DNA of 64,000 nucleotides from Synechococcus sp. MVIR-18-1. Its GTDB lineage: Bacteria > Cyanobacteriota > Cyanobacteriia > PCC-6307 > Cyanobiaceae. The first letter of the stretch is position 1. Every line of letters starts with the position of its first letter. Shown here piece by piece: positions 1-64,000 of this stretch. The position numbers were made by a program, and so were the translations under genes. The stretch is from positions 1,364,001 to 1,428,000 of the forward strand of contig NZ_CP047942.1 of NCBI RefSeq assembly GCF_014279835.1. Direction: 5' to 3'. A model generated the notes under the pieces. It ran no database searches and was not told the DNA's origin. It saw only the letters and a program-made list of their open reading frames with translations.

Positions 1-1
1 G

Positions 2-310
2 CGCCAAACGTCTCGTCGTGTGCTGAAGGCACAGACCACTCAGCAGATGCAGGGCTTGATGCGAGCGGTCATTCGCAGCGGCACAGGGCGTGCCGCCTCG
101 CTCGGTGGTCAAGAAGGGGGAAAAACAGGAACCACAAATGATGGGCGGGACCTGCTGTTCATTGGCTACGAGCCGAGTCGCCATTGGGTGCTGGGAATCT
201 GGCTGGGCAACGATGACAACAGTCCTTCCGCTAGTTCCAGCGTCTTAGCAGCCTCTCTCTGGAGTCGCATCATGCGTGCCGCAGGACAGGGCGGTGTGGT
301 GGGCCGATGA
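2..310 (+). CDS. Penicillin-binding protein, C-terminal end (partial)
   Basis: This is the last ~102 residues of a bifunctional or transpeptidase penicillin-binding protein; the start lies left of the window. The reading frame is open from base 2. It carries the third transpeptidase motif, Lys-Thr-Gly-Thr-Thr (GGKTGTTND), followed by the usual beta-strand segment (DLLFIGYEPSRHWVLGIWLG) and ends soon after the domain. The family crosslinks peptidoglycan on the periplasmic side of the inner membrane. Its stop overlaps the ATG of the next gene (ATGA), so the two are probably translated in series. Class (PBP1A-like versus other) cannot be told from this fragment. Confidence 0.9.
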   Translation, partial: RQTSRRVLKAQTTQQMQGLMRAVIRSGTGRAASLGGQEGGKTGTTNDGRDLLFIGYEPSRHWVLGIWLGNDDNSPSASSSVLAASLWSRIMRAAGQGGVVGR

Positions 311-1902
311 AGGGATCCAACCGCCTGATCTTGTTTGGCGCCGCTGGGCTGATCGTCCTCTTGGTGCTTGGCCTGGTGCTCCAGGCGATTCGCAATCTGC
401 TCTGGGATCTCAGCTACATCCTTCCTCCCTGGCTTGTAGGACCCGTGCTGCTGATCGGCACCATTTTGGTGATTGCCTTCGTGGTGCAGATTGGCTGGCC
501 CGTGTGGAAGGGATGGAAAAGCCGTCGCGGAGCGACAAAAGCCGGCACTACAGCCCCTTTGCCGCCTGGGTCGCGTCGTCAAGCGGCTGAACAAAGCCTG
601 GAAAGCATTGATCGCCTCCTGGAGCGTCTCCAAGACGATGTAGCCCGGCAGGCTTTGCATCTGGAGCGCGAGCGCGTGGCGCGTGAGTTAGCACGCGGCG
701 ATTTAGTGGTGGTGGTGTTTGGCACGGGCTCTAGCGGCAAAACCTCCCTGATTCGTGCCCTGCTCCAAGACATTGTTGGGAAGGTTGGAGCACCGATGGG
801 CTCCACAACCGGCAGCCAGACCTATCGGCTTCGTCTCAACAAGCTGGAGCGCGGACTGCAATTGGTGGACACACCTGGAATCCTTGAAAGCGGACTGGAT
901 GGAAGAGATCGGGAACAAGAAGCCCGTGAACGCGCCAGCCGGGCCGACTTAATGCTGGTGGTGGTGGATGGTGATCTTCGCTCTGCCGAATGGGATGTAG
1001 TGCGCAGCCTTGCGGGGTTAGGCAAGCGCTTGATGTTGGTCTTGAACAAATGCGATTTACGGGGAGAGGAGGAGGAGAAGCGTCTTCTGGCCTTGCTGCG
1101 CGGACGTTGCCAAGGCCTGCTGGCTGCTGAGGACGTCATCCCAACCAGTGCCTCTCCCCAATCGTTGCCAAGACCTGGCCAGAAACCCTGGCAACCTCCA
1201 GCAGAAGTGGCAGTGCTACTTCAACGCATGGCCGTGGTGCTCCATGCCGACGGCGAAGAGCTCTTGGCCGACAACATTCTTCTGCAATGCAGAACGCTGG
1301 GCGACAAGGGGCGTTCACTCCTCAACCAACAGCGACAGAGCGAAGCAAGACGGATCGTGGACCGTTACAGCTGGATTAGTGCAGGCGTCGTGGCAGCAAC
1401 ACCACTACCCGGCATCGACTTGCTTGGTACTGCTGCCGTCAATGCCCAGATGGTGATGGAGGTGGCGAAGGTCTACAACGTGCAGCTCACTCGCGCCAAA
1501 GCGCAGGAGTTGGCCGTATCCGTGGGAAGAACCCTGGCAGGTCTGGGGGTCGTCAAAGGTGGTGTCGCCTTGATTGGCACCGCACTGAGCGTGAATCTGC
1601 CCACCCTGTTACTGGGAAAAGCCGTTCAAGGTGTTGCTGCTGCATGGTTAACGCGGATCGCAGGAGCCAGTTTCATCACTTACTTCCAGCAAGATCAAGA
1701 TTGGGGGGATGGTGGCGTGCAAGACGTTGTGCAACAGCACTACGACCTCAACCGTCGCGATAGTGCCCTCCAACGATTCCTCGATACCGCTCTCAGACAG
1801 GTGGTGGAACCACTGCGGCAAAAGGCAAAGAAGCGCTTACCACCCCAACCAGGGCCTCGGGCGGAGGGGGACGCATCGGGCCGCGGGCATCGAGAACGGT
1901 AA
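307..1902 (+). CDS. Membrane-anchored GTPase with DUF697-type C-terminus
   Basis: The 531-residue protein starts with two hydrophobic segments (about residues 6-27 and 40-62), then a GTPase domain: G1 GTGSSGKT at 139-146, G3 DTPG near 188, G4 NKCDL near 237. The C-terminal third has hydrophobic Gly/Ala-rich helices typical of DUF697 (YcjF-like) proteins in cyanobacteria. It is likely an inner- or thylakoid-membrane GTPase of unknown cellular role. ATGA overlap with the upstream PBP gene suggests an operon. Its last 110 bases are read on the opposite strand as the 3' end of a small membrane-protein gene. Confidence 0.88.
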   Translation: MKGSNRLILFGAAGLIVLLVLGLVLQAIRNLLWDLSYILPPWLVGPVLLIGTILVIAFVVQIGWPVWKGWKSRRGATKAGTTAPLPPGSRRQAAEQSLESIDRLLERLQDDVARQALHLERERVARELARGDLVVVVFGTGSSGKTSLIRALLQDIVGKVGAPMGSTTGSQTYRLRLNKLERGLQLVDTPGILESGLDGRDREQEARERASRADLMLVVVDGDLRSAEWDVVRSLAGLGKRLMLVLNKCDLRGEEEEKRLLALLRGRCQGLLAAEDVIPTSASPQSLPRPGQKPWQPPAEVAVLLQRMAVVLHADGEELLADNILLQCRTLGDKGRSLLNQQRQSEARRIVDRYSWISAGVVAATPLPGIDLLGTAAVNAQMVMEVAKVYNVQLTRAKAQELAVSVGRTLAGLGVVKGGVALIGTALSVNLPTLLLGKAVQGVAAAWLTRIAGASFITYFQQDQDWGDGGVQDVVQQHYDLNRRDSALQRFLDTALRQVVEPLRQKAKKRLPPQPGPRAEGDASGRGHRER

Positions 1903-1993
1903 TCAGAGCCAAATAGGCCACACCAATCAGCACAGACACAATGCCTGTGACGATCGCCACCCAGCGGCCACGTTGCTGCTTTGGGGCAGCCAT
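1793..1993 (-). CDS. Small conserved-looking membrane protein
   Basis: This 66-residue protein has a basic N-terminus (MAAPKQQRGRW), one clear transmembrane helix at about residues 11-32, and a proline-rich tail with a PPPP run. Its ATG shares bases with the TGA of the PLP decarboxylase (TGATG), which points to translational coupling. It resembles small proteins I remember from marine Synechococcus genomes, but no function is known to me. Its 3' half lies antisense to the end of the DUF697 GTPase gene, an unusually long (110 base) convergent overlap. The coupling and clean helix argue for a real gene. Confidence 0.72.
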   Translation of the reverse strand: MAAPKQQRGRWVAIVTGIVSVLIGVAYLALITVLDARGPMRPPPPEALVGVVSASLPFAAVVPPPV

Positions 1994-3429
1994 CAGGGCA
2001 AAGCCTCCACGGATTGATTTAGAGCTGATGCCAGTTGGTCCAGCAAACCATGATCGGTATGCGGGTTGCCAAGAACAGCCTTCAGGAAATGATGTCCTTG
2101 ATGGAGCGGTCTCGACACCATGATGCCCTGGCTGAGCAAGAGCCGGCGTGTCTCGATCGACCAGCGTTCATGCTGCTGCGCCTGTCCGCGTTGGGGCCTA
2201 ACGGCGAGCACATGCAAAGGGCCGGAGAGAATCATCAGCCTGTTCGGATCCAGTTGTTGCTGGAGATACTCACGTCGAGCGATCGCGGCCGTCAACACCT
2301 GCTCAATCCCTGATTCACCGAGTTGTCGCAAGCCAAGCCAGAGCTTGAGCACTTCCGCCGGACGACTGCCCTGCAGACCCAATTCACCACCGTGATCGTG
2401 CTCGAGGGCAGGCTCCATGTAGGGAAGGCCTGTGGAGAACGCAGCGGCCAGCACGGCGGCCTTACGAACCAGCAGAAGGGATGAGGTCTTTGTGATGCCA
2501 AGAACTTTCTGGGGATTCACGGTGATCGAATCAGCGCGCGCAATCCCATGGAGCAGATGGGTGGTGGTGGCACTCAGAGCAAAAACCGCACCGATCGCCC
2601 CATCCACATGCAGCCATAGGCCCAGGCGAGCGCAGAAATCAGCCATCGCAGAAACGGGGTCGATGGCGCCTCGCACCGTGGTGCCTGCTGTAGCCACCAC
2701 TGCGATACAAGGGCGTCCTTCTCTTGAAAGCGTTGCGACTTCAGCCTCTAGTTGCTGCAGATCGATGAGCCCTTGCTCGTCCACCGGGATGGCACGAACT
2801 CCGTCGCTTTGAAGCCCCATCACGCGCGCTGCCTTATGCCATGACACATGGGCATCAGCACTGACCACCACCACGGCCTCTGGGTTGTGATCCAAGCCCG
2901 CATGATGGCGAGCGGACACCAAGGCGATCAGATTGCTCAGCGTGCCACCACTAGCCGCAACACCTGAGGCCCCTGCAGGAAAGCCAAGGCGTTCGGCAAA
3001 CCAGGCGCAAAGCTGCCGTTCGAGATGACTCAAGCTGGGAGACAGCTCCTCGGCCAGAAGGTTGTTATTCAGCCCAGCGCAGATCAAATCCGCGGCGATA
3101 GACGCACTCAGTGGCGGCGGATCGAGATGGGCAAGAGCCCCGGGATGGGAAGGCTGAAACGACCCATCCATCACCTGCTGGAGGTCATCCAGCAGTTGCT
3201 CCATATCGCGACCATGGGCTTGCGGGGCAGCATCAGGAAGCACCCGAAGTGCTGGCAGTGGACCCCGCTCACCCGCCGAACCGATCCAGCTGCATAAGCG
3301 CTCGGAAGCACCCTCCAAAAACTGAAGGAATAGAGGGTCAAGCGCATCGGGTGAAGCAAACGCCGACAGAGCTACCGGTTCAGGATTGCTGGAAGGTCCA
3401 ACCAAGAAGACAAGATGGGGAGTGATCAT
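1993..3429 (-). CDS. Group II PLP-dependent amino acid decarboxylase
   Basis: A 478-residue protein of the group II pyridoxal-phosphate decarboxylases (glutamate, aspartate, diaminobutyrate, aromatic amino acids). Visible motifs are a His-x-Asp cofactor motif (HVDGA, H274/D276) and the Schiff-base lysine in NPQK (K308), with the Gly-rich GVAASGGTLSNL segment earlier. I chose the ATG at 3429 (MITPHLVF) because the alternative start at 3468 extends over the neighbouring tadA leader. The substrate cannot be assigned. A small membrane protein follows with overlapping stop/start, and tadA is transcribed divergently. Confidence 0.87.
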   Translation of the reverse strand: MITPHLVFLVGPSSNPEPVALSAFASPDALDPLFLQFLEGASERLCSWIGSAGERGPLPALRVLPDAAPQAHGRDMEQLLDDLQQVMDGSFQPSHPGALAHLDPPPLSASIAADLICAGLNNNLLAEELSPSLSHLERQLCAWFAERLGFPAGASGVAASGGTLSNLIALVSARHHAGLDHNPEAVVVVSADAHVSWHKAARVMGLQSDGVRAIPVDEQGLIDLQQLEAEVATLSREGRPCIAVVATAGTTVRGAIDPVSAMADFCARLGLWLHVDGAIGAVFALSATTTHLLHGIARADSITVNPQKVLGITKTSSLLLVRKAAVLAAAFSTGLPYMEPALEHDHGGELGLQGSRPAEVLKLWLGLRQLGESGIEQVLTAAIARREYLQQQLDPNRLMILSGPLHVLAVRPQRGQAQQHERWSIETRRLLLSQGIMVSRPLHQGHHFLKAVLGNPHTDHGLLDQLASALNQSVEALP

Positions 3430-3495
3430 TCTCCCCTGTGGTGGAACATCAAAGTGGTGGCACATCAAACGATGCGCTCAGCCAAGAGCCTGACG

Positions 3496-4026
3496 ATGCA
3501 GTCTCCAATCGAACTGTCTTCCACGCAGATGCAAGCCTGGATGGAGCGCTTGATTGAGCGCGCGCGCCGTTTCGGGGAGCGTGGAGAGGTTCCCGTTAGC
3601 GCCATTGTTTTGGATCACCGAGGCCGATGCATCGGCCATGGCATCAACCAAAGGGAGCTGAACAATGATCCGCTTGGGCATGCTGAATTGATGGCGATTC
3701 AACAGGCCTGCCGTCTGCGTGGTGACTGGCGTCTTAATGACTGCACCCTGTTGGTGACCTTGGAACCCTGTCCCATGTGCGCCGGTGCCTTGGTTCAAGC
3801 GAGAGTCGGACAAGTGATCTTTGCCGCAACTGACCCCAAGCGAGGCGCTATGGGAAGCACGGTCAACTTGGCCACTCATGTCAGTGCACATCACCGAATG
3901 ACAGTGATCGGTGGTGTGCAGGCTGAGGAAGCGAAAGAGATGCTGTCGAGCTGGTTTAAGCAGCGACGGCGACGTTCTGACGGAACTGGGGAAGCTCCGT
4001 TTCAAACAGATTCAACAACCTGCTGA
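3496..4026 (+). CDS. tadA: tRNA-specific adenosine deaminase
   Basis: A cytidine/deoxycytidylate-deaminase-fold enzyme of ~176 residues. The zinc motif is complete: HAE (H62/E64) and PCPMC (C92/C95), the signature of TadA, which makes inosine at the wobble base of tRNA-Arg(ACG). Upstream in-frame ATGs at 3415 and 3472 exist, but the family begins close to MQSPIEL, so 3496 (or 3472) is preferred. The C-terminus is Arg-rich. The last 71 bases overlap the 3' end of the convergent aminotransferase gene. Confidence 0.92.
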   Translation: MQSPIELSSTQMQAWMERLIERARRFGERGEVPVSAIVLDHRGRCIGHGINQRELNNDPLGHAELMAIQQACRLRGDWRLNDCTLLVTLEPCPMCAGALVQARVGQVIFAATDPKRGAMGSTVNLATHVSAHHRMTVIGGVQAEEAKEMLSSWFKQRRRRSDGTGEAPFQTDSTTC

Positions 4027-5155
4027 CGTTCTCAGGGTTTGAGTTGTAACCCATCAGGCCGATTCGCCAGATTTTTCCGGCAAGAACACCAAGACCACCA
4101 CCCACTTCAATGCCGTGGTTATTGAGCAGGTGCTGGGTGAAAGCCTTTCCATCCACATCTTCTGGGATACGAACGGTGGTGAGGGTGGGCAAACGAAGCT
4201 CCTCGGGCACATGCATTTCAATGCCCATCGATTCCAGACCGGACCAAAGCGCTTCAGCGTTAGTGCGGTGACGCGCCCAAGCCATATCCAAGCCTTCGTC
4301 CGCCAACAACCTGAGCGCTTCGCGCATGCCGAAATTCATGTTGACCGGTGCTGTGTGGTGATACACACGGTCACTTCCCCAGTACTGATTGAGAAGGGAA
4401 ACGTCGAGATACCAATTAGGAACTTTGTCTTGACGCGCAGCAAGCTTGGCTTCAGCGCGGGGACCCATCGTGAATGGGCCAAGACCTGGAGGGCAGCTCA
4501 AGCCCTTCTGACTACAGCTGTAAGCCAGATCCACCTTCCATTCATCGAGATAGAGAGGAACACCACCAAGGGAGGTCACGGTGTCGAGCAGGAGCAAACA
4601 ATCGTGCTTCCGGCAGAGATCTCCGATTCCCTCCATCGGTTGGCAAACGCCGGTAGACGTCTCGGCATGCACCATCGCCAAGATGGTGGGCTTGTGCTCA
4701 ATCAAAGCGGCTTCAAGCTCTTCCTTCGTAAAGGCTTCACCCCAGGGCTTTTCGATCACTTTCACGTTGGCGCGGTAGCGACCGGCCATGTCCACAAGAC
4801 GATTCCCGAAATAGCCCTTAACAGCAACAAGAACGGTGTCGCCGGGTTCAACCGTGTTGGCAAGGGTTGCTTCCATGGCCGCACTGCCCGTGCCACTCAT
4901 CGGCAAAGTCAGGCGGTTGTCTGTCTGCCAGGCGTAGCGAAGTAACTCCTGCACTTCGCCCATCAGCTCCACATACAGCGGATCGAGGTGGCCAATCGGA
5001 GTTCGAGACAAAGCCTTAAGCACCGTTGGATCGGCGTTCGAAGGTCCTGGACCGAGCAGCAAACGATCGGGAGTGCTGATTGGGGCAATGACCCTGCGAT
5101 GGGACGAATCAACCAACCGGGGGGAGTGCGTCGTCGCCAAAGCCAGGATCACCAA
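3956..5155 (-). CDS. Class V aminotransferase (alanine/serine-glyoxylate type)
   Basis: A 399-residue fold-type I PLP enzyme. It has the N-terminal LLLGPGPSN segment of alanine-glyoxylate and serine-pyruvate aminotransferases and the PLP lysine in SCSQKGLSCPPG (K217). The family transaminates glyoxylate from photorespiratory 2-phosphoglycolate, fitting a phototroph. Length is normal. It converges on tadA with a 71-base overlap. The donor amino acid is not settled by sequence alone. Confidence 0.9.
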   Translation of the reverse strand: MVILALATTHSPRLVDSSHRRVIAPISTPDRLLLGPGPSNADPTVLKALSRTPIGHLDPLYVELMGEVQELLRYAWQTDNRLTLPMSGTGSAAMEATLANTVEPGDTVLVAVKGYFGNRLVDMAGRYRANVKVIEKPWGEAFTKEELEAALIEHKPTILAMVHAETSTGVCQPMEGIGDLCRKHDCLLLLDTVTSLGGVPLYLDEWKVDLAYSCSQKGLSCPPGLGPFTMGPRAEAKLAARQDKVPNWYLDVSLLNQYWGSDRVYHHTAPVNMNFGMREALRLLADEGLDMAWARHRTNAEALWSGLESMGIEMHVPEELRLPTLTTVRIPEDVDGKAFTQHLLNNHGIEVGGGLGVLAGKIWRIGLMGYNSNPENVSRLLNLFETELPQFRQNVAVAA

Positions 5156-5249
5156 TTAATGGCCAGCAGCCTACGCATAGACAGGTCACAAAAGGGAGCA
5201 AAACGGTTGCTTTGCAACGCCTCTTGAAACGAGACCAATCGCTGAGCGA

Positions 5250-5774
5250 TTAGCGCTGACTGATGTCGTTTGCAGAAAGACCAGATGCCAGATGATCGAA
5301 GGGCTTGCGAAGCATCAAGCAGTCGCTGGGACTTGATCCTTCAGCCACCATGCGCTCGCAGAGGACATCTGCCAAAAGAATCATGCTGCGAACCGTGGGT
5401 CCGGTCGGAACACCAAGGCTCTTGTAAGTGTCGTCCAAGCCGTTAAGAACCCGTTCATTCAGGATCGTGCTGTCATCGGCAATTAGGGCATAGCTCGCGT
5501 AACGCAGGAAATAATCCATGTCACGCAAGCAAGCTGAAAGCCTGCGGGTGGTGTAGGCGTTACCACCGGGCAATAAAAGCTCAGGATCTCCAACAAACAA
5601 TCTTTGACTGGCTTCTCGTACGAGCTCAGTCGCTTCGCGATTAATCAGTTCAACGGCCTTGAGTCGCAGCTCGGCTTGACCGAAATAACCCTCAATCCGA
5701 TCGATGGCCGATCGATCGAAATAGCGACCCAACTGGTCATAACGGCCGATCAACCCGGTGATGGCATCACGCAT
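5250..5774 (-). CDS. apcF: Allophycocyanin beta-18 subunit
   Basis: A 174-residue phycobiliprotein beta-type chain. The NAYTTRR and ACLRDMDYFLRYASYAL stretch contains the chromophore cysteine (C82 from the chosen start), and GVPTGPTVR follows as in ApcF. ApcF is the minor beta-like subunit of the phycobilisome core that pairs with the ApcE linker domain to pass energy to photosystem II. I chose ATG at 5774 (MRDAIT) to match family N-termini; 5795 would add seven residues. It is divergent from glnA across a ~220-base regulatory gap. A short AATCGC/GCGATT hairpin lies just past the stop. Confidence 0.93.
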   Translation of the reverse strand: MRDAITGLIGRYDQLGRYFDRSAIDRIEGYFGQAELRLKAVELINREATELVREASQRLFVGDPELLLPGGNAYTTRRLSACLRDMDYFLRYASYALIADDSTILNERVLNGLDDTYKSLGVPTGPTVRSMILLADVLCERMVAEGSSPSDCLMLRKPFDHLASGLSANDISQR

Positions 5775-5869
5775 GATGAGGTCGCTAGGGATCACTAGCT
5801 GAAAGCTAACACTGCAAAGGCGGTCAGAACGCTCTCATCACCTGGGATTCAAGGAATTTGACAGAAACG

Positions 5870-5887
5870 GTTACCAAGCGTTAACCG
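5870..5887. promoter_or_regulatory. HLR1-like RpaB direct repeat between apcF and glnA
   Basis: GTTACCAA-GC-GTTAACCG resembles the HLR1 element, two (G/T)TTACA(A/T)(A/T) half sites separated by two bases, bound by the response regulator RpaB in cyanobacteria. The match is imperfect in both halves. It sits 96 bases upstream of the apcF start on the other strand, so light control of apcF is the natural reading; effect on glnA is also possible. Confidence 0.45.
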
Positions 5888-5920
5888 ATCACTCACCGAC
5901 AGGGGCGCACTCTTAAAAAA

Positions 5921-5962
5921 GTGCGAAAGGATACAAAAATGAGCCAGTTCGATGCCTACCTT
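5921..5962 (+). promoter_or_regulatory. NtcA-activated class II promoter of glnA
   Basis: GTG-N8-TAC at 5921-5934 matches the NtcA site (GTA-N8-TAC with one allowed change). Exactly 22 bases later comes TACCTT (5957-5962), a TA-N3-T type -10 box. This spacing is the standard NtcA class II architecture, predicting transcription from about 5969. An inverted repeat CGCACT/AGTGCG (5906-5925) overlaps the left half site. Binding of NtcA under nitrogen limitation is established for glnA in cyanobacteria. Confidence 0.85.
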
Positions 5963-5994
5963 CAAAGGATATTTTCTAGGCTGTCGTCCAAACC

Positions 5995-7416
5995 ATGGCT
6001 AAAACTGCTCAGGACGTGCTTCGTCAGATCAAGGACGAAGGAATCGAGCTGATCGACCTCAAATTTTCCGATCTGCATGGCAAGTGGCAACACCTAACGG
6101 TGTGTTCCGACATGCTTGGCGAAGATGAGTTTCGGGAAGGCTTGGCCTTTGACGGCTCTTCGATTCGCGGCTGGAAGGCGATCAACGAGTCGGATATGTC
6201 CATGGTTCCAGACCCTTCCACGGCCTGGATTGATCCGTTTTATCGGCATAAAACTCTGAGCATGATCTGCTCGATTCAAGATCCACGTACTCATCAACCA
6301 TTTGACCGTTGCCCGCGGGCTTTAGCTCAGAAAGCATTGGTTTATCTCGCCAATACAGGTCTTGCAGACAAGGCATTTTTCGGCCCCGAGCCCGAATTCT
6401 TTCTGTTCGATGATGTTCGCTACAACTCAAGCGAAGGCGGATGTTTCTACAGCGTTGACACCATCGAGGCTGGCTGGAACTCCGGAAGGGTAGAAGAAGG
6501 TGGCAACCTCGCTTATAAAATCCAAACCAAGGAGGGTTATTTTCCTGTTGCACCAAACGACACAGCTCAGGATATCCGCTCTGAGATGTTGTTAATGATG
6601 GCTCAATTGGGGATCAAAACTGAGAAGCACCACCATGAAGTGGCTGGCGCCGGTCAACACGAATTGGGAATGGTGTACGAGGAGCTTATTAAGGCTGCCG
6701 ATAACGTGATGACCTACAAATACGTTGTTCGCAACGTGGCCAAAAAGTACGGCAAATCGGCAACGTTCATGCCCAAACCTGTCTTTAACGACAATGGCAC
6801 TGGCATGCATGTGCACCAAAGCCTTTGGAAAGGAGAGCTCCCCTTGTTTTTCGGTGAAGGCACCTACGCAGATCTGTCCCAGACAGCCCGTTGGTATATC
6901 GGGGGCATTTTGAAGCATGCCCCAAGCTTCTTGGCCTTCACCAATCCCACCACCAATAGCTATAAGCGTCTGGTTCCCGGCTTCGAAGCACCTGTGAATT
7001 TGGTGTACTCGGAAGGCAACCGATCTGCTGCAGTTCGGATCCCCCTCACCGGCCCCAATCCAAAAGCCAAGCGCTTGGAATTCCGCTCCGGTGATGCTTT
7101 AGCGAATCCCTATCTGGCCTTTGCGGCGATGATGATGGCTGGGATCGATGGCATTAAGAACCAGATTGATCCTGGTGATGGCTTCGATGGTGACCTCTTC
7201 GAACTCCCAGCCGAACAGCTGAAGAACATTGCCACCGTTCCTGCATCACTGAACGGAGCCTTGGAAGCTTTGAACGCTGATCACCACTACCTCATGGAAG
7301 GTGGGGTGTTCAGCAAAGACTTCATCGACAACTGGATCAATCTCAAATACGAAGAGGTTCAGCAGTTGCGTCAGCGGCCCCATCCCCACGAGTTCACCAT
7401 GTACTACGACGCCTGA
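5995..7416 (+). CDS. glnA: Type I glutamine synthetase
   Basis: Condenses glutamate and ammonium using ATP, the entry point of the GS-GOGAT cycle. The 473-residue length is that of the dodecameric GSI. Visible features: DGSSIRGW near the start, EPEFFLF, the ATP/metal region [10 protein letters not shown] and [13 protein letters not shown], the glutamate-binding VPGFEAPVN, and NRSAAVRIP. The ATG at 5995 follows the NtcA promoter by ~26 bases from the predicted transcription start. A strong terminator follows. No gene for GS-inactivating factors is seen nearby. Confidence 0.98.
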
Positions 7417-7472
7417 TCGAAACGGCTTAGTAGCGCACAGGATCGAGAACAACCACCTAAAGCTCTCTACTC

Positions 7473-7503
7473 AATGATCCCCATGATGGGGATCATTTTT
7501 TAT
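7473..7503 (+). terminator. Rho-independent terminator of glnA
   Basis: A perfect 10-bp stem AATGATCCCC/GGGGATCATT (7473-7482 and 7488-7497) with a 5-base loop, followed by a T run, 57 bases after the glnA stop. Confidence 0.92.
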
Positions 7504-7665
7504 GAGTAGGGCGACATCAATGCCATTCACAAAACATTCCAATAAACACCACGAATGCTTAGATCGAACCCCATCTCCATCTCACCTTAGGGAGTGAAAT
7601 CAGCAGTGATTTGGCCTTGCATCAAACGGCACCTGTTTTTGCGGTGACGATCAACTTGGCTTAAC

Positions 7666-8061
7666 TCAATCGCTCTCGTACCAGCCGTCCTCAATGGCTC
7701 TTTGCCATTGATCAATAGCTGCGATCGCCAGCTTTTTAGCGGACTCCAAACCTGGCCAAAACATAAGTATCAGCAAAGACCGAGCGGTAGTGGATTCATA
7801 AATCTCAAGTGCTTCATTTCGACGGCTTTCAGGGTCAAAAATCACTTGCAAGTTGATCTCCTGGTTAACAGTAATGTCAAGACGAGACAAACGCTTGGTG
7901 ATCGTTTCATCTAAATGTCCAAAATGACTGCAGTCAGTACTCTCAGAAATGCTCCAACTGCCATTAGGGCAAGAGCGCGATTCACCCTCTTTCCAATCGA
8001 TCTTTTCGCCGCCGGCAGACATCAGGGCATGGAGCACGTTGTCAACTGTTTCGATGGTCAT
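7666..8061 (-). CDS. Hypothetical protein, 131 residues
   Basis: I do not recognise this protein. It is soluble-looking, with a Cys-containing middle (SCPNGSW, TDCSHFGH) and a C-terminal hydrophobic stretch (SLLILMFWPGLESAKKLAIAAI). A plausible ribosome-binding GAG precedes the ATG. It converges on glnA's terminator and sits at the left edge of an AT-rich accessory region. It could encode a small orphan protein specific to few strains. Confidence 0.6.
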   Translation of the reverse strand: MTIETVDNVLHALMSAGGEKIDWKEGESRSCPNGSWSISESTDCSHFGHLDETITKRLSRLDITVNQEINLQVIFDPESRRNEALEIYESTTARSLLILMFWPGLESAKKLAIAAIDQWQRAIEDGWYESD

Positions 8062-8707
8062 CAGCTCGCCTCCCGTAAATTACGTCAAAGCTCAAAATTA
8101 AAGCGATAGCCCAATTAGGCAAGCACCCGAACGATATACAACAAGTCTTGAATTCTCTGAACGTATCAACTGGTGTGCAGAAACAAGATAGTTCTCAATG
8201 TGTCCACAGCATCTAGCGGAGTGATGGGTTGGTCTCGCCGGCAGCAGATGGGCAGTAGTCATACGTTTAAGCGCGACATATGGTGCTAACACTTGATAAG
8301 ACGCTGCATCAATCATCTTTTGAGGAATGATCAGCAAACACCAAAACAAGACCTAAGCAACAGGAGTTGAGACAAGAAATTCAATCATTACAGCATAAAT
8401 GACACAAAAAATTCATCAGCCCTGAAAAAGAGCAAATTAGGTGAAGCTTCGTAGCATAGAAATCTAATGACATATGATAGCCAAGAATTTTTTCAGCATT
8501 CGCGGTTATCATCACTTTCAATCTAAGCGAAAACCCGGCATCATTCGATTGCAATGCGATATAAGTTGAAACCAGAACAAAAAGCGTCGAAGTGCTTTAT
8601 TTTTGAGCAAGAATTATTTCTAATAATTAGAAGGCAATGAGTGCTATAATTATTGATTTTTAAAAAAATTAAATTCACTGGTGAGTGATAATACCCATTG
8701 CTAAAAA
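8062..8707. other. AT-rich intergenic stretch without a supported gene
   Basis: About 650 bases with increasing A+T toward the SET-domain gene. Short open frames on the minus strand (for example 8098-8349) have no coding character that I trust. No clear terminator, tRNA or repeat was found. The final 100 bases may hold the promoter of the SET-domain gene. Confidence 0.5.
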
Positions 8708-9223
8708 ATGACAATTGACAAGAATAAGGTTGATCATTGGAATCGTATTTTGTCAATAGGGTATGAATTGAAGGTCACTCCAGGTAGAGGAGATGGTGTT
8801 TTTTCTACCAAATCCTTCTCAATTGGAGACATCGTGATGGTTGGAGTTATCGAAAAAACTCTTACCGCAAACCACTCTCATGCTTCACAAGTATCAGCCT
8901 CACTGCATGTTCAGCATGCAGGCTTAATCAGCAAGGTTAATCACTCATGCAATCCATCATGTGGCATTTCAGTCAATGCATCTGGTGCTCATGATTTTAT
9001 TGCCTTTAGAGGTATTGAGCAGGGTGAAGAAATTACTTTTGACTATGCAATGCGAAATTATTCAATTGATTATTTTCCCGATCCCTGTTTGTGTGGAGAA
9101 GTAACTTGCAGAGTGCATGTCAATGGCTGGAAGGGATTATCCATTGAAAAAAGAGGTGAGTACGAGGGCTTTGTCGCTCCCTACCTTTTGCAGATGAGCG
9201 ATAAAATTTCTTTGGCTACTTAA
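8708..9223 (+). CDS. SET-domain protein (putative lysine methyltransferase)
   Basis: The 171-residue protein has the core SET motifs: GRGDGVFSTK near residue 27, NHSCNPSCG (the NHSC S-adenosylmethionine/knot motif) near 78, and GEEITFDY near 104. A Cys-rich post-SET-like tail follows (CLCGEVTCR). SET enzymes methylate lysine of proteins with SAM; they are typical of eukaryotes but occur in scattered bacteria. The gene is more AT-rich than the flanking core genes, lies alone between orphan genes, and ends before a hairpin, all suggesting acquisition. The target protein is unknown. Confidence 0.85.
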   Translation: MTIDKNKVDHWNRILSIGYELKVTPGRGDGVFSTKSFSIGDIVMVGVIEKTLTANHSHASQVSASLHVQHAGLISKVNHSCNPSCGISVNASGAHDFIAFRGIEQGEEITFDYAMRNYSIDYFPDPCLCGEVTCRVHVNGWKGLSIEKRGEYEGFVAPYLLQMSDKISLAT

Positions 9224-9313
9224 AACCGCCAAAAACCTGTCTTAGTAACGCTGGCTATAAGCCATTGCTTGGGCGCAAATTAAATGCTCATTGAGCAACT
9301 TTTTGATCACTAA

Positions 9314-9354
9314 GAGGTTCTTTGCCATTAATGGCAAAAAACCTCCTCATTTTT
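9314..9354 (+). terminator. Terminator-like hairpin after the SET gene
   Basis: A long inverted repeat: GAGGTT/AACCTC outside and TTTGCCATTA/ATGGCAAA inside (9314-9345), followed by a T-rich stretch. It is 90 bases after the SET stop. The rest of the 9224-9575 gap shows nothing else I can support. Confidence 0.65.
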
Positions 9355-9575
9355 CATCCATGTCCGTAATATTAGAATAACCAGATCTAGATCAAATCGT
9401 CTTGATAGCATTTTGTTGAGCGTTTGCGACTGCAAGACGGCAACCTGCAAGAGCGGTTGAGCTCATATAGATTGAGCGCTGTCGCAGTCATCTAAGGCCT
9501 CCTCCTGACATCAGCGAATAGGCAGCATCATTCCTCTCACACATCCAACAAGGTGCTTGACTTTTTACAGAGCAG

Positions 9576-9944
9576 ATGACAGACAAAAAGAAAATAGTCA
9601 CCTACGGAATGGACGTTTTCAACCCTGTACTCTCACAGAAACTTGCTGACTTGACTCAGAAGTTTGGGCTTGGACGTTGCCATGAGCGTGCCCCTGCAGC
9701 ATTCGAAGCAGCGCCTGCCTGGATGAAACGTTATCTAAGAGTGGTAACAGGGGAGTTGTACTCGGATGTTGGCCTAGAACCAACAGGCCACGGATCACAC
9801 AGTTGGTTGTTGTGGGTTGAGATGGATGCTGATGGCACCACCACCAAGATCGAGATTGTCGACCCAAGTTTGATAGAGTTTTTCATGCAGAATGACAGTG
9901 TGGTGACAGGAATCCATTACGTCATCACAGAAGATCAACTCTAG
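9576..9944 (+). CDS. Hypothetical protein, 122 residues
   Basis: Not recognised. A soluble, mildly acidic protein without signal peptide or membrane segment. It has a Trp/Gly-rich middle (GHGSHSWLLWVEMDADGT) and ends in a short beta-like stretch. GC content is closer to core genes than the SET gene beside it. An AGAG precedes the ATG. Confidence 0.6.
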   Translation: MTDKKKIVTYGMDVFNPVLSQKLADLTQKFGLGRCHERAPAAFEAAPAWMKRYLRVVTGELYSDVGLEPTGHGSHSWLLWVEMDADGTTTKIEIVDPSLIEFFMQNDSVVTGIHYVITEDQL

Positions 9945-10049
9945 AAACAAACAGACTGCCGACATTCCCCCATTGAGGGGATGTGGAAAACGGGGTATTG
10001 CATCGATACTAAGCAAGCACAAGAAGAATCACCCACAAACCAGCAGCCA

Positions 10050-10469
10050 ATGAAACGCCTGGACTCAATCTCTTTTGCTTCAGTTGTGATGATCTCATCA
10101 TCCTGTCTGTTCCCTTCAGCAGCAGAAACACCGTGGAGAGGCGTTAATGAACAGAAATGGGCCGAATTGATCCAATCCAATATCAGTAACCAAGCTTCAG
10201 CAGAGACAATTTGCACAAATTCCACTAATTTTGCGACAACCTCGAAAGATGCGACTTTCAAAGTTTGGGCTAATTCAATAGCTCAAACATATTGTAATGA
10301 AGACAATGATGAAAATGACGTCGTTGAGGGCGTTGAAAAAGCAAAAGCAGCTGCTCCAATCGCCAACAAGGAAGAGCAATGCAGACTCGACAGCTCCGAG
10401 ATCTACAAAATCAGCCTTGGGGAGAAGGTTCACAAATATGACAAGGGATGCTGGTCCTCATTCAATTAA
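10050..10469 (+). CDS. Secreted hypothetical protein with paired cysteines
   Basis: From the ATG at 10050 the 139-residue product starts with a signal peptide (MKRLDSISFASVVMISSSC, then PSAAET as a likely cleavage region). The mature part holds four cysteines (ICTNS, TYCNE, QCRLD, GCWSS), which suggests disulfides outside the cytoplasm. An upstream in-frame ATG at 9981 would hide the signal peptide and is not favoured. Function unknown. Confidence 0.65.
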   Translation: MKRLDSISFASVVMISSSCLFPSAAETPWRGVNEQKWAELIQSNISNQASAETICTNSTNFATTSKDATFKVWANSIAQTYCNEDNDENDVVEGVEKAKAAAPIANKEEQCRLDSSEIYKISLGEKVHKYDKGCWSSFN

Positions 10470-10631
10470 ATGCCAAAGAAGTCATTCATAATAAATTGCC
10501 GGCATCTCTTTGAAGAATGTATAATCAGTAAACAAAAGCAACATAAATCTATAATCTGACAGTCTTAATCCGAGTAGGAAAGCCAGCTGCTTCTTCCCAT
10601 CTTGTTAGCGTAAATCACCCCATTGACACTG

Positions 10632-10808
10632 ATGACGATTCCATTTGGCGAGTACCAACCATCGAATCAACCATCGAATCAGCTGTTCACCCCTCGTTTA
10701 CGGCTATGGCTTGACGAGCGCTTAAGACACCTTGTGAGTCAACAGAGAATTCAAGATGCAAGGGCCTTGCGTGGGGAGTTTTCGATCGAAGAGCTCTTCA
10801 CACGCTGA
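10632..10808 (+). CDS. Small hypothetical protein, 58 residues
   Basis: A small basic protein with a Pro/Ser/Asn/Gln duplication (PSNQPSNQ, from a tandem 12-base repeat at ~10660-10685) followed by a helical Arg-rich half (RLRLWLDERLRHLVSQQR). No Shine-Dalgarno is obvious. The amphipathic C-terminal half looks like real protein, so I keep it with moderate doubt. Confidence 0.45.
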   Translation: MTIPFGEYQPSNQPSNQLFTPRLRLWLDERLRHLVSQQRIQDARALRGEFSIEELFTR

Positions 10809-11269
10809 CATTTTATCTCAATCTTTATTTTGTTAAAAGAGAGAATGCATCTACACACCTACTTCTAGAAAAATCAGGAAGCAAGAAAGGTGTTCGGCTG
10901 GCCTCCTGAGGCTTGTATGGGTTACCCACTACGACCATCAATCACTAAAGACTCAAGTCCTTATCTTGCACAATTTTCAAGGCAAGCTTCAGAGATGAGA
11001 AGAGCCTCTTCACGGAGTGGAAACAAGGCAACAAGAACAAGAACAATTTATAAACTCTGCCTTTGGCAGGATTTTTATGCTTAAGCGATCCATATTCTTC
11101 AGTCAATATATAAACCGTATGCCTACTCCAAATCATCAACTTGATCTTGCTCTAATAAAGTTAAAAAATGGCAAGATCAAGATGTCTGAGACAACGTCAT
11201 TGTCAATGCTGATTCGGGCGTAGTCACTCAACCGAAATCAATGCTGGCTCTGCTTTTGATTCCTTGGAC
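10809..11269. other. Intergenic stretch holding only a Yfr2-like RNA
   Basis: About 460 bases between two small orphan genes. Apart from the putative RNA at ~11000-11076, short frames here have no coding character. Just past 11076 the sequence is AT-rich. Confidence 0.5.
11000..11076 (+). ncRNA. Yfr2-like small RNA, copy 1
   Basis: GGAGTGGAAACAAGGCAACA at 11014-11033 contains the GGAAACA motif of the cyanobacterial Yfr2 RNA family. It is followed by a terminator-like hairpin (CTGCC-TTT-GGCAG, 11057-11069) and a T run. The same 20 bases, flanked by CTTCACGGA and a similar terminator, recur on the minus strand at 42638-42657. The 3' half that would close the long stem in copy 2 is not seen here, so this copy may be degenerate. 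Ends are approximate. Confidence 0.55.
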
Positions 11270-11536
11270 TCAGCCATGGCGCAGGTGAGCCATCGCACTC
11301 TCATGCAGATGCCTTTCATGGGCATGGCGGTTCGCCCAAACGCGCTGTTGAGCAAGTGCGCTCTTGGAATCAAGAAGATCTGGATGTCCCTCAAGCTGGA
11401 CGTGGCTGGATTGGCTCAGCCTTTGCTCATGGGCGTGATGATCGGCCCAGGCAAGAAATTCAGCAGCAGACTTCTGGCGACGCTCCAGCACATTGCCGCT
11501 GTAGCCAACCGGAAGGGAACGAAGAACGGCTTTCAT
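11270..11536 (-). CDS. Small His-rich hypothetical protein
   Basis: From the ATG at 11536 the product is 88 residues with two related His-rich segments, WADHHAHEQRL and WANRHAHERHLHE, and a His-containing tail. Such repeats could bind a metal ion, but no family is recognised. An upstream start at 11602 is possible. The opposite strand is also open over much of this region, so the call is not firm. Confidence 0.5.
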   Translation of the reverse strand: MKAVLRSLPVGYSGNVLERRQKSAAEFLAWADHHAHEQRLSQSSHVQLEGHPDLLDSKSALAQQRVWANRHAHERHLHESAMAHLRHG

Positions 11537-11687
11537 GGTGCAAGGCCTCGTTTCGATGCCATTATTCTGTAGCGGTTGATACGAAATTTGCATCTGCTTC
11601 ACATTTCTTTCCTGAAAGACCTGCTTTGCATCCCCGATTGGATGGGCTCATCGATTGAAATAGGCGTATCGATAGGACAACAGGCCA

Positions 11688-12743
11688 ATGGCGTCGAGCC
11701 TGACTGAAATTGCTTACCGCACCATCCAGCAGGGCCGGGGCCTGGCAGGACTTGTTCATAAGGAGCTGAGCACCAAAGCCATGGAGCTGTTGGCACCCGA
11801 TGTTGTGCCAAGCACAGAGCCTGTTCCCGACGCGTTGTTGAACGAGCTCCGGCGCTCATTAAGCGCTCTTCAGGACATCGATTGGCAGGAGTCTGAACAA
11901 GGGCTCTATCCCAAATCCCTGCTATTCGATATTCCTTGGCTGGAGTGGGCCGAACGTTACCCACGCGTTTGGCTTGACCTTCCCTCAAATTGGGCCAGGC
12001 GAAGATCTCGAAACGTCCAAGACATCCCTGAAACACACGATAAAGAGCTGTATCCCGACTACTACTTACAAAATTTCCATCATCAAACTGATGGTTATCT
12101 CAGTGACCACTCTGCTGAGCTCTACGACCTACAAGTCGACATTTTGTTCAACGGCTCCGCAGACTCGATGCGCCGGAGGCTGATCGCTCCCTTGAAACGT
12201 GGCTTGAAGCGCTTTAGTGATCGCCCTGAAGCCAGCCTTCGCATCCTTGATGTCGCGACAGGAACAGGTCGGACGCTCCACCAGATCCGAGCTGCTCTCC
12301 CGAAAGCCTCACTGTTTGGGCTTGATCTCTCTGAGTCCTATTTGCGTCAAGCCAATCGATGGCTGAACAAAGGAAGCGACAGCCTTGTGCAACTGCTGCA
12401 AGGCAATGGTGAATCCATGCCTTTTGGTGATGAAAGCATGCAGGCCGTGACCTGCGTGTTCCTGATGCATGAGCTTCCAGCTGAAGCGCGTCAGGCTGTT
12501 CTCAATGATGCCTATCGATTGCTAGAGCCCGGTGGAGTTCTTGTTCTTGCCGATTCGATTCAACTCAAAGATTCACCGCAGTACAGCGTTGCGATGGATA
12601 ACTTCCGCCGGATCTTTCATGAGCCCTTCTACCGAGATTTCATTTCAGATGACATCGAATCACGCCTCAGTCATGCTGGCTTCACAGGGATTTCAGCTGA
12701 ATCTCATTTCATGGTGAGGGTTTGGACGGCCAACAAGCCTTGA
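11688..12743 (+). CDS. SAM-dependent methyltransferase, class I
   Basis: A 351-residue protein with a ~175-residue N-terminal region of unknown function and a C-terminal Rossmann methyltransferase domain. Motif I is LRILDVATGTGRT near residue 183, followed by LFGLDLSESYLRQA (acidic SAM-ribose residue), a post-motif PFGDESMQAVTCVFLMHELP and EPGGVLVLADS, as in UbiE-like methyltransferases. The substrate is unknown; lipid or quinone-type small molecules are common for this subgroup. Confidence 0.85.
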   Translation: MASSLTEIAYRTIQQGRGLAGLVHKELSTKAMELLAPDVVPSTEPVPDALLNELRRSLSALQDIDWQESEQGLYPKSLLFDIPWLEWAERYPRVWLDLPSNWARRRSRNVQDIPETHDKELYPDYYLQNFHHQTDGYLSDHSAELYDLQVDILFNGSADSMRRRLIAPLKRGLKRFSDRPEASLRILDVATGTGRTLHQIRAALPKASLFGLDLSESYLRQANRWLNKGSDSLVQLLQGNGESMPFGDESMQAVTCVFLMHELPAEARQAVLNDAYRLLEPGGVLVLADSIQLKDSPQYSVAMDNFRRIFHEPFYRDFISDDIESRLSHAGFTGISAESHFMVRVWTANKP

Positions 12744-12818
12744 AGTGATTCCCTGACATACCTGCGGTGATGTCGACTAGCGCCCCATAAGGTGCAGGAA
12801 CCCTTGCCGAGGGCTTTG

Positions 12819-13133
12819 ATGATCAACCCCTTTCATGTCCGCTGGCTTCAAGGCTGGACATTCCAGTTGGTCCTTATGGAAGGAAAAGTGCAGGTGGAGG
12901 CGAATGGTTTTGGAATCTGTATCCGTACAGCCCTCTTGCATGGCGAAACACCTCAGGATGCTGCCGATCGACTCGTTCTCCAAGAAGACAAGCGGCGCCA
13001 CGCACTGCATCAATCTTGGTTAAAAGGTCAAGCCGTTCCAGCTCATTCCTGTGAATCGCATGATTCCCCTGAAACGACGACTACCGTGCCTGATTCGCTT
13101 GTGATTGTGCATCACAAGTCTCTCGTTTGTTAA
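12819..13133 (+). CDS. Hypothetical protein, 104 residues
   Basis: A GAGG lies at a good distance before the ATG at 12819, which decides this start over 12792. The N-terminal half (NPFHVRWLQGWTFQLVLM) reads like a beta-strand protein and the middle is helical (TPQDAADRLVLQEDKRRHAL). The Thr-rich C-terminus is probably disordered. No family recognised. Confidence 0.6.
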   Translation: MINPFHVRWLQGWTFQLVLMEGKVQVEANGFGICIRTALLHGETPQDAADRLVLQEDKRRHALHQSWLKGQAVPAHSCESHDSPETTTTVPDSLVIVHHKSLVC

Positions 13134-13156
13134 TTCAAGGCTGTGTTGTTATCGCC

Positions 13157-13423
13157 TCAGGTAGATAGTTTCACCAACACAAATCCAATCAAAATTCCGG
13201 GACCGCCCCAACGCAGCGAACGCCAAAAAATTGGGGCTGATTTTGGTTTAAAAATCCAATTAAATTCATTCTGACCTTCAACGAGTTGTTGAAGAAGCTT
13301 CCGGCGTTGTAATCGTCTTCTAGAGCGAACATCGTTGCCCTCCCAACCTCTTGGCTGAACATGAATCAAAGTGGCCAGGGCGTGTATTGGACGCAACTTT
13401 TTGCGACGGGAGCCTGATGCCAT
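13157..13423 (-). CDS. Small basic protein with C-terminal membrane helix
   Basis: An 88-residue product from ATG 13423 (a GTG at 13447 is possible). The first two thirds are strongly basic (SRRKKL, RSRRRLQRRKLLQQL). The end has a hydrophobic segment (GGPGILIGFVLVKLST) that could anchor it in the membrane. I do not know a function. Confidence 0.58.
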   Translation of the reverse strand: MASGSRRKKLRPIHALATLIHVQPRGWEGNDVRSRRRLQRRKLLQQLVEGQNEFNWIFKPKSAPIFWRSLRWGGPGILIGFVLVKLST

Positions 13424-13497
13424 GAGAGCGTTCACGATGCACGTCACAACATCTGACGTGAACCATCAGGATAAAGGCACTCGATCGTCCAAAGACA

Positions 13498-13752
13498 ATG
13501 TCAACGGCTGAATCGCGCTGGCCAGAAGCTGCACCTGAACTCGCTAAAGACCTTCATCAATGCTTGAGTCTTGGCGATCGTGACTGGCATCGTTTGAAGA
13601 CCGATGCCGACCGTCGAAGCGCTGAACTGATGGCTGCTGCTCTGTCGCAACTCATCCAGGGTGGAGAGCGTCACGATGTTGAGGAACTCACAGAGCAAGC
13701 ACTCCGCTGGATCAGACGGGAACTGAAAGATCCTGGCTGTCCGCACCGTTGA
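13498..13752 (+). CDS. Small conserved cyanobacterial protein (DUF6439-like)
   Basis: The 84-residue, largely helical, soluble protein carries DWHRLKTDADRRSAELMAAA and a C-terminal ALRWIRRELKDPGCP, a pattern I recall from a small conserved cyanobacterial family. Function unknown. Its last 41 bases overlap the 3' end of the convergent anti-sigma kinase gene. Confidence 0.75.
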   Translation: MSTAESRWPEAAPELAKDLHQCLSLGDRDWHRLKTDADRRSAELMAAALSQLIQGGERHDVEELTEQALRWIRRELKDPGCPHR

Positions 13753-14218
13753 GGGACGCCACTCGAGAGTCGGGCCTGCGGCTTGCCAACTGGACACGAT
13801 TCCCGCGGCGACTCCAGCGCACATCATCAAAACACTGATAAATCAAAAACAGCCCACGGCCTTGATTCGCTTCGATGCACTCAGGAAGTTCGCCGAAACG
13901 GGCATCGGAGGGAATCCCTTCACCCTCATCCTGGATCTGCCAAATCATCCATTGAGGGGTGAGAATCCGACGCACACGTAAACACTTTTTGGGATCGCCT
14001 GAGTTCCCATGACGAACAGCGTTAACAAGCGCTTCCTGAAGACCGAGCTGAAGTCGACCCGTTGTCTCAACACAATCAACGGGGTCGAGAAGCAACTCCA
14101 ACAACGGAGAGAGTTGGAGCGTTGAAGGAAGAATGAAATCAGCCCAGCGCGTTCGTGGGAACGAGGGGGTGAGGTTGAAACCGAACGACCCTGAAGTCGA
14201 TCCAAGCCGTGATGACAT
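13712..14218 (-). CDS. RsbW-like anti-sigma factor serine kinase
   Basis: The 168-residue protein has a GHKL/HATPase_c domain: N box EALVNAVRHGN, G1 box QIQDEGEGIP, and G2 box NQGRGLFLIYQ. Small free-standing proteins of this type bind a sigma factor or phosphorylate a STAS antagonist in partner-switching systems. A STAS protein exists in this window at 54854-55228 but is 40 kb away, so pairing is only a hypothesis. No sigma gene is adjacent. Confidence 0.85.
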   Translation of the reverse strand: MSSRLGSTSGSFGFNLTPSFPRTRWADFILPSTLQLSPLLELLLDPVDCVETTGRLQLGLQEALVNAVRHGNSGDPKKCLRVRRILTPQWMIWQIQDEGEGIPSDARFGELPECIEANQGRGLFLIYQCFDDVRWSRRGNRVQLASRRPDSRVASLNGADSQDLSVPV

Positions 14219-14281
14219 CAGGACCGAAGCACTCTGTTTTGACCATACCCCTTGATCTGATCTATGCCACAGGGCAGCAAC

Positions 14282-14995
14282 TCATTGACGAGCAACCAGG
14301 GACGGATGGTTGAGCAATGCATCGATCAGTCGAATGCCTCGAAGCTGGTTGACCAGAGGCATATGGCCCTCTGGAGCCTTCAAGGACCAATCAAAAGCCT
14401 TCGGATAACGCGTCCAGACTCCTTCTTTTTTCCAGCCAATCCGAGGCCAAAGCTTGTCGTAACGACCATTGAGAGTGGCCAGCAAACGGGCCTGCACTGT
14501 GAAACCAAATCGACCTTGGGAGTAAGCGATCCAGAGACGATCCAGCGTGACGAGATCCAGACCTCTCATGGATAACACTTCGCTGAAGTAGACATAACCT
14601 CGCAGTTCAGCCTGCTCACCGGCAAGCTGGCGAAGAAAGGCACTCGTAAGGCGATCAGCCTCTTCAAAACGTTCTTCGAGAAGAGCCTGCTGAAGAGGTG
14701 AGTAGTCGAGATCGGATTCCGAACCGGTGACAAACCATCCCCCTGAAGCATCAAGAAGAGAGCTCAGGGCCGAGGGTTGATGGCGATGCAGGGTCTGCAA
14801 AATCCAACCCGCAGCCCAGTCGTCTCCTTCTCGATCGAAGGAGGCCAGCGCAGCCGCACCCATGGCAGCAAACTGATCAGCCGCTTTCTCGACTGCTGGG
14901 ATCAAGGAGCGTTTTTGTCGTAACGAGCCACTGGAGAATTTCTCTAGGAGCTGGTCGACGCTGAGATCGGAGGAAGAAGAAAGACCAGAAAGCAT
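14282..14995 (-). CDS. gun4: GUN4 domain protein, Mg-chelatase cofactor
   Basis: The 237-residue protein has an N-terminal helical repeat region and a C-terminal GUN4 domain. Signatures are LLEERFEEADRLT (where the family has a charged EAD helix), RGYVYFSEV, DRLWIAYSQGRFGFTVQ, and WTRYPKAFDWSLKAPEGHMP. Gun4 binds protoporphyrin IX and its Mg form and stimulates Mg-chelatase ChlH at the start of chlorophyll synthesis. It is the cyanobacterial two-domain type. It diverges from mnmH. Confidence 0.93.
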   Translation of the reverse strand: MLSGLSSSSDLSVDQLLEKFSSGSLRQKRSLIPAVEKAADQFAAMGAAALASFDREGDDWAAGWILQTLHRHQPSALSSLLDASGGWFVTGSESDLDYSPLQQALLEERFEEADRLTSAFLRQLAGEQAELRGYVYFSEVLSMRGLDLVTLDRLWIAYSQGRFGFTVQARLLATLNGRYDKLWPRIGWKKEGVWTRYPKAFDWSLKAPEGHMPLVNQLRGIRLIDALLNHPSLVARQ

Positions 14996-15035
14996 GACGA
15001 ACTACCGGCTCTAACTGGCTCGGCGTTGTCCCACT

Positions 15036-16091
15036 ATGTCAGGGATGGGATCCACAAACGTGAGCGGTATCGATCAGTTTCGGACAGCGAGTGGAACGTT
15101 GGTTGATGTGCGCACTCCATCGGAATTTGAACAGGGCCATTGGCCAGGCGCGATCAACATCCCGCTATTTGACGATGAACAGAGAGCCGTCGTGGGTCGC
15201 ACCTACAAGCAAAAGGGCCGGAAACAAGCCATAGAGCTGGGTCTGAGCTTTACCGGTCCAGCCCTTGTCGATCTTTCCAAAGCGCTTACAAAAGCAGCAG
15301 GAGGCCCCGACCAGCCGCTTCGGCTGTACTGCTGGCGTGGAGGAATGCGCTCCAACAGCATGGCCTGGCTTGCCGCTCTCAAAGACCATCCCACCCTTGT
15401 GCTCGAAGGCGGATACAAGGTGTATCGCCGCTGGGTACTCGAGCAATTTGAACGCCGGTGGCCCGTCCAGCTACTTGGCGGAAGAACGGGCACGGGAAAG
15501 ACAGATCTCCTGATCGCTTTGCAAGCTTTAAATGTGGCTGTGGTGGATTTGGAGGGTTTAGCTCATCACCGTGGAAGCAGCTTCGGTGGTCTTGGTCAAC
15601 CCAACCAGCCCAGCAGTGAGCATTACGAAAACAAACTTGCTGAAGCCTTAGATGGCTATCGGAAACGACAAGCCCCACAAATTTGGCTGGAAGCCGAGAG
15701 CTCTTCGGTGGGCTGCTGTCGCATTCCAAAAGCACTGTTCGAACAGATGCAACAGGCACCGGTCCTCGAAATTCGCCGCACTCTGGAAGAGCGCATCGAT
15801 CAGCTCGTGGAGGTGTACGGCTGCCAAGACTCCGATCAGCTGCAACAGGCCACAGAACGCATCCAGCGCAGGCTCGGCCCACAAAGAACTCAGGCAGCCC
15901 TAGAGGCAATCAAAGATCAGCGCTGGCACGATGCTTGCAGCGCAATGCTCGACTACTACGACCGCTGCTACGACCACGAGCTGAAACAAGCCCGAGAAAC
16001 GTCCAATCTTGATCTCAGTGGCCGCAATCCACAGGATGCGGCAATCGAACTGCTGAACACCGGGCGCGTTCTACCGATCGATGCCCCTTAA
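15036..16091 (+). CDS. mnmH: tRNA 2-selenouridine synthase
   Basis: A two-domain protein of ~351 residues. An N-terminal rhodanese domain ([20 protein letters not shown]) has the active-site cysteine in YCWRGGMRS (C99). A P-loop domain follows with GGRTGTGKT at 148-156. This fusion defines MnmH (SelU/YbbB), which converts 2-thiouridine to 2-selenouridine at tRNA wobble positions through a geranylated intermediate. An alternative start is ATG 15045. No selD gene is in this window. Confidence 0.9.
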
Positions 16092-16120
16092 GATCCCGCT
16101 TAGGTACTGGAGCAGCATTC

Positions 16121-16507
16121 ATGGCAGACGGAAGCAAGGCAGTGATCCAGTTCCTTCGTGGTGTGGATGAGCCCGTTGTTCCTGATATCCGCGTGACACG
16201 CAGTCGTGACGGACGTACTGGACAAGCGATCTTCGTCTTTGAACAACCCGAGGCCCTGGCTCCTGAAGTCATGGAAGCGATCACAGGCATGTTCATGCTC
16301 GACGAAGAGGGCACGCTCGTCACGCGAGAGGTCAATGGCAAGTTTGTGAACGGCAAAGCAAGCGCCTTGGAAGCCACCTACACCTGGAAGAGTGAGCAGG
16401 ATTTTGAGCGTTTCATGCGCTTTGCTCAGAGATATGCCGATTCCTCAGGTCTTGGTTATTCCCAGGATTCAGGCGAAGCTGCAGAGAGTGACAACGCAAA
16501 CGGGTGA
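16121..16507 (+). CDS. psb28: Photosystem II assembly protein Psb28
   Basis: The 128-residue protein matches Psb28: [20 protein letters not shown] near the start, [10 protein letters not shown], and the [11 protein letters not shown] and [11 protein letters not shown] motifs. Psb28 binds the CP47/RC47 assembly intermediate on the cytoplasmic face of photosystem II during biogenesis and repair. An acidic tail ([12 protein letters not shown]) extends past the core. The stop overlaps the GTG of the following permease gene. Confidence 0.95.
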
Positions 16508-17583
16508 AGCTTCAACACTGGCTAGGACTTTGCGCCGTTCTGGCAACAGGTCTGCTGCTTTGGAGTCTGCGTGAAGTCCTAATCCACTTATTCGCGGCCA
16601 TTGTTTTGGCAATGGCGCTGTGCACCCTTGTTGGAGCCCTGCGTCAACGCTGGAATATTCCCAGGCCTCTGGCTCTTTTGGCCTGTGTTTTCGGGCTCGT
16701 GGTGATGGTGGCGGTTGGCTTAACCGTGATCGTGCCGCCCTTTACGAGCCAGTTTCAACAATTAATTCTTCAGCTGCCATCGGCGGCAAAAGCCTTGAAA
16801 GAACTGCTTTTGCAGGCTTTTTCATCGGTGAGCTCAATGGTTTACGGCAGTGGGAGTTCTAGTAATTGGAGCGAACTACTCTTTCCCAAAGGTTTGGCGG
16901 ATAGTCCAGGCGGGCCTGCGATTGCCTCAGGCGTGACTGGAGGATTTCTCAGCCTTCTTGGCTTGGCAGGCAATGTTGGCAGTGGTCTGCTGCAGCTTCT
17001 CTTCGTCGTTGCCGTCACCTTGATGGTGGCGGTCCAACCCCATTCGTACAAGAACGTTGGCATTCAGATGTTGCCGTCCTTCTATCGAAGACGAGCTCGC
17101 GTCATCCTCAACATGTGCGGCGATGCCCTCAGCAGCTGGATGATCGGCGTGTTGATCAGTTCGGTTTGCGTCGCTGTTTTGGCGGGCATCGGGCTTTCAC
17201 TCTTGGGAGTGAAGCTCGTGATGGCCAATGCATTGCTTGCGGGATTGCTCAACGTGATTCCCAATGTGGGTCCCACGCTGAGCACGATTTTTCCGATGTC
17301 CGTTGCTCTCCTCGATGCTCCTTGGAAAGCATTGGCTGTCTTGGGGCTCTACATCGTGATTCAAAACCTTGAGAGCTACGTCATCACGCCTTCGGTGATG
17401 CAGCGCCAGGTCAATTTGCTTCCAGGACTCACCCTTGCTGCTCAATTTGTATTCACCGTTCTGTTCGGTCCGCTTGGCTTGTTGCTCGCTCTGCCCTTGG
17501 CGGTTGTCTTGCAGGTGCTCATCCGCGAAGTCGTCGTTCACGATCTTCTTGACCCCTGGAAGAAGCAAAAACTGGCCTCATGA
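16504..17583 (+). CDS. AI-2E/PerM family membrane permease, first copy
   Basis: A 359-residue polytopic membrane protein (about eight helices) of the AI-2E transporter/PerM family. The family hallmarks are the short N-terminal helix pair, a large soluble segment ([17 protein letters not shown]...), and the [13 protein letters not shown] motif near residue 258. It starts with GTG, overlapping the psb28 stop (GTGA), and its own stop overlaps the ATG of a paralogue. Substrate is unknown; some members export small molecules or ions. Confidence 0.88.
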
Positions 17584-18647
17584 ACGCACGCACCCTGCTG
17601 ATTGCCCTCACATCCATTCTGCTCACCCTGCTGCTATGGCAGCTGCGCTGGGTGCTGCTGATTCTGTTCGGAGCCATCGTATTGGCCGTAACCCTCGACG
17701 TTCCGATTCAGAAGTTGATGCAACGCTTCAGGCTCAAACGGCCCGTTGCGCTGTTGCTGGTTCTGGTGACCCTGTTCCTCGGTGGAACCTTGGTGGTTCA
17801 ACTTCTCCTACCTGAACTGCTGGGTCAATTCGAACAACTCACTGCGCTATTGCCCAATTTGATCGACAAAATCAAGTCGATCATCGCCACGCAACCAAGC
17901 CTGGCAGACCTCAACATCAGTCCCTCTGAATCGCTGAGCTGGACAGGGATTCAGCCCGTTGGGGCACAGCTACTTGGTTATGCCGGTGGTGCGGCCAACG
18001 GCTTGATTCAAGTGCTCCTAATGAGTCTGCTGGCGATTCTGCTCGCGCTGGATCCCAATTCTCATCGGCAGATGCTGATCGCCGTGAGTCCACGCCCTGC
18101 ACGGGCTCAGGTCACGGAATTGCTGGATCGCTGCCGTGAAGCTCTCGGTGGATGGCTTGCCGGCATGACCATTTCAGCGACCGCGGTGTTTGTCCTCACC
18201 TGGACAGGGCTCGCCGTTCTTGGTGTGCCTTTGGCCCTGCTCAGCGGCCTGGTGTGTGGCTTGCTCACCTTTGTCCCCACGATTGGGCCTACAGCCGCGA
18301 CCCTTGTGCCGATGGGGATTGCCCTGCTGATCTCCCCAACCCTGATGGTGCAGGTGCTGGTCTTGCGACTTGCACTGCAAAACCTAGAAGCTTTTGTCGT
18401 AACGCCTGTGCTGCTGAGCCGGACGGTGAATCTCTTGCCAACGGTGGCACTGACCGCCCAGCTCAGTCTGGGAGCCCTGCTCGGGCTGCCAGGCGTCCTG
18501 CTCGCGTTACCGCTGGTCGTGGTGCTTCAAGTGATCATGCAGCAAGTTGTGATCAGGCAGATCATGGATCGCTGGGAGTTATCCCCCGTATTGCCATCCC
18601 GTGCTGCTGAGCTCGAGAGCAGCAGCATCACGGTGGAGAACCGCTGA
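17580..18647 (+). CDS. AI-2E/PerM family membrane permease, second copy
   Basis: A 355-residue paralogue of the preceding protein with the matching VPTIGPTAATLVP motif, hydrophobic helices, and the C-terminal LPGVLLALPLVVVLQV segment. The two genes overlap by ATGA and likely arose by tandem duplication, perhaps acting together. The last 69 bases overlap the convergent flavin reductase gene. Confidence 0.88.
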   Translation: MNARTLLIALTSILLTLLLWQLRWVLLILFGAIVLAVTLDVPIQKLMQRFRLKRPVALLLVLVTLFLGGTLVVQLLLPELLGQFEQLTALLPNLIDKIKSIIATQPSLADLNISPSESLSWTGIQPVGAQLLGYAGGAANGLIQVLLMSLLAILLALDPNSHRQMLIAVSPRPARAQVTELLDRCREALGGWLAGMTISATAVFVLTWTGLAVLGVPLALLSGLVCGLLTFVPTIGPTAATLVPMGIALLISPTLMVQVLVLRLALQNLEAFVVTPVLLSRTVNLLPTVALTAQLSLGALLGLPGVLLALPLVVVLQVIMQQVVIRQIMDRWELSPVLPSRAAELESSSITVENR

Positions 18648-19064
18648 TTTCACTTGACCAAGAAACACGGTGTGATCACCATGGGCAAGTTCCCCCACGA
18701 GCTCACACTCCACGGCACCCAGAGCATCCTTCAGGATCGGTAAACCCAGCTCGCCCGTTGTAAAAGGTGCGGCATCAAAGCGTCCGCCAACCGCTTGCTG
18801 GGGCTTGAAAAACACAGCAGCTAAATCCTTCTGATCGGCTGCCAACACATTGAGGGAGAAGCGGCGCGTGCGTTGAATCATGCCGTTGCTGGTGCTATCA
18901 GCACGAACAGCCATCACCACGAGGGGTGGATCGAACGATCCCTGAGTCACCCAACTAGCGGTGAACCCGTTGACTTGATCCCCTTCTGCAACCCCACAGA
19001 TGAACAAGCCATGGGGAATTTTTCTAAGAAGGGTTTTCTTGGCGTCGAGATCGAGCGACATCAT
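18579..19064 (-). CDS. Flavin reductase-like (split-barrel FMN) protein
   Basis: About 161 residues with the split-barrel FMN-binding pattern of flavin reductases: IPHGLFICGV, VNGFTASWVTQGSFDPPLVVMAVR (phosphate/FMN loop), FSLNVLA, and VECELVGELAHGDHTVFLGQV. It probably reduces FMN with NAD(P)H or acts as an oxidoreductase partner. In cyanobacteria similar domains occur in flavodiiron proteins, but here it stands alone. The ATG at 19064 is chosen over 19085. Confidence 0.85.
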   Translation of the reverse strand: MMSLDLDAKKTLLRKIPHGLFICGVAEGDQVNGFTASWVTQGSFDPPLVVMAVRADSTSNGMIQRTRRFSLNVLAADQKDLAAVFFKPQQAVGGRFDAAPFTTGELGLPILKDALGAVECELVGELAHGDHTVFLGQVKSAVLHRDAAALELSSTGWQYGG

Positions 19065-19093
19065 GCATTCGAGGCGGACATCCAACTTAGGAG

Positions 19094-19324
19094 TCAGGGC
19101 TCAGACCGACGCCCAGGTCCGTAGTGACGCCACATGGAGGGAAGAAGAAGGATGACCACCACTGCAAGGAGATGGTGCCGAATCGCAAAAATCAGGCTGG
19201 TCAGCGTGATGTGATCCACCAGAAGCTGAAGCTCCACCCGTAGATCCAACAGAGCGAGAACGCCCAACAGCAGGGGAACCCAGCGTTGGGATGGAGAGCT
19301 GGGTGTGATGGCCAAATCACGCAC
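19094..19324 (-). CDS. Small membrane protein following secF
   Basis: A 76-residue product starting with a GTG at 19324 that overlaps the secF stop by a few bases (an earlier start at 19396 would run deep into secF). Two hydrophobic stretches are visible (WVPLLLGVLALLDL and ITLTSLIF...LLAVVVILLL), and a His-containing tail ends it. Its place at the end of pdhB-secD-secF suggests co-transcription. Function unknown. Confidence 0.68.
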   Translation of the reverse strand: MRDLAITPSSPSQRWVPLLLGVLALLDLRVELQLLVDHITLTSLIFAIRHHLLAVVVILLLPSMWRHYGPGRRSEP

Positions 19325-20318
19325 CTGCCGTGCCTTGTCTTGGCCAAATACTGAGAAGGGAAGGGGCAAGAGCAATGCTCGACCAGCTGCCCACAATCAC
19401 GCCAATCGCAAGCGCCACCGCAAACCAAAACAAGGTGGACCCACCAAACAGAATCAGACCCAAAAGGGGTAACAGGGTGGTGCCACTGGTGTAGATCGTG
19501 CGGGTGAGAGTCGCGGAAACGGCACGATCCACCTGAGCATCCAGGGGCAGGTCACCGTCTTCACGTTGTCGTTCGCGGATGCGATCAAACACCACCACGG
19601 TGTCATTCACGGAGTAGCCGGCGATGGTGAGGAGTGAAACGGCAAACAAACTGTCGACTTCCAAACCGCTGATCAGTCCAAGCCAGGCGAAGACTCCACA
19701 AACGATCAACACGTCATGGCCTAAGGCCACGAGGGCAAGAACGGCATAACGACCGTCGTAACGAATGCTGATGTAAAGAGCGATGCCGGCAAACGCCACC
19801 AGCAACGAGATCAAGCTGCTGCGCAGCAACTGACCACCAAGACTGGGGCCAATCGTGTCAACCGATTGGCCACCCACTTCAAAGGGACCAGCGATGGGCT
19901 CAACAGCCTCGATCACGGCCTGCCCCTGTGAGGCGGTTAAAGCGGGCATGCGCAAGACAACCGATTCACCTCGGTCGAGCAACTGCACCCGAGCCGAAGC
20001 GAGATTAGGCAGGGTGTTGGCGTCTTGATCACGACCTTCAGCAGGCAACGTGAGGCTTCCAAGCGTCTGCTGGATATCGATGGCCCTGATGTCTTGGCAA
20101 TTGTCTTTGCACAAGCGCTCGAGCTGGATTTTGGTTCCACCTGTGAAATCGAGTCCAGGCCTTAAGGGGGAACGAATCTGAGGATTCGTCCAGCTCAGCA
20201 CCAAACCCAGCGCGCTGAGCGACAGCACAATCACGGAGATCAACCAAACCTTGCGCCGTTGTCGACTCAGAGGAAAACGCAAAGGGCGTTCTTGACCAGT
20301 TGGGGAGGACACAGCCAT
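19317..20318 (-). CDS. secF: Protein translocase subunit SecF
   Basis: A 333-residue membrane protein of the RND superfamily, partner of SecD in the SecDF complex that uses proton motive force to finish protein export. It has an N-terminal helix (WLISVIVLSLSALGLVLSW), the PGLDFTGGTKIQL motif, the periplasmic domain, then five helices with GYSVNDTVVVFDRIRE and a conserved TRTIYTSGTTLLPL segment. It lies three bases after secD on the same strand. Confidence 0.96.
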   Translation of the reverse strand: MAVSSPTGQERPLRFPLSRQRRKVWLISVIVLSLSALGLVLSWTNPQIRSPLRPGLDFTGGTKIQLERLCKDNCQDIRAIDIQQTLGSLTLPAEGRDQDANTLPNLASARVQLLDRGESVVLRMPALTASQGQAVIEAVEPIAGPFEVGGQSVDTIGPSLGGQLLRSSLISLLVAFAGIALYISIRYDGRYAVLALVALGHDVLIVCGVFAWLGLISGLEVDSLFAVSLLTIAGYSVNDTVVVFDRIRERQREDGDLPLDAQVDRAVSATLTRTIYTSGTTLLPLLGLILFGGSTLFWFAVALAIGVIVGSWSSIALAPSLLSIWPRQGTAGA

Positions 20319-20321
20319 GGC

Positions 20322-21812
20322 TCAAACAGCGGAGGAAGGCAGCTGCCTTGCGGGCAGAAAATTGGTTGGACGGCGCAGCGATTGGTAGCTCATCAAGAAG
20401 CGCAAGAGCGTGCGCGTGCAGGTCAGTGCCGTGAACAAACTGAGCAGAACACCGATTCCAAGCGTTGCTGCAAAACCTTTCACCAAGCCCGTCCCGAGGA
20501 AAAACAGCGCAGCGCAACTAATCAGCGTGGTGATGTGACCATCAACGATCGAGGAGAAAGCTTGAGAGAAGCCTGTTTCGATCGATCGGATCAAGGTGTT
20601 GCCTCGACGTAATTCGTCTTTGATGCGCTCAAAGATCAACACGTTGGCATCCACTGCCATACCAATACTGAGGATGAATCCGGCCGTTCCAGGCAATGTA
20701 AGGGTCACTCCGATCAGCTCATAGGCCGCCAGGTTGAACAGGGCGTAAAGACTGAGTGCCAGCACAGCCACGACACCTGCAAGTCGATAAACGAGCAGCA
20801 TGAAAATGGCGACCAACACCAAACCCGCAAGTGCGGCGATCAGGCTGCGACGCACATTTTCAGCGCCAAGACTGGGTCCAATCGTGCGCACCTCAAGGAT
20901 TTCTACCGGCAAAGGGAGGGAACCTCCGCGAATTTTGACTTCTAGGTCGCGAGCCTCTTCTGCGGTGAAGTTTCCAGTGATAACAGCGGAGCCTCCTGTA
21001 ATGCCAGCGGCTTTGAACTGCTCACCCACGCCCGCTTCGCTAATTGAGGACCCATCAAGCACGATTCCGAGCAGACGCCCGGTGCCTGCGATTGAGCGGG
21101 TGAGCTCTGCAAATTTGTCACCACCCTCTCGATTGAAAGTGAGCGTCACTTCCCAGCTACTGCCGTTTTGCTGCTGTTGACGCCCAGCAGTGACGAGATC
21201 CTTACCGGTGAGGCCCGCCGGCTCGAACCGATCCACAATTTCTTCGTTGGCACGAGCCAGGAGTTGTTCCAGCTGCTCTTGTTCAGAATCAGCAGTTCCT
21301 TCAAGACCCAACTCTTTTTGGGCCTTGGCTAACTGCTCAGGGGAGGGGCCATCGTTTTGATCGCCTGAATCAGAGTTGTCCTTGCTTTTGTTCAACTCCA
21401 GCACGCTTTCCAATTGAGCTCTTAACTGCATCAATCCACGCAATTCCTCATCAGTGCCAGGTTTCTGCGCTCTGAACTCAAGCAACGCTGTACTTCCAAG
21501 AACTTCAGCTGCTCGGGTGGGATCAGTTTCTCCAGGAAGTTGTAAAACCAATTGATTGTCTCCAACGGTTTGGAGAGTCGACTCGGCCACACCCAAGCCG
21601 TTGACGCGGCGATCCAGCACGGCCTTCACGGCTTCCAGCTGCTCGGGTTTCACTTTGGTGATTTCACCGGAGGGCTGCACTTCCAAAGTGAGTTGACTCC
21701 CACCACGGAGATCTAAGCCAAGCTCTAGAGGAAAACCGGGACTGATAAGGACAGATCCGGCAGCGATGGCCAGAGCGAGGATGAGGGCGAACCACCCTTG
21801 TTGACGGGCCAT
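20322..21812 (-). CDS. secD: Protein translocase subunit SecD
   Basis: A 496-residue RND-type membrane protein. The N-terminal helix is followed by LELGLDLRGGSQLTLEV (D1 motif), a large periplasmic P1 region with a Gln/Glu-rich insertion near residues 140-200, and the C-terminal membrane block with GMAVDANVLIFERIKDELR. Together with SecF it pulls substrates through SecYEG, in plasma and thylakoid membranes. pdhB precedes it by three bases. Confidence 0.96.
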   Translation of the reverse strand: MARQQGWFALILALAIAAGSVLISPGFPLELGLDLRGGSQLTLEVQPSGEITKVKPEQLEAVKAVLDRRVNGLGVAESTLQTVGDNQLVLQLPGETDPTRAAEVLGSTALLEFRAQKPGTDEELRGLMQLRAQLESVLELNKSKDNSDSGDQNDGPSPEQLAKAQKELGLEGTADSEQEQLEQLLARANEEIVDRFEPAGLTGKDLVTAGRQQQQNGSSWEVTLTFNREGGDKFAELTRSIAGTGRLLGIVLDGSSISEAGVGEQFKAAGITGGSAVITGNFTAEEARDLEVKIRGGSLPLPVEILEVRTIGPSLGAENVRRSLIAALAGLVLVAIFMLLVYRLAGVVAVLALSLYALFNLAAYELIGVTLTLPGTAGFILSIGMAVDANVLIFERIKDELRRGNTLIRSIETGFSQAFSSIVDGHITTLISCAALFFLGTGLVKGFAATLGIGVLLSLFTALTCTRTLLRFLMSYQSLRRPTNFLPARQLPSSAV

Positions 21813-21815
21813 GAA

Positions 21816-22799
21816 TCAGAGCCCCTTGCGCACGATGGCCTGGGCCGTTTCCACGATTTGATGGGGCTGGATAATCGTCAGATTTTCAAGATTGCCGTTG
21901 TACGGCGTGGGAATGTCCTGGCTGGACAAGCGAATTGGCCGGGCATCGAGATCGTCGAAGCAGTGCTCCGTGATCAGGGCAATCAATTCAGCACCGATTC
22001 CGCCTGTTTTCATGCACTCCTCCACCACGATCACGCGATGGGTCTTCCGGATCGATTTGGCAATTGTTGCCATATCGAACGGCTTAAGACTGATCAGGTC
22101 GATCAACTCAACACTGATGCCATCCGCTTCCAGCTGCTCCACCGCTTTCAAGCAATGGTGGCGCATGCGTGAGTAAGTCAGGATCGTGACGTCGCTGCCT
22201 TCTTGCACTAGATCGGCTTGATCTAAAGCACAGATGTAATCACCATCTGGCAATTCTTCTGTGAGGTTGTAGAGCAACACGTGCTCAAAGAAGAGCACAG
22301 GGTTGTTGTCGCGGATCGCAGCCTTCATCAGCCCCTTGGCATTGGTAGGCGTGCTGCAAGCCACAATCTTGATGCCAGGGACGGCATGGAAATAGGCCTC
22401 AAGGCGCTGACTATGTTCTGCTCCCAGCTGACGGCCCACACCGCCTGGTCCACGCACCACTGTGGGAATCGTGAAATTGCCGCCACTTGTGTAACGCAGC
22501 ATCCCCATGTTGTTGGAGATCTGATTGAACGCCAAAAGTAGGAAGCCCATGTTCATGCCTTCCACGATTGGCCTCAGGCCTGTCATGGCTGCACCAACAG
22601 CCATGCCCGTGAAACTGTTTTCAGCAATTGGCGTGTCGAGCACACGCAACTCACCGTATTTCTCGTAAAGGTCCTTTGTGACCTTGTAAGAGCCGCCGTA
22701 TTGACCGACGTCTTCACCCATCACGCAAACGTGGGGGTCTCGGGCCATCTCCTCGTCGATGGCCTCACGAAGTGCGTTGAAGAGAAGAGTCCCTGCCAC
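21816..22799 (-). CDS. pdhB: Pyruvate dehydrogenase E1 beta subunit
   Basis: A 327-residue transketolase-like beta subunit. The N-terminus [31 protein letters not shown] with [14 protein letters not shown] is the thiamine-diphosphate contact region; [10 protein letters not shown]-like and [15 protein letters not shown] segments follow, then the C-terminal LLDLISLKP-like motif ([13 protein letters not shown]). It joins with PdhA to decarboxylate pyruvate to acetyl-CoA via E2. It is followed immediately by secD, an order I recall from marine picocyanobacteria. The alpha subunit is not in the window. Confidence 0.96.
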
Positions 22800-22861
22800 G
22801 GCTTTTCTGCAATCCCGGCCAAGCCGGCGTGAGTGGCCAAGCTATCTCAGCAACGAAAAAA

Positions 22862-22957
22862 TCAGCCCCCTGCAGCAAACGTCGTGAGCAAGAGCACCGA
22901 GAGAAGCAACCCCGGAGAAAGCAGCAGGATCAGCTGACCAAGATCGTGGGGAGTCAT
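22862..22957 (-). CDS. 31-residue hydrophobic microprotein in the pdhB leader
   Basis: A complete 31-codon frame with ATG at 22957 and TGA at 22862-22864. The product has a short polar N-terminus (MTPHDLGQ) and a single strong hydrophobic stretch with Leu runs and a PG kink, ending TTFAAGG, like a one-helix membrane protein. It sits between the DUF3082 gene and pdhB. A short hairpin (AACTGC/GCAGTT, 22965-22981) lies just before the ATG, and no Shine-Dalgarno is obvious, so expression is not certain. Not recognised as a known photosystem small subunit. Confidence 0.45.
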   Translation of the reverse strand: MTPHDLGQLILLLSPGLLLSVLLLTTFAAGG

Positions 22958-22999
22958 TACCAATAACTGCCTATAGCAGTTCAGGACAGTGATCTGAGG

Positions 23000-23317
23000 C
23001 TAGACAGCATCAGCTTCTTTGCCTGTGAAAAGACTGCGAAGAAACACCAAAAACAGGCCAACACCAATAAAAGCAAAGCTGAATGTGGCCAGGAAACACA
23101 TGCCGGTAAACAGCGTCTTTAGCGCTGAGGTGATGCTTTGAGCGATGGCAGAACTGGACGTTGATGGATGCTTTGCGAAATAGGCCACCATCCCTTTGCT
23201 TAGACCCAGGCTGAGCCAGCTCAACATCAAGCTTGTCAACGAGCCCGAAAGGAAACTGATTGGCCCCTTCTTGCGTTCTGAAGGTGCCTCTGGCGTTTGG
23301 CTGTCATTGCTGGTCAT
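23000..23317 (-). CDS. DUF3082-like membrane protein
   Basis: A 105-residue protein whose ATG at 23317 overlaps the ispE stop (ATGA), which fixes the start. A polar N-terminus ([17 protein letters not shown]) precedes membrane-associated helices ([21 protein letters not shown] and [19 protein letters not shown]). This matches my memory of the cyanobacterial and plastid DUF3082 family; function unknown. Confidence 0.78.
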
Positions 23318-24246
23318 GGCATCAGCTTGGCGCCATGAGCCACGAATGAACAACTCCATGCATCCAAACCGGCCTCAACGAAGGAATCACGCGCTGCATT
23401 CAGAGCCTGATCAGCATCCAAGCGATTTGGGAATAGGGCGAAGCAGCTAGGGCCGGAACCACTCATCGCTGTTCTCAGTTGGCCGGGAAGATTTTGGAGC
23501 AAACGCAGTGACGTTTGCACTGAGGCTGTTTGAGGTGCCACAACATCCTGCAAATCATTGCGAAGCGGCGGTGGCTCAGCCGCTCGCAGGGGGTTCAACC
23601 ACGACGCTGCACGCAGATCCTGCCGCCGTTGTGCAAAAGCCTTTTCACCACTTAAATAGTGGTCGCCCTTGAGACGACGACACTCGCCATAGGCCCAGGG
23701 CGTCGAAACACTGACGCTGGGATCTTTCACCAGCACCACCCCTAAAGACTGCGCTGCAGCCGGGACGGATTCCAGACATTCGCCTCGACCGAAGCAGAGC
23801 TGAATCCCACCGGCAAGACAAAACGGCATATCGGAGCCAAGTTCAGCGGCCATGGCTCGTAAAGAGTCCTCGGTGTGTCCGAGCCCCCAGAGCGTATTGA
23901 GCGCCAGAAGAGCTGCAGCACCATCACTCGAACCTCCGGCAAGACCAGCGCCAATGGGGATCCGTTTGCGCAGATGCAGGTGAGCGCCAAGCTCATTGAA
24001 ACCAGACCGCTGCCGGAGCAGTTCGGCGGCACGCATCACCAGATTGTCGCTGCCGCAACTGAGTCCAGGCTGATCACAGCTCAGTTGAATCAAGCCATCA
24101 GCGCTGTTCGAACAGTCCAGTTGATCAGCGAGGTCGATGCTTTGCATCACCATCGCCAATTCATGAAACCCATCCGAGCGCTGACCGAGCACCTCAAGAT
24201 GAAGATTGATTTTGGCGGGAGCGGTGACGCGAACGGTGGCGGTCAT
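23314..24246 (-). CDS. ispE: 4-diphosphocytidyl-2-C-methyl-D-erythritol kinase
   Basis: A 310-residue GHMP kinase. The N-terminus [24 protein letters not shown] is the IspE substrate signature; the GHMP ATP motif is [17 protein letters not shown] near residue 96; [11 protein letters not shown] and a C-terminal [12 protein letters not shown] complete it. It phosphorylates CDP-methylerythritol in the MEP isoprenoid pathway, which supplies carotenoids, phytol and quinone tails. It lies four bases after rsmA and overlaps DUF3082 by four. Confidence 0.95.
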
Positions 24247-24250
24247 CCGA

Positions 24251-25084
24251 TCAAGCAGCAGAGTCCAACTGATTCAAACCTTTCGCTAAGGCAACCCAGG
24301 CATCTGGTGCCACGTCCTGGGGTCGTTGCTGAAGGCTGATGCCGGCCTCTTCTGCCAACGATTGCAAGTGGTCTGGGGAACACACCGGGGCCAGGGTGTT
24401 GCGCAGCATTTTGCGGCGGCTCAAGAAAGCCATCTTCAGCAACCGTTCCACCCCACGGGCTAAGGCAGCGCTGGGCCGCAGCTCAGGAGGAAAGGGATCG
24501 ATGCAGATCACCTCCGACTGCACTTTGGGGGGTGGCTGAAAGCAGCGGGGGGGCACTGGGCAGACGTGGCTGCACCGTCCCAATAGCTGCATGCGCACAC
24601 TCAAAGCACTGAAATTGCTATGCCCAGGACGAGCACGAATGCGTTGAGCAACCTCATGCTGAACGAGTAAAACCAGTCGTTGATACGAGGGATCGACGGG
24701 ACGATCGAGACGACCGATCAAACGATCTAGTAGGGGTCCGGTGATGTTGTAAGGGATATTGGCCACAACTTTGTCGGCAGGAACCCCATCGGATAGGTCC
24801 AAGGGAACGGACAACACATCTCCCTCACGCAAGGAGAACTTTGGATGGCGTCCAAAGGTCTGCTGAAGCCCAGCGACGAGGTCACGGTCAAGCTCCACTG
24901 CATGGATCGCAGCTGCCGCTGAGGCCAGGAGACGATCGGTCAGAGCCCCGCGACCGGGACCCACCTCAAGGACGCGATCCCCGTCTTCTAGTTCGGCGGC
25001 CTCAACGATTCGATCCAGCACTCGCTCATTGATCAGCCAGTGCTGGCCAAAACGCTTGCGGGCCGTGTGCCCTGAAAAAGTCAT
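24251..25084 (-). CDS. rsmA: 16S rRNA dimethyladenosine transferase
   Basis: A 277-residue KsgA/RsmA methyltransferase. It has the N-terminal [11 protein letters not shown], motif [16 protein letters not shown], the [14 protein letters not shown] motif (NIPY catalytic), and [12 protein letters not shown] near the end. It dimethylates two adjacent adenines in helix 45 of 16S rRNA. The ATG at 25084 is preferred over an upstream GTG at 25093. First gene of the rsmA-ispE-DUF3082 operon. Confidence 0.95.
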
Positions 25085-25146
25085 GACATTCACAGCGTTG
25101 ATTCACTGTGCCCTATGCAGGATTGATCGACTGGGGCGACGGCGTG

Positions 25147-25761
25147 ATGGCAAAGGTTCCTGTGGTTTGCATCACTGGCCCTTCCGCGGTTGGGAAAACC
25201 AGCTTCACCCTGGCCCTGGCACAAGCACTGGGCACTATTGGGCTTGAAGTGCTCGTGATCTGCTGCGATGACTACTACAGGCACCACTGGCGCCCTCACC
25301 CACGCTTTGGATTCGACACAGCGGCAGCTATCGACATCGACGCGTTGCGCGCTGAGCTGGATGAGGTCAAGCACCACACTGCAAGCAGCTTGCGCACCTA
25401 CGACATGGGCACGCGTGATGTAGCGCGCAAACCGCTGAACCAGAGCTACCAGCTTGTCTTGCTCGAAGGAGCCTATGGACCGCAAGAGCTGCTCGACGAT
25501 GGCTCGATCACAGCACTGTTTTATCTCGAAGCACCCTTGCTGCTGCGCATGATTCGACGGCTACGACGAGATCAACAAGAGCGCGGTCGTCATCCAATTC
25601 AGATCATCCAACACATGCTGATGCACATGATTCCTGGTGAATGGAGTTTTATCCGCCCACTGCGATCGGTCTCGGGGCTTGTCATCACCAACCCACGCCA
25701 GGGACAAGTGGCTGCGATTGCGCTCATCCAGGCCCTGATGACTGAATCATCAGCAAGGTGA
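25147..25761 (+). CDS. Uridine kinase/phosphoribulokinase-family P-loop kinase
   Basis: A 204-residue protein with Walker A GPSAVGKTS at residues 9-17, a DDYYRHHW segment typical of the uridine-kinase/PRK superfamily, and RRLRRDQQERGR in the lid region. The family transfers phosphate to nucleosides or sugars; the substrate is not determined. ATG 25147 (MAKVPVV) puts the P-loop in its usual place near the N-terminus. It ends against the convergent YraN-like gene. Confidence 0.8.
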   Translation: MAKVPVVCITGPSAVGKTSFTLALAQALGTIGLEVLVICCDDYYRHHWRPHPRFGFDTAAAIDIDALRAELDEVKHHTASSLRTYDMGTRDVARKPLNQSYQLVLLEGAYGPQELLDDGSITALFYLEAPLLLRMIRRLRRDQQERGRHPIQIIQHMLMHMIPGEWSFIRPLRSVSGLVITNPRQGQVAAIALIQALMTESSAR

Positions 25762-26184
25762 TCACCGACTCATGTGATCGAGACCGTCGATGCGGATCCA
25801 ACGCACGCAATGTCTGTGCACTGGAAGTGCGACGAGAGCCAGCACAACTTCGAAATAGCAGGTCTCACTCCAGGGGTTGGCGGATTGCCAGCAAGACACA
25901 CTGCGAGCCAGACGCCTCCGTTTGGCTTGATGAAATGCAGCGAGACCCCAGCCATCCAACCCTGAACGGCGACGCGCCTTCACCTCAACAACCAAAATTC
26001 GATTGTTCAGGAAAGACTGTTTCAACAAAAGCAGATCAATTTCTCCATACCGACAGCTCCAGTTCTGCTCCAGCAAGCGCCATCCATGACGCAGCAAGAT
26101 TTCTTTCGCATAGTGCTCTGCTTGAGCTCCTTGCAGTTGAGAGTGAGGCAACAAGGTATGGCAGTACAACGTGCTCTCAACCAT
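25762..26184 (-). CDS. YraN/UPF0102 family endonuclease-fold protein
   Basis: A ~140-residue protein with the UPF0102 pattern: G-AEHYAKEILLRHGWRLLEQNWSCRYGEIDLLLL, then ILVVEVKARRR. The Glu-Ile-Asp and Glu-x-Lys residues form the restriction-endonuclease-like PD-(D/E)xK site. Cellular role is unclear, with proposed links to DNA repair or Holliday junctions. The ATG at 26184 is chosen over a GTG at 26199. Cys residues here are unusual but not informative. Confidence 0.86.
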   Translation of the reverse strand: MVESTLYCHTLLPHSQLQGAQAEHYAKEILLRHGWRLLEQNWSCRYGEIDLLLLKQSFLNNRILVVEVKARRRSGLDGWGLAAFHQAKRRRLARSVSCWQSANPWSETCYFEVVLALVALPVHRHCVRWIRIDGLDHMSR

Positions 26185-26250
26185 TCCCCCGCTCAGCACG
26201 ATTGAAGGACGGCGCTTGGGGGCTATAACTCTTCAAAGCTAAATCTTCGT

Positions 26251-26865
26251 ATGCGCATTGCGATTAGTGGCACACATTCACAGGGAAAAAGCACATTCGT
26301 GCACGACTGGATTAAGCGACATCATCACTACATTCGCGAAGAAGAACCTTTTCGAGCATTGCATAGAGAAGGCTATGATATTCGCTTTCGCCAAGAAAGC
26401 ACCAGACTTCACAACGGAATCCAGATGTATTACAACATAAGCAGATTGATGCATTACCAGCAGGAAAGTGACTGCGTTATTTTTGATCGCTGCCCAGTTG
26501 ATTACATCGCATATTCACAATACACAGCCAATCATAAAACCACCGATATCGACAACGATTTTGTTGAATCACTAGCGGCAAGAGTGCGAAACTCTCTTCA
26601 ACAACTTGATCTAATAATCTTCTTACCGATTACAGAGCATTGGCCAATTGCGATGGAAAATGACGGAATTCGTCCGATTGATCTCCCTTATCGCGACGAA
26701 GTTGATTCCATCTTTAAACAAATTTATAGGGATCAGCGGTTTTCTTTGATGCCAAGCAATCATCCACCAGTCTTGATTGAGCTTTGGGGCGCTAGAGACG
26801 ATCGTCTAGACAGCTTGGATCAGGCGATTCAAGACGAAAAAAACAAACCGATCCAAAAGTCCTAG
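26251..26865 (+). CDS. P-loop NTPase (AAA/thymidylate-kinase-like)
   Basis: A 204-residue protein with Walker A GTHSQGKST at residues 7-15 and an acidic VIFDRCPVDYIAYSQYT segment resembling the Walker B/substrate region of nucleotide and nicotinamide-riboside kinases. The sequence is AT-richer than its neighbours and may be a later arrival. I infer a small-molecule kinase or NTPase but cannot name the substrate. Confidence 0.75.
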   Translation: MRIAISGTHSQGKSTFVHDWIKRHHHYIREEEPFRALHREGYDIRFRQESTRLHNGIQMYYNISRLMHYQQESDCVIFDRCPVDYIAYSQYTANHKTTDIDNDFVESLAARVRNSLQQLDLIIFLPITEHWPIAMENDGIRPIDLPYRDEVDSIFKQIYRDQRFSLMPSNHPPVLIELWGARDDRLDSLDQAIQDEKNKPIQKS

Positions 26866-26891
26866 GCTGAACAACAGTTGGTTCACTCCTA

Positions 26892-27371
26892 ATGCGATTG
26901 CGCTTGTTGGCTGCGCTGATGGTTCTTTGGGTCACGCTGGCCCTGCCGATGCAACCGGCATTCGCAGCGATGGATTACGCCAAGCAGGTGTTGATCGGAG
27001 CCGATTTTGCTAATCGGGAGATGCAAGGTGTGACGTTTAACCTCACCAACCTTCGAGAAGCTGACCTCTCGGGGAGTGATTTGCAGGGTGCCAGCCTTTA
27101 TGGGGCCAAACTTCAAGACGCCAATCTGAGCGACACCAATCTCCGTGACGCCACGCTTGATTCAGCGGTCTTTGATGGCACCAACCTCAGTAATGCAGTG
27201 TTGGAAGACGCGTTTGCATTCAACACGCGCTTCATCAACGTCACCATTACTGGCGCCGATTTCACCAATGTGCCTCTGCGCGCTGATGCGCTGAAAGTGT
27301 TGTGCGCCAACGCTGAGGGGGTGAACCCCGTCACCGGTCGAGACACGCGCGAAACCCTTGGCTGCTCATGA
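26892..27371 (+). CDS. Exported pentapeptide-repeat protein
   Basis: A 159-residue protein with a classical signal peptide (MRLRLLAALMVLWVTLALPM, cleavage after AFA) and about twelve A(D/N)LxX-type repeats between residues 45 and 125 (for example READLSGSDLQGASLYGAKL), forming a right-handed quadrilateral beta-helix. A C-terminal cap holds two Cys (VLCAN, LGCS). Such proteins in cyanobacteria are lumenal or periplasmic; function unknown. Its stop overlaps the next ATG. Confidence 0.9.
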   Translation: MRLRLLAALMVLWVTLALPMQPAFAAMDYAKQVLIGADFANREMQGVTFNLTNLREADLSGSDLQGASLYGAKLQDANLSDTNLRDATLDSAVFDGTNLSNAVLEDAFAFNTRFINVTITGADFTNVPLRADALKVLCANAEGVNPVTGRDTRETLGCS

Positions 27372-27793
27372 GCTTTGATCCCCGCAGCCTGGAGCGCCTG
27401 AAGGAGTTGGGCCGCTCCTTGCCTGAGCCGATTGCGCCGCCCCAACACACCACCAATCGCCCCGTGAAGGCGACCGAGAAGCGCCATCGCATTGAAACCG
27501 AAGACAATCCAGAACGCCTGTTTCAAGAGCTGATGAAAGCGAGCAGTGATGGCACTGTTCCCGAGCATTTGATGGCACGGCTCAAGGATGCTGAGCGCCA
27601 CATTGCGACTCAGAACAAAGTGAAAGCAAACGCGCAGACGCTGCCGTCATCGCAGACTCTCTCCAGACAACCGCTGCGCGGCGGCCAAGGAAAAACCACC
27701 CGTCCCACTCGCCCGAATGTGGCGGCTGGCAGCGAAGAAGAATCGCTTTACGTGGCGTTTGGGCAGCTTCTTCTGGAAGATGACGAAGACTGA
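27368..27793 (+). CDS. Conserved-looking hydrophilic protein
   Basis: A 141-residue protein starting MSFDPRSLERLKELGRSLP, with a low-complexity central region and an acidic C-terminus (ESLYVAFGQLLLEDDED). ATGA overlap with the pentapeptide gene and rlmH 33 bases downstream indicate an operon. No family recognised and no membrane segment. Confidence 0.72.
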   Translation: MSFDPRSLERLKELGRSLPEPIAPPQHTTNRPVKATEKRHRIETEDNPERLFQELMKASSDGTVPEHLMARLKDAERHIATQNKVKANAQTLPSSQTLSRQPLRGGQGKTTRPTRPNVAAGSEEESLYVAFGQLLLEDDED

Positions 27794-27826
27794 GTCCGAC
27801 TCCTGCATGCGTTTGGATCTCCAAGG

Positions 27827-28261
27827 ATGAATCCATCTCGCTGCCGCATTATCGCCATCGGGAAAGTTCGAAAGACCTGGGTTCAGGAAGGAATCGAGCT
27901 CTATCGCAAACGCCTTCCTGGACTCACAATCGTTGAGTTGCGGGATGGAAATCCTGAGAAAGAGGCTGACTTGATTCGTCAAACGCTGCGAAGCGATGAA
28001 TGGCCAGTGATGTTGATGGAACAGGGTGAAACCCTGACGTCGATCAGCTTTTCTGAGCGGCTCCGCAGCCTTGGATCGCAACGACTGGCCTTCGTGATTG
28101 GTGGTGCTGATGGATTAACAGCCGAGCTGAAAGCCCTGGCCCATTGGAAACTCAGCCTCTCACCGATGACATTCCCCCATGAGCTTGCAAGACTTCTCTT
28201 AATTGAACAATTGTTCAGAGCCCAAGCCATCCAGCAAGGGAGTCCCTATCACCGTGCCTAA
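27827..28261 (+). CDS. rlmH: 23S rRNA pseudouridine-1915 N3-methyltransferase
   Basis: A 144-residue SPOUT methyltransferase. [14 protein letters not shown] (SAM site) and the C-terminal [33 protein letters not shown] are the RlmH signatures. It methylates pseudouridine 1915 in helix 69 of the ribosome's large subunit. Length and C-terminus are complete. It closes the small operon with the pentapeptide-repeat gene. Confidence 0.96.
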
Positions 28262-28303
28262 GCAAGAGACACCATTGTTGGCCTACTGCTAAACCAAATC
28301 ATC

Positions 28304-28987
28304 ATGGAGCCAAAAAGTATTTTGTGTTTTGGAGACTCCAACACCTGGGGAATGGCTCCTGATGGAAGTGGGCGCCTGCCATTTGAAACACGCTGGCCCA
28401 ATCGCCTCCAACAGATTCTGAATCAGCGGAATCCCAATCATCAGCCATGGGTTGTCTTTGAACAAGGCTTGAATTCCAGAACTTGGGTGATGGATGATCC
28501 TCTTGGAGCCGTTAATTATGGTGGCGACTACAGCTGCAATGGCAGGAAAGATTTACCCGTGATTTTGCATAGCTGCAAACCCCTTAACGTTGTTATTCTT
28601 GCACTTGGATGCAACGATTGCAAAAGCCATCTACATCTTTCTCCAGAAGAAATTACATCAGGAGCAAAAATTCTGATCCACGATGTGCGCATGTCCTATC
28701 AATGTGGACCACGCCATTCTAATCAACCCCCCACGATTATTTTAGTCCCTCCTGGAGTGATTCAAACCACACCAGAATCTCTTGATTGGGGCTTTAAAGG
28801 TGCACATGAAAAGTCTCGATTGCTTCCCTCTCTTTATTGGAATCTTGCTGAACAAGAGTCGGTGTTCTTTTTTGATATACAAGCTGTTGCGGAAACCTCT
28901 CCCCTCGATGGCGTTCACTTCGATGCCGATCAGCAGGACTCCATTGCGTCTGGATTAGCAGATCTGATTCAAGCGATTCCATCCTGA
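28304..28987 (+). CDS. SGNH/GDSL-family hydrolase
   Basis: A 227-residue protein with the GDS block ILCFGDSNTWG (Ser nucleophile), LGCNDCK as the block III-like segment, and a C-terminal DGVHFDADQQ supplying Asp and His. These mark SGNH esterases/lipases such as arylesterases. No signal peptide, so it is probably cytoplasmic. AT-richer than rlmH next to it. Confidence 0.86.
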   Translation: MEPKSILCFGDSNTWGMAPDGSGRLPFETRWPNRLQQILNQRNPNHQPWVVFEQGLNSRTWVMDDPLGAVNYGGDYSCNGRKDLPVILHSCKPLNVVILALGCNDCKSHLHLSPEEITSGAKILIHDVRMSYQCGPRHSNQPPTIILVPPGVIQTTPESLDWGFKGAHEKSRLLPSLYWNLAEQESVFFFDIQAVAETSPLDGVHFDADQQDSIASGLADLIQAIPS

Positions 28988-29007
28988 AACCGTTTTCAAC
29001 GGCCCGT

Positions 29008-29526
29008 TCAGCCTTCCGCCTGTGACGCCGACACCTCAAGTGCGGTGAATGCAATGGGCTCAAATTTGGCCACGCTCACACTCCAACAGCGTGAGGTGAT
29101 CGCCAACAGTCCTCGCCGAAAGGCTGGGCTATCCCCAGTGGTGAGCCAGGCCGCTTTAAGCAGGGGCAAATCCTCCGGCAAATGCTCCATGCCTAATTCA
29201 GCCAGCAGCAAACTTCCTGGCGCCGCTTCGCGTTGCACAGGTCCCTGATCGCTGCGTTGCCAAACGCGAAGCAGGAGTTCAAAAGCCAGCTCACTCGCCA
29301 GCTGTGCAGGAACCCCCCGCTCATCTTGCGTGACATCCTTCGGCAGGGAGCGACCGCCAAGAGGCATGGCTCGTTTCCCATTCTGTGTAAACAGGGCAAT
29401 GGCGAGGAGGTAGGGAGAGTCGGCCATCAGCAGCAGCTGCAGAGGCAGCCATCTTGATCGATTCGAACTCCATGCCTCGCTTTGGCGCCTGCAGAGAACG
29501 CTTACAACTCCAATCAGGCAAGCCAA
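29008..29526 (-). CDS. Hypothetical protein with N-terminal membrane segments
   Basis: A 172-residue protein. The first ~45 residues hold hydrophobic stretches (MACLIGVVSVLC and WLPLQLLLM...YLLAIALF), followed by a mostly soluble region rich in Leu and Ala. A later ATG (29427) would remove the first hydrophobic segment. The protein looks conserved in style but I cannot assign a family. Confidence 0.6.
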   Translation of the reverse strand: MACLIGVVSVLCRRQSEAWSSNRSRWLPLQLLLMADSPYLLAIALFTQNGKRAMPLGGRSLPKDVTQDERGVPAQLASELAFELLLRVWQRSDQGPVQREAAPGSLLLAELGMEHLPEDLPLLKAAWLTTGDSPAFRRGLLAITSRCWSVSVAKFEPIAFTALEVSASQAEG

Positions 29527-29685
29527 AACGATGCCCAGAAGCGCTCGATCGGCCTATGGGCGCGGCGAAGATCAAGTCATGGCTTATCTCAGGGCTCATG
29601 CCCGCCTGGACGCCACAATCATTGGATTAAGTTAACAATCTCGTTAATTTCTGCAAGCTAATAGTGGAGAATGACGCAAAGCTTC

Positions 29686-29714
29686 AGCAATATAAAATAA
29701 ACTTTTATATTGCT
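29686..29714. terminator. 12-bp perfect AT-rich hairpin
   Basis: AGCAATATAAAA (29686-29697) pairs perfectly with TTTTATATTGCT (29703-29714) across a 5-base loop. It lies in the leader of the GAF gene, 55 bases before its TTG. It could stop transcription from the left or regulate the GAF gene. Confidence 0.5.
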
Positions 29715-29769
29715 TTATGCGCCACGAGCTGTTTACCGCCAAAACTATTGAATAAGCCAATCTTCTCAC

Positions 29770-30510
29770 TTGAAAAAGCCTGAAATCCCCATAAATGAAA
29801 CGGAACGGCTGAAAGCGCTTAGTGAATACAAAATTCTTGGGACAAAGCCTGAGGAAAACTATAATGACATTACAAAAATAGCTTCCCTTACTTGTGGCAC
29901 TCCAATTGCCCTTTTAAGCCTTGTTGACTCCAATCGCCAATGGTTTAAGGCCAAGGTTGGTATTGAAGCTGAAGAGACTGTTCGCGATTGGTCATTCTGC
30001 GCTCATGCGATTCACTCCTCTGAACCTTTAATCGTTGAAGATGCGTTAAAAGACGAACGATTTTTTGACAACCCCTTAGTTCGAGGAGAGCCTAAAATTA
30101 GATTGTATGCAGGCTTCCCGCTGCAAAATGACAAAAACCTCAGAATCGGGACGCTTTGCGTGATCGATAGAGAGCCCCATGGGCTGACTGATAAGCAGTT
30201 CAGCATCATGCAATCTCTTTCAAGACAAGCTGTTGCCTTTCTTGAACTGAGGAAGAGATCGATCAATTTAATTGAATCTTATTGCTCACTAGAAGATTCT
30301 GGCAATATCATTTCAACCTGTTCTTATTGCCGAAAAGCAAAAGATACTTCTGGCCACTGGTCACACCTAGATCAGTATTTATCTGCACGTACAAACTTAA
30401 ATTTCAGCCACGGGATCTGTGATACATGCATCGAAGAGCATTTCCCCGACGTCCTCGAGGTCTGGGAAGCAGAAGAGAAGGACAAGGTCCTGCAAAATCC
30501 AACTCCATGA
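29770..30510 (+). CDS. GAF-domain protein with C-terminal Cys motif
   Basis: The 246-residue protein is a single GAF domain (about residues 25-165: PIALLSLVDSNRQWFKAKVG, DWSFCAHAI, IRLYAGFPL, IGTLCVIDREP) plus a tail with two cysteine pairs, ISTCSYCRKAKDTSGHW and SHGICDTCIEEHFP. That tail is found at the ends of cyanobacterial sensory proteins and may bind zinc. It lacks the lyase-type chromophore site I would expect in a phytochrome GAF. The start is a TTG at 29770. AT-rich compared with core genes. Confidence 0.78.
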   Translation: MKKPEIPINETERLKALSEYKILGTKPEENYNDITKIASLTCGTPIALLSLVDSNRQWFKAKVGIEAEETVRDWSFCAHAIHSSEPLIVEDALKDERFFDNPLVRGEPKIRLYAGFPLQNDKNLRIGTLCVIDREPHGLTDKQFSIMQSLSRQAVAFLELRKRSINLIESYCSLEDSGNIISTCSYCRKAKDTSGHWSHLDQYLSARTNLNFSHGICDTCIEEHFPDVLEVWEAEEKDKVLQNPTP

Positions 30511-30590
30511 AAGAGACCCTGCTCCATGACTGCTTCCATGACCTAACCAAGGAGCAACGGGCCCTCGGGAACCAGCCACAGCACATGCGC

Positions 30591-30606
30591 TAGAACACTT
30601 GTACTA
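30591..30606 (+). promoter_or_regulatory. LexA-like SOS box upstream of umuD
   Basis: TAGAACACTTGTACTA is a near-palindrome close to the cyanobacterial LexA box (RGTAC-N3-DGTWCB), with one mismatch in the left half. It lies 25 bases before the umuD GTG, where a repressor would cover the promoter. Confidence 0.65.
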
Positions 30607-30630
30607 TTAAAGGGCCGTCATTGCGCTTCC

Positions 30631-31074
30631 GTGAGAGTGGATCGGATCTCGCTTCAGCCACCCCAGCCTCTGCGGCTCCAGCGTCAAAGGCTCAGCCTTC
30701 CTCTAGCAAGTGACCAGGTTGCCGCAGGGTTCCCCTCCCCTGCCGATGACTACATCGACGTGGGGATCGATCTCAATGAACAACTGATTCGCCATCCAAG
30801 CAGCACCTTTTTTCTGCGTGTGAGCGGCGACTCCATGACTGGCGCGGGCATTCACCATGGCGATCTCCTACTCGTCGATCGCAGCCTCGATCCTCGCCCT
30901 GGACGAGTGGTGGTAGCCGTCCTGGATGGGGCCTTCACTCTCAAACGCCTCGCTCGCTATCGCGGCCATCTACGCCTGGAAGCGGCCAACCCTGACTATC
31001 CCCATTTAGATCTCCATCGTTGCGGAGATGTGCAGATCTGGGGCGTCGCCATTCACGTCATCCATCCGCTCTAG
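30631..31074 (+). CDS. umuD: Translesion polymerase V subunit UmuD
   Basis: A 147-residue S24-family self-cleaving peptidase, similar in length to E. coli UmuD. The Ala-Gly cleavage site is at residues 32-33 (VAAGFPSPADDY), the catalytic Ser68 is in SGDSMTGAGI, and Lys105 in AFTLKRL. RecA-nucleoprotein triggers cleavage, producing UmuD' that activates UmuC. The GTG start follows a LexA-like box. umuC begins 16 bases after the stop. Confidence 0.94.
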   Translation: MRVDRISLQPPQPLRLQRQRLSLPLASDQVAAGFPSPADDYIDVGIDLNEQLIRHPSSTFFLRVSGDSMTGAGIHHGDLLLVDRSLDPRPGRVVVAVLDGAFTLKRLARYRGHLRLEAANPDYPHLDLHRCGDVQIWGVAIHVIHPL

Positions 31075-31090
31075 AGCTCAGGTCCTCGCG

Positions 31091-32365
31091 ATGAACCAGG
31101 TCACGGCTCTCATTGATGCCAACAATTTTTATGCCTCATGCGAGCAGAGCCTGGATCCGGCCCTGATCGGCAGGCCAGTGGTGGTGCTCTCAAATAATGA
31201 TGGCTGCATCGTGGCCCGTAGCGCTGAAGCACGAGCTCTTGGCATCGCCATGGGCACTCCCTATTTCAAGGCGAAACGAGATCTGGAACAGAACCATGTT
31301 GTGATTCGCAGCTCGAATTACGCGCTCTACGCCGACATGAGTCAGCGGCTGATGAGTTTGTTGGAAAGCCAGGTTGAGGATCTGGAGATTTACTCCATCG
31401 ATGAGGCTTTTGCCCGGCTCAGCCGCCCATCGGACGGAAATCTGCGTCCATGGGCCCAGCAGTTGCGAACCTTGGCTCGACGCAACCTCGGATTACCCAT
31501 TGCCATTGGTCTCGGAGCCAGCAAAGGACAGGCCAAGCTCGCCAACCGCCTCGCGAAAGTGGTGCCGGCCCACGCTGGACTCTTTGATCTTGGATTGTGT
31601 CGCGATCCCGATCGCTGGCTGGAAACAATTTCGATTGAAGACGTCTGGGGCATCGGCCGCAAACTCGCTGTCTGGTGCCGAATGCGGGGAGTGGTGAACG
31701 CACGGGAGCTGCGTGATATGCCCAGCGGATGCCTGCGCGCAAAGGCCGGTGTGGTGGGAGTTCGACTCCAAAGAGAACTGCAAGGTCATGCCTGCCTACC
31801 GCTTGATCTCCAACCCTCTGCAAAGCAGGAAACCTGCGTAAGCCGCAGTTTCAGTCATCCAATCACCAGCCTGGGAGAGCTCCGTGAAGCGATAGCGACC
31901 TATGTAGTGCGAGCAGCTGAGAAGCTGCGAAAACAGCATCAACGCACAGCGGCTCTCACCATTTATACGCGCACCAGCCCATTCATTCCAGGCTTTTACA
32001 GCCGAGCTGCCAGCACCAGCCTTGATCTACCCAGCAACGACACACGCGTGTTGTTGGACGCTGCATTACCCCTAGTGGACCGAATTTTCCAACCGCACCG
32101 ACCGCTGGCGAAGGCAGGTGTTCTGATGCAACACCTGCAGGGAATCGATCAACTTCAACAGCATCTATGGGTGCCCTGCACAGAGGAAGAGCAACGGAAA
32201 CGGGAGAGCTTGATGGCAACAGTCGATCGCCTCAATCACCGCTACGGGCGAGGTACGGTGCAATGGGCTGCCTGCGGTCTGGATCCGAGCTGGGCCATGC
32301 GACGCGAACGGCTGGGTCGGGCAGCCACAACTCGCCTGAGCGACGTGCCTGTGGTGCAGGCATAA
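31091..32365 (+). CDS. umuC: DNA polymerase V catalytic subunit UmuC
   Basis: A 424-residue Y-family polymerase. ALIDANNFYASCE holds the first metal-binding Asp, SIDEAF (YSIDEAFARL) the second pair, and a C-terminal little-finger region with a UmuC-type tail (RRERLGRAATTRLSDVPVVQA) follows. It performs error-prone lesion bypass after SOS induction. ATG 31091 (MNQVTAL) is preferred over an upstream frame start at 31028. It forms an operon with umuD. Confidence 0.95.
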   Translation: MNQVTALIDANNFYASCEQSLDPALIGRPVVVLSNNDGCIVARSAEARALGIAMGTPYFKAKRDLEQNHVVIRSSNYALYADMSQRLMSLLESQVEDLEIYSIDEAFARLSRPSDGNLRPWAQQLRTLARRNLGLPIAIGLGASKGQAKLANRLAKVVPAHAGLFDLGLCRDPDRWLETISIEDVWGIGRKLAVWCRMRGVVNARELRDMPSGCLRAKAGVVGVRLQRELQGHACLPLDLQPSAKQETCVSRSFSHPITSLGELREAIATYVVRAAEKLRKQHQRTAALTIYTRTSPFIPGFYSRAASTSLDLPSNDTRVLLDAALPLVDRIFQPHRPLAKAGVLMQHLQGIDQLQQHLWVPCTEEEQRKRESLMATVDRLNHRYGRGTVQWAACGLDPSWAMRRERLGRAATTRLSDVPVVQA

Positions 32366-32381
32366 GAAACGATGGAATTGT

Positions 32382-33509
32382 TCAATGACCAGTCACCATG
32401 TCAGTCATGATCTGATTCCATTTCTTCTCTGGCATATTCCTAAACATCCAATCGCGAACCCAGCCTTTGAGATCACCACAAGTGGATAAATCAAGGCCAC
32501 GTCGTGATTCCTTAATCACCGAATCCGCTGCATGCTTACGCACCGCCTGGAAATCTTGAAAGATGGCAGGAATAGACCGACCAGAACCAATTAAATCGGC
32601 AAGGAATGCGGCATCAGCAATCGCTGAACAGGCTCCCATTCCGGCATACGGACTAGTGGCATGGGCAGCATCACCAATCATCAAGACGCGATCACGGTAC
32701 CAAGGAGACAAGGCCAAAAGATCTCCGGCCTGAGTAGGCACCATTTGATCTTCATCAGTACATTCCAAACAGGACTTGATCATCTCTGGAAGAGGCTTCA
32801 TACGATTGAAAATCTGATCTTTTTTTGATTCAACTGCACTAGGAATATAATTTTTAAAAGCAACATACCAGCGTGTTTCACCATGCCCAAGATCAGCAAC
32901 TCCTGCTTTCACACCCGGCTGCCAAAACTCCATTTGAGTGTTTAATGGCAACAAGGGAGGACGTTGATTGATCACTGAGATCCAACCACCAGAGCCAAGC
33001 ATTCTGAGCTGAACACCTGGATGAATAAACATCCTAACAACACTATTAGATCCATCACAGGCAATCAAAATATCGCCTTGATCTGAGCTACCATCAGCAA
33101 AAGTTGCTATCGCTTTCTCCTCAAGACTAGAGACAGAAATACATTCACTACCAAGAATTAAATCATCACCGACCATTCTAGATAGCAATTCAGAAAGGCG
33201 ATATCGATTGATTTCATAACTATTTGCTCCATGCAATCGCGACACTGAGCCGATTGGCATCTCACAAACAAATCTTCCCTTTCGACCATGGATTTGGAAT
33301 GATTCGAGGGGCGCACCTACCTCATCAACAGGAATGCCCAAGTCCTGCAAGATTTTGATCGCATAACTCCAAATCAGAAATCCTGTTTGCTGATTTTGGT
33401 AATGATCATACTTTTCATGAACAACAACAGGGATTCCGAGTTTCTTAAGGGACAAGGCAAGCGTTAGACCAGCAATCCCACCACCAATAATCAACACCTT
33501 CTTCATCAT
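32382..33509 (-). CDS. FAD-dependent monooxygenase
   Basis: A 375-residue flavoprotein hydroxylase of the PHBH/zeaxanthin-epoxidase/salicylate-hydroxylase group. It has the N-terminal dinucleotide motif VLIIGGGIAGLTLALSLKK, a DG motif region (LIACDGSNSVVRMFI), and the GD motif RVLMIGDAAHATSPYAGMG. It uses NAD(P)H and oxygen to hydroxylate an aromatic or isoprenoid substrate, not identified here. AT-rich, convergent with umuC, and probably part of a recent insertion with the AEC transporter upstream. Confidence 0.88.
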   Translation of the reverse strand: MMKKVLIIGGGIAGLTLALSLKKLGIPVVVHEKYDHYQNQQTGFLIWSYAIKILQDLGIPVDEVGAPLESFQIHGRKGRFVCEMPIGSVSRLHGANSYEINRYRLSELLSRMVGDDLILGSECISVSSLEEKAIATFADGSSDQGDILIACDGSNSVVRMFIHPGVQLRMLGSGGWISVINQRPPLLPLNTQMEFWQPGVKAGVADLGHGETRWYVAFKNYIPSAVESKKDQIFNRMKPLPEMIKSCLECTDEDQMVPTQAGDLLALSPWYRDRVLMIGDAAHATSPYAGMGACSAIADAAFLADLIGSGRSIPAIFQDFQAVRKHAADSVIKESRRGLDLSTCGDLKGWVRDWMFRNMPEKKWNQIMTDMVTGH

Positions 33510-33757
33510 TCAATACCAAAAGAAAAGATGAACCCAGCAGACGAAAGTCGGCTAATCTGAATAATCAAGATTATTTTACAAGCAAAATTATTCAAGATCA
33601 ACACCAGCAAAAACAACTTAATGCTACCAGCAGCAGCTTCAGCTATCACAATTAAGCATCTGGGCTTACATCCGTTAAAGCAAATATAGATTATGGCAAC
33701 AGAAAATTGACAGTGCCACTTTTTACGCCTTAAGTAAAGGATCAGAAATAGGCAAAA

Positions 33758-34720
33758 ATGCCAGGATCAATCCTTAAGGCAATCTTTCCAGTCATTGCAT
33801 ACTTATGCATTGGCTACATCGCAAAACGAACCAAAAAATTCGACCCGAGCAATAGCGGAATCTTAATTGGCTACGTCTTAAACATCTCAATTCCTTGCAT
33901 GATTGTCCTTGACATGACAAGGCAGGACATGTTCAAAGACCTTTCAAAGTATGCTGAATTCTTCGGCGGTTATCTATTAGTATCCGCCATTGTATTCACC
34001 ATAGCCTATTCATATGCACGGATCGTTAAGCGCCAAAATCTATTGATTGGATCTTACTTTTCCGCTGCCGCTTCCTATTCAAATACCTGCATGATTGCAC
34101 TGCCAATCCTTGCCATAATGCTTCCAGTTGGCGGTGCAACGTATGGCGTGATTGGAGTAATGGTTTTGATCATTGGATTGCAAACAACATCTATCATCTA
34201 CGAATACACCTCAGAAGAAAACGCAAAACTAGATGTACGAAAAATACTCATTTCAATCGGCAAAGCCATGAAAGCGAATTACTTCATTGCCATGGTGTTG
34301 GGCTTAATTCTTTCTTTCCTAGGTTTCCAATTTCCGAGCGTCTTAAGTACGAGCTTGAACGCAGTGGGCATGACAACAGCACCAGTCGCACTCTTTGCCA
34401 TTGGAGCTCAGTTGAATTTCACACTTTTCAAAAATCACATTCGCATCGTGAGTGAATGTACATTTTTCAAATTATTCCTGATGCCAGCGCTTGCTTGGTT
34501 TATTTGTGACCTCGTGAAGTTACCACCAGCACCTTCGGTTGCCGTGATTCTATGCAGCGCAGTACCTACAGCAAAATGCCAATATGCCGTAGCCCGATCA
34601 CACGATGTCTATGTTGAAGAAACTGAGTCCATTGTAGCCGGAACAACAATTCTTTCCATGGTCACACTGGCGGTTGTCATTGCCATGCTTGCCAAGGAAT
34701 ACCCAACATTAGTGACCTAA
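33758..34720 (+). CDS. AEC (auxin efflux carrier) family transporter
   Basis: A 320-residue protein with about ten hydrophobic helices in two five-helix halves. The AEC pattern is visible: IAYLCIGYIAKR near the start, GYVLNISIPCMIVLD, FSAAASYSNTCMIALPIL, and in the second half NAVGMTTAPVALFAIGAQL and AVPTAKCQYAVARSH. AEC proteins export organic acids or auxin-like compounds. Divergent from the FAD monooxygenase over a 248-base AT-rich gap, so a joint role in handling an aromatic compound is conceivable. Confidence 0.85.
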   Translation: MPGSILKAIFPVIAYLCIGYIAKRTKKFDPSNSGILIGYVLNISIPCMIVLDMTRQDMFKDLSKYAEFFGGYLLVSAIVFTIAYSYARIVKRQNLLIGSYFSAAASYSNTCMIALPILAIMLPVGGATYGVIGVMVLIIGLQTTSIIYEYTSEENAKLDVRKILISIGKAMKANYFIAMVLGLILSFLGFQFPSVLSTSLNAVGMTTAPVALFAIGAQLNFTLFKNHIRIVSECTFFKLFLMPALAWFICDLVKLPPAPSVAVILCSAVPTAKCQYAVARSHDVYVEETESIVAGTTILSMVTLAVVIAMLAKEYPTLVT

Positions 34721-34746
34721 GTTTGCACCAAGCAATAGACATGAAT

Positions 34747-35049
34747 TCACAACGTATCTTGCAAGAGCTGCACTTCTAATTCACGTCGACTGAGCAATAA
34801 AACCATGCGATATCCGTGGCTATTAAGACCTGTTTGTTCTCGCACAAGATCTGTATGAGCGAGAGCCAGGCCACAGGTTTCAACGAACAAAACGGGAAGA
34901 CTGCCGGCATTCCCACTCATGCCTTGAAGATCCAAAGCCTGACGCACTGCTTGCTGTGCTTTCTCAGATCCCAATAGTTCCACAAAAGCGGGCCAGAGGT
35001 GGTTCACTGGCGTGTAGGTCGAGAAGTCAATCGTGGAATCAGCCATCAA
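34747..35049 (-). CDS. Hypothetical protein, 100 residues
   Basis: Soluble protein starting MADSTIDFSTYTPVNHLWPAF. Its start overlaps the stop of the next upstream gene (ATGA), so the two are a translationally coupled pair. No family recognised. It ends close to the convergent AEC transporter gene. Confidence 0.65.
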   Translation of the reverse strand: MMADSTIDFSTYTPVNHLWPAFVELLGSEKAQQAVRQALDLQGMSGNAGSLPVLFVETCGLALAHTDLVREQTGLNSHGYRMVLLLSRRELEVQLLQDTL

Positions 35050-35489
35050 ACAGGCAACTGCTCAATCGCAACTGCAATCATCTGAGGAGTCACCGTAATC
35101 ACTTCAAGGGCATCTTGATTATCAAGATAGGAGTCAAAGGAGGCGAAACGCTCAATACGAGGATTAGCCCCCTCAACAGCACAGGCCTCGATCCAATCAT
35201 TATTCTCAGGCTTCACAACCACGAAGGCCTGAAGGGCTTCATCGAGATCGCCGCCATCGCCGATGCCTTCTCCATGCCAGATCGCTTCAAAAAATTCAGA
35301 CATCTCTGAGGAAAGCTGTTCAGCCATTATCAGCGATGCAAGATCTCCAGGACTATTGCAAGCCCTTCTCAAAGGCTGACGCCATCTGGCCCGCGCTTCC
35401 GCTTCCGCCAGACGCCATTGAACTGTGGTGGCGTCGTTGGCTGATTGCCACAGCAAACACGGATGGCAGGTCTCAGTGATCGCTATCAA
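35046..35489 (-). CDS. Hypothetical acidic protein, start uncertain
   Basis: The conserved-looking part begins at MAEQLSSEMSEFF (ATG 35327, 93 residues): an acidic soluble protein with GEGIGDGGDLDEALQAF. The frame stays open to 35489, where it would be 147 residues with a Cys-containing extension. The longer form overlaps the divergent HELAH-motif gene, and a competing 47-codon plus-strand frame (35336-35479) covers exactly the extension. I cannot settle the start. It is coupled to the 100-residue gene downstream. Confidence 0.6.
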   Translation of the reverse strand: MIAITETCHPCLLWQSANDATTVQWRLAEAEARARWRQPLRRACNSPGDLASLIMAEQLSSEMSEFFEAIWHGEGIGDGGDLDEALQAFVVVKPENNDWIEACAVEGANPRIERFASFDSYLDNQDALEVITVTPQMIAVAIEQLPV

Positions 35490-36278
35490 CGCTTGGTGCT
35501 TCGGGGTGAATCACCGCAGCCAAAGGACCTTGAGGTTGCTCCACGCTTGCGGGACCCGAAAGGGTTTTCCATCACCATCGCAAACCATCCGTGCGGAGCA
35601 AAGCCGGTTCTATCTGTTAGCGATCACGATGACTTTGTGCTGATCATGCGTTGCCTCGCCCATCGCTGTGAACCTATTCCAGTACAAGGAACAGTGCATG
35701 CACAAGCTGTTGCAGGCTTGATTCATTGGGGCTTGATCAGAGAGCTCGATGTGAAAGATCGCTGTCAGATCTTGATTCTGCATCGAGCCCCATACAGCAG
35801 TCTCTCAGCTTCAAGCATTCCTGGCAGCCCCAGTCTCGATCAATGGATCAAGCAGTCTCAGATCTGGCGACTGGAACATGAGCTAGCCCATATCGCTTGC
35901 CGCAAACTTGTAGGGGAAATGAGAATCAACCTTTTCGACGAGTTGCTCGCTGATGCCATTGGCATGAAAACTGCTCTTGGCCACTTTCAGGCAGAATTAT
36001 TCAGGCAAGGCCTTGGACTGAATCTTGATGGCACAATCCAAGACGATGCCCGTGCTCATATCTATGTTCAACAGTTAGATCCCAATGATCATGTTGCAGC
36101 CTGCCAAATGGTGCTGGCACGGGCAAACGAACTTGAACAAATGCTGAATACAAAGCAATTACCCTCTGACTCCATCAAGCTGCTGAAGTCCCTAACAAGG
36201 TCAACTCTTGATCAAGCACTTAAATCAAACGTTAAGACTCCCAATACATCAAGATTGTCAAACAAACAACCCTGCTGA
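35463..36278 (+). CDS. Putative zinc-metallopeptidase-like protein (HELAH motif)
   Basis: A 271-residue protein. Around residue 140 it has LEHELAHIACRKL, a HExxH zinc motif, followed ~20 residues later by NLFDELLADAIGMK, which could supply a further ligand or the structural Asp/Glu of a gluzincin-like site. No signal peptide or membrane segment is seen. The remainder is not recognised. The ATG at 35463 is used; TTG 35445 is possible. Metallopeptidase activity is inference from the motif only. Confidence 0.65.
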   Translation: MAGLSDRYQRLVLRGESPQPKDLEVAPRLRDPKGFSITIANHPCGAKPVLSVSDHDDFVLIMRCLAHRCEPIPVQGTVHAQAVAGLIHWGLIRELDVKDRCQILILHRAPYSSLSASSIPGSPSLDQWIKQSQIWRLEHELAHIACRKLVGEMRINLFDELLADAIGMKTALGHFQAELFRQGLGLNLDGTIQDDARAHIYVQQLDPNDHVAACQMVLARANELEQMLNTKQLPSDSIKLLKSLTRSTLDQALKSNVKTPNTSRLSNKQPC

Positions 36279-36290
36279 AAGCAGGGCTTA
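36264..36290. terminator. Hairpin between the HELAH gene and a small secreted protein
   Basis: CCCTGCT/AGCAGGG (36270-36286, 3-base loop). On the minus strand it is followed by TTGTTTGTTTG, so it fits as terminator of the small secreted-protein gene; it also overlaps the 3' end of the plus-strand gene. Confidence 0.6.
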
Positions 36291-36371
36291 AAAACCAAAA
36301 TTGAGGTATGGGCCGAGAAAAAACTCAGGCTCAACTCCTATCACTTGGACCAGCATTGACTGATGGTCCTA

Positions 36372-36569
36372 TCAGTTGGATTTCTTGTAAGCCTCCACAG
36401 CTCTAGCGATGCAGTTTTCATCGGATGCAGTTGCTTGACTATTTCCAGCAACCGCTTCGTTGCAATTCTCAGTAATTTCACTCATGACTGAGTCAGGCAC
36501 CCCAGGAGCAGCTGTAACAGCAATGGGTGCGGCAAGGGCAACAACAAGTGTGGCGAGCGCAGTTTTCAT
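36372..36569 (-). CDS. Small secreted protein, 65 residues
   Basis: A signal peptide is clear: MKTALATLVVALAAPIAVTA with cleavage after TAA or VTA. The ~44-residue mature part is acidic-polar with two Cys (ENCNEA and ENCIAR), probably a disulfide in the periplasm. No known family. The hairpin at 36270-36286 likely terminates it. Confidence 0.72.
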   Translation of the reverse strand: MKTALATLVVALAAPIAVTAAPGVPDSVMSEITENCNEAVAGNSQATASDENCIARAVEAYKKSN

Positions 36570-36787
36570 TGGTCTTGAAGAACACCCTCAAGGTCTAGCT
36601 CTAAAAAAATACTGCGGCATCCTCTACCAAGCCAATCGGACGGATAGATAGCTCTGGACTTCATTTTGAACACCTCATCGAATCAAATGACACATTTTCA
36701 AAACGGCCTGCATAAGCTGATACAAGAGTGAGGCCCACTATTGTCGCAACATCAAGATCTATAGGTCATTGGGCTAGCACCAATGCA

Positions 36788-38869
36788 TCAAGCCGCAGGA
36801 GGAATGGATTCAGGGGGATTAGCAACAGCAACCTCATAGCCAGCACAACGTTGTTGATCAAGATGCTGAATATGCTTCCTCTCGGAGTAATACAGCTCTT
36901 GCAATCGAAGGGCATCTGCATTCAACTGTTCAAACATCTCCTGAATACGACCTTCCATATCCACTCCCTCGGCTGTCGCCGTCTGCTCTTGCTCATTCGC
37001 AATCAGGGAAGCAATGCACCGTTCCAGAGTCTCAAGCCGTTGACCACCCCATGCCTCTAGTAAGTGACGGCAGCGTTTATGGCTCTTCTGCCGCTCCAAA
37101 ATGGCCGCGGTACCTCGTAAAACGTCCATAGGACGTGCCAACGCCAAACGCTGCAGTTCTGCAGGCTCTAAAAGTGGCGTCAACCTGGCCACCAACGCGC
37201 TGTTTTCGAGCAGCAGCTGGTCGGTGAGCAAACGCGGAAGATCAAGGTCGGCCAACTCATGACCAGGATCTTTCCCCCGACTGATCGCCTCAAGCCGACC
37301 GGAGCCGATATTGCCTTCCTCAAGATCGGTGATCGCAGACCACAACAGACGGTGGTGCTGAAGAGCGAAGTCTTCCAACTCCCGTTGGCGTAATTCGCAA
37401 CGCACCTGCGAGCGATGAATCGGACAGTGCAAGTAAATGCGCAGGATCTCGGCTTCACAACGCTCTCGTTGGCTGACTTCACCAGCCTTTTCATGCCGGG
37501 CTGAACGACCATGCCAGCGCTGACCTTGCACCTGTTGGCGCAAATCCTGCTCCAACTGCAACGCCAAACGGCCTTGACCACCGCTTAGCCGCTCCGCGAC
37601 TTGCTGGAGGTAGTGCGTACGAATTGCAGATTGAGGCAGCTTGCCTAACAGCTCCACCAACCCGCTAACAGCTTGTTGGAACTGATCAGCCTTGGTCAGG
37701 TCACGACCTTCCAGCACCTGTTCGATCTGCCAATCGAGCCAAAGCGGTGCCTGATCAAGCAGGGCGCGATAGTCCCCAGCTCCGTGATCCTTGAGGTACT
37801 CATCTGGATCCTTCCCGGAGGGTGTATGGAGCACGCGCAGCTCCAGCTGTCCTTGAAGCGCAAGTTGCTCCACCTCGCCGATCGCCCTATTCGCAGCTCG
37901 GATCCCCGCACGATCGGCATCAAAATTGAGAACGATGCGCTTGCCGTCACTACACCGGCACAGTTGGGTGATCTGTTGACTGCTGAGGGCGGTACCAAGC
38001 GATGCCACAGCGTTGGTGACGCCCGCCGCATGCAAGGCAATGACATCGAAATACCCCTCCACCACCACAGCTCGATCGTCCTTGCGGATCGCATTGGCCG
38101 CCTGATCCAGACCGAAGAGGTGCTTGCCTTTTTCAAAGACCTCTGTTTCGGGAGAATTCAGATACTTGGGATCGCTGCCATCAAGGCTTCGACCGCCAAA
38201 GCCAATGACCCGTCCCTGCCGATCGCGAATCGGAACGATCACCCGGCCACGGAAGCGGTCATAGAACCCGTTGCCTCCTTTTCTTGGCACGACAAGGCCC
38301 GCTGACTCAAGCAGCTCTGGCGATAACCCCTCAACGTGTTGAAGATGCTTGAGCAAACCGTCCCACTGATCGGGGGCATAGCCGAGCTCGAAGGTCTCCA
38401 TCGTGGCTTCGCTCAAGCCACGCTGATCGCGCAGGTAAGCCAGGGCATCGGCGCCCGATGCACTCTTGAGCTGACTGCGAAACCAACCGGAAGCGAGGGC
38501 CAACGCACGATGCAGGTGATCCCGCCTTGAGAGTTGTTGACGGAGACGCTCCTGTTGAGGACCATCAACCGTTTCCACCGGGAGTTGATACCGGCGCGCC
38601 AAATCCAGAACAACGTCGCTGAAGCTCTGCCGCTGAAACTCCATCAAAAACTTGATGGAATTGCCACCCGCTCCGCAGGAGAAGCAGTAATAAAACTGCT
38701 TCTGCGGCGACACCGTCATCGACGGCTTGCTGTCGTCATGAAACGGGCAGACACCAACGAATTCCCGTCCCTTTTTTTTGAGCACCACGTGCTCGCCCAC
38801 AACATCAACGATGTCGGCACGCTCCTTAACGGCGTCGATCGTGCGGGGGTGAAGACGGGGCATCGCCAT
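36788..38869 (-). CDS. dnaG: DNA primase
   Basis: A bacterial primase of ~693 residues. The N-terminal zinc-binding domain has CPFHDDSKPSMTV and YYCFSCGAGG; the TOPRIM core has VVVEGYFDVIAL (EGYFD) and LNFDADRAG (DxD); a C-terminal helicase-interaction domain follows. It makes RNA primers for replication. I chose ATG 38869 (MAMPRLHP); a longer start at 38923 adds an unlikely extension. Confidence 0.96.
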   Translation of the reverse strand: MAMPRLHPRTIDAVKERADIVDVVGEHVVLKKKGREFVGVCPFHDDSKPSMTVSPQKQFYYCFSCGAGGNSIKFLMEFQRQSFSDVVLDLARRYQLPVETVDGPQQERLRQQLSRRDHLHRALALASGWFRSQLKSASGADALAYLRDQRGLSEATMETFELGYAPDQWDGLLKHLQHVEGLSPELLESAGLVVPRKGGNGFYDRFRGRVIVPIRDRQGRVIGFGGRSLDGSDPKYLNSPETEVFEKGKHLFGLDQAANAIRKDDRAVVVEGYFDVIALHAAGVTNAVASLGTALSSQQITQLCRCSDGKRIVLNFDADRAGIRAANRAIGEVEQLALQGQLELRVLHTPSGKDPDEYLKDHGAGDYRALLDQAPLWLDWQIEQVLEGRDLTKADQFQQAVSGLVELLGKLPQSAIRTHYLQQVAERLSGGQGRLALQLEQDLRQQVQGQRWHGRSARHEKAGEVSQRERCEAEILRIYLHCPIHRSQVRCELRQRELEDFALQHHRLLWSAITDLEEGNIGSGRLEAISRGKDPGHELADLDLPRLLTDQLLLENSALVARLTPLLEPAELQRLALARPMDVLRGTAAILERQKSHKRCRHLLEAWGGQRLETLERCIASLIANEQEQTATAEGVDMEGRIQEMFEQLNADALRLQELYYSERKHIQHLDQQRCAGYEVAVANPPESIPPAA

Positions 38870-38950
38870 GACGCCATTCTGCGAGCCCCGATGCCGTTCT
38901 GGCTGTTCAGCGCGATGCGCCATGGTTGGCAGGTGTCGTCGTGAACCACC

Positions 38951-39865
38951 ATGCAGGGGCTGTTAGGCGCGATACGAGGCAGCCAGTCCACGAAGGAATG
39001 GCGAGCCTGCGGAGCCCTGATCGCCTGTGCGTTGGCGTTCAGTTTGATGACCGTTTGCGTGAAACACCTAGGGGGACGGCTGCCCGTGGCAGAAGTCGTG
39101 CTGGTGCGCTCCTTGATCAGCATTGCCATCACCCTGGCGATGTTGCGTCGTCTCAAGGTCTCGCCATGGGGCGAACAACGTGGGTTGTTATTGATCCGTG
39201 GGGGATTAGGGACGGCGGCCTTGTTGTGTTTCTTTGAGGCTCTCGCTCGGCTTCCACTCGCGGCAGCAACCCTGCTCCAATACACCTATCCAACCCTGAC
39301 GGCACTCGCGGCATGGCTGCTGTTAGGCGAGCCCATCCGACGCCGAATCGGCATCGCTGTGTTGCTAGGGCTGCTGGGGGTCACATTGGTGGTGCAGCCG
39401 GAATGGGTCGGAGGCACGATGGGAAGCCTGCCTGCCATGGCGGCTCTGATTGGCCTAGGCGGTGCGTTACTGACGGCACTGGCTTACGTGAGTGTGCGCC
39501 AGCTATCGGTTCAAGAGCACCCTCTGGTGATCGTCTTTTACTTCCCCTTGGTGTCTGTGCCTGCAACCCTGCCCTTGCTATGGGGGCAGGCCACGCTGTG
39601 GCCCAATCCAACGGAGTGGGTCTGGCTGATCGGAGTTGGGTTGTTCACTCAGATCGGGCAGATCTGGTTAACAGAAGGCCTATCTGCCCTGCCTGCAGCC
39701 CGCGCCACCTCGATCAATTACGTCCAAGTGGTGTTTGCGTCACTGTGGGGCGTGCTCTTTTTTGCTGAGCCAATTACGAGCGCTGTAGTGCTTGGAGCCT
39801 TATGCGTCTTGGGGGCAACATTGATCAGCCTGAGCGCCAGGACGGCTCGAAAAGCAGGAGCCTGA
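38951..39865 (+). CDS. EamA/DMT-family transporter
   Basis: A 304-residue protein with ten hydrophobic helices in two EamA repeats. The first has EVVLVRSLISIAITL and EALARLPLAAATLLQYTYPTLTA, the second AARATSINYVQVVFASLWGVLFFAEP, both typical. DMT carriers move metabolites; substrate not known. It is divergent from dnaG over ~80 bases. Confidence 0.9.
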   Translation: MQGLLGAIRGSQSTKEWRACGALIACALAFSLMTVCVKHLGGRLPVAEVVLVRSLISIAITLAMLRRLKVSPWGEQRGLLLIRGGLGTAALLCFFEALARLPLAAATLLQYTYPTLTALAAWLLLGEPIRRRIGIAVLLGLLGVTLVVQPEWVGGTMGSLPAMAALIGLGGALLTALAYVSVRQLSVQEHPLVIVFYFPLVSVPATLPLLWGQATLWPNPTEWVWLIGVGLFTQIGQIWLTEGLSALPAARATSINYVQVVFASLWGVLFFAEPITSAVVLGALCVLGATLISLSARTARKAGA

Positions 39866-39884
39866 ATCCTTTCGAGCCTGGAAT

Positions 39885-40358
39885 TCAGAGCGAATCAATC
39901 GGCAAAGGATGGGTAATCCAATCTTGAGAGGTGCCATCGCTCGAGCCAACCGGTTGGGCTAGACGCCAGCTTTGGCCGCGTTCACCTCGCTCTAAAAAGA
40001 GCTCAAAAGGACTATCAACACGCACGGAATCGGAAGGAAGCCTCCAATCAAAACGCCCGGTGAGATGGATCCCACGTTGCTCTCCGAGGCGAATCGACTC
40101 CTGCTCTTCCACCCGCACACGACTCACTTCAGGCACCCCAACAGGCTCTAACTCCAGGGAGCGCGCAATTGCTGTTTGGGTTAATTGAATTTGCAGTCCC
40201 AACGCTTTCAGCAACACACCGCGTGGAGGTTGATCGGAGGGACCACATCCAGTTAATCCAAGGTTCAAAAGCAACACCATGCAAACAACAAGCAAATGCC
40301 GAACGCTGCGCTTGAGCGGTGTGATCCAAACATTCAGTCTTGGCAGGGCAGGCGGCAT
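39885..40358 (-). CDS. Lipoprotein, 157 residues
   Basis: From ATG 40358 the product begins with a lipoprotein signal: LLVVCMVLLLNLGLTGC, with the lipobox L-T-G-C. The mature part has GVLLKALGLQIQLTQTAIARSLEL and a beta-rich C-terminus with paired charged residues. It is convergent with the EamA transporter (19-base gap). No named family. Confidence 0.78.
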   Translation of the reverse strand: MPPALPRLNVWITPLKRSVRHLLVVCMVLLLNLGLTGCGPSDQPPRGVLLKALGLQIQLTQTAIARSLELEPVGVPEVSRVRVEEQESIRLGEQRGIHLTGRFDWRLPSDSVRVDSPFELFLERGERGQSWRLAQPVGSSDGTSQDWITHPLPIDSL

Positions 40359-40495
40359 GAGCAGCCAATCAATGCTGACAACGATAGTTGCCGATTGGAT
40401 CCATCTTGTTGGCCATAAAACGAGAGCCGTGAAGGTGCAAAAAAAAATCCGCACAAGGCGGATGGGTGCTGAATCATTGGTGGGGCAGGAGCCAA

Positions 40496-40621
40496 TTACT
40501 TTTTCTTGGCAATCCGCACGGATTGAGGATTGAGAGGGCAGGCCAAGGCGTGAAATGGCTTGTGATGACCTTCAAAAATCAAGCTCCCCATCGGTTGAGC
40601 ATGAGCAGTATGAATTTCCAT
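40496..40621 (-). CDS. Possible small His-rich protein, 41 residues
   Basis: A 41-codon frame from ATG 40621, with GSLIFEGHHKPFHALACP and a basic end (VRIAKKK). It reads like protein but lacks a clear ribosome site, and an in-frame extension to 40747 looks non-coding. Treat as tentative. Confidence 0.33.
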   Translation of the reverse strand: MEIHTAHAQPMGSLIFEGHHKPFHALACPLNPQSVRIAKKK

Positions 40622-41379
40622 GAGTGAGTGTTTCGCTGTACTAGTTCTACAAAGGCGCTGAACAAGGTGCGATAGGTAAAACCGCCCATCCATGGGGCTA
40701 TTGCGACCATGGCAATGGTCGTCTAATTGCATCCTTCGTTGATCCAACAGGATCCAGAGTTGGCACTCAGAAAAGATTGATCAGACGCTGCGAATCACGC
40801 GTGTGCCTTTGCGATGCTCTCATCCACAAAAGATTCATCAACGCGTCTTAATAGCTGATGAGGCACGCCATTTCTAATTTCGGTGGTTTTCGCTGTGAAG
40901 GCAATGCGCCTTTACACCGATGGCAAGGGTGCGCTGTTGGCACAAACTATGGACATCGAGATCGGAGGCGCTTTTGACAGACGACACTCCACCTGAGTTA
41001 TCAGCAGAAGCAAGCTGACTTCAGGTCCCTGCTCCAACAGTCTCAACAAGACGTGGGTTGTTCCTTTGGTAGGCAAGGCCTTGCGCGCCACGCCAATCGA
41101 TGCTCCATCTGCACCGTCTTAGGTGCCCTACGGAGAACACGACCCCACACCTAGAGCCCCGGCCCCAGGTGATCCTGCAGACAGTCGCTTCGCACCACCC
41201 TTTCAGTTCACTGTTTTCGATACGAGGTTCAGACTTCAGCGATACAGGTTCACTGATTAATGGTTTGCGATATGCATAAACGAGCGAGTTAGGCCGTCTC
41301 TTCCATCCGGGAGGGGCGGCCTCTCTTTATTCATTGGCAATGTTGAAGTACAGCTGCATCAAGTTGTCTTTTCAGCCAC
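40622..41379. other. Gene-poor stretch before the amidase
   Basis: About 760 bases without a supported gene. A 30-codon frame at about 40897-40990 (MRLYTDGKGALL...) is too short to judge. The right end contains an orphan terminator (next entry). The segment may be decayed coding sequence. Confidence 0.45.
41291..41330 (+). terminator. Orphan strong terminator
   Basis: AGGCCG...CTTCC pairs with GGGAG...CGGCCT (41291-41322, loop ATCC), followed by TCTCTTTATT. No plus-strand gene precedes it, so it may end a small RNA transcribed from around 41200-41290. Confidence 0.65.
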
Positions 41380-42309
41380 TTAACCACCCCGCCGTTCACC
41401 TAATACGAGAGGGTTATAAGCAATCGAGACACCGAATTCCTCAGCAAATTCCACCACCCGGCACCAAGCGCGGGCGGTCTGAACAGGGCGATCACTCGTA
41501 GGCCTCATGATTCCAGTGAGAATCACAGGAGCATTGCCGGTTTGCAACGACATCTCAAACAATGCCCAGCCCACATCAGCCTGAATGGCATCAGCACGGT
41601 AGGTGGGCGCAACATCAAGGGCACCCACTAAAAGCCGCTGCAAACTGGTATCCCAAACATAAGGAATGTCATAACGAGCCAATAGATCAGCCGCTAGAGC
41701 CCATGACGTGCCATTCGCATCAATTTGGACAGGTAAATCATCACCACGCGCCTTGATTGTCGTATGACCACGAAACAACAGTGGTTCAAGCTTGTCAGAT
41801 CTGGTAGTGAAGCCAGCACTTGGTTCACCGCGCATGAGTGCCTGAATACCGGCGCGAAGTTGTTCACCACCATCCGTGGCACCATTCCGCTTCAATTGCA
41901 AAAGATCCCAACGCTCGCCGCTGCCACCCCAAATCACCGGTCCATAGTTGTCATGCATTGATCTGCCATCGCGATTGGATGCGGCTTCGGCATGGGTCAT
42001 CACTGTGGTGATGTTGATATCAGCCGCACTCCAACCCCAGCTCCGAGCGATCGAAGCCGTTTCTGCGCAAAGGCTTTCGAGCTGTGATGGAGTTGGTGGT
42101 TGCGTCCAAGGATCAGGGGTACCACCCATGCAGGAGCAAGAGAGGGCAACGGCATTGCTATTGCGCTGCCAGGTGTGAGCTGGCAAATCCACGCTGTAGG
42201 AATGCAAACGGTGCACAAGACCATCACCAGTGATGATCGAGTGATAGTGCCCAGGGCGAATCCAGTCGTAGGCAGTGGCGGTCCAATGCAGATAAATCGT
42301 GGCGGCCAT
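41380..42309 (-). CDS. N-acetylmuramoyl-L-alanine amidase/PGRP-like protein
   Basis: A 309-residue protein from ATG 42309. The N-terminal ~140 residues resemble amidase_2/PGRP: IYLHWTAT (zinc His), GHYHSIITGDGLVHRL, NSNAVALSCSCMGG and VMTHAEAAS (second zinc His), as in enzymes that cut the MurNAc-L-Ala bond. The C-terminal part (VQIDANGTSWALAADLLARYDIPY...) may bind wall or be a second domain. There is no signal peptide, so it could be phage-derived or released by lysis. Function is inferred from motifs. Confidence 0.75.
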   Translation of the reverse strand: MAATIYLHWTATAYDWIRPGHYHSIITGDGLVHRLHSYSVDLPAHTWQRNSNAVALSCSCMGGTPDPWTQPPTPSQLESLCAETASIARSWGWSAADINITTVMTHAEAASNRDGRSMHDNYGPVIWGGSGERWDLLQLKRNGATDGGEQLRAGIQALMRGEPSAGFTTRSDKLEPLLFRGHTTIKARGDDLPVQIDANGTSWALAADLLARYDIPYVWDTSLQRLLVGALDVAPTYRADAIQADVGWALFEMSLQTGNAPVILTGIMRPTSDRPVQTARAWCRVVEFAEEFGVSIAYNPLVLGERRGG

Positions 42310-42396
42310 GCCGATTGCGTCCCATCCGTTCAACTATGACAAGCAGGGATTGTCCGCCAAGTTCTCTGCACTCTCTCGATGCACAAACTTTCGGCA

Positions 42397-42492
42397 ATGA
42401 GTGTGTATCGCTACAAACAAAAACACGGACATAGAAGATCCTTTCCCCAGTGGCATCGAGCTGCTGAAAAAGGGAGAGCACGAGCGGCCTGA
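42397..42492 (+). CDS. Possible 31-residue basic microprotein
   Basis: A 31-codon frame, ATG 42397 to TGA 42490-42492, encoding a very basic peptide (MSVYRYKQKHGHRRSFPQW, then HRAAEKGRARAA). Its stop lies inside a perfect terminator stem. The same transcript could instead be a non-coding RNA. Ribosome site is weak. Confidence 0.3.
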   Translation: MSVYRYKQKHGHRRSFPQWHRAAEKGRARAA

Positions 42493-42510
42493 GAAACCGC
42501 TCGTTTTTTT
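42480..42510 (+). terminator. Strong Rho-independent terminator
   Basis: ACGAGCGG/CCGCTCGT (42480-42487 and 42497-42504) with a 9-base loop and a run of seven T. It ends a plus-strand transcript that starts somewhere in 42340-42400, opposite no known gene. Confidence 0.85.
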
Positions 42511-42594
42511 GTCCTGTTATTCCTAACTGATTCCGCAAATTGACGGAATCCGATCAAGCTGCCTTTTGGACCTCAAGACAACGCAAAGCAAAAG

Positions 42595-42676
42595 AAAACC
42601 CCGCCAAAGGCAGGGTTTCTCGGCTTCTCTTTGGGCGTGTTGCCTTGTTTCCACTCCGTGAAGAAGCCCTCCTCAC
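42595..42676 (-). ncRNA. Yfr2-like small RNA, copy 2
   Basis: Read on the minus strand, 42657-42638 gives GGAGTGGAAACAAGGCAACA, identical over these 20 bases to the copy at 11014-11033, with the Yfr2 GGAAACA motif. A stem GGCTTCT/AGAAGCC encloses the motif region, and a terminator (AACCCTGCC-TTT-GGCGGGGTT, T-rich tail) ends it near 42595. Upstream bases 42676-42669 read GTGAGGAG, complementary to the Yfr1 motif. Exact ends are not known. Confidence 0.6.
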
Positions 42677-42762
42677 GAATGAATTATGTCTCAGAAATCT
42701 TGCTGAGCAAGTCCCCACGTATCAGTTGCTTGACTGATCTACAGAGACCTCATCATCATGGG

Positions 42763-42831
42763 GGAGGCCAACTCCTCACAAGGTTTGGCTCCTCACACCC
42801 CCCGAAGAAGGCTTAGTCGCCTTCTTTTTTT
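42763..42831 (+). ncRNA. Yfr1-like small RNA, copy A
   Basis: A 5' stem GCCAA/TTGGC encloses CTCCTCACAAGG; then the single-stranded motif CTCCTCACAC (42789-42798) followed by CCCC; then a terminator stem AAGAAGGC/GCCTTCTT (42805-42826) and a T7 run. This is the architecture of cyanobacterial Yfr1, known for an ultraconserved unpaired ACUCCUCACAC (here the first A is G). A TTGACT at 42730-42735 lies 18 bases before a CATCAT -10-like box. Yfr1 represses outer-membrane protein mRNAs in Prochlorococcus. Confidence 0.8.
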
Positions 42832-42868
42832 ATGCCTTGACTCAACCCATCTCAGATGCACTGCCAGG
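42826..42868. repeat. Partial duplicate of 43142-43199
   Basis: TTTTTTTATGCCTTGACTCA then ACCCATCTCAG and CTGCCAGG recurs near-identically at 43143-43201, where it is the terminator tail and 3' end of the Cys-rich small protein (minus strand). This copy has lost internal bases, leaving only ...GSASEMG coding fragments. Confidence 0.65.
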
Positions 42869-42891
42869 TTCGAGCACGAAGCGACAATCTC

Positions 42892-42984
42892 CTAGGCGTT
42901 CGCCAAGTTTGCGAACGCTGCCATGACCATGATTGCAATGATCACTGTGCCGCCAAAGAAAGCGATGTTTGGTGATCGGTTCAT
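42892..42984 (-). CDS. 30-residue membrane microprotein behind an HLR1-like repeat
   Basis: ATG 42984 to TAG 42892-42894 encodes 30 residues: a polar N-terminus (MNRSPN), one transmembrane helix (IAFFGGTVIIAIMVMAAFA) and a short end. AAGG lies 7 bases before the ATG. Upstream, an HLR1-type repeat (43022-43050) suggests light/RpaB control, as for photosystem genes. It resembles small photosynthetic or NDH/cytochrome complex subunits in style, but I do not recognise it. Confidence 0.6.
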   Translation of the reverse strand: MNRSPNIAFFGGTVIIAIMVMAAFANLANA

Positions 42985-43021
42985 TTGTAGACCTTGAATT
43001 GCGAGAGACTAACCAGTGAAC

Positions 43022-43050
43022 TTTACAAACCGTTACCAAGCTGTTACATT
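43022..43050. promoter_or_regulatory. HLR1-like RpaB site with three half repeats
   Basis: TTTACAAA-CC-GTTACCAA-GCT-GTTACATT: the first two match the HLR1 consensus (two TTACA(A/T)(A/T) units two bases apart) with one mismatch, and a third half site follows. It lies 38-66 bases upstream of the 30-residue gene. Confidence 0.6.
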
Positions 43051-43121
43051 ACGCAAAGCGTTCCTTGGACGGGATCTGCGCACGAATGTCGCTTGAGGGA
43101 GCGGTCTTCAAATCAATAAAG

Positions 43122-43152
43122 AAAGGTCTGTGTGGAAGCAGATCTTTTTTTA
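43122..43152. terminator. Bidirectional terminator
   Basis: AAAGGTCTG/CAGATCTTT (43122-43130 and 43139-43147, 8-base loop), T run on the plus strand and a T-rich TTTCTTTATT on the minus strand. It fits as terminator of the minus-strand Cys-rich gene. Confidence 0.75.
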
Positions 43153-43161
43153 TGCCTTGGC

Positions 43162-43392
43162 TCAACCCATCTCAGGAGCCCAGCCTGCTGTGCTTTGCCA
43201 GGTGGGCGCCCAGAGCTTGCAGGTCTTGGTGAGATGCTGGCCCTGCTGCAGCAATTGCTGCCTGATGTTGCACGCCACCAAGGTGCGGCAGTGCTGATCA
43301 ACCCCATGCCGAAAGTGCTGACAAGCCACACAAACGCTTGAACATCGGCAGTTGCTCAACTCCCGCTCGTCCACATAGCTCCACTCCTCCAC
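43162..43392 (-). CDS. Small Cys-rich conserved-looking protein
   Basis: The 76-residue protein has CRCSSVCVACQHFRHG and HCRTLVACNIRQQLLQQGQHL, then CKLWAPTWQ and GWAPEMG at the end. The spaced cysteines and His suggest a zinc or disulfide fold. I recall a similar small cyanobacterial family, but no function. A terminator follows directly and part of the 3' end is duplicated at 42826-42868. Confidence 0.68.
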   Translation of the reverse strand: MEEWSYVDERELSNCRCSSVCVACQHFRHGVDQHCRTLVACNIRQQLLQQGQHLTKTCKLWAPTWQSTAGWAPEMG

Positions 43393-43804
43393 AAACCCTC
43401 GGCATTAATACAGCTGTACTAGCAGAGCTTTGTCGACATCGCTGCTCGCAGGGGAATGCTTTAAGAAACCACCTTGTTGCCATGTGCCTCTCAACACTTG
43501 GAGGACACTGAATCTGCGTAGGGAGCTGCTGATCGCAATAAGGGCTAATGACGCTAATGGCATCAATCACTGGCCAATTGCACTCGCTTCATCAGCACTC
43601 GAAATCATGATCTCGATCGGAATCAGCCATCAGCTCAGACGGATTCCATCTGTAGCCAGGATCATCCAGATCACAAATCACCTGCCTTTAACCCATTATT
43701 TTCTGTTACCGCTTCAGCAGGGAGCGTAGGTTCGCTATCGATCAACCAACAAAATACTAATTAACCCCACCAAGGGCGCTACCTTCAGCAACCAATGACA
43801 AGAA
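43393..43804. other. Intergenic stretch without a supported gene
   Basis: About 410 bases. A plus-strand frame at 43430-43729 (99 codons) is open but its composition is not convincing. No hairpin or repeat stands out. Confidence 0.45.
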
Positions 43805-44128
43805 CTAAGGCCAGTCTTCAGGATACTCAATAATTGTCTCTGGCACTTTAGCTTTAGACTGACATTCTTCATTGACTATCCTATCCACAAACCTTCTAGA
43901 CCATTTTTCGTGTCTCCTAGCGTATGTAGTCTTGCATTCCTCTATATAGTCCTTTTTAGGATCAGAATGTTTCACCTCTGATTTAGTAAGGCACGTATAT
44001 TGATACTCTCCCTCTATCAAATCGTAAACTTCTCGACTGCATTGCTTGATAGAGCTCTTCAATCCCTGAGAGTTAACCGTACAAGGGATAATCAAAAATG
44101 CTAGCAATAGAGCTGTAGCCGCTTTCAT
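43805..44128 (-). CDS. Secreted Cys-rich protein, 107 residues
   Basis: A signal peptide (MKAATALLLAFLIIPCTVNS) is followed by a charged region with five Cys (IKQCSREVYD, YTCLTK, IEECKTTYARR, NEECQSK) and a Pro/Glu-rich end. It is probably a periplasmic or cell-surface protein with disulfides. AT-rich; no family known. Confidence 0.68.
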   Translation of the reverse strand: MKAATALLLAFLIIPCTVNSQGLKSSIKQCSREVYDLIEGEYQYTCLTKSEVKHSDPKKDYIEECKTTYARRHEKWSRRFVDRIVNEECQSKAKVPETIIEYPEDWP

Positions 44129-44492
44129 CGTTAGCGCAATAGGTGATCAAAGAGTTCTGGGCTTATGGTTGGATTAATCAACTACAAAAACGGAAAAGGC
44201 CAAGTGAAGTGAAGTAATGATGAATTATACCCAAAGCCACTGCCACTGTAGACATTTTTTATAACTTCAGCTAGCGTCATAGATCCCTAAATAAAACTCA
44301 AACAGCTGGTACTAACCAATACTTAGCCCCGCACGGGCGGAGACTTTGTTTAAGGGTAACTCTTTTACCAGATGCATCCCTCAGCCATCGCAAGCTTCTG
44401 AGCCAAAACGCATAATCAGAATCACATGGGATCAAACATATAAACGATGGCACTCTGTCATAATAAAATCACAAATATATTGGGCACAATTA
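44129..44492. other. AT-rich leader region between divergent genes
   Basis: About 360 bases between the secreted protein (minus) and the 44493 gene (plus), presumably holding both promoters. An upstream in-frame extension of the latter to 44346 does not look coding. Confidence 0.45.
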
Positions 44493-44912
44493 ATGGTTAA
44501 AGTTGAGCTTCGGGCTGCCAAGATTCCTGGATTGCCTGGCATCTTTGCAGATCATTATTGGCTTCTTGTTCTTCGTGGTGTCGAGAGCAGTCACAACCAA
44601 ACGTGTGATCGTTGGGAGATATGGCAACATCCTCACCAAAACAATTCTTGCTGGGGGCATCTTCATAAAAACCTCTTGGATCCCTATCAGGGAGTGGGAA
44701 ATGGACAATCTCGATTAATACAAAAATGGTTAAATGATGATGCTTTATTGATGGTTAAAAAGATTGAATCATCCCCAAGTAATTATCCATTCATTCAAAA
44801 ATATAGATACTGGCCAGGCCCCAACAGCAACACTTTTGCTCAATGGGTCGTAAGCGATAAAATGGAATTAGGTGCTCGCGCAATTGGCAAAAGCTTTCCT
44901 CTTCCAGAATGA
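44493..44912 (+). CDS. DUF3750-like hypothetical protein
   Basis: A 139-residue protein from ATG 44493 (MVKVELRAAKIPGLPG). Features are FADHYWLLVLRG, DRWEIWQ, NLLDPYQGVGNGQSRLI, and YRYWPGPNSNTFAQWVV, with the aromatic and Asn-rich motifs I associate with DUF3750. It may be a small lipid- or wall-related hydrolase-like protein; function unknown. A T-rich hairpin terminates it. Confidence 0.65.
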   Translation: MVKVELRAAKIPGLPGIFADHYWLLVLRGVESSHNQTCDRWEIWQHPHQNNSCWGHLHKNLLDPYQGVGNGQSRLIQKWLNDDALLMVKKIESSPSNYPFIQKYRYWPGPNSNTFAQWVVSDKMELGARAIGKSFPLPE

Positions 44913-44925
44913 GCTAGATGACAAT

Positions 44926-44949
44926 GCGATCAAGGTCTCGCTTTTTTTT
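44926..44949 (+). terminator. Terminator of the DUF3750-like gene
   Basis: GCGA/TCGC stem followed by eight T (44942-44949), flanked by longer complementary arms CTAGAT...CAATG and CATTGATCTAG (44914-44961). Confidence 0.7.
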
Positions 44950-45213
44950 CATTGATCTAGAAAGAGTGGCGTCATCACCTGCCCACCAAATGATCGTAAA
45001 TCAATGACTTCCGTCAATATCCCTGATAGAAGAGGGCATGAATGACCAGCAACAAAACCACTCAACTTGGTCGGGCCGAGTTGGGAGCTAAGCACATCAA
45101 CTGCTGTCTCGATTCATTGCCAACAGAACGATTAAGCGTATGGGGCAGAACGTTCAAGACACGTCTTGTCACTTGTTGGATTACCACCCAGCTTGGCTAT
45201 TGACTTATAAAGA

Positions 45214-45284
45214 TAGGGTCAACTCCTGACAAAGGATTGACTCCTCACACCCCCCAAAGAAGGCGTCAAACACCTTCTTTTTTT
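45214..45284 (+). ncRNA. Yfr1-like small RNA, copy B
   Basis: A 5' stem GTCAA/TTGAC (45218-45222 and 45237-45241), loop CTCCTGACAAAGGA, then the exact Yfr1 11-mer ACTCCTCACAC at 45240-45250 followed by a C run, then AAAGAAGG/CCTTCTTT terminator stem and T tail. The stem bases differ from copies A and C yet pair, i.e. compensatory change. A TATAAA at 45206-45211 can serve as -10, giving a 5' end near 45216. Confidence 0.8.
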
Positions 45285-45464
45285 ATGCCAAGCGGGTGGC
45301 CTACGTGGCACGCAAACTCTGGAAAACAGCCAAACAGAGCCGATCAACACTCATGTTTGTGAGGGGAGGTCTTGAATGAAAACACCATAAAAGGCGCAGA
45401 CATCAGTACAACCAAGTCTGTACGTATCAGTTGGTTGACTGAGTGGCACGTGTTTATTAGTCAT

Positions 45465-45535
45465 GGAGAAAGCCATCTCCTCACAAGATTTGGCTCCTCA
45501 CACCCCCGAAGAAGGCGGATTCGCCTTCTTTTTTT
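45465..45535 (+). ncRNA. Yfr1-like small RNA, copy C
   Basis: AGCCA/TGGCT stem around CTCCTCACAAGA, then CTCCTCACAC at 45494-45503 with CCCC, then AAGAAGGCG/CGCCTTCTT terminator stem (45509-45530) and T run. Its upstream TATCAGTTG-TTGACTGA (about 45425-45442) matches copy A's upstream bases (42720-42737), so promoter and RNA were duplicated together. Confidence 0.8.
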
Positions 45536-45724
45536 ATGACCTGGCATGGCACCAAGCCTGTCATCTGTGTGACCTTGCGATCAATGCATGGCTCTTCGCG
45601 GTGGTTGTCGGATGTTGACTCCCGTTCAAGATGGAGCTGTCAGCCATCGGTGGCTTGCCTTGTCTGATGTCTTTCCCCACCACACGCCCCCAGCAGCCTC
45701 GATGGGGCCATTAAAAGGATTCGC

Positions 45725-46384
45725 ATGATTGGCTGGCTTCAAGGAGAACGAATCGAACACTGGAGTCAGGGCGGGCGTCAGGGATTGGTCATTGCTTGCG
45801 CCGGTGTGGGGTACGAAGTTCAACTTGCGTCGAGGTACTTGCAACCTCTCTCAGCAGGGACAACCTGCACCGTCTGGATTCATCAGGTGCAGAGAGACGA
45901 TGGCTCGAGTTTATTTGGCTTCCCGGACCGAAGAGAACGGGACCTATTTCGAGTTCTGATCAGCGTGAATGGCGTTGGGCCTCAGGTGGGACTGGCGTTG
46001 CTGGAGAGCTGCAGCGCTGCAGACTTGATCGAAGCGATCATCGATGGAGACCTGCGTCGCCTCACCCAAGCGCAAGGTGTGGGCAAACGAACAGCAGAAC
46101 GCCTTGCGGTAGAGCTTCGCGATCGTCTGAGTGCATGGAGTGCGGAGCGAGAAAGTGATCGTTCCGACCTCTCCCTTGTGGATAGGAGTGATCTCAAATC
46201 ACTGCCAATTGAACCTGACCCACTGCAGGATTTACAGCTCACCCTCAGCACACTGGGATATGAGGATCTAGAGATCCGTCGCGCGATGCGCGCAGTGGCC
46301 ACAGGGGCAGAAGTCCCGGCGTCGGATGACGGAGATGGGTGGTTACGCGCCAGTCTGCGTTGGTTGAACCGCCCTTCGGCGTAA
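45725..46384 (+). CDS. ruvA: Holliday junction helicase subunit RuvA
   Basis: A 219-residue RuvA. Domain I (MIGWLQGERIEHW...GVGYEVQL), domain II helix-hairpin-helix motifs (ISVNGVGPQVGLALL and AQGVGKRTAERLAVEL), and a C-terminal RuvB-binding region (LQLTLSTLGYEDLEIRRAMRAV). It binds Holliday junctions and loads RuvB. rpsO follows 56 bases on. Confidence 0.95.
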   Translation: MIGWLQGERIEHWSQGGRQGLVIACAGVGYEVQLASRYLQPLSAGTTCTVWIHQVQRDDGSSLFGFPDRRERDLFRVLISVNGVGPQVGLALLESCSAADLIEAIIDGDLRRLTQAQGVGKRTAERLAVELRDRLSAWSAERESDRSDLSLVDRSDLKSLPIEPDPLQDLQLTLSTLGYEDLEIRRAMRAVATGAEVPASDDGDGWLRASLRWLNRPSA

Positions 46385-46440
46385 TCGTGCCCACGACAAG
46401 GTAAATTGGTTCTTTGCACAAGTAGGGCCGGACGCTTCGC

Positions 46441-46710
46441 ATGTCGCTCGATACAACTGAAAAGCAGCAACTCATCAACAGTCACCAAACTCATGCCACC
46501 GACACCGGATCGGCAGAGGTTCAGGTCGCCATGCTCAGCGAGCGCATCTCCAAGCTCAGCGGCCATCTTCAGCAAAACATCCACGACTTTTCATCCCGCC
46601 AGGGTCTCCTGAAGATGATTGGACGTCGCAAGCGTCTGCTTGGTTACGTCCGTGGCAAGAGCGAGCAGCGCTATAGCGATCTCATTTCTAAACTTGGAAT
46701 CCGCGGCTAA
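46441..46710 (+). CDS. rpsO: 30S ribosomal protein S15
   Basis: The standard 89-residue length. [40 protein letters not shown], and [17 protein letters not shown] are the S15 core. It binds 16S rRNA and organises the platform. Its family often autoregulates through a 5' leader structure; I did not identify one here. Confidence 0.98.
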
Positions 46711-46737
46711 GCAAGCTGCACAGGACTTCAGGAGCCC

Positions 46738-47154
46738 ATGGCTGATCGACGCAACTCTCTGCCCTTCGAGCCGCGCCGGTCAGCTGAAGGAACGAAATCA
46801 CAATCCAAATCCAAACGAGCTGCTTCTGAATCAGGAAGTAGCCAACCCATTCCCAAGTCGGTGGCCAACCGAATGGCACGACGCGTGGCTATCGCCACAG
46901 GAATCCCTTCAATTATGGGGATGGGTGTTTTTGTAGGAAGCTATTTCCTGGTCTCACGGCAAATCATGGATGTTCCGCCAGGGATCACCTTGTTGGGCTC
47001 TGGCGGCTTCTTTTTGTTGGGTCTCGGAGGGCTGAGTTATGGCGTTCTATCAGCCAGCTGGGAACAAAATGCCGGAACTTTGCTTGGACTTGAGCACATC
47101 AAGCCAAATATTCAGCGCATGCGCGAATCCATTCGGGCTCAAAAGCAGAGTTAA
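46738..47154 (+). CDS. PAM68-like photosystem II assembly protein (DUF3464)
   Basis: A 138-residue protein with a basic/disordered N-terminus (to about 38), then IPKSVANRMARRVAIATGIPS, two transmembrane helices (GMGVFVGSYFLV and GITLLGSGGFFLLGLGGLSYG), and LSASWEQNAGTLLG at the end. That matches the PAM68 family (DUF3464), which in plants and cyanobacteria helps early photosystem II assembly. It follows rpsO by 27 bases and is probably co-transcribed. Confidence 0.87.
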   Translation: MADRRNSLPFEPRRSAEGTKSQSKSKRAASESGSSQPIPKSVANRMARRVAIATGIPSIMGMGVFVGSYFLVSRQIMDVPPGITLLGSGGFFLLGLGGLSYGVLSASWEQNAGTLLGLEHIKPNIQRMRESIRAQKQS

Positions 47155-47178
47155 CTAATACTGTTATTCACACCGCAA

Positions 47179-50100
47179 TTAATTCAATAGAGGTTCGCTG
47201 CATTTCACATTGAAGGCCTTTTCTTGGAGATGAAGAGCGGCAGCTGAAGCATCGCGTACACAAAACTGAGGCCCAAGTCGCACATAGCGAACCGTATTGC
47301 CCTGTCGAACGGCAGCAACAACGGGGACTCGAACTCCCAACTGTTCCTGATCTGGACGGAAAGCCTGCAAACATTCACGCAATTTGTGTTGGACGGCCAC
47401 ATCGCTGGCCTGTTCGGGATCAAGTTCCACCATCAGTAGACGCAGATCATCGATGGCTCGGCAGTCATCCACGATCAATTGCACGCGCTCGTCGCGGCGA
47501 TCCACCGCTGCCCATACCAGCAAACGAGCCTCAGCCATCAAATGATCAGCCAAGCGTGCATAGCTCTTAGGAAAAACCACCGCTTCACAGGATCCAGTGA
47601 GGTCTTCCAGAGTCAACACCGCCATTCGATCTCCTTTGCGCGTAGTGACCTGACGCATCTCACTGATCATCGCGATTGCGCTGACCTTGGCTTTATCCGC
47701 TTGTTCTTCAAGACTCCCGAGCCCAATGGGAGCTAGAAGCTTCGCGGGAGGAGTGAGCTGTTTTAGCGGATGATCAGAGAGATAGAAACCAACAAGATCC
47801 TTCTCCAAACGGAGCTTTTCGGTGGGGTGGTAATCCTTCACCGCAGGAGCCTTTGGCGCCAAGCTGAGGTCGGTTGCCGCGTCATCCGCGCCGTCACTGG
47901 ATGCCGCCATCAGATCAAACAAATTGCCTTGTCCACTGGCGCGATCTTTAGCCCTTGACGTGGCCCAATCAAGAAGAAGATCTAAATCAGCCATCAGTTG
48001 GGCCCGATTCGCCTCGGGCTCAAGAGCATCCATCGCTCCGCAATGGATCAGCGACTCCATACTTCTGCGATTGAGCACTGCAGAGGGAAGACGATCACAC
48101 AGATCAGCAAGAGATTGGAACGCCCCCTCGGATTCCCTAGACCCAATCACGGCACGGATCGCGCCATCGCCAAGATTACGAACAGCAGACAACCCAAACA
48201 AAATGCGATCACCCTTAGGCGTGAAATCGATACCTGATGCATTGATATCAGGAGGCATCACTTCAATGCCCATCGCATTGCAATTGGAGATATAGCGCTG
48301 CACTTTGTCGCTGGCTCCAGCATTCACTGTGAGCAAAGCAGCCATATAAGCAACTGGGTAATGCGCTTTTAAATAGGCCGTTTGATAAGTAACAGCTCCA
48401 TAGGCTGTGGAGTGGCTTTTATTAAAACAATATTCAGCAAACAACACCATCTGGTCAAAGAGTTCGTCAGCAATTTTTTGATCCACACCTCGATCGGAAG
48501 CACCCTGCACGAAGATCCCCCGATGTTTTTGCATTTCTGACACTTTTTTCTTTCCCATCGCGCGACGAAGCAGATCAGCTTCACCCAATGAATACCCGGC
48601 CATATCTTGAGCAATTTTCATGATTTGCTCTTGATAAACCATAATCCCATAGGTTTCTTGAAGGATCGGCTCAATGGAATGATGCGCAAAATCAATAGCC
48701 TCACGACCATGCTTTCGGTTAATAAATTTAGGAATTAATCCCGCATCTAAAGGACCAGGTCGATAAAGAGCCAAAATCGAAGAAATATCCTCCAAAGATG
48801 AGGGCTTTAGATCGCGAACGATCTGGCGCATTCCAGTGGATTCAAGCTGGAAGATTCCTTCCAAGTCACCACGGGCAAGCAGGGCATACGTTTCAGGGTC
48901 TTCAATTGGAAGCTTGTCTGGATCTATCCTTTCTCCACTCGTGGCAGCAACGAGCTCCAGAGTTTTATCGATCATCGTAAGGTTTTTAAGGCCTAGGAAG
49001 TCCATCTTCAGGAGTCCCATGGACTCCACATCTTCCATAAAGTACTGAGTAATAACCTGTCCATCGTTATTTCTCTGCAGAGGAACAAGTTCATCGAGAG
49101 GATCCGCTGCGATCACAACTCCAGCAGCATGAACTCCGTATGTTTTGTTAGTCCCTTCAATGCGCATCGCCATATCGACCCAGCGCTTGACGACTGGATC
49201 TTTCTTGTACTTCTCGCGAAATTCTGGATTGGGCGATTCCTCACCGATCATCGCTGCCAACTTGGCAGGCTTACCGCGTACGACCGGAATCAGTTTGGCT
49301 AGTCGATCAGCATCGCCATAGGGAATATCCAGCACTCTGGCCACATCTTTCAAGACCGCCTTGGAGGTCATACGGTTAAATGTGATGATCTGAGCCACCT
49401 TGTCTTCGCCGTAACGGCGGGTGACGTAATCAATCACTTCACCCCGACGTTCGATACAGAAATCGGTATCAATATCAGGCATCGACTTCCGTTCTGGATT
49501 CAGGAATCGCTCGAACAAGAGGCCATTACTAACAGGATCAATATTGGTAATTCCAAGGGCATAGGCCACCAGCGATCCAGCCGCTGAGCCTCGCCCAGGT
49601 CCAACGGGGATTCCCTGCTCCCTCGCAAAGCGGATGTAATCCCACACCACAAGGAAATAGGTAGGAAATCCCATCTGTTCCATGATCTTTAATTCATGGG
49701 ACAACCGATCTCCATAGATGGGATCAATGGCTGTTTCGGAATCAATCTCCAAACGATTGCGTAAACCCTGCTCTGTTACTTCCTGCAAATAACTCACCGG
49801 AGTGTGTGGCTCTGGAATTGGGAAACGCGGCATCTGATACCGGCCAAGGATGTCGTAATCCTCAACCTTTTCAGCAACTAGAACAGTGTTGCTAATCGCT
49901 TCTGAGACCACATCTGGTTCGAGATGATCAGCAAAGAGTCGTGACATCTCCTCTTCACTTTTAAGATATTCAGTGCCTGTATAACGCAACCTTTTAACAT
50001 CACTAATCAGCTTGCCGGTCAAAACACAGAGCAAAGCATCATGCGCTTCTACATCATTACGCGTGAGGTAATGAGCATCATTGGTAGCAATCAAACGAAT

Positions 50101-50700
50101 TCCTAACTCTTTAGCAATTCGAACAATTTCTACATTGACAATGCGATCTTCAGGTGAGCCATGATCCTGAATTTCCAAGTAAAAGTCATCGCCAAAAGTC
50201 TCCTGATACCAAAGCGCCACATCACGTGCCACATCAGGGCGATCACGCATAATCGCCTGGGGAATTTCACCCCCGAGACAAGCGGTGGCCACAATTAAAC
50301 CTTCGCCATATTGCTTCAGCAACTGTTTATCAACGCAGGCGCGGGAAAAGATTCCTCGTCCTCGCATCCCACGCAAATGGCTGATGCTGGTGAGCTTCAC
50401 CAAATTGCGGTAGCCAGTGGCGTTCTTCGCCAACACCACGAGGTGATAGCGGCGCTCCTTTTTGGGTTGTGGGTCATCAATCGAACCGTTGATGACGTAC
50501 ATCTCATTGCCGATAATCGGCTTGATGCCTGCTCCTTTGCACAGCTTGAGAAGCTCTACGGCTCCATACATCACCCCGTGATCCGTGAGTGCCAGTGCCG
50601 GCATCCCTAATTCTTTGGCACGTTCCACCATCTGGGGAAGCTGTGAGGCTCCGTCCAAAAGGCTGTAGTCGCTGTGGTTATGGAGGGGAACAAATGCCAT
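47179..50700 (-). CDS. dnaE: DNA polymerase III alpha subunit
   Basis: A 1173-residue C-family replicative polymerase. The N-terminal PHP domain has [14 protein letters not shown] and [10 protein letters not shown]; the palm has [16 protein letters not shown] and [12 protein letters not shown] (catalytic Asp pair); [22 protein letters not shown] and a helix-hairpin-helix segment follow, then an OB domain ([29 protein letters not shown]). The start at 50700 (MAFVPLHNH) is the family start; 50754 would extend it without similarity. It is a single contiguous, unsplit gene here. Confidence 0.96.
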
Positions 50701-50788
50701 GCCACCAGCGTAAACGCATGCGCAAGATGTAGGGGTATCAACCCCTGCAAGCACTACATGCAGGGTGATGAGGAGATTTGATGCGGCT

Positions 50789-52252
50789 TCAAGCGGGAAT
50801 AAAGCTTCCCTCAGGGCGTCGAGCCATCACATCTGCAGACTGCTCGTACTGATGGGCCACCTGGAGAAGCAAAGGTTCCTCGAGCACGTTGCCGATCAGT
50901 TGAACTCCGATCGGCAGCCCCGCGCTATCAAAACCACAAGGCACGTTGATGGCGGGTAGACCGGCCAGATTGGCAGGAATGGTGAGTAGATCCGCCAGGT
51001 ACATCGCCAGGGGATCGTCTGCATGGGCACCCGCGGCAAAGGCGGTGGACGGAGCAGTGGGAGTGAGCAACACATCCACTGAGGCAAATGCCGTCTCGAA
51101 GTCTCGACGGATCAAGGTGCGAACCTGCTGAGCCTTGCGGTAGTAAGCGTCCACATATCCGGCAGAAAGGGCATAGGTCCCGATCAAAATGCGCCGTTGC
51201 ACTTCACTACCAAAGCCTTCAGCTCGGCTTCGAGCTGTCATCGCAGCAAGGCTGGAAGCATCGTCAGCTCGAAAGCCGTACTTCACGCCGTCGTAGCGAG
51301 CCAAGTTGGCTGAAGCTTCGGATGGAGCGATGACGTAGTAGGTGGCAATCCCGTCGTTGAAACGAGGGCAGCTCACATCCACAAGCTCAGCCCCTAGAGA
51401 CTGCAGAAGATCCGCAGCGGCAAGAACCGAAGCTTTGACCTGAGGATCGAGTCCGTCTTGATCAAAGCACTCACGCACCACTCCGATGCGCAGCCCACTC
51501 ACCGAGCGACCAAGACGCTCGCGGTAATCGGGGACAGGGGCCTTAAGGCAGGTCGAATCTCGAGGATCTTCCCCAGCGATCGCTTGCAGCAGCTCGGCTG
51601 CATCCGACACAGATGTCGCAAAGGGGCCCACTTGGTCAAGCGAACTTGCAAAGGCCACAAGCCCATACCGACTCACGCGGCCATAGGTGGGCTTTAGACC
51701 CACCACGCCACAAAAGGATGCTGGTTGTCGGATGGATCCACCCGTATCAGACCCCAAGGACGCCATGCATTCACCCGCCGCAACGGCTGCTGCACTGCCT
51801 CCAGAACTCCCTCCAGGCACGTGCTCCGTGTTCCAGGGATTGGCTGTGGGTCCAAAAGCTGATGTTTCGGTTGAGCCGCCCATGGCGAACTCATCCAAAT
51901 TGGTCTTTCCGATCAAAACAGCTCCAGAACGCCAGAGGCGATCCGTAACGGTGGATTCGTAGGGCGGAACAAAAGACTCCAGCATCCGGCTAGAGCAAGT
52001 TGTACGAATGCCTTTCGTGCAGAGGTTGTCCTTGATGGCGATCGGCACACCCGCCAAGGGCGGAAGATCCTCCCCTGAAGCACGAGCCTCATCTAAACGA
52101 TCGGCATCGGCGCGAGCGCGATCGGCTGTGACCTCCAAAAAGGCATGAACGCTTGAATCAACTGCCTCAATTCGGGCCAGATGATGATCTGTCAGCTCCC
52201 TTGCGGAGACTTCACCGCGTTCAAGTTGCTGACGCCACTCGGCAATCGCCAT
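50789..52252 (-). CDS. gatA: Asp-tRNA(Asn)/Glu-tRNA(Gln) amidotransferase subunit A
   Basis: A 487-residue amidase-signature enzyme. The catalytic Lys is in [13 protein letters not shown], the Ser pair in the [15 protein letters not shown] and [15 protein letters not shown] segments. GatA generates ammonia from glutamine for transamidation of misacylated tRNA; it works with GatB and GatC, not found here. Downstream of dnaE's transcriptional start side, same strand. Confidence 0.96.
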
Positions 52253-52295
52253 CTGCAGGATTTGGGTTCCAACATTGACGCTATCAGCCGCAGCA

Positions 52296-52541
52296 TCACC
52301 CTTGAGCGTTGATGGTTAGAGGTTCGGATCGACGGCAACGGAGAACCGAGTGATCCATCGAGGACGGTGCTTCTGAGGAAAGGTCGTCGAGAAAGGCCGG
52401 CAGGACTTGTTCGAGACCATTCTTGGTCACAAAAGGACCGAACCAATACGTGACATCAGGCCCATGAGTTTGGACACGAGCCCACCATGCAAAGCCAAGA
52501 CCATTGGCGAGACTGCGGAGGGGCCTGATCAAGGGGCTCAT
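52296..52541 (-). CDS. DUF1816-family small protein
   Basis: The 81-residue protein has [19 protein letters not shown] and [12 protein letters not shown], the pattern of DUF1816, a small cyanobacterial family. Its C-terminus is polar and basic. Function unknown; it is upstream of gatA on the same strand. Confidence 0.82.
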
Positions 52542-52596
52542 GGAAGAGCGGTCGAGGTCAATATATTTTGCACTGCTTCAAGACATTTGCTCGAAA

Positions 52597-54438
52597 TTAG
52601 AGATCAATACTCACTGCAAAAGCATCAGTTCCTGACATTTCAGACTCCTGCTCTAAATCAACACTGACCAGTGGACCCTCTGAGGCCTGCTCAGAAACGT
52701 GCTCATAAACCGCACCAGAGGGCTTTTCTGAGGGCTGATCAGAAGGCTGATCAGAAGGCTGATCAGAGATCTTGGCGTCGCCAAGCTCTGGAACGACAGG
52801 GGCCGTTTCGACAGCTGGACCGGCCAACTTCGGCCTCGTAATTCGTGGCGATGGGTTCTGTCCCTTGAGACCCTTCATCCAGCCGCGACGCGCCACCTCA
52901 TACACACAAAGGGCCGTAGCAACGGATGCATTCAAGCTGGGGGTCACGCCTCGCAAGGGAATGCGGATCAACTGATCGCAATGACGACGCGTCAACATCG
53001 AAAGTCCTTGCCCTTCAGAGCCAGTCACAATCACCAACGGACCATCCAGATCCACCTCCTCAAGGGTGAGATCACCTTCCTCAGCCAAGCCGATAACCCG
53101 ATAACCAGACGATTTCAAGGTCTCAAGGGAACGGTTGAGATTGACGACCCGAGCAACAGGTAAGTGCTCAAGCGCACCGGCAGCAACCTTCGCGACAGAG
53201 CCCGTTAATCCAGCACTTCTTCGCTGAGGAAGCACAACACCATGAGCTCCAAGCGCTTCAGCTGAGCGCACAATGGCGCCCAAATTATGGGGATCGGTTA
53301 AACCATCCAGGGCTAACAACAGCGGTGCCTCGTCCAAGGCGCTGCATCCATTCACCAAATCATCAAGGTCAAAGGTTTCAGCTGCGGCAGTTTGCAAAAC
53401 AATGCCCTGGTGCACAGCGCCACCGGTGAGCTGGCCAAGCCTTGCCCAGGTGACCTCCTCAACCAATACTCCGGACGATTTGGCATCCCTGAGCAGCTGA
53501 AGGAATTTCGCGGCACTGCGCAGCTCAGAGGTGCACCAAATGCGATGAATGGGTCTTCCTGCCTCTAAAGCCGCCTGAGTGGCATGACGCCCCCAGAGCA
53601 AGTCATCGGCAACAGCCTCCGCGGCATGAGGACTGGACTCACCAGAGGGTTTGTCGTCCAAGCGTGCTGAAAAGCTTTTACCACCGCTGCCGCCCTGACC
53701 ACGACGCTCCGCAAAACGCGCTCGACGCTCTCCATAGGAGCGATCAGACGAGCGGCGATCAGTAGAACGGCGATCAGAAGAAGGACGACGATCCGTTGAG
53801 CCCGAATCTTTAAAACGACGTTCGGAAAAACGTTGATCTGAGAAAGAGCCTTCAGGGGGGCGACTGTCATTGAACCGGTCTGAGGAGGAGCGATCCACTG
53901 AGGAGCGATCCCCAGTGGAACGATCTGAGGTGCGATCTGAAGACCGATCAAATGAGGGTCGACGATCGAATGAAGAACGGCGGTCACTCGAGACCGAATC
54001 TCTTGAGCGACGATCTGAAAAACGGTTGCCTGGAGAGCGACCCTCAGCGGAGCGACGATCAAAGGAGGGCCTGCGATCAGAAGATTGCCGTTCCGAAGAA
54101 TATCGATCTGAAGAATATCGATCTGAAGAATATCGATCTGAAGACTTTCGATCCGAAAACTGTCGATCTGAAGGGCTTCGATCGGACGAGCGGCGATCAA
54201 AAGCAGGTCGACGGTCCTTTCCATACGCGTCGCCAGAACGACGTTCTGAAAAGCGCCGATCCGAGGGACGACGGTCACTGGAACGTCGCTCGCTGTTTCC
54301 GTTTTCAGGACGTCCCCCCCAGCTGTCATCCCGATCGCGACGGATGGGTGGTGATCCATCACGAAACGGACGTCGACCGCGTGAACCTGAGCCGCTGCCA
54401 GAGCCAGAGGGAGGGCGGCGATCGAATCGTGAGCTCAT
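52597..54438 (-). CDS. rlmB: RlmB-type 23S rRNA methyltransferase with R/S/D repeat extension
   Basis: A 613-residue protein. Residues 278-530 form a SpoU/TrmH-type 2'-O-methyltransferase: substrate-binding LLWGRHATQAALEAG, motif 1 TDPHNLGAIVRSAEA, motif 2 VIVTGSEGQGLSMLTRR, motif 3 SLNASVATALCVYE. RlmB methylates G2251 in 23S rRNA. In front lies a ~250-residue Arg/Ser/Asp low-complexity region (SSDRRS, YSSDR units), behind it SDQP repeats. Tandem 15-bp DNA repeats (54095-54184) encode part. ATG 54438 is used; mini-III is 12 bases upstream. Confidence 0.9.
   Translation of the reverse strand: MSSRFDRRPPSGSGSGSGSRGRRPFRDGSPPIRRDRDDSWGGRPENGNSERRSSDRRPSDRRFSERRSGDAYGKDRRPAFDRRSSDRSPSDRQFSDRKSSDRYSSDRYSSDRYSSERQSSDRRPSFDRRSAEGRSPGNRFSDRRSRDSVSSDRRSSFDRRPSFDRSSDRTSDRSTGDRSSVDRSSSDRFNDSRPPEGSFSDQRFSERRFKDSGSTDRRPSSDRRSTDRRSSDRSYGERRARFAERRGQGGSGGKSFSARLDDKPSGESSPHAAEAVADDLLWGRHATQAALEAGRPIHRIWCTSELRSAAKFLQLLRDAKSSGVLVEEVTWARLGQLTGGAVHQGIVLQTAAAETFDLDDLVNGCSALDEAPLLLALDGLTDPHNLGAIVRSAEALGAHGVVLPQRRSAGLTGSVAKVAAGALEHLPVARVVNLNRSLETLKSSGYRVIGLAEEGDLTLEEVDLDGPLVIVTGSEGQGLSMLTRRHCDQLIRIPLRGVTPSLNASVATALCVYEVARRGWMKGLKGQNPSPRITRPKLAGPAVETAPVVPELGDAKISDQPSDQPSDQPSEKPSGAVYEHVSEQASEGPLVSVDLEQESEMSGTDAFAVSIDL
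54095..54184. repeat. Tandem 15-bp repeats within rlmB
   Basis: Six tandem units; the first three (GAAGAATATCGATCT) are identical at 54095-54139, the next three diverged. On the minus strand they encode YSSDR-type pentapeptides of the rlmB extension. Confidence 0.9.
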
Positions 54439-54449
54439 AGCAGGGGTGG

Positions 54450-54857
54450 TTATGACAGGGCGGTGTCGGTCTCCTCAAGTCGATCCAAGAGCTGCGCAAG
54501 CCGCGCCGGATTCTGCAAAAAGAGCCAGCCAATCATTGTCTCAAATCCCGTAGCTCTGCCATACACGCCGGCATCAGCTCGCTTGGGTCCACGGCCAGCC
54601 CGATTGCGTCCACGCCTTACATAATCGCGTTCCTGATCTGTCAAAAACGGATCCAGTTTCTCTAATGCGGCCGCCTGAGCATCAGCCCTGACGAGAGAAA
54701 CGACCGCTTGGTGAAGATCCTGGGATCGTCCTGGAGTTTTGCAAAACCTCAGTCTTTGATGCAATTCCCAAACAGCATCTCCAAGCCAAGCAAGCTGTAA
54801 CGATCCAAGATCACGCTCAGGCTCTTGTGGCAACTGAGAACGAATCCAGTCACTCAA
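54450..54857 (-). CDS. mrnC: Mini-ribonuclease III
   Basis: A 135-residue RNase III-domain protein without a double-stranded RNA-binding domain. LQLAWLGDAVWELHQR contains the conserved catalytic-site Asp; GRATGFETMIGWLF completes the signature EL-x(n)-D-x-E pattern of Mini-III. Mini-III matures 23S rRNA. Its ATG overlaps the STAS stop (ATGA), coupling them. Confidence 0.88.
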   Translation of the reverse strand: MSDWIRSQLPQEPERDLGSLQLAWLGDAVWELHQRLRFCKTPGRSQDLHQAVVSLVRADAQAAALEKLDPFLTDQERDYVRRGRNRAGRGPKRADAGVYGRATGFETMIGWLFLQNPARLAQLLDRLEETDTALS

Positions 54858-55228
54858 GTTGCCAATTGGCTAACAGCCTTATCGAGATCTTCCGATAGGT
54901 GGAGAAACTCCTCAAGTTTCACCAATTTGACGGTTTGAACAACGCGGGCATTGCCAACAACCGCAAAGCGTCGCTTGGAGTCTTTGCATTGTTTGGCAAA
55001 TTGCACAAGAACACCCAGGCCAGACGAGTCAAGAAAATCAATCTTGATGAGATCAATCACGGCCGGTGACTTATTCGGTTTCAAAACATCAGTCACGTAG
55101 GTCAGAAACTGACTCTCGGAATAGGCATCAAGCTGACCGGTGAAATGAAACACCACACAGCCACCCTTTTGCTCGAAGCCACCCCGAAGCGAAACGGTTA
55201 ATCGCTGCAGTTCAGTAATGGGACTCAT
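54854..55228 (-). CDS. STAS-domain anti-sigma factor antagonist-like protein
   Basis: A 124-residue STAS protein: VVFHFTGQLDAYSESQFLTYV, then AVIDLIKIDFLDSSGLGVLVQFAKQCK, where the Ser in DSSG is the usual phosphorylation site, and VGNARVVQTVKLVKLEEFL. SpoIIAA-like proteins bind anti-sigma kinases. The RsbW-like kinase at 13712-14218 might be a partner. It is upstream of and overlaps mini-III. Confidence 0.86.
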   Translation of the reverse strand: MSPITELQRLTVSLRGGFEQKGGCVVFHFTGQLDAYSESQFLTYVTDVLKPNKSPAVIDLIKIDFLDSSGLGVLVQFAKQCKDSKRRFAVVGNARVVQTVKLVKLEEFLHLSEDLDKAVSQLAT

Positions 55229-55295
55229 CCCCCGAAATTCTGTTGGACAAAATTCTAGGGAGATTGGCTGCTTCTCACCACGATCTGATCAAGAT

Positions 55296-56435
55296 TCAAC
55301 GGCGATCTGCCATCAAGCCCGTAAAGCGGGCGAAATGATGATCTGCATCATGGGGGCCTGGACTTGCTTCAGGGTGATATTGAACGCCAAACACCGGTTG
55401 ATTCCGATGGGCAAATGCCGCCACTGTGCGGTCGTTCAAGTTGAAATGAGTCACCTCTATTTTGTCCTCGGGCAATGAACCAGCGTCAAGAGCAAAGCCA
55501 TGATTTTGGCTTGTGATTTCCACCTGACCGGTGCTGCCACAGGGATGATTAAGGCCTCGATGTCCATAGGCCAACTTGAACGTTGTGCCCCCGAGGGCCA
55601 ACCCCAGAATTTGATGCCCCAAACAGATCCCAAACATCGGCAGCTGACGATGTTCCAGCAAACGTTGGGCCAGCGTGATGCCTGATTGCACAGCCGCTGG
55701 ATCACCAGGACCGTTGGAGAGGAAAACACCTTCAGGCTCGTGAGAGAGCACGGTATCGAGATCTGTATTGGCGGGCAAAACAGTTAGGTCACAGCCGTGG
55801 CTAACCAATCGCTCAAGAATGGCTCGCTTAATCCCGAAATCGATAGCGACAACCCGATAAGGACGCTCAGGACGCGTTTGAAACCGTTGGTCAAAAGCAA
55901 CGCTGCAGGACTTGGTCCAGCGGTACGCGGTTGGGGTGGTCACCTGATCAGCCAGGTTGAGCCCTTCCATCGAGGGGGCTTGCTTGAGATCCTCTAAAAG
56001 CTCAAGAGGCGGGCGACCGTCGCTGCTGATCACACCATTCATGGGGCCCAATTCGCGCAGATGCCTCACCAGAGCACGGGTATCCACACCATGAATTCCG
56101 ATCACACCGTTTTGCTCCAGCCATTCAGGAAGAGACTGTTTGCTCCGCCAATTGCTCGCCTGTGGAGCCATCTGCCTCACGATCAATCCACGGGCATGAG
56201 GCTGATCCGCCTCTTGATCATCTGGATTAACACCGGTATTGCCGATCTCTGGGTACGTAAAAGTGATGAGCTGACCGGAATAACTCGGATCCGTTAGGAC
56301 CTCTTGGTATCCCGTCATCCCGGTGTTGAACACCACCTCGCCGATCACGCTGCCGCGCCGACCGCAGGCAAAGCCCTCGAGAACCGTGCCGTCCTGCAGG
56401 ACCAGACGCGCTGTGAATGGGTTAGGAGCGGTCAT
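55296..56435 (-). CDS. carA: Carbamoyl-phosphate synthase small subunit
   Basis: A 379-residue glutamine amidotransferase. The N-terminal half has [15 protein letters not shown] and [17 protein letters not shown]; the class I glutaminase half has [15 protein letters not shown] with the catalytic Cys, and [11 protein letters not shown] with His/Glu. It supplies ammonia to CarB for pyrimidine and arginine synthesis. Confidence 0.97.
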
Positions 56436-56465
56436 TAGCAGAAGCGAGTGTCAGCCATGGCCTCC

Positions 56466-57512
56466 TCATTCTTCCTTGCGACCTTCCAGGGCATCACGCA
56501 GAGACACAAGCCGATGCCACGGCTGACCTTCCCCCAAGCTTGTCAAAGCCTGCTTCACTCCTTCAGACAAATCAGACTGAATGCCTGCAGCCCAAAGGAC
56601 CAGCGCGGTGTTCAAGGCAACTGCATCACGATGCGCAGCAGGCGCTTCACCCTTTAAGACCGCCTTAAGAATCTGCTGATTGGTCACCAAATCCCCACCC
56701 CGCAGTGCATCAAGGGGAGCAGGTGTCAAACCAAAGTCAGAGGCGCTGAGTTGATCGGCATGAACGTTCCCATTCTCAAGAATGCGCACTTGGTTGGGCC
56801 CCTCTAGCGAGGCTTCATCCAGCCCTCCTGCACCATGCACCACAACAGCACGGGTGAGCCCGAGCTGTTGCAACGCCTCCGCCATCGGATCCAACAGTTC
56901 AGCTTTTGCAACACCGAGAACTTGAGCTTCTGGTGTGAGTGGATTCACGAGAGGGCCAAGCAGGTTGAACACCGTTCGCACCCCCAAGCTGCGGCGAAGC
57001 GGAGCGAGATTCACGAGTGCTGGATGCCATGCGGGTGCAAAGAGAAACGTCACTCCAGACGCAGACAAGGCGCCCACCACTGTTTCCAATGGAGCCTTGA
57101 GTTGCAAGCCCAATCCCTCAAGAACATCCGCTGAGCCAACCTTTCCACTAGCGCTGCGGTTGCCATGTTTCGCGACAGTGGCCCCACAGGCCGCCGCTGT
57201 GAAAGCCACAGCTGTTGAAATATTGAAGGTATTGGCCCCATCACCACCCGTTCCACAGGTGTCGACAAGAGCAAGGTTTGGTTTCGCGTCTGGGAGCGCA
57301 CACGCCTTGCGCAACACCTGGGCCATCGCAGCGAGTTCTGTGCCCTGAACGTTGCGTGCACGCAATGCAGCGAGGAATGCACCTGTCTGAACTGGCGTGA
57401 GCTCCTCCGCCAGCCAAGCCTCCATAAGCGCAGCAGCGTTCTCCTTAGACAGAACGTTTCCAGCCAACAATTGCTCAAGCAGTTGGGGCCAGGACGCTGA
57501 TGCAGTGACCAT
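56466..57512 (-). CDS. trpD: Anthranilate phosphoribosyltransferase
   Basis: A 348-residue enzyme of tryptophan biosynthesis. The PRPP motif [34 protein letters not shown], and a Leu-rich N-terminal domain are clear. I chose ATG 57512 ([10 protein letters not shown]) because a longer frame to 57683 crosses a terminator. The terminator 31 bases upstream of the ATG could attenuate transcription. carA follows 30 bases downstream on the same strand, so the two may be co-transcribed. Confidence 0.95.
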
Positions 57513-57542
57513 GAAAGAAACGCGATTGAATGTGCTGGTCAG

Positions 57543-57574
57543 AAAAAAGCCCGGTGTGCAAATGCACGCCGGGC
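57543..57574 (-). terminator. Terminator hairpin in the trpD leader
   Basis: GCCCGG...GTGC pairs with GCAC...CCGGGC (57549-57574; 11 bp with one G-U) and, read on the minus strand, is followed by six T (57548-57543). It ends 31 bases before trpD. Confidence 0.8.
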
Positions 57575-57720
57575 CGAGTGATGGGGACTTCTCCACTATC
57601 ACCCACAAACGAGGCAATGACCAGATCGATAAGTAACCAGCTATGACTCGCGGTGGTGAGGTTGCGAACCAACTTTTGACCAAGACGAATGCCTAGGTTG
57701 ATAGCTGTTCTGCACCAGGC

Positions 57721-59472
57721 ATGGCCGCCTTCCGTCTCGATTTAATCGGTCGCTATTTGCGTCCGCACCGTCGCACGGTTGTGGTGGGAGCCCTGACTCT
57801 GGTCGTGGTGAATATTCTCAGTGTCACGATCCCGCTCGAAGTAAGGCGGGTGATTGATGACTTACAAGACGGGTTCGCAATCTCCGACGTTCTGCGTCAA
57901 GCCGGTTTCATCGTGCTGCTGGCCACGAGTATGGGCATTGCCAGGCTGATTTCTCGCCAGTTGGTGTTTGGGGTTGGACGGCAAGTTGAAGTGGAATTAC
58001 GCCAAAAACTATTTGATCAAATGCTGCTGCAGGAGCCCGGCTGGGTGCAGCAAACGGGTAGCGGCGAAATCATTAGCCGTGCCACGAGTGATGTTGAAAA
58101 TGTAAGGAGGCTTCTTGGCTTTGCTGTCCTCAGCCTTACCAACACTGTTTTGGCTTATGCCTTCACGCTCCCAGCAATGTTGGCGATTGATCCAGGACTA
58201 ACCGTTGCAGCAATCGCCCTCTATCCAGTGATGCTCGGCTCAGTGCGCTTGTTTGGCGGCCGGATGATGCGCCAACAGCGACGCCAACAGGAAGATTTGG
58301 CTGGTCTGAGTGAGCTCATCCAAGAAGATCTCTCCGGCATCGCAGCGATCAAGATTTACGGACAGGAGGCTCCAGAATTGGACGCCTTTAGCGCTCGGAA
58401 TAAAAATTACAGGGATTCGGCCATTCGCTTGGCTCGCACCCGCAGCACCCTTTTCCCATTACTAGAAGGGATTTCCTCCATCTCCTTGCTGCTGTTGATT
58501 GCCCTCGGAAGTGGGCAGCTTGAGCGAGGGGCTCTCACCATCGGGAGTTTGGTTGCTCTCATCCTTTACGTAGAGCGTCTGGTCTTTCCAACGGCCTTAT
58601 TGGGCTTCACGCTCAACACCTTTCAAACCGGTCAGGTCAGTCTGGAGCGAGTCGAGGAGCTCCTTTCACGCCGTCCTCGTGTTGCTGATCCATTGGAGCC
58701 CGTCGCTGTTAAAGAGCAAATGCAGGGCGAACTAGAAGCAAGAAATTTGCATGTTCGTTATGACGGCAGCGATCAAGACACCTTGAGGGGCCTTTCATTC
58801 CGCATTGCACCGGGCGAGTTGGTGGCGGTCGTTGGTCCTGTTGGTTGTGGGAAAACCACCTTGGCCCGCGCCCTTGGTCGGATGGTGGAAGTCCCCGAGG
58901 GACAGCTGTTTTTAGATGGCTGCGATCTCACACAACTGCGACTGCAAGACCTCAGAGAACAGATTGCACTCGTTCCACAGGAGGGCTACTTGTTCACCAG
59001 CAGCCTTGCCGACAATCTTCGTTACGGAGATCCAGAAGCAGGAATGGATCAGGTGGAAGCAGCGGCAGATCAAGCGCGCCTGCTTGCTGATGTGAAGGGC
59101 TTTCCTGATGGTTTTGACACCTTGGTGGGAGAAAGAGGGATCACACTCAGCGGGGGGCAACGACAACGAACGGCCCTGGGCAGAGCCTTGTTGATGACGT
59201 CACCGCTGCTGGTGCTGGATGACGCTTTAGCCAGCGTTGACAACAACACGGCCGCAGAAATTCTCGCCTCCGTCCGTCGCCAAACCCAGCGCACAATTGT
59301 GATGATCAGCCATCAATTGTCGGCAGCGGCAGCTTGCGATCGGATTCTTGTGATGGAGCGGGGACGCCTCGTTCAGCAGGGGCATCACAACGAACTCATT
59401 ACCATCAAAGGTCCTTACCGCAGCCTTTGGGAGCGGGAGCAGGCCGCAGAACGATTAGATGCCGTGGCATGA
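57721..59472 (+). CDS. ABC exporter, fused permease and ATPase
   Basis: A 583-residue half-transporter. Residues 1-310 form a six-helix ABC type 1 transmembrane domain; the nucleotide-binding domain has Walker A GPVGCGKTTLARAL, signature LSGGQRQRTALGRAL, and Walker B LLVLDDALASVDN. It resembles MsbA/MdlB-type exporters of lipids or drugs and would act as homodimer. It diverges from trpD. Confidence 0.93.
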   Translation: MAAFRLDLIGRYLRPHRRTVVVGALTLVVVNILSVTIPLEVRRVIDDLQDGFAISDVLRQAGFIVLLATSMGIARLISRQLVFGVGRQVEVELRQKLFDQMLLQEPGWVQQTGSGEIISRATSDVENVRRLLGFAVLSLTNTVLAYAFTLPAMLAIDPGLTVAAIALYPVMLGSVRLFGGRMMRQQRRQQEDLAGLSELIQEDLSGIAAIKIYGQEAPELDAFSARNKNYRDSAIRLARTRSTLFPLLEGISSISLLLLIALGSGQLERGALTIGSLVALILYVERLVFPTALLGFTLNTFQTGQVSLERVEELLSRRPRVADPLEPVAVKEQMQGELEARNLHVRYDGSDQDTLRGLSFRIAPGELVAVVGPVGCGKTTLARALGRMVEVPEGQLFLDGCDLTQLRLQDLREQIALVPQEGYLFTSSLADNLRYGDPEAGMDQVEAAADQARLLADVKGFPDGFDTLVGERGITLSGGQRQRTALGRALLMTSPLLVLDDALASVDNNTAAEILASVRRQTQRTIVMISHQLSAAAACDRILVMERGRLVQQGHHNELITIKGPYRSLWEREQAAERLDAVA

Positions 59473-59546
59473 AACATGAAACGCTTATCCATAAAGTCAC
59501 GACAAATGATGCGTTCGGGGCTTAGCTGGAGCAAAAGGTTTTAGCG

Positions 59547-59798
59547 ATGTCTTCCAGCCCTCCTTTCGCAGTGCGCTGCACCCTCACCTTCGGCGACGTT
59601 TACGGCCAAATCTTGGCCTGGATGGCAGTGATTTTTGTGAGTTTGGCCTCTGGTCTGGCTCTCATGGGGTCGTCCAAACCGCTGTTCGCTCTTGTGGGAG
59701 TCGGTCTCATTCTTGTGTTGAGCTTGCCTTTTCTGCTGTTCGCCTTTGTGACGACCTTGCTGAATCACATCCAACTGGAACCCAAATCAGTTGCCTAG
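59547..59798 (+). CDS. Small two-helix membrane protein
   Basis: An 83-residue protein with two hydrophobic segments (ILAWMAVIFVSLASGLALMG and ALVGVGLILVLSLPFLLFAFV) and a short polar C-terminus. It lies 74 bases after the ABC exporter and just before msrA. Not assigned to any family. Confidence 0.7.
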   Translation: MSSSPPFAVRCTLTFGDVYGQILAWMAVIFVSLASGLALMGSSKPLFALVGVGLILVLSLPFLLFAFVTTLLNHIQLEPKSVA

Positions 59799-59822
59799 GG
59801 TTTTGGCACTGACTTAATCGCG

Positions 59823-60545
59823 ATGCTGCCCTCCTGGCTTACCGGACAAACAACATCGTCACAGCCGTCCAGCGATCAAGGGCGGCATGTGGTGCTCGGA
59901 ACTGCACTCAATGCGCCTCTGATGGACGATCAGGAAGAAGCCCTGTTTGGTTGCGGCTGCTTCTGGGGAGCTGAGAAAGGCTTTTGGAGACTTCCTGGAG
60001 TGGTTTCAACAGCCGTTGGCTATGCGGGAGGAAACGTCGAAAATCCAACCTACGAACAAGTTTGTAGCGGCCGCACAGGCCACTCGGAAGTGGTGCGCGT
60101 GGTGTGGAGCACGACGGCGATTGATTTCAGTGATCTCCTGAAGCTGTTTTGGGAATGCCACAACCCAACGCAAGGGGATCAACAAGGCAACGACAGAGGC
60201 AGTCAGTATCGATCCGCGATCTACACGAGCACCGAACATCAAGCAAAGCTGGCAAGCGCAAGCCGTGATTGGTATCAAACAGCCTTAAACCAACAAGACA
60301 GTGCCGCAATCACAACGGAGATCGCGGCCGATCAAGTGTTTTTTAAAGCTGAGGAGTATCACCAGCAATACCTAGCCCGACCAGGCAGCCGGCCCTATTG
60401 CTCAGCCATGCCCAGCGGTGTCTTGCTTGGCGACTTTGCGGGTGCAAACTACAAGCTTCCTAGTTCTGTTTGGAGCCACTACGACTGGTCCATCAGTCAC
60501 TGTGTTTTGCGCGGTGACAACAGCCCGATTTCTCTGAAGGCATAA
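59823..60545 (+). CDS. msrA: Peptide methionine sulfoxide reductase A
   Basis: A 240-residue MsrA. The GCGCFWGAEKGFW motif contains the catalytic Cys; GYAGGNVENPTYEQVCSGRTGHSEVV follows, and the C-terminal region extends past the family core. It reduces methionine-S-sulfoxide, repairing oxidative damage. The first ~30 residues before the core are Gln/Ser-rich, possibly unnecessary, and a later start is possible. Confidence 0.95.
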   Translation: MLPSWLTGQTTSSQPSSDQGRHVVLGTALNAPLMDDQEEALFGCGCFWGAEKGFWRLPGVVSTAVGYAGGNVENPTYEQVCSGRTGHSEVVRVVWSTTAIDFSDLLKLFWECHNPTQGDQQGNDRGSQYRSAIYTSTEHQAKLASASRDWYQTALNQQDSAAITTEIAADQVFFKAEEYHQQYLARPGSRPYCSAMPSGVLLGDFAGANYKLPSSVWSHYDWSISHCVLRGDNSPISLKA

Positions 60546-60549
60546 ACCC

Positions 60550-60711
60550 ATGAACAACGCCTTGCCAGACAGGGTCGTCATGGCCGCGATTGCTCTCACG
60601 CTCGTTTTGGTGTTCGTTTTGATCTTCAGTCTGAGGCCCAATGACAACAACGCCGAGCCATTTCTTTGGAAAGAGCAATCCACCCCTAACGGGAGCTCCT
60701 TGGCGATTTGA
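60550..60711 (+). CDS. Small membrane protein, 53 residues
   Basis: ATG 60550 to TGA 60709-60711, starting five bases after the msrA stop. The product has a short N-terminus (MNNALPDRVVM), one transmembrane helix (AAIALTLVLVFVLIFSL), and a polar end (RPNDNNAEPFLWKEQ...). Close spacing with msrA suggests co-transcription. Unknown function. Confidence 0.6.
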   Translation: MNNALPDRVVMAAIALTLVLVFVLIFSLRPNDNNAEPFLWKEQSTPNGSSLAI

Positions 60712-60778
60712 TCACAAACAGAGTTTTGACTGTGAAAATTCGCTTATTTAGATCCATCAAGGCACCTAAAAAAGGTTC

Positions 60779-61126
60779 GTGAAGCCCTCACCTGACCCAC
60801 GCCAGCGCCGTCGGCTTCACCCATTGCCTAAGGGATTGGTGGAGCTCTACGGCTTGATTGCCGTTTTGGTTGTACTCATACCTGAGTGGCTAGCGGATGG
60901 AACGCTTGCCTTGAACGAGCGTCCTAACCTCTCTGCGATGCCGATGACCAGTCGAGCTTGGCGCACCCTGCCTGAACTCCAGTTGGCTTCGATGACACTC
61001 TGTGAGTTGCGTCTCCTTGCAAGGGATTTGCGAGTTTGGGGGTATAGCAGCGACGCCCGCAGCGAATTAACAGACCGCCTGCTGAAACGTTCCACACGCT
61101 TCAACAAAACTGGGAATGCGCTGTGA
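60779..61126 (+). CDS. Conserved-looking protein with SAP-like C-terminus
   Basis: A 115-residue protein from a GTG at 60779. It has a basic N-terminus, one hydrophobic segment (GLIAVLVVLIPEWL), and a C-terminal helix-extended-helix (LASMTLCELRLLARDLRVWGYS...LTDRLLKR) resembling a SAP motif, which binds nucleic acid in other proteins. It ends 14 bases before tRNA-Pro. Confidence 0.72.
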   Translation: MKPSPDPRQRRRLHPLPKGLVELYGLIAVLVVLIPEWLADGTLALNERPNLSAMPMTSRAWRTLPELQLASMTLCELRLLARDLRVWGYSSDARSELTDRLLKRSTRFNKTGNAL

Positions 61127-61137
61127 TAGTTTCCTTC

Positions 61138-61214
<77 letters not shown>

Positions 61215-61242
61215 TTTCAAACAAAAACAAAATCCCTACTCA

Positions 61243-61271
61243 AAAGCTGGCTTTTTAAAGCCGGCTTTTTT
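61243..61271 (+). terminator. Terminator after tRNA-Pro
   Basis: AAGCTGGCTTT/AAAGCCGGCTT stem with a run of T, about 29 bases past the tRNA. Confidence 0.85.
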
Positions 61272-61334
61272 ATGGGCAGCACTCTCACTCTTAAAGCCTT
61301 GAATCTGCGCTGAAAAGCACAGGTTGCTGTGTCT

Positions 61335-61559
61335 TCACTCCCAGGTCGCTGTGCAGCGATAGGAGGTCTCGCCACCCATACCGATCTCGATGGAGATGCA
61401 TGACGTACTAGTCACTTTTTGACCTTGGGGCACTTTGGACAACGCCCTGTTGGTCGCAACCTCTTCATCCATCGCCTCTTGAGTTGCTGATCCGGCAAAA
61501 GCAACCCCGCAGGTACCAAGCACCATGGCGGCCGTTGCAAGCGAAAGGATGACTTTCAT
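61335..61559 (-). CDS. Small secreted protein, 74 residues
   Basis: From ATG 61559 a signal peptide (MKVILSLATAAMVLGTCGVAFAG) is followed by a ~52-residue mature part with two Cys (TSCISIEI and YRCTATWE) that likely form a disulfide. An upstream start at 61631 would bury the signal peptide. Convergent with tRNA-Pro. Function unknown. Confidence 0.75.
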   Translation of the reverse strand: MKVILSLATAAMVLGTCGVAFAGSATQEAMDEEVATNRALSKVPQGQKVTSTSCISIEIGMGGETSYRCTATWE

Positions 61560-61805
61560 CGAAAAAAATAGTGATAACCCTCTCTCTAGCAACACATCAA
61601 CCAGATAACTGGAGGAGCGCCTGTTTGACATTCAACCGACGGCAAAGGAGGGAGCTTATCCAAAAACAAAACATCATCAAGCAAAACCCAAATCGAAGCA
61701 AAAACTCTTCGTCAGAACGAATCTAGTCATTGTCTCACAAGCTCTTGCAAAACAATTTTTGGACTGCTCTTAAGAAGAAGACAAGTTAATGAAAACTTCT
61801 AAGAA

Positions 61806-62267
61806 TTATTTGGTAACGAATAGCTCTCCTGCCATTGTTTTATAGCGTTTCAACGATGCACCAGGGCGACGCTTACGACTTGGCACACCTTGACCAGGCA
61901 AAAGTATTTCTGGCGCAAAATTTACCGGGGGAGCGGTGTCAATTAACTTTTGCGATTCGGCCAGTTCTCGAGCGATGGATTCGGCTGTAGTCAGAGCCTG
62001 CTCAGACGCAGCTACAGGAGACTCCGATCCTGTGGCGACAGATTCACTCAGAACTGACGATGGGGATGGCTTGGGAAGTGATGTTGATGTACGAGCCAGG
62101 GGGCGTAGAAGCACGACCCCAAGCATCAACACAACAAGAGAGGCCACTGTGCTGGGGAGACCAAGGGAACGACCTAGGAAATTCCAAACAATCCCTGATC
62201 CAGCGAGGCCAAACACACCAATTGCCGCAAACAACGGACCGATCAGTTTGAGAAGCAATTTTTTCAT
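61806..62267 (-). CDS. Hypothetical membrane protein, 153 residues
   Basis: Two N-terminal hydrophobic helices (LIGPLFAAIGVFGLAGSGIVW and STVASLVVLMLGVVLL) then a Ser/Pro-rich linker (LPKPSPSSVLSESVATG) and a C-terminal segment with PVNFAPEILLPGQGVPSRKRRPG. I do not recognise the family. AT-rich neighbours flank it. Confidence 0.65.
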   Translation of the reverse strand: MKKLLLKLIGPLFAAIGVFGLAGSGIVWNFLGRSLGLPSTVASLVVLMLGVVLLRPLARTSTSLPKPSPSSVLSESVATGSESPVAASEQALTTAESIARELAESQKLIDTAPPVNFAPEILLPGQGVPSRKRRPGASLKRYKTMAGELFVTK

Positions 62268-62531
62268 GGGAATACCTTGGCAAATTTCGACCCTGCGCCG
62301 CGAGTCAGCTCACCAGTCACTGCAATCTCCACAGACAAAGTATCCATACGTCACACAAAAACTTGATCACCAACGCTAAAAAGTTGGTGCAGGTCGACCA
62401 GCCGACAGAGAAGAGAAGGCTCCGCCCCCCAGCCTGCAATGCACGCAATAGCAAGTGAGTCATACATCGCGTTGCCTTCAAACATTCATTTGATACTGGA
62501 CTCTTTTTCTTTTGAATGAAAAGAATCAGAT

Positions 62532-62813
62532 ATGTCTCCATATCCTGAGTTATCCGTCACGGATGCATTCATGCACTTGCAGATCGGCAGGCTCAACAGA
62601 CTCGATCAAATTTCATTGGCCCATCCATGGATTCCCAAGCGCGATTTAATTTTAATACTGCATCACACATTTCACAGATTTGCAGATAAATACTCTGGCC
62701 AAGAACTACAGATGCATTTGGATCGATGGACAGACTTAGCGTGCAGCATCTCAGAGCATGAAATGAAGGATTTCATGTCACGGGTCAAAGAATTTGCGGT
62801 TTTTAACGATTAA
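62532..62813 (+). CDS. Hypothetical protein, 93 residues
   Basis: A soluble, helical protein rich in Leu and His (MHLQIGRLNRLDQISLAHPW, ILILHHTFHRFADKYSG). AT-richer than core genes. No family recognised; a small orphan gene is plausible. Confidence 0.55.
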   Translation: MSPYPELSVTDAFMHLQIGRLNRLDQISLAHPWIPKRDLILILHHTFHRFADKYSGQELQMHLDRWTDLACSISEHEMKDFMSRVKEFAVFND

Positions 62814-62955
62814 TGCTTTTTGCTGGAACCAAAAAGCTACCAATCAATAATTAACTCGTTGAACTCAAAAGACGTCTTCTCAAGCGATTAAAAGCCTGCT
62901 CAGCAAGAATGATTTTGCTGGTCTGATTCAAGAAGAACTCCAATCTTGCAAAGAC

Positions 62956-64000
62956 TCAGCGCTGATCAAGTGCTTGTTTCCATCGATCAGCCAATGATTC
63001 GATGGCAGATTTTGGTCCACAGAGACTGAGAAGTGGATTGGCCAGATGGCGGGATGCAGCCAAACGCAATGCCTTGCCATCAAGGGTCTCCAAAACCTCC
63101 ATACAGCGATGGTCGTGATTGTCGGGTAGGCCGAGACCTCTGAGCTGAGCACGACGTTCGGCTCTCTGACCTGTTGTTTGTGAGGCATGAGCCAACTGAC
63201 CACGAAATTTGGCACGCGCCAGGTTGAGGTCTGCTGCCTCCAGCGTGTGTTCCATCAATTCCTGCCAACTCATGATCAGCAGGTCCAAGGTGGTTAAGGC
63301 CTTATCAACTGCAGTGGATGCATGCAAAACAAAAGGTGAGGCCTTCGCTCTTGCTGGATGGTGCACGCCGACGTCGTAGGCCACGCCATGGTCTTCGCGA
63401 AGGCGGCGGAATAGCAAGCTGGACATCCCTGTACCCAAATGGGTTTGCAACAAACGAAGGGCAAGGTCATCTGGGTGTCCGTGAGGAAGCGTTGGCTGAC
63501 CGAGCATCAGCACGACCTGCTCGGTGGACTGCGGGTGGAGATAAACCGTTTGTTCCGCACTCATAGATGCTTGATCACTCAAATCTTTGGCGTCCGGATC
63601 AAGATCAGCAGAATTGGATTGAGGGGAAATACCGTCTGCTTGGAGCTGGTCCAATAATCCGGCTGGAATCGAACCCGACAACGCCAAAATCGCTCCTTCG
63701 GCGCTGAGGGATTGTGCAATCGGCCGAAGAGATGCTGCGGTGAGTTGCTCCAACTCACCAGCAACTCCCAAGGGGTCATGGCCATAAGGGCCCAGCCCGT
63801 AGGCCAGATGGCGCCAACCATCAAAGGCCAGATGGAAGGGATCTTCTCGCTGACGTTGCAGTGCTTGAAGACTCAACTCCCGCTCGAGGTTCACCTGATC
63901 GGCTTGCAGATGGGGTTCATGCACCATCGAGGTCAACAAGGGAAGCAATTGAGGGCTATCGAGATCCCTGCATTTCAAGCTGATCAGCAAGCCATCTTCG
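62956..64000 (-). CDS. M16-family peptidase (partial)
   Basis: The C-terminal ~345 residues of a pitrilysin-like zinc peptidase; the start lies right of the window. The visible part has ERELSLQALQRQREDPFHLAFD, YGLGPYGHDPLG, and MSSLLFRRLREDHGVAYDVG, the RxxRExxGxxY pattern of the second M16 domain. The zinc HxxEH motif would be in the missing portion or the partner subunit. Cyanobacteria often have two adjacent M16 genes. Confidence 0.88.
   Translation of the reverse strand, partial: EDGLLISLKCRDLDSPQLLPLLTSMVHEPHLQADQVNLERELSLQALQRQREDPFHLAFDGWRHLAYGLGPYGHDPLGVAGELEQLTAASLRPIAQSLSAEGAILALSGSIPAGLLDQLQADGISPQSNSADLDPDAKDLSDQASMSAEQTVYLHPQSTEQVVLMLGQPTLPHGHPDDLALRLLQTHLGTGMSSLLFRRLREDHGVAYDVGVHHPARAKASPFVLHASTAVDKALTTLDLLIMSWQELMEHTLEAADLNLARAKFRGQLAHASQTTGQRAERRAQLRGLGLPDNHDHRCMEVLETLDGKALRLAASRHLANPLLSLCGPKSAIESLADRWKQALDQR

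What the first reader, a model, noticed from the sequence alone, without database searches (positions are those of the whole stretch)
42763..45535. Three Yfr1-like RNAs with compensatory stem changes within 2.8 kb
Copies at 42763-42831, 45214-45284 and 45465-45535 share one layout: 5' stem, loop with CTCCT(C/G)ACA, unpaired CTCCTCACAC plus C run, terminator stem GAAGG...CCTTC. The 5' stems are GCCAA/TTGGC, GTCAA/TTGAC and AGCCA/TGGCT, i.e. different bases that keep pairing, which is covariation evidence for a real RNA fold. Yfr1 is, to my knowledge, usually a single gene in a cyanobacterial genome; a local family of three is unusual and could give dose or condition-specific control.
Basis: partly seen in the sequence, partly recalled or inferred. 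Interest (0 to 1): 0.8.

Follow-up and report, generated by a model that had tools for sequence, protein, structure and literature searches.

The report
Paired small RNAs opposing Yfr2
Three short RNA genes in a marine Synechococcus belong to a five-copy family that carries the Yfr1 pairing motif, often twice, and whose members often stand back to back with the gene of the RNA they should pair with, Yfr2, which suggests a repeated RNA-against-RNA control unit.

Summary
In detail: three small-RNA genes lie at 42760-42833, 45211-45286 and 45465-45537. They are not extra Yfr1 genes. The genuine Yfr1 is single and lies elsewhere (guaB-trxA), and the Rfam Yfr1 and Yfr10 models do not match these copies. 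They belong to a five-copy family in this genome (two more at 0.99 and 2.03 Mb). Layout: 5' hairpin with CUCCUCAC in the loop (altered in copy 2), a second CUCCUCACAC plus C-run in the linker, then a terminator. In the genus, 61 hits lie in 21 of 31 genomes, and 34 of 61 stand back to back with a Yfr2 gene at 72-81 bp. A promoter element has four exact sites in the genome, each before a family member. Copies 2 and 3 recur before ruvA in relatives, with RNA and promoter conserved above flanks. Best explanation: stand-alone sRNAs that base-pair with Yfr2 and with Yfr1-type mRNA sites. Motif, pairing principle and adjacency to Yfr2 are published for Prochlorococcus (Yfr10/12/18). The double-motif layout, divergent pairing and local amplification look like a new variant. 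There are no expression data.

The parts
42618..42682 (-). Yfr2 (Rfam Cyano-1) sRNA gene, divergent partner of copy 1; 5' end GTGAGGAG is complementary to the motif
   Evidence: RF01701, 56.1 bits, gathering 41; RF01701 also marks the Yfr2 place beside Yfr10 in MED4
42595..42619 (-). terminator of the Yfr2 gene
   Evidence: terminator scan
42683..42759 (.). 77-bp region shared by the divergent Yfr2 and copy 1
   Evidence: spacing 72-81 bp in 34 of 61 genus hits
42718..42736 (+). type A promoter element CGTATCAGTTNNTTGACTG; in copy 1 part of an ATCAGT-N6-ACTGAT inverted repeat
   Evidence: 4 exact sites in the genome, each before a family member
42730..42759 (+). predicted promoter TTGACT-18-CATCAT of copy 1
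   Evidence: consensus scan: 9 of 12 matches; 4 such sites found in the region against 3.8 in shuffles, so weak alone
42760..42833 (+). copy 1: double-motif Yfr1-like sRNA; loop motif 42772-42780, linker motif 42789-42798, terminator 42804-42827
   Evidence: R1 103.2 bits, one of the model's own training sequences; motif sites; terminator
45162..45182 (+). type B promoter element CGTCTTGTCACTTGTTGGATT upstream of copy 2
   Evidence: shared, with up to 2 mismatches, by orthologues in G012, G022, G006, G027
45211..45286 (+). copy 2: linker motif 45241-45250 intact, loop motif altered (CTCCTGACA, 45223-45231); no Yfr2 beside it here, though orthologues in three genomes have one at 81 bp
   Evidence: R1 87.2 bits, training sequence; synteny; RNA identity 0.94 against 0.13-0.56 in flanks outside the promoter, gaps counted as differences
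45423..45441 (+). type A promoter element upstream of copy 3
45465..45537 (+). copy 3: double-motif sRNA; loop motif 45477-45485, linker motif 45494-45503, terminator 45508-45531
   Evidence: R1 91.5 bits, training sequence; RNA identity 0.90 against 0.42-0.58 in flanks outside the promoter

Best explanation
The three copies are stand-alone trans-acting sRNA genes of about 65-75 nt from one family of Yfr1-motif RNAs. Each folds into a 5' hairpin with the motif CUCCUCAC in its loop (altered in copy 2), a linker that repeats the motif (CUCCUCACAC plus C-run), and an intrinsic terminator. Through the motif they base-pair with the GUGAGGAG 5' end of Yfr2 RNAs, one of which is transcribed back to back with copy 1, and so titrate Yfr2. 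They should also compete with or reinforce Yfr1 at GUGAGGAG-like, ribosome-site-like targets on mRNAs. The copies keep distinct promoter classes (type A for copies 1 and 3, type B for copy 2), so they likely set the Yfr1-motif/Yfr2 balance under different conditions. Shown here: structure, conservation, family size, divergent pairing with Yfr2, motif-dependent predicted pairing, promoter classes. Published for Prochlorococcus: physical pairing of Yfr1 and Yfr10 with Yfr2, and Yfr2 cancelling Yfr1 repression in an E. coli reporter. Inferred: that the same happens here, and condition-specific use.
For: Five own-genome paralogues at 87-103 bits against 17.8 for the next hit (the five are the model's training set). 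61 hits in 21 of 31 genus genomes. Covariation of both helices, of the 5' stem also on a plain alignment. 34 of 61 hits divergent to a Yfr2 at 72-81 bp (from the tables). The type A element has four exact sites in the genome, all before family members; one more at 2 mismatches, and 1 for the reversed control pattern. Orthologues of copies 2 and 3 keep the RNA at 0.94 and 0.90 identity and the promoter at 0.83 and 0.75, other flanks 0.13-0.58. Predicted pairing, averaged over the five own Yfr2 RNAs, is stronger than with scrambled motifs in 40 of 40 trials each for copies 1, 2, 3, the 2026-kb copy and Yfr1. CTCCTCAC is intact in the linker of 46 and in the loop of 33 of 51 aligned members. Published interaction and GFP assays in PMC6778093 (abstract, passages and section 9 read).
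Against: No transcript data. Single-molecule folds partly hide the motif: part of the loop motif (CCT) pairs in copy 1 and the 2026-kb copy, and the first six of nine linker-motif bases pair in the 2026-kb copy; the GTGAGGAG of Yfr2 is also mostly paired in 4 of 5 Yfr2 folds. True 5' ends are unknown, and such pairing could be regulatory. The 991-kb copy does not clearly beat scrambled controls (5 of 40 as strong). 23 of 61 hits have no Yfr2 within 200 bp, and 4 are convergent. Window copies 2 and 3 have no Yfr2 of their own. Four of 51 aligned members have CTCCTCAC at neither place. The sigma-70 scan of the region is not above shuffles.
Confidence: 0.78

Rival explanations
1. Dosage-only Yfr1 duplicates: the copies are derived from Yfr1, simply add Yfr1 activity on mRNAs, and do not act mainly through Yfr2.
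For: The 16 linker bases CTCCTCACACCCCCCG are identical in the genuine Yfr1, copy 1 and the 991-kb copy, with one difference in each of the others. The linker motif is more often intact (46 of 51) than the loop motif (33 of 51). 16 of 70 R2 hits in relatives overlap weak, sub-cut-off Yfr1 matches.
Against: The Yfr1 model does not find the window copies even at E <= 1. The family models give the real Yfr1 only 16.6 (R1) and 21.6 bits (R2). Repeated adjacency to Yfr2 rather than to guaB-trxA. A second motif in the hairpin loop.
Confidence: 0.12
2. Decaying or inert repeats: copies spread as terminator-bearing repeats and have no function of their own at this locus.
For: Copy number at the ruvA locus varies from 1 to 3 in the eight genomes seen. 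G001 has a 77%-identical trace of copy 2 that is not a model hit. G027 looks like a recombination deletion between copies 2 and 3. Loop motif altered in copy 2.
Against: RNA and promoter are conserved above flanks in orthologues of copies 2 and 3. Covariation. Linker motif invariant in all five own copies.
Confidence: 0.07
3. Members of the Yfr10 family proper, merely diverged beyond the Rfam model. This does not exclude the best explanation; it is a question of membership.
For: Motif in a hairpin loop, adjacency to Yfr2 and several copies per genome, as for MED4 Yfr10/12/18 (PMC2518516). PMC6778093 calls Yfr10 homologues poorly conserved in sequence and structure and reports one in WH8102.
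Against: RF02362 finds none of the window copies. MED4 Yfr10 has no linker motif and lies in tandem with Yfr2, not divergent. R2 gives MED4 Yfr10 only 11.5 bits. Four family hits in relatives overlap RF02362 matches, but at E 4.5-6.8, where 10 of 14 control genomes also ring.
Confidence: 0.4

Closest known systems
Yfr10 family (RF02362; Yfr10, Yfr12, Yfr18 of Prochlorococcus MED4)
   Same: Yfr1 motif in a hairpin loop, intrinsic terminator, several copies per genome, adjacent to Yfr2-family genes
   Different: No linker motif in MED4 Yfr10; tandem with Yfr2, not divergent; Rfam model does not match the window copies. Yfr18 not compared by sequence
Yfr1 (RF01116)
   Same: Two hairpins separated by a linker with CUCCUCACAC; 16 linker bases identical between Yfr1 and copy 1 in this genome
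   Different: Single gene between guaB and trxA; no motif in the 5' loop; model does not match the window copies
Yfr2 / Cyano-1 (RF01701)
   Same: Partner RNA; one copy lies at 42618-42682
   Different: Carries the complementary sequence GUGAGGAG
Other Yfr1-motif RNAs named in PMC6778093 section 9 (Syr5, Yfr104 of MIT9313, two TSS of Nostoc PCC 7120)
   Same: Share the motif in addition to Yfr1
   Different: Sequences not looked up; not compared

Membership tests
Yfr1 (RF01116) | Match to the Rfam covariance model | tested here: not met
   No match for the window copies at gathering, at E <= 10 on 42400-45700, or at E <= 1 genome-wide (1 match in G000, the guaB-trxA gene)
Yfr1 (RF01116) | Two hairpins separated by 16-20 unpaired nt with ACUCCUCACAC (PMC2190773 abstract) | tested here: inconclusive
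   The full 11-mer is in the linker of copy 2 only; copies 1 and 3 have G in place of the first A. The consensus linker is 13 columns, shorter than 16-20, and its 5' part pairs in single folds
Yfr1 (RF01116) | Located between guaB and trxA (most homologues, PMC6778093) | tested here: not met
   Window copies lie upstream of ruvA; the genuine Yfr1 lies between ORFs that I name thioredoxin and GuaB-type by eye from the translations
Yfr10 (RF02362) | Match to the Rfam covariance model | tested here: not met
   No match over cut-off in 31 genomes; the two G000 matches (E 2.55, 2.89) lie elsewhere; positive control MED4 Yfr10 99 bits
Yfr10 (RF02362) | Yfr1 motif in the loop of a stem (PMC6778093) | tested here: met
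   Copies 1 and 3 yes, copy 2 altered to CTCCTGAC; CTCCTCAC in the loop of 33 of 51 aligned members
Yfr10 (RF02362) | Adjacent to a Yfr2-family gene (MED4, PMC2518516) | tested here: met
   Copy 1, and 34 of 61 genus hits (divergent), 4 convergent; window copies 2 and 3 not
Yfr10 (RF02362) | Pairs with Yfr2; raised in darkness (PMC6778093) | not testable with these tools
   Only predicted pairing

The most novel reading that the evidence does not exclude
Marine Synechococcus carries a repeated, divergently transcribed sRNA/anti-sRNA module: a two-site (bivalent) Yfr1-motif RNA and its antagonist Yfr2 share one control region of about 77 bp with palindromic operators, and copies of this module were multiplied and given different promoters, so that the ratio of two opposing global sRNAs is set locally and repeatedly. 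One bivalent RNA could bind two Yfr2 molecules.
Probability: 0.4. Interest if true: 0.62.

Novelty: new variant of a known kind. Interest (0 to 1): 0.45.

Why it matters
PMC6778093 describes the Yfr1/Yfr2/Yfr10 network as adjusting carbon- and nitrogen-related metabolism in Prochlorococcus MED4, where no genetic tools exist. A multi-copy Yfr1-motif family paired with Yfr2 in marine Synechococcus, some strains of which are genetically tractable (recalled), would let the titration model be tested by deletion, and would show how a genome tunes two opposing global sRNAs by copy number and promoter choice.

Tried and rejected
Extra Yfr1 genes: rejected by model and position. Rfam Yfr10: tested with the MED4 gene as positive control, not met. 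Phage carriage: two exact-pattern scans of viral contigs gave 0, which would miss diverged copies; a distant BLAST against phages gave 59 records, of which the 20 listed match only 7-13% of the query at E >= 0.3, all in query bases 7-44, the Yfr2 terminator. Named genomes: an exact pattern in genome contigs gave 9 stretches, 5 titled Synechococcus and 4 titled as MAGs of other bacteria, not followed up. RNAduplex energies without accessibility were not informative and were replaced by the cofold control. RNAalifold on the plain 17-row alignment found no consensus. A 32-row alignment was made but not analysed further. CGRE1, the motif of yfr2 promoters bound by a GntR factor in PMC6778093: I could not obtain its sequence, so I do not equate it with elements A, B or C. 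Supplements of PMC6778093 (Figs S6, S7 on Yfr10 homologues) could not be read under the cap, nor were the Gierga 2009 and 2012 or Lambrecht 2018 papers seen (recalled). That the divergent double-motif RNA is undescribed rests only on library searches and on the parts read: PMC6778093 (abstract, passages, section 9), PMC2518516 (passages, section 10), PMC2190773 (first of four parts), PMC5069720 (passages, section 8), PMC7368042 and PMC2662882 (passages). Row choices: one search used 43 sources that hold 51 of the 61 hits, one of them cut by a contig end; searches used 17 chosen rows (16 of the 51 plus one from another genus); one search used 7 and 5 orthologues; the tables behind one search were copied by hand. 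The ruvA loci of the 23 genomes without a member there were not examined.
Full report
What is there. Each has a 5' hairpin whose loop holds CTCCTCACA (CTCCTGACA in copy 2), a linker CTCCTCACAC followed by a C-run, and a terminator hairpin with a T-run. CTCCTCACA occurs 5 times in the window against 0.60 expected, and the folds have z-scores of -3.6 to -4.1.

Not Yfr1. Rfam reports no Yfr1 in the window at gathering or at E <= 10 around the locus. Genome-wide the Yfr1 model finds one gene, at G000:C1:867466-867522, 69.2 bits, between ORFs that read as thioredoxin and GuaB. Each of 31 genus genomes has exactly one Yfr1 over the cut-off. Kinship is not excluded: the 16 linker bases CTCCTCACACCCCCCG are identical in that Yfr1, copy 1 and the 991-kb copy, with one difference in each of the other three, and 16 of the 70 R2 hits in relatives overlap Yfr1 matches of 16-30 bits, below the cut-off (hand count).

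A five-member family. The own genome has 25 CTCCTCACA sites, against 8 for the reversed control pattern. A covariance model from the five paralogues (R1) gives those five 87-103 bits; the next hit has 17.8 bits and the genuine Yfr1 16.6. In the genus, R1 gives 61 hits in 21 of 31 genomes at E <= 0.001, and a broader model R2 gives 70 hits in 24 of 31. In the family, 48 of 250 sampled genomes (completeness 80% or more, stricter filters) have a hit, in 6 of 40 genera, with one or two weaker hits per genome outside the own genus. Two members in another genus show a loop CTCCTCACACA and a linker ACCTCACACA (L122, L123).

Structure. Across 51 aligned members, 95.7% of pair cells are standard pairs, 12 of 15 pairs have changes on both sides, and 94 cells change on both sides against 17.6 in shuffles (0 of 500) and 7-34 in slid versions. 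That alignment was fitted to the model. On a plain MAFFT alignment of 17 chosen rows, 17 of 85 cells of the 5' stem change on both sides (0 of 500 shuffles), but the counts of such pairs and of pair types are not above shuffles, and RNAalifold predicted no consensus there. In the five own paralogues alone only one pair covaries. CTCCTCAC is intact at both places in 32 of 51 members, in the linker only in 14, in the loop only in 1 and at neither in 4.

Partner next door. Rfam finds Yfr2 (Cyano-1) at 42618-42682 on the minus strand, 77 bp upstream of copy 1. The genome has five Yfr2 copies; three of the five family members stand back to back with one. In the genus, 34 of 61 hits have a divergent Yfr2 at 72-81 bp, 4 a convergent one at 52-71 bp, and 23 none within 200 bp. 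Yfr2's 5' GTGAGGAG is complementary to the motif. Predicted binding, averaged over the five own Yfr2 RNAs, is stronger than with scrambled motifs in all 40 trials each for copies 1, 2, 3, the 2026-kb copy and Yfr1; for the 991-kb copy, whose loop motif is degenerate, 5 of 40 scrambles are as strong. Single-molecule folds pair part of the motifs, and also the GTGAGGAG in 4 of 5 Yfr2 RNAs, which counts against free accessibility unless the real 5' ends differ.

Promoters. CGTATCAGTTNNTTGACTG occurs with no mismatch at four places in the genome, each 41-42 bases before the start of a family member (copies 1 and 3, 991 kb, 2026 kb); the only further hit has two mismatches, and the reversed control pattern has one. 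Copy 2 has another element, shared with its orthologues in four genomes, and some distant members have a TGGCACNGTGCCA-like palindrome. The simple sigma-70 scan finds TTGACT-18-CATCAT before copy 1, but such sites are not enriched in the region.

History of the locus. The copies lie before ruvA and rpsO. Seven other genomes have members there: 3 each in G006 and G022, 2 each in G012 and G016, 1 each in G001, G007 and G027; the other 23 genus genomes were not examined at this place. In G006, G022 and G012 the copy 2 orthologue has a divergent Yfr2 at 81 bp, which the window lacks. G027's single copy has copy 2's upstream and copy 3's downstream sequence, as expected from recombination between them. 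Orthologues of copy 3 (7 rows) have identity 0.90 in the RNA, 0.75 in the promoter and 0.42-0.58 in other flanks; those of copy 2 (5 rows) 0.94, 0.83 and 0.13-0.56, gaps counted as differences and the lowest value due largely to insertions, deletions and the G027 junction. This suggests that the copies are kept by selection.

Comparison with what is known. MED4 has Yfr10, Yfr12 and Yfr18 with the Yfr1 motif, each beside a Yfr2-family gene, and their pairing with it was proposed in 2008 (PMC2518516, passages and section 10). PMC6778093 (abstract, passages, section 9) shows that Yfr1 and Yfr10 bind Yfr2, that Yfr2 cancels Yfr1 repression in E. coli, and that Yfr10-like RNAs exist in WH8102 and elsewhere. 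I checked two MED4 genes directly: Yfr10 at the published coordinates scores 99 bits with RF02362, has the motif only in the loop, and lies in tandem with Yfr2; Yfr12 (82.7 bits) likewise lies in tandem with a Yfr2-family gene. RF02362 does not match the window copies. So this works like Yfr10 or Yfr1, but by the tests made it is filed in neither Rfam family.

Mechanism. Most likely each copy is an independent sRNA that titrates Yfr2 and acts on Yfr1-type targets; distinct promoters suggest condition-specific dosing. Binding and expression in this organism are inferred.

Noticed in passing
L002, L005, L017, L020 (G000:C1 near 378.7, 927.6, 1569.9, 2000.3 kb): CTCCTCACA also lies in the terminator hairpin after four nearly identical genes (1169-1206 bp shared at 99.7-100%) whose translated end looks like psbA (by eye). 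PMC6778093 lists psbA among Yfr2 pull-down targets, so Yfr2 might pair there.
   Followed up: partly
window 42994-43156: Stretch conserved at 77-81% in two relatives at the same locus, ending in a terminator-like hairpin with T-run and followed by nearly the same ATGCCTTG.CTCAACCCATCTCAG as copy 1; perhaps a remnant unit or another small RNA.
   Followed up: no
window 42892-42984, minus strand: Possible 30-residue hydrophobic peptide gene between copies 1 and 2, MNRSPNIAFFGGTVIIAIMVMAAFANLANA; not searched.
   Followed up: no
L034, L035, L037, L039: Exact copies of the family's linker-terminator pattern in MAG contigs titled Phycisphaerae, Gammaproteobacteria, Crocinitomicaceae and Polaromonas; possibly mis-binned Synechococcus contigs or chance.
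   Followed up: no
upstream of L106, L108, L110, L111, L089:3812, L093:3977: TGGCACNGTGCCA palindrome (one mismatch in L108 and L089) about 60 bases before family members, and a similar ACTGGCACATGTGAC upstream of MED4 Yfr2.
   Followed up: partly
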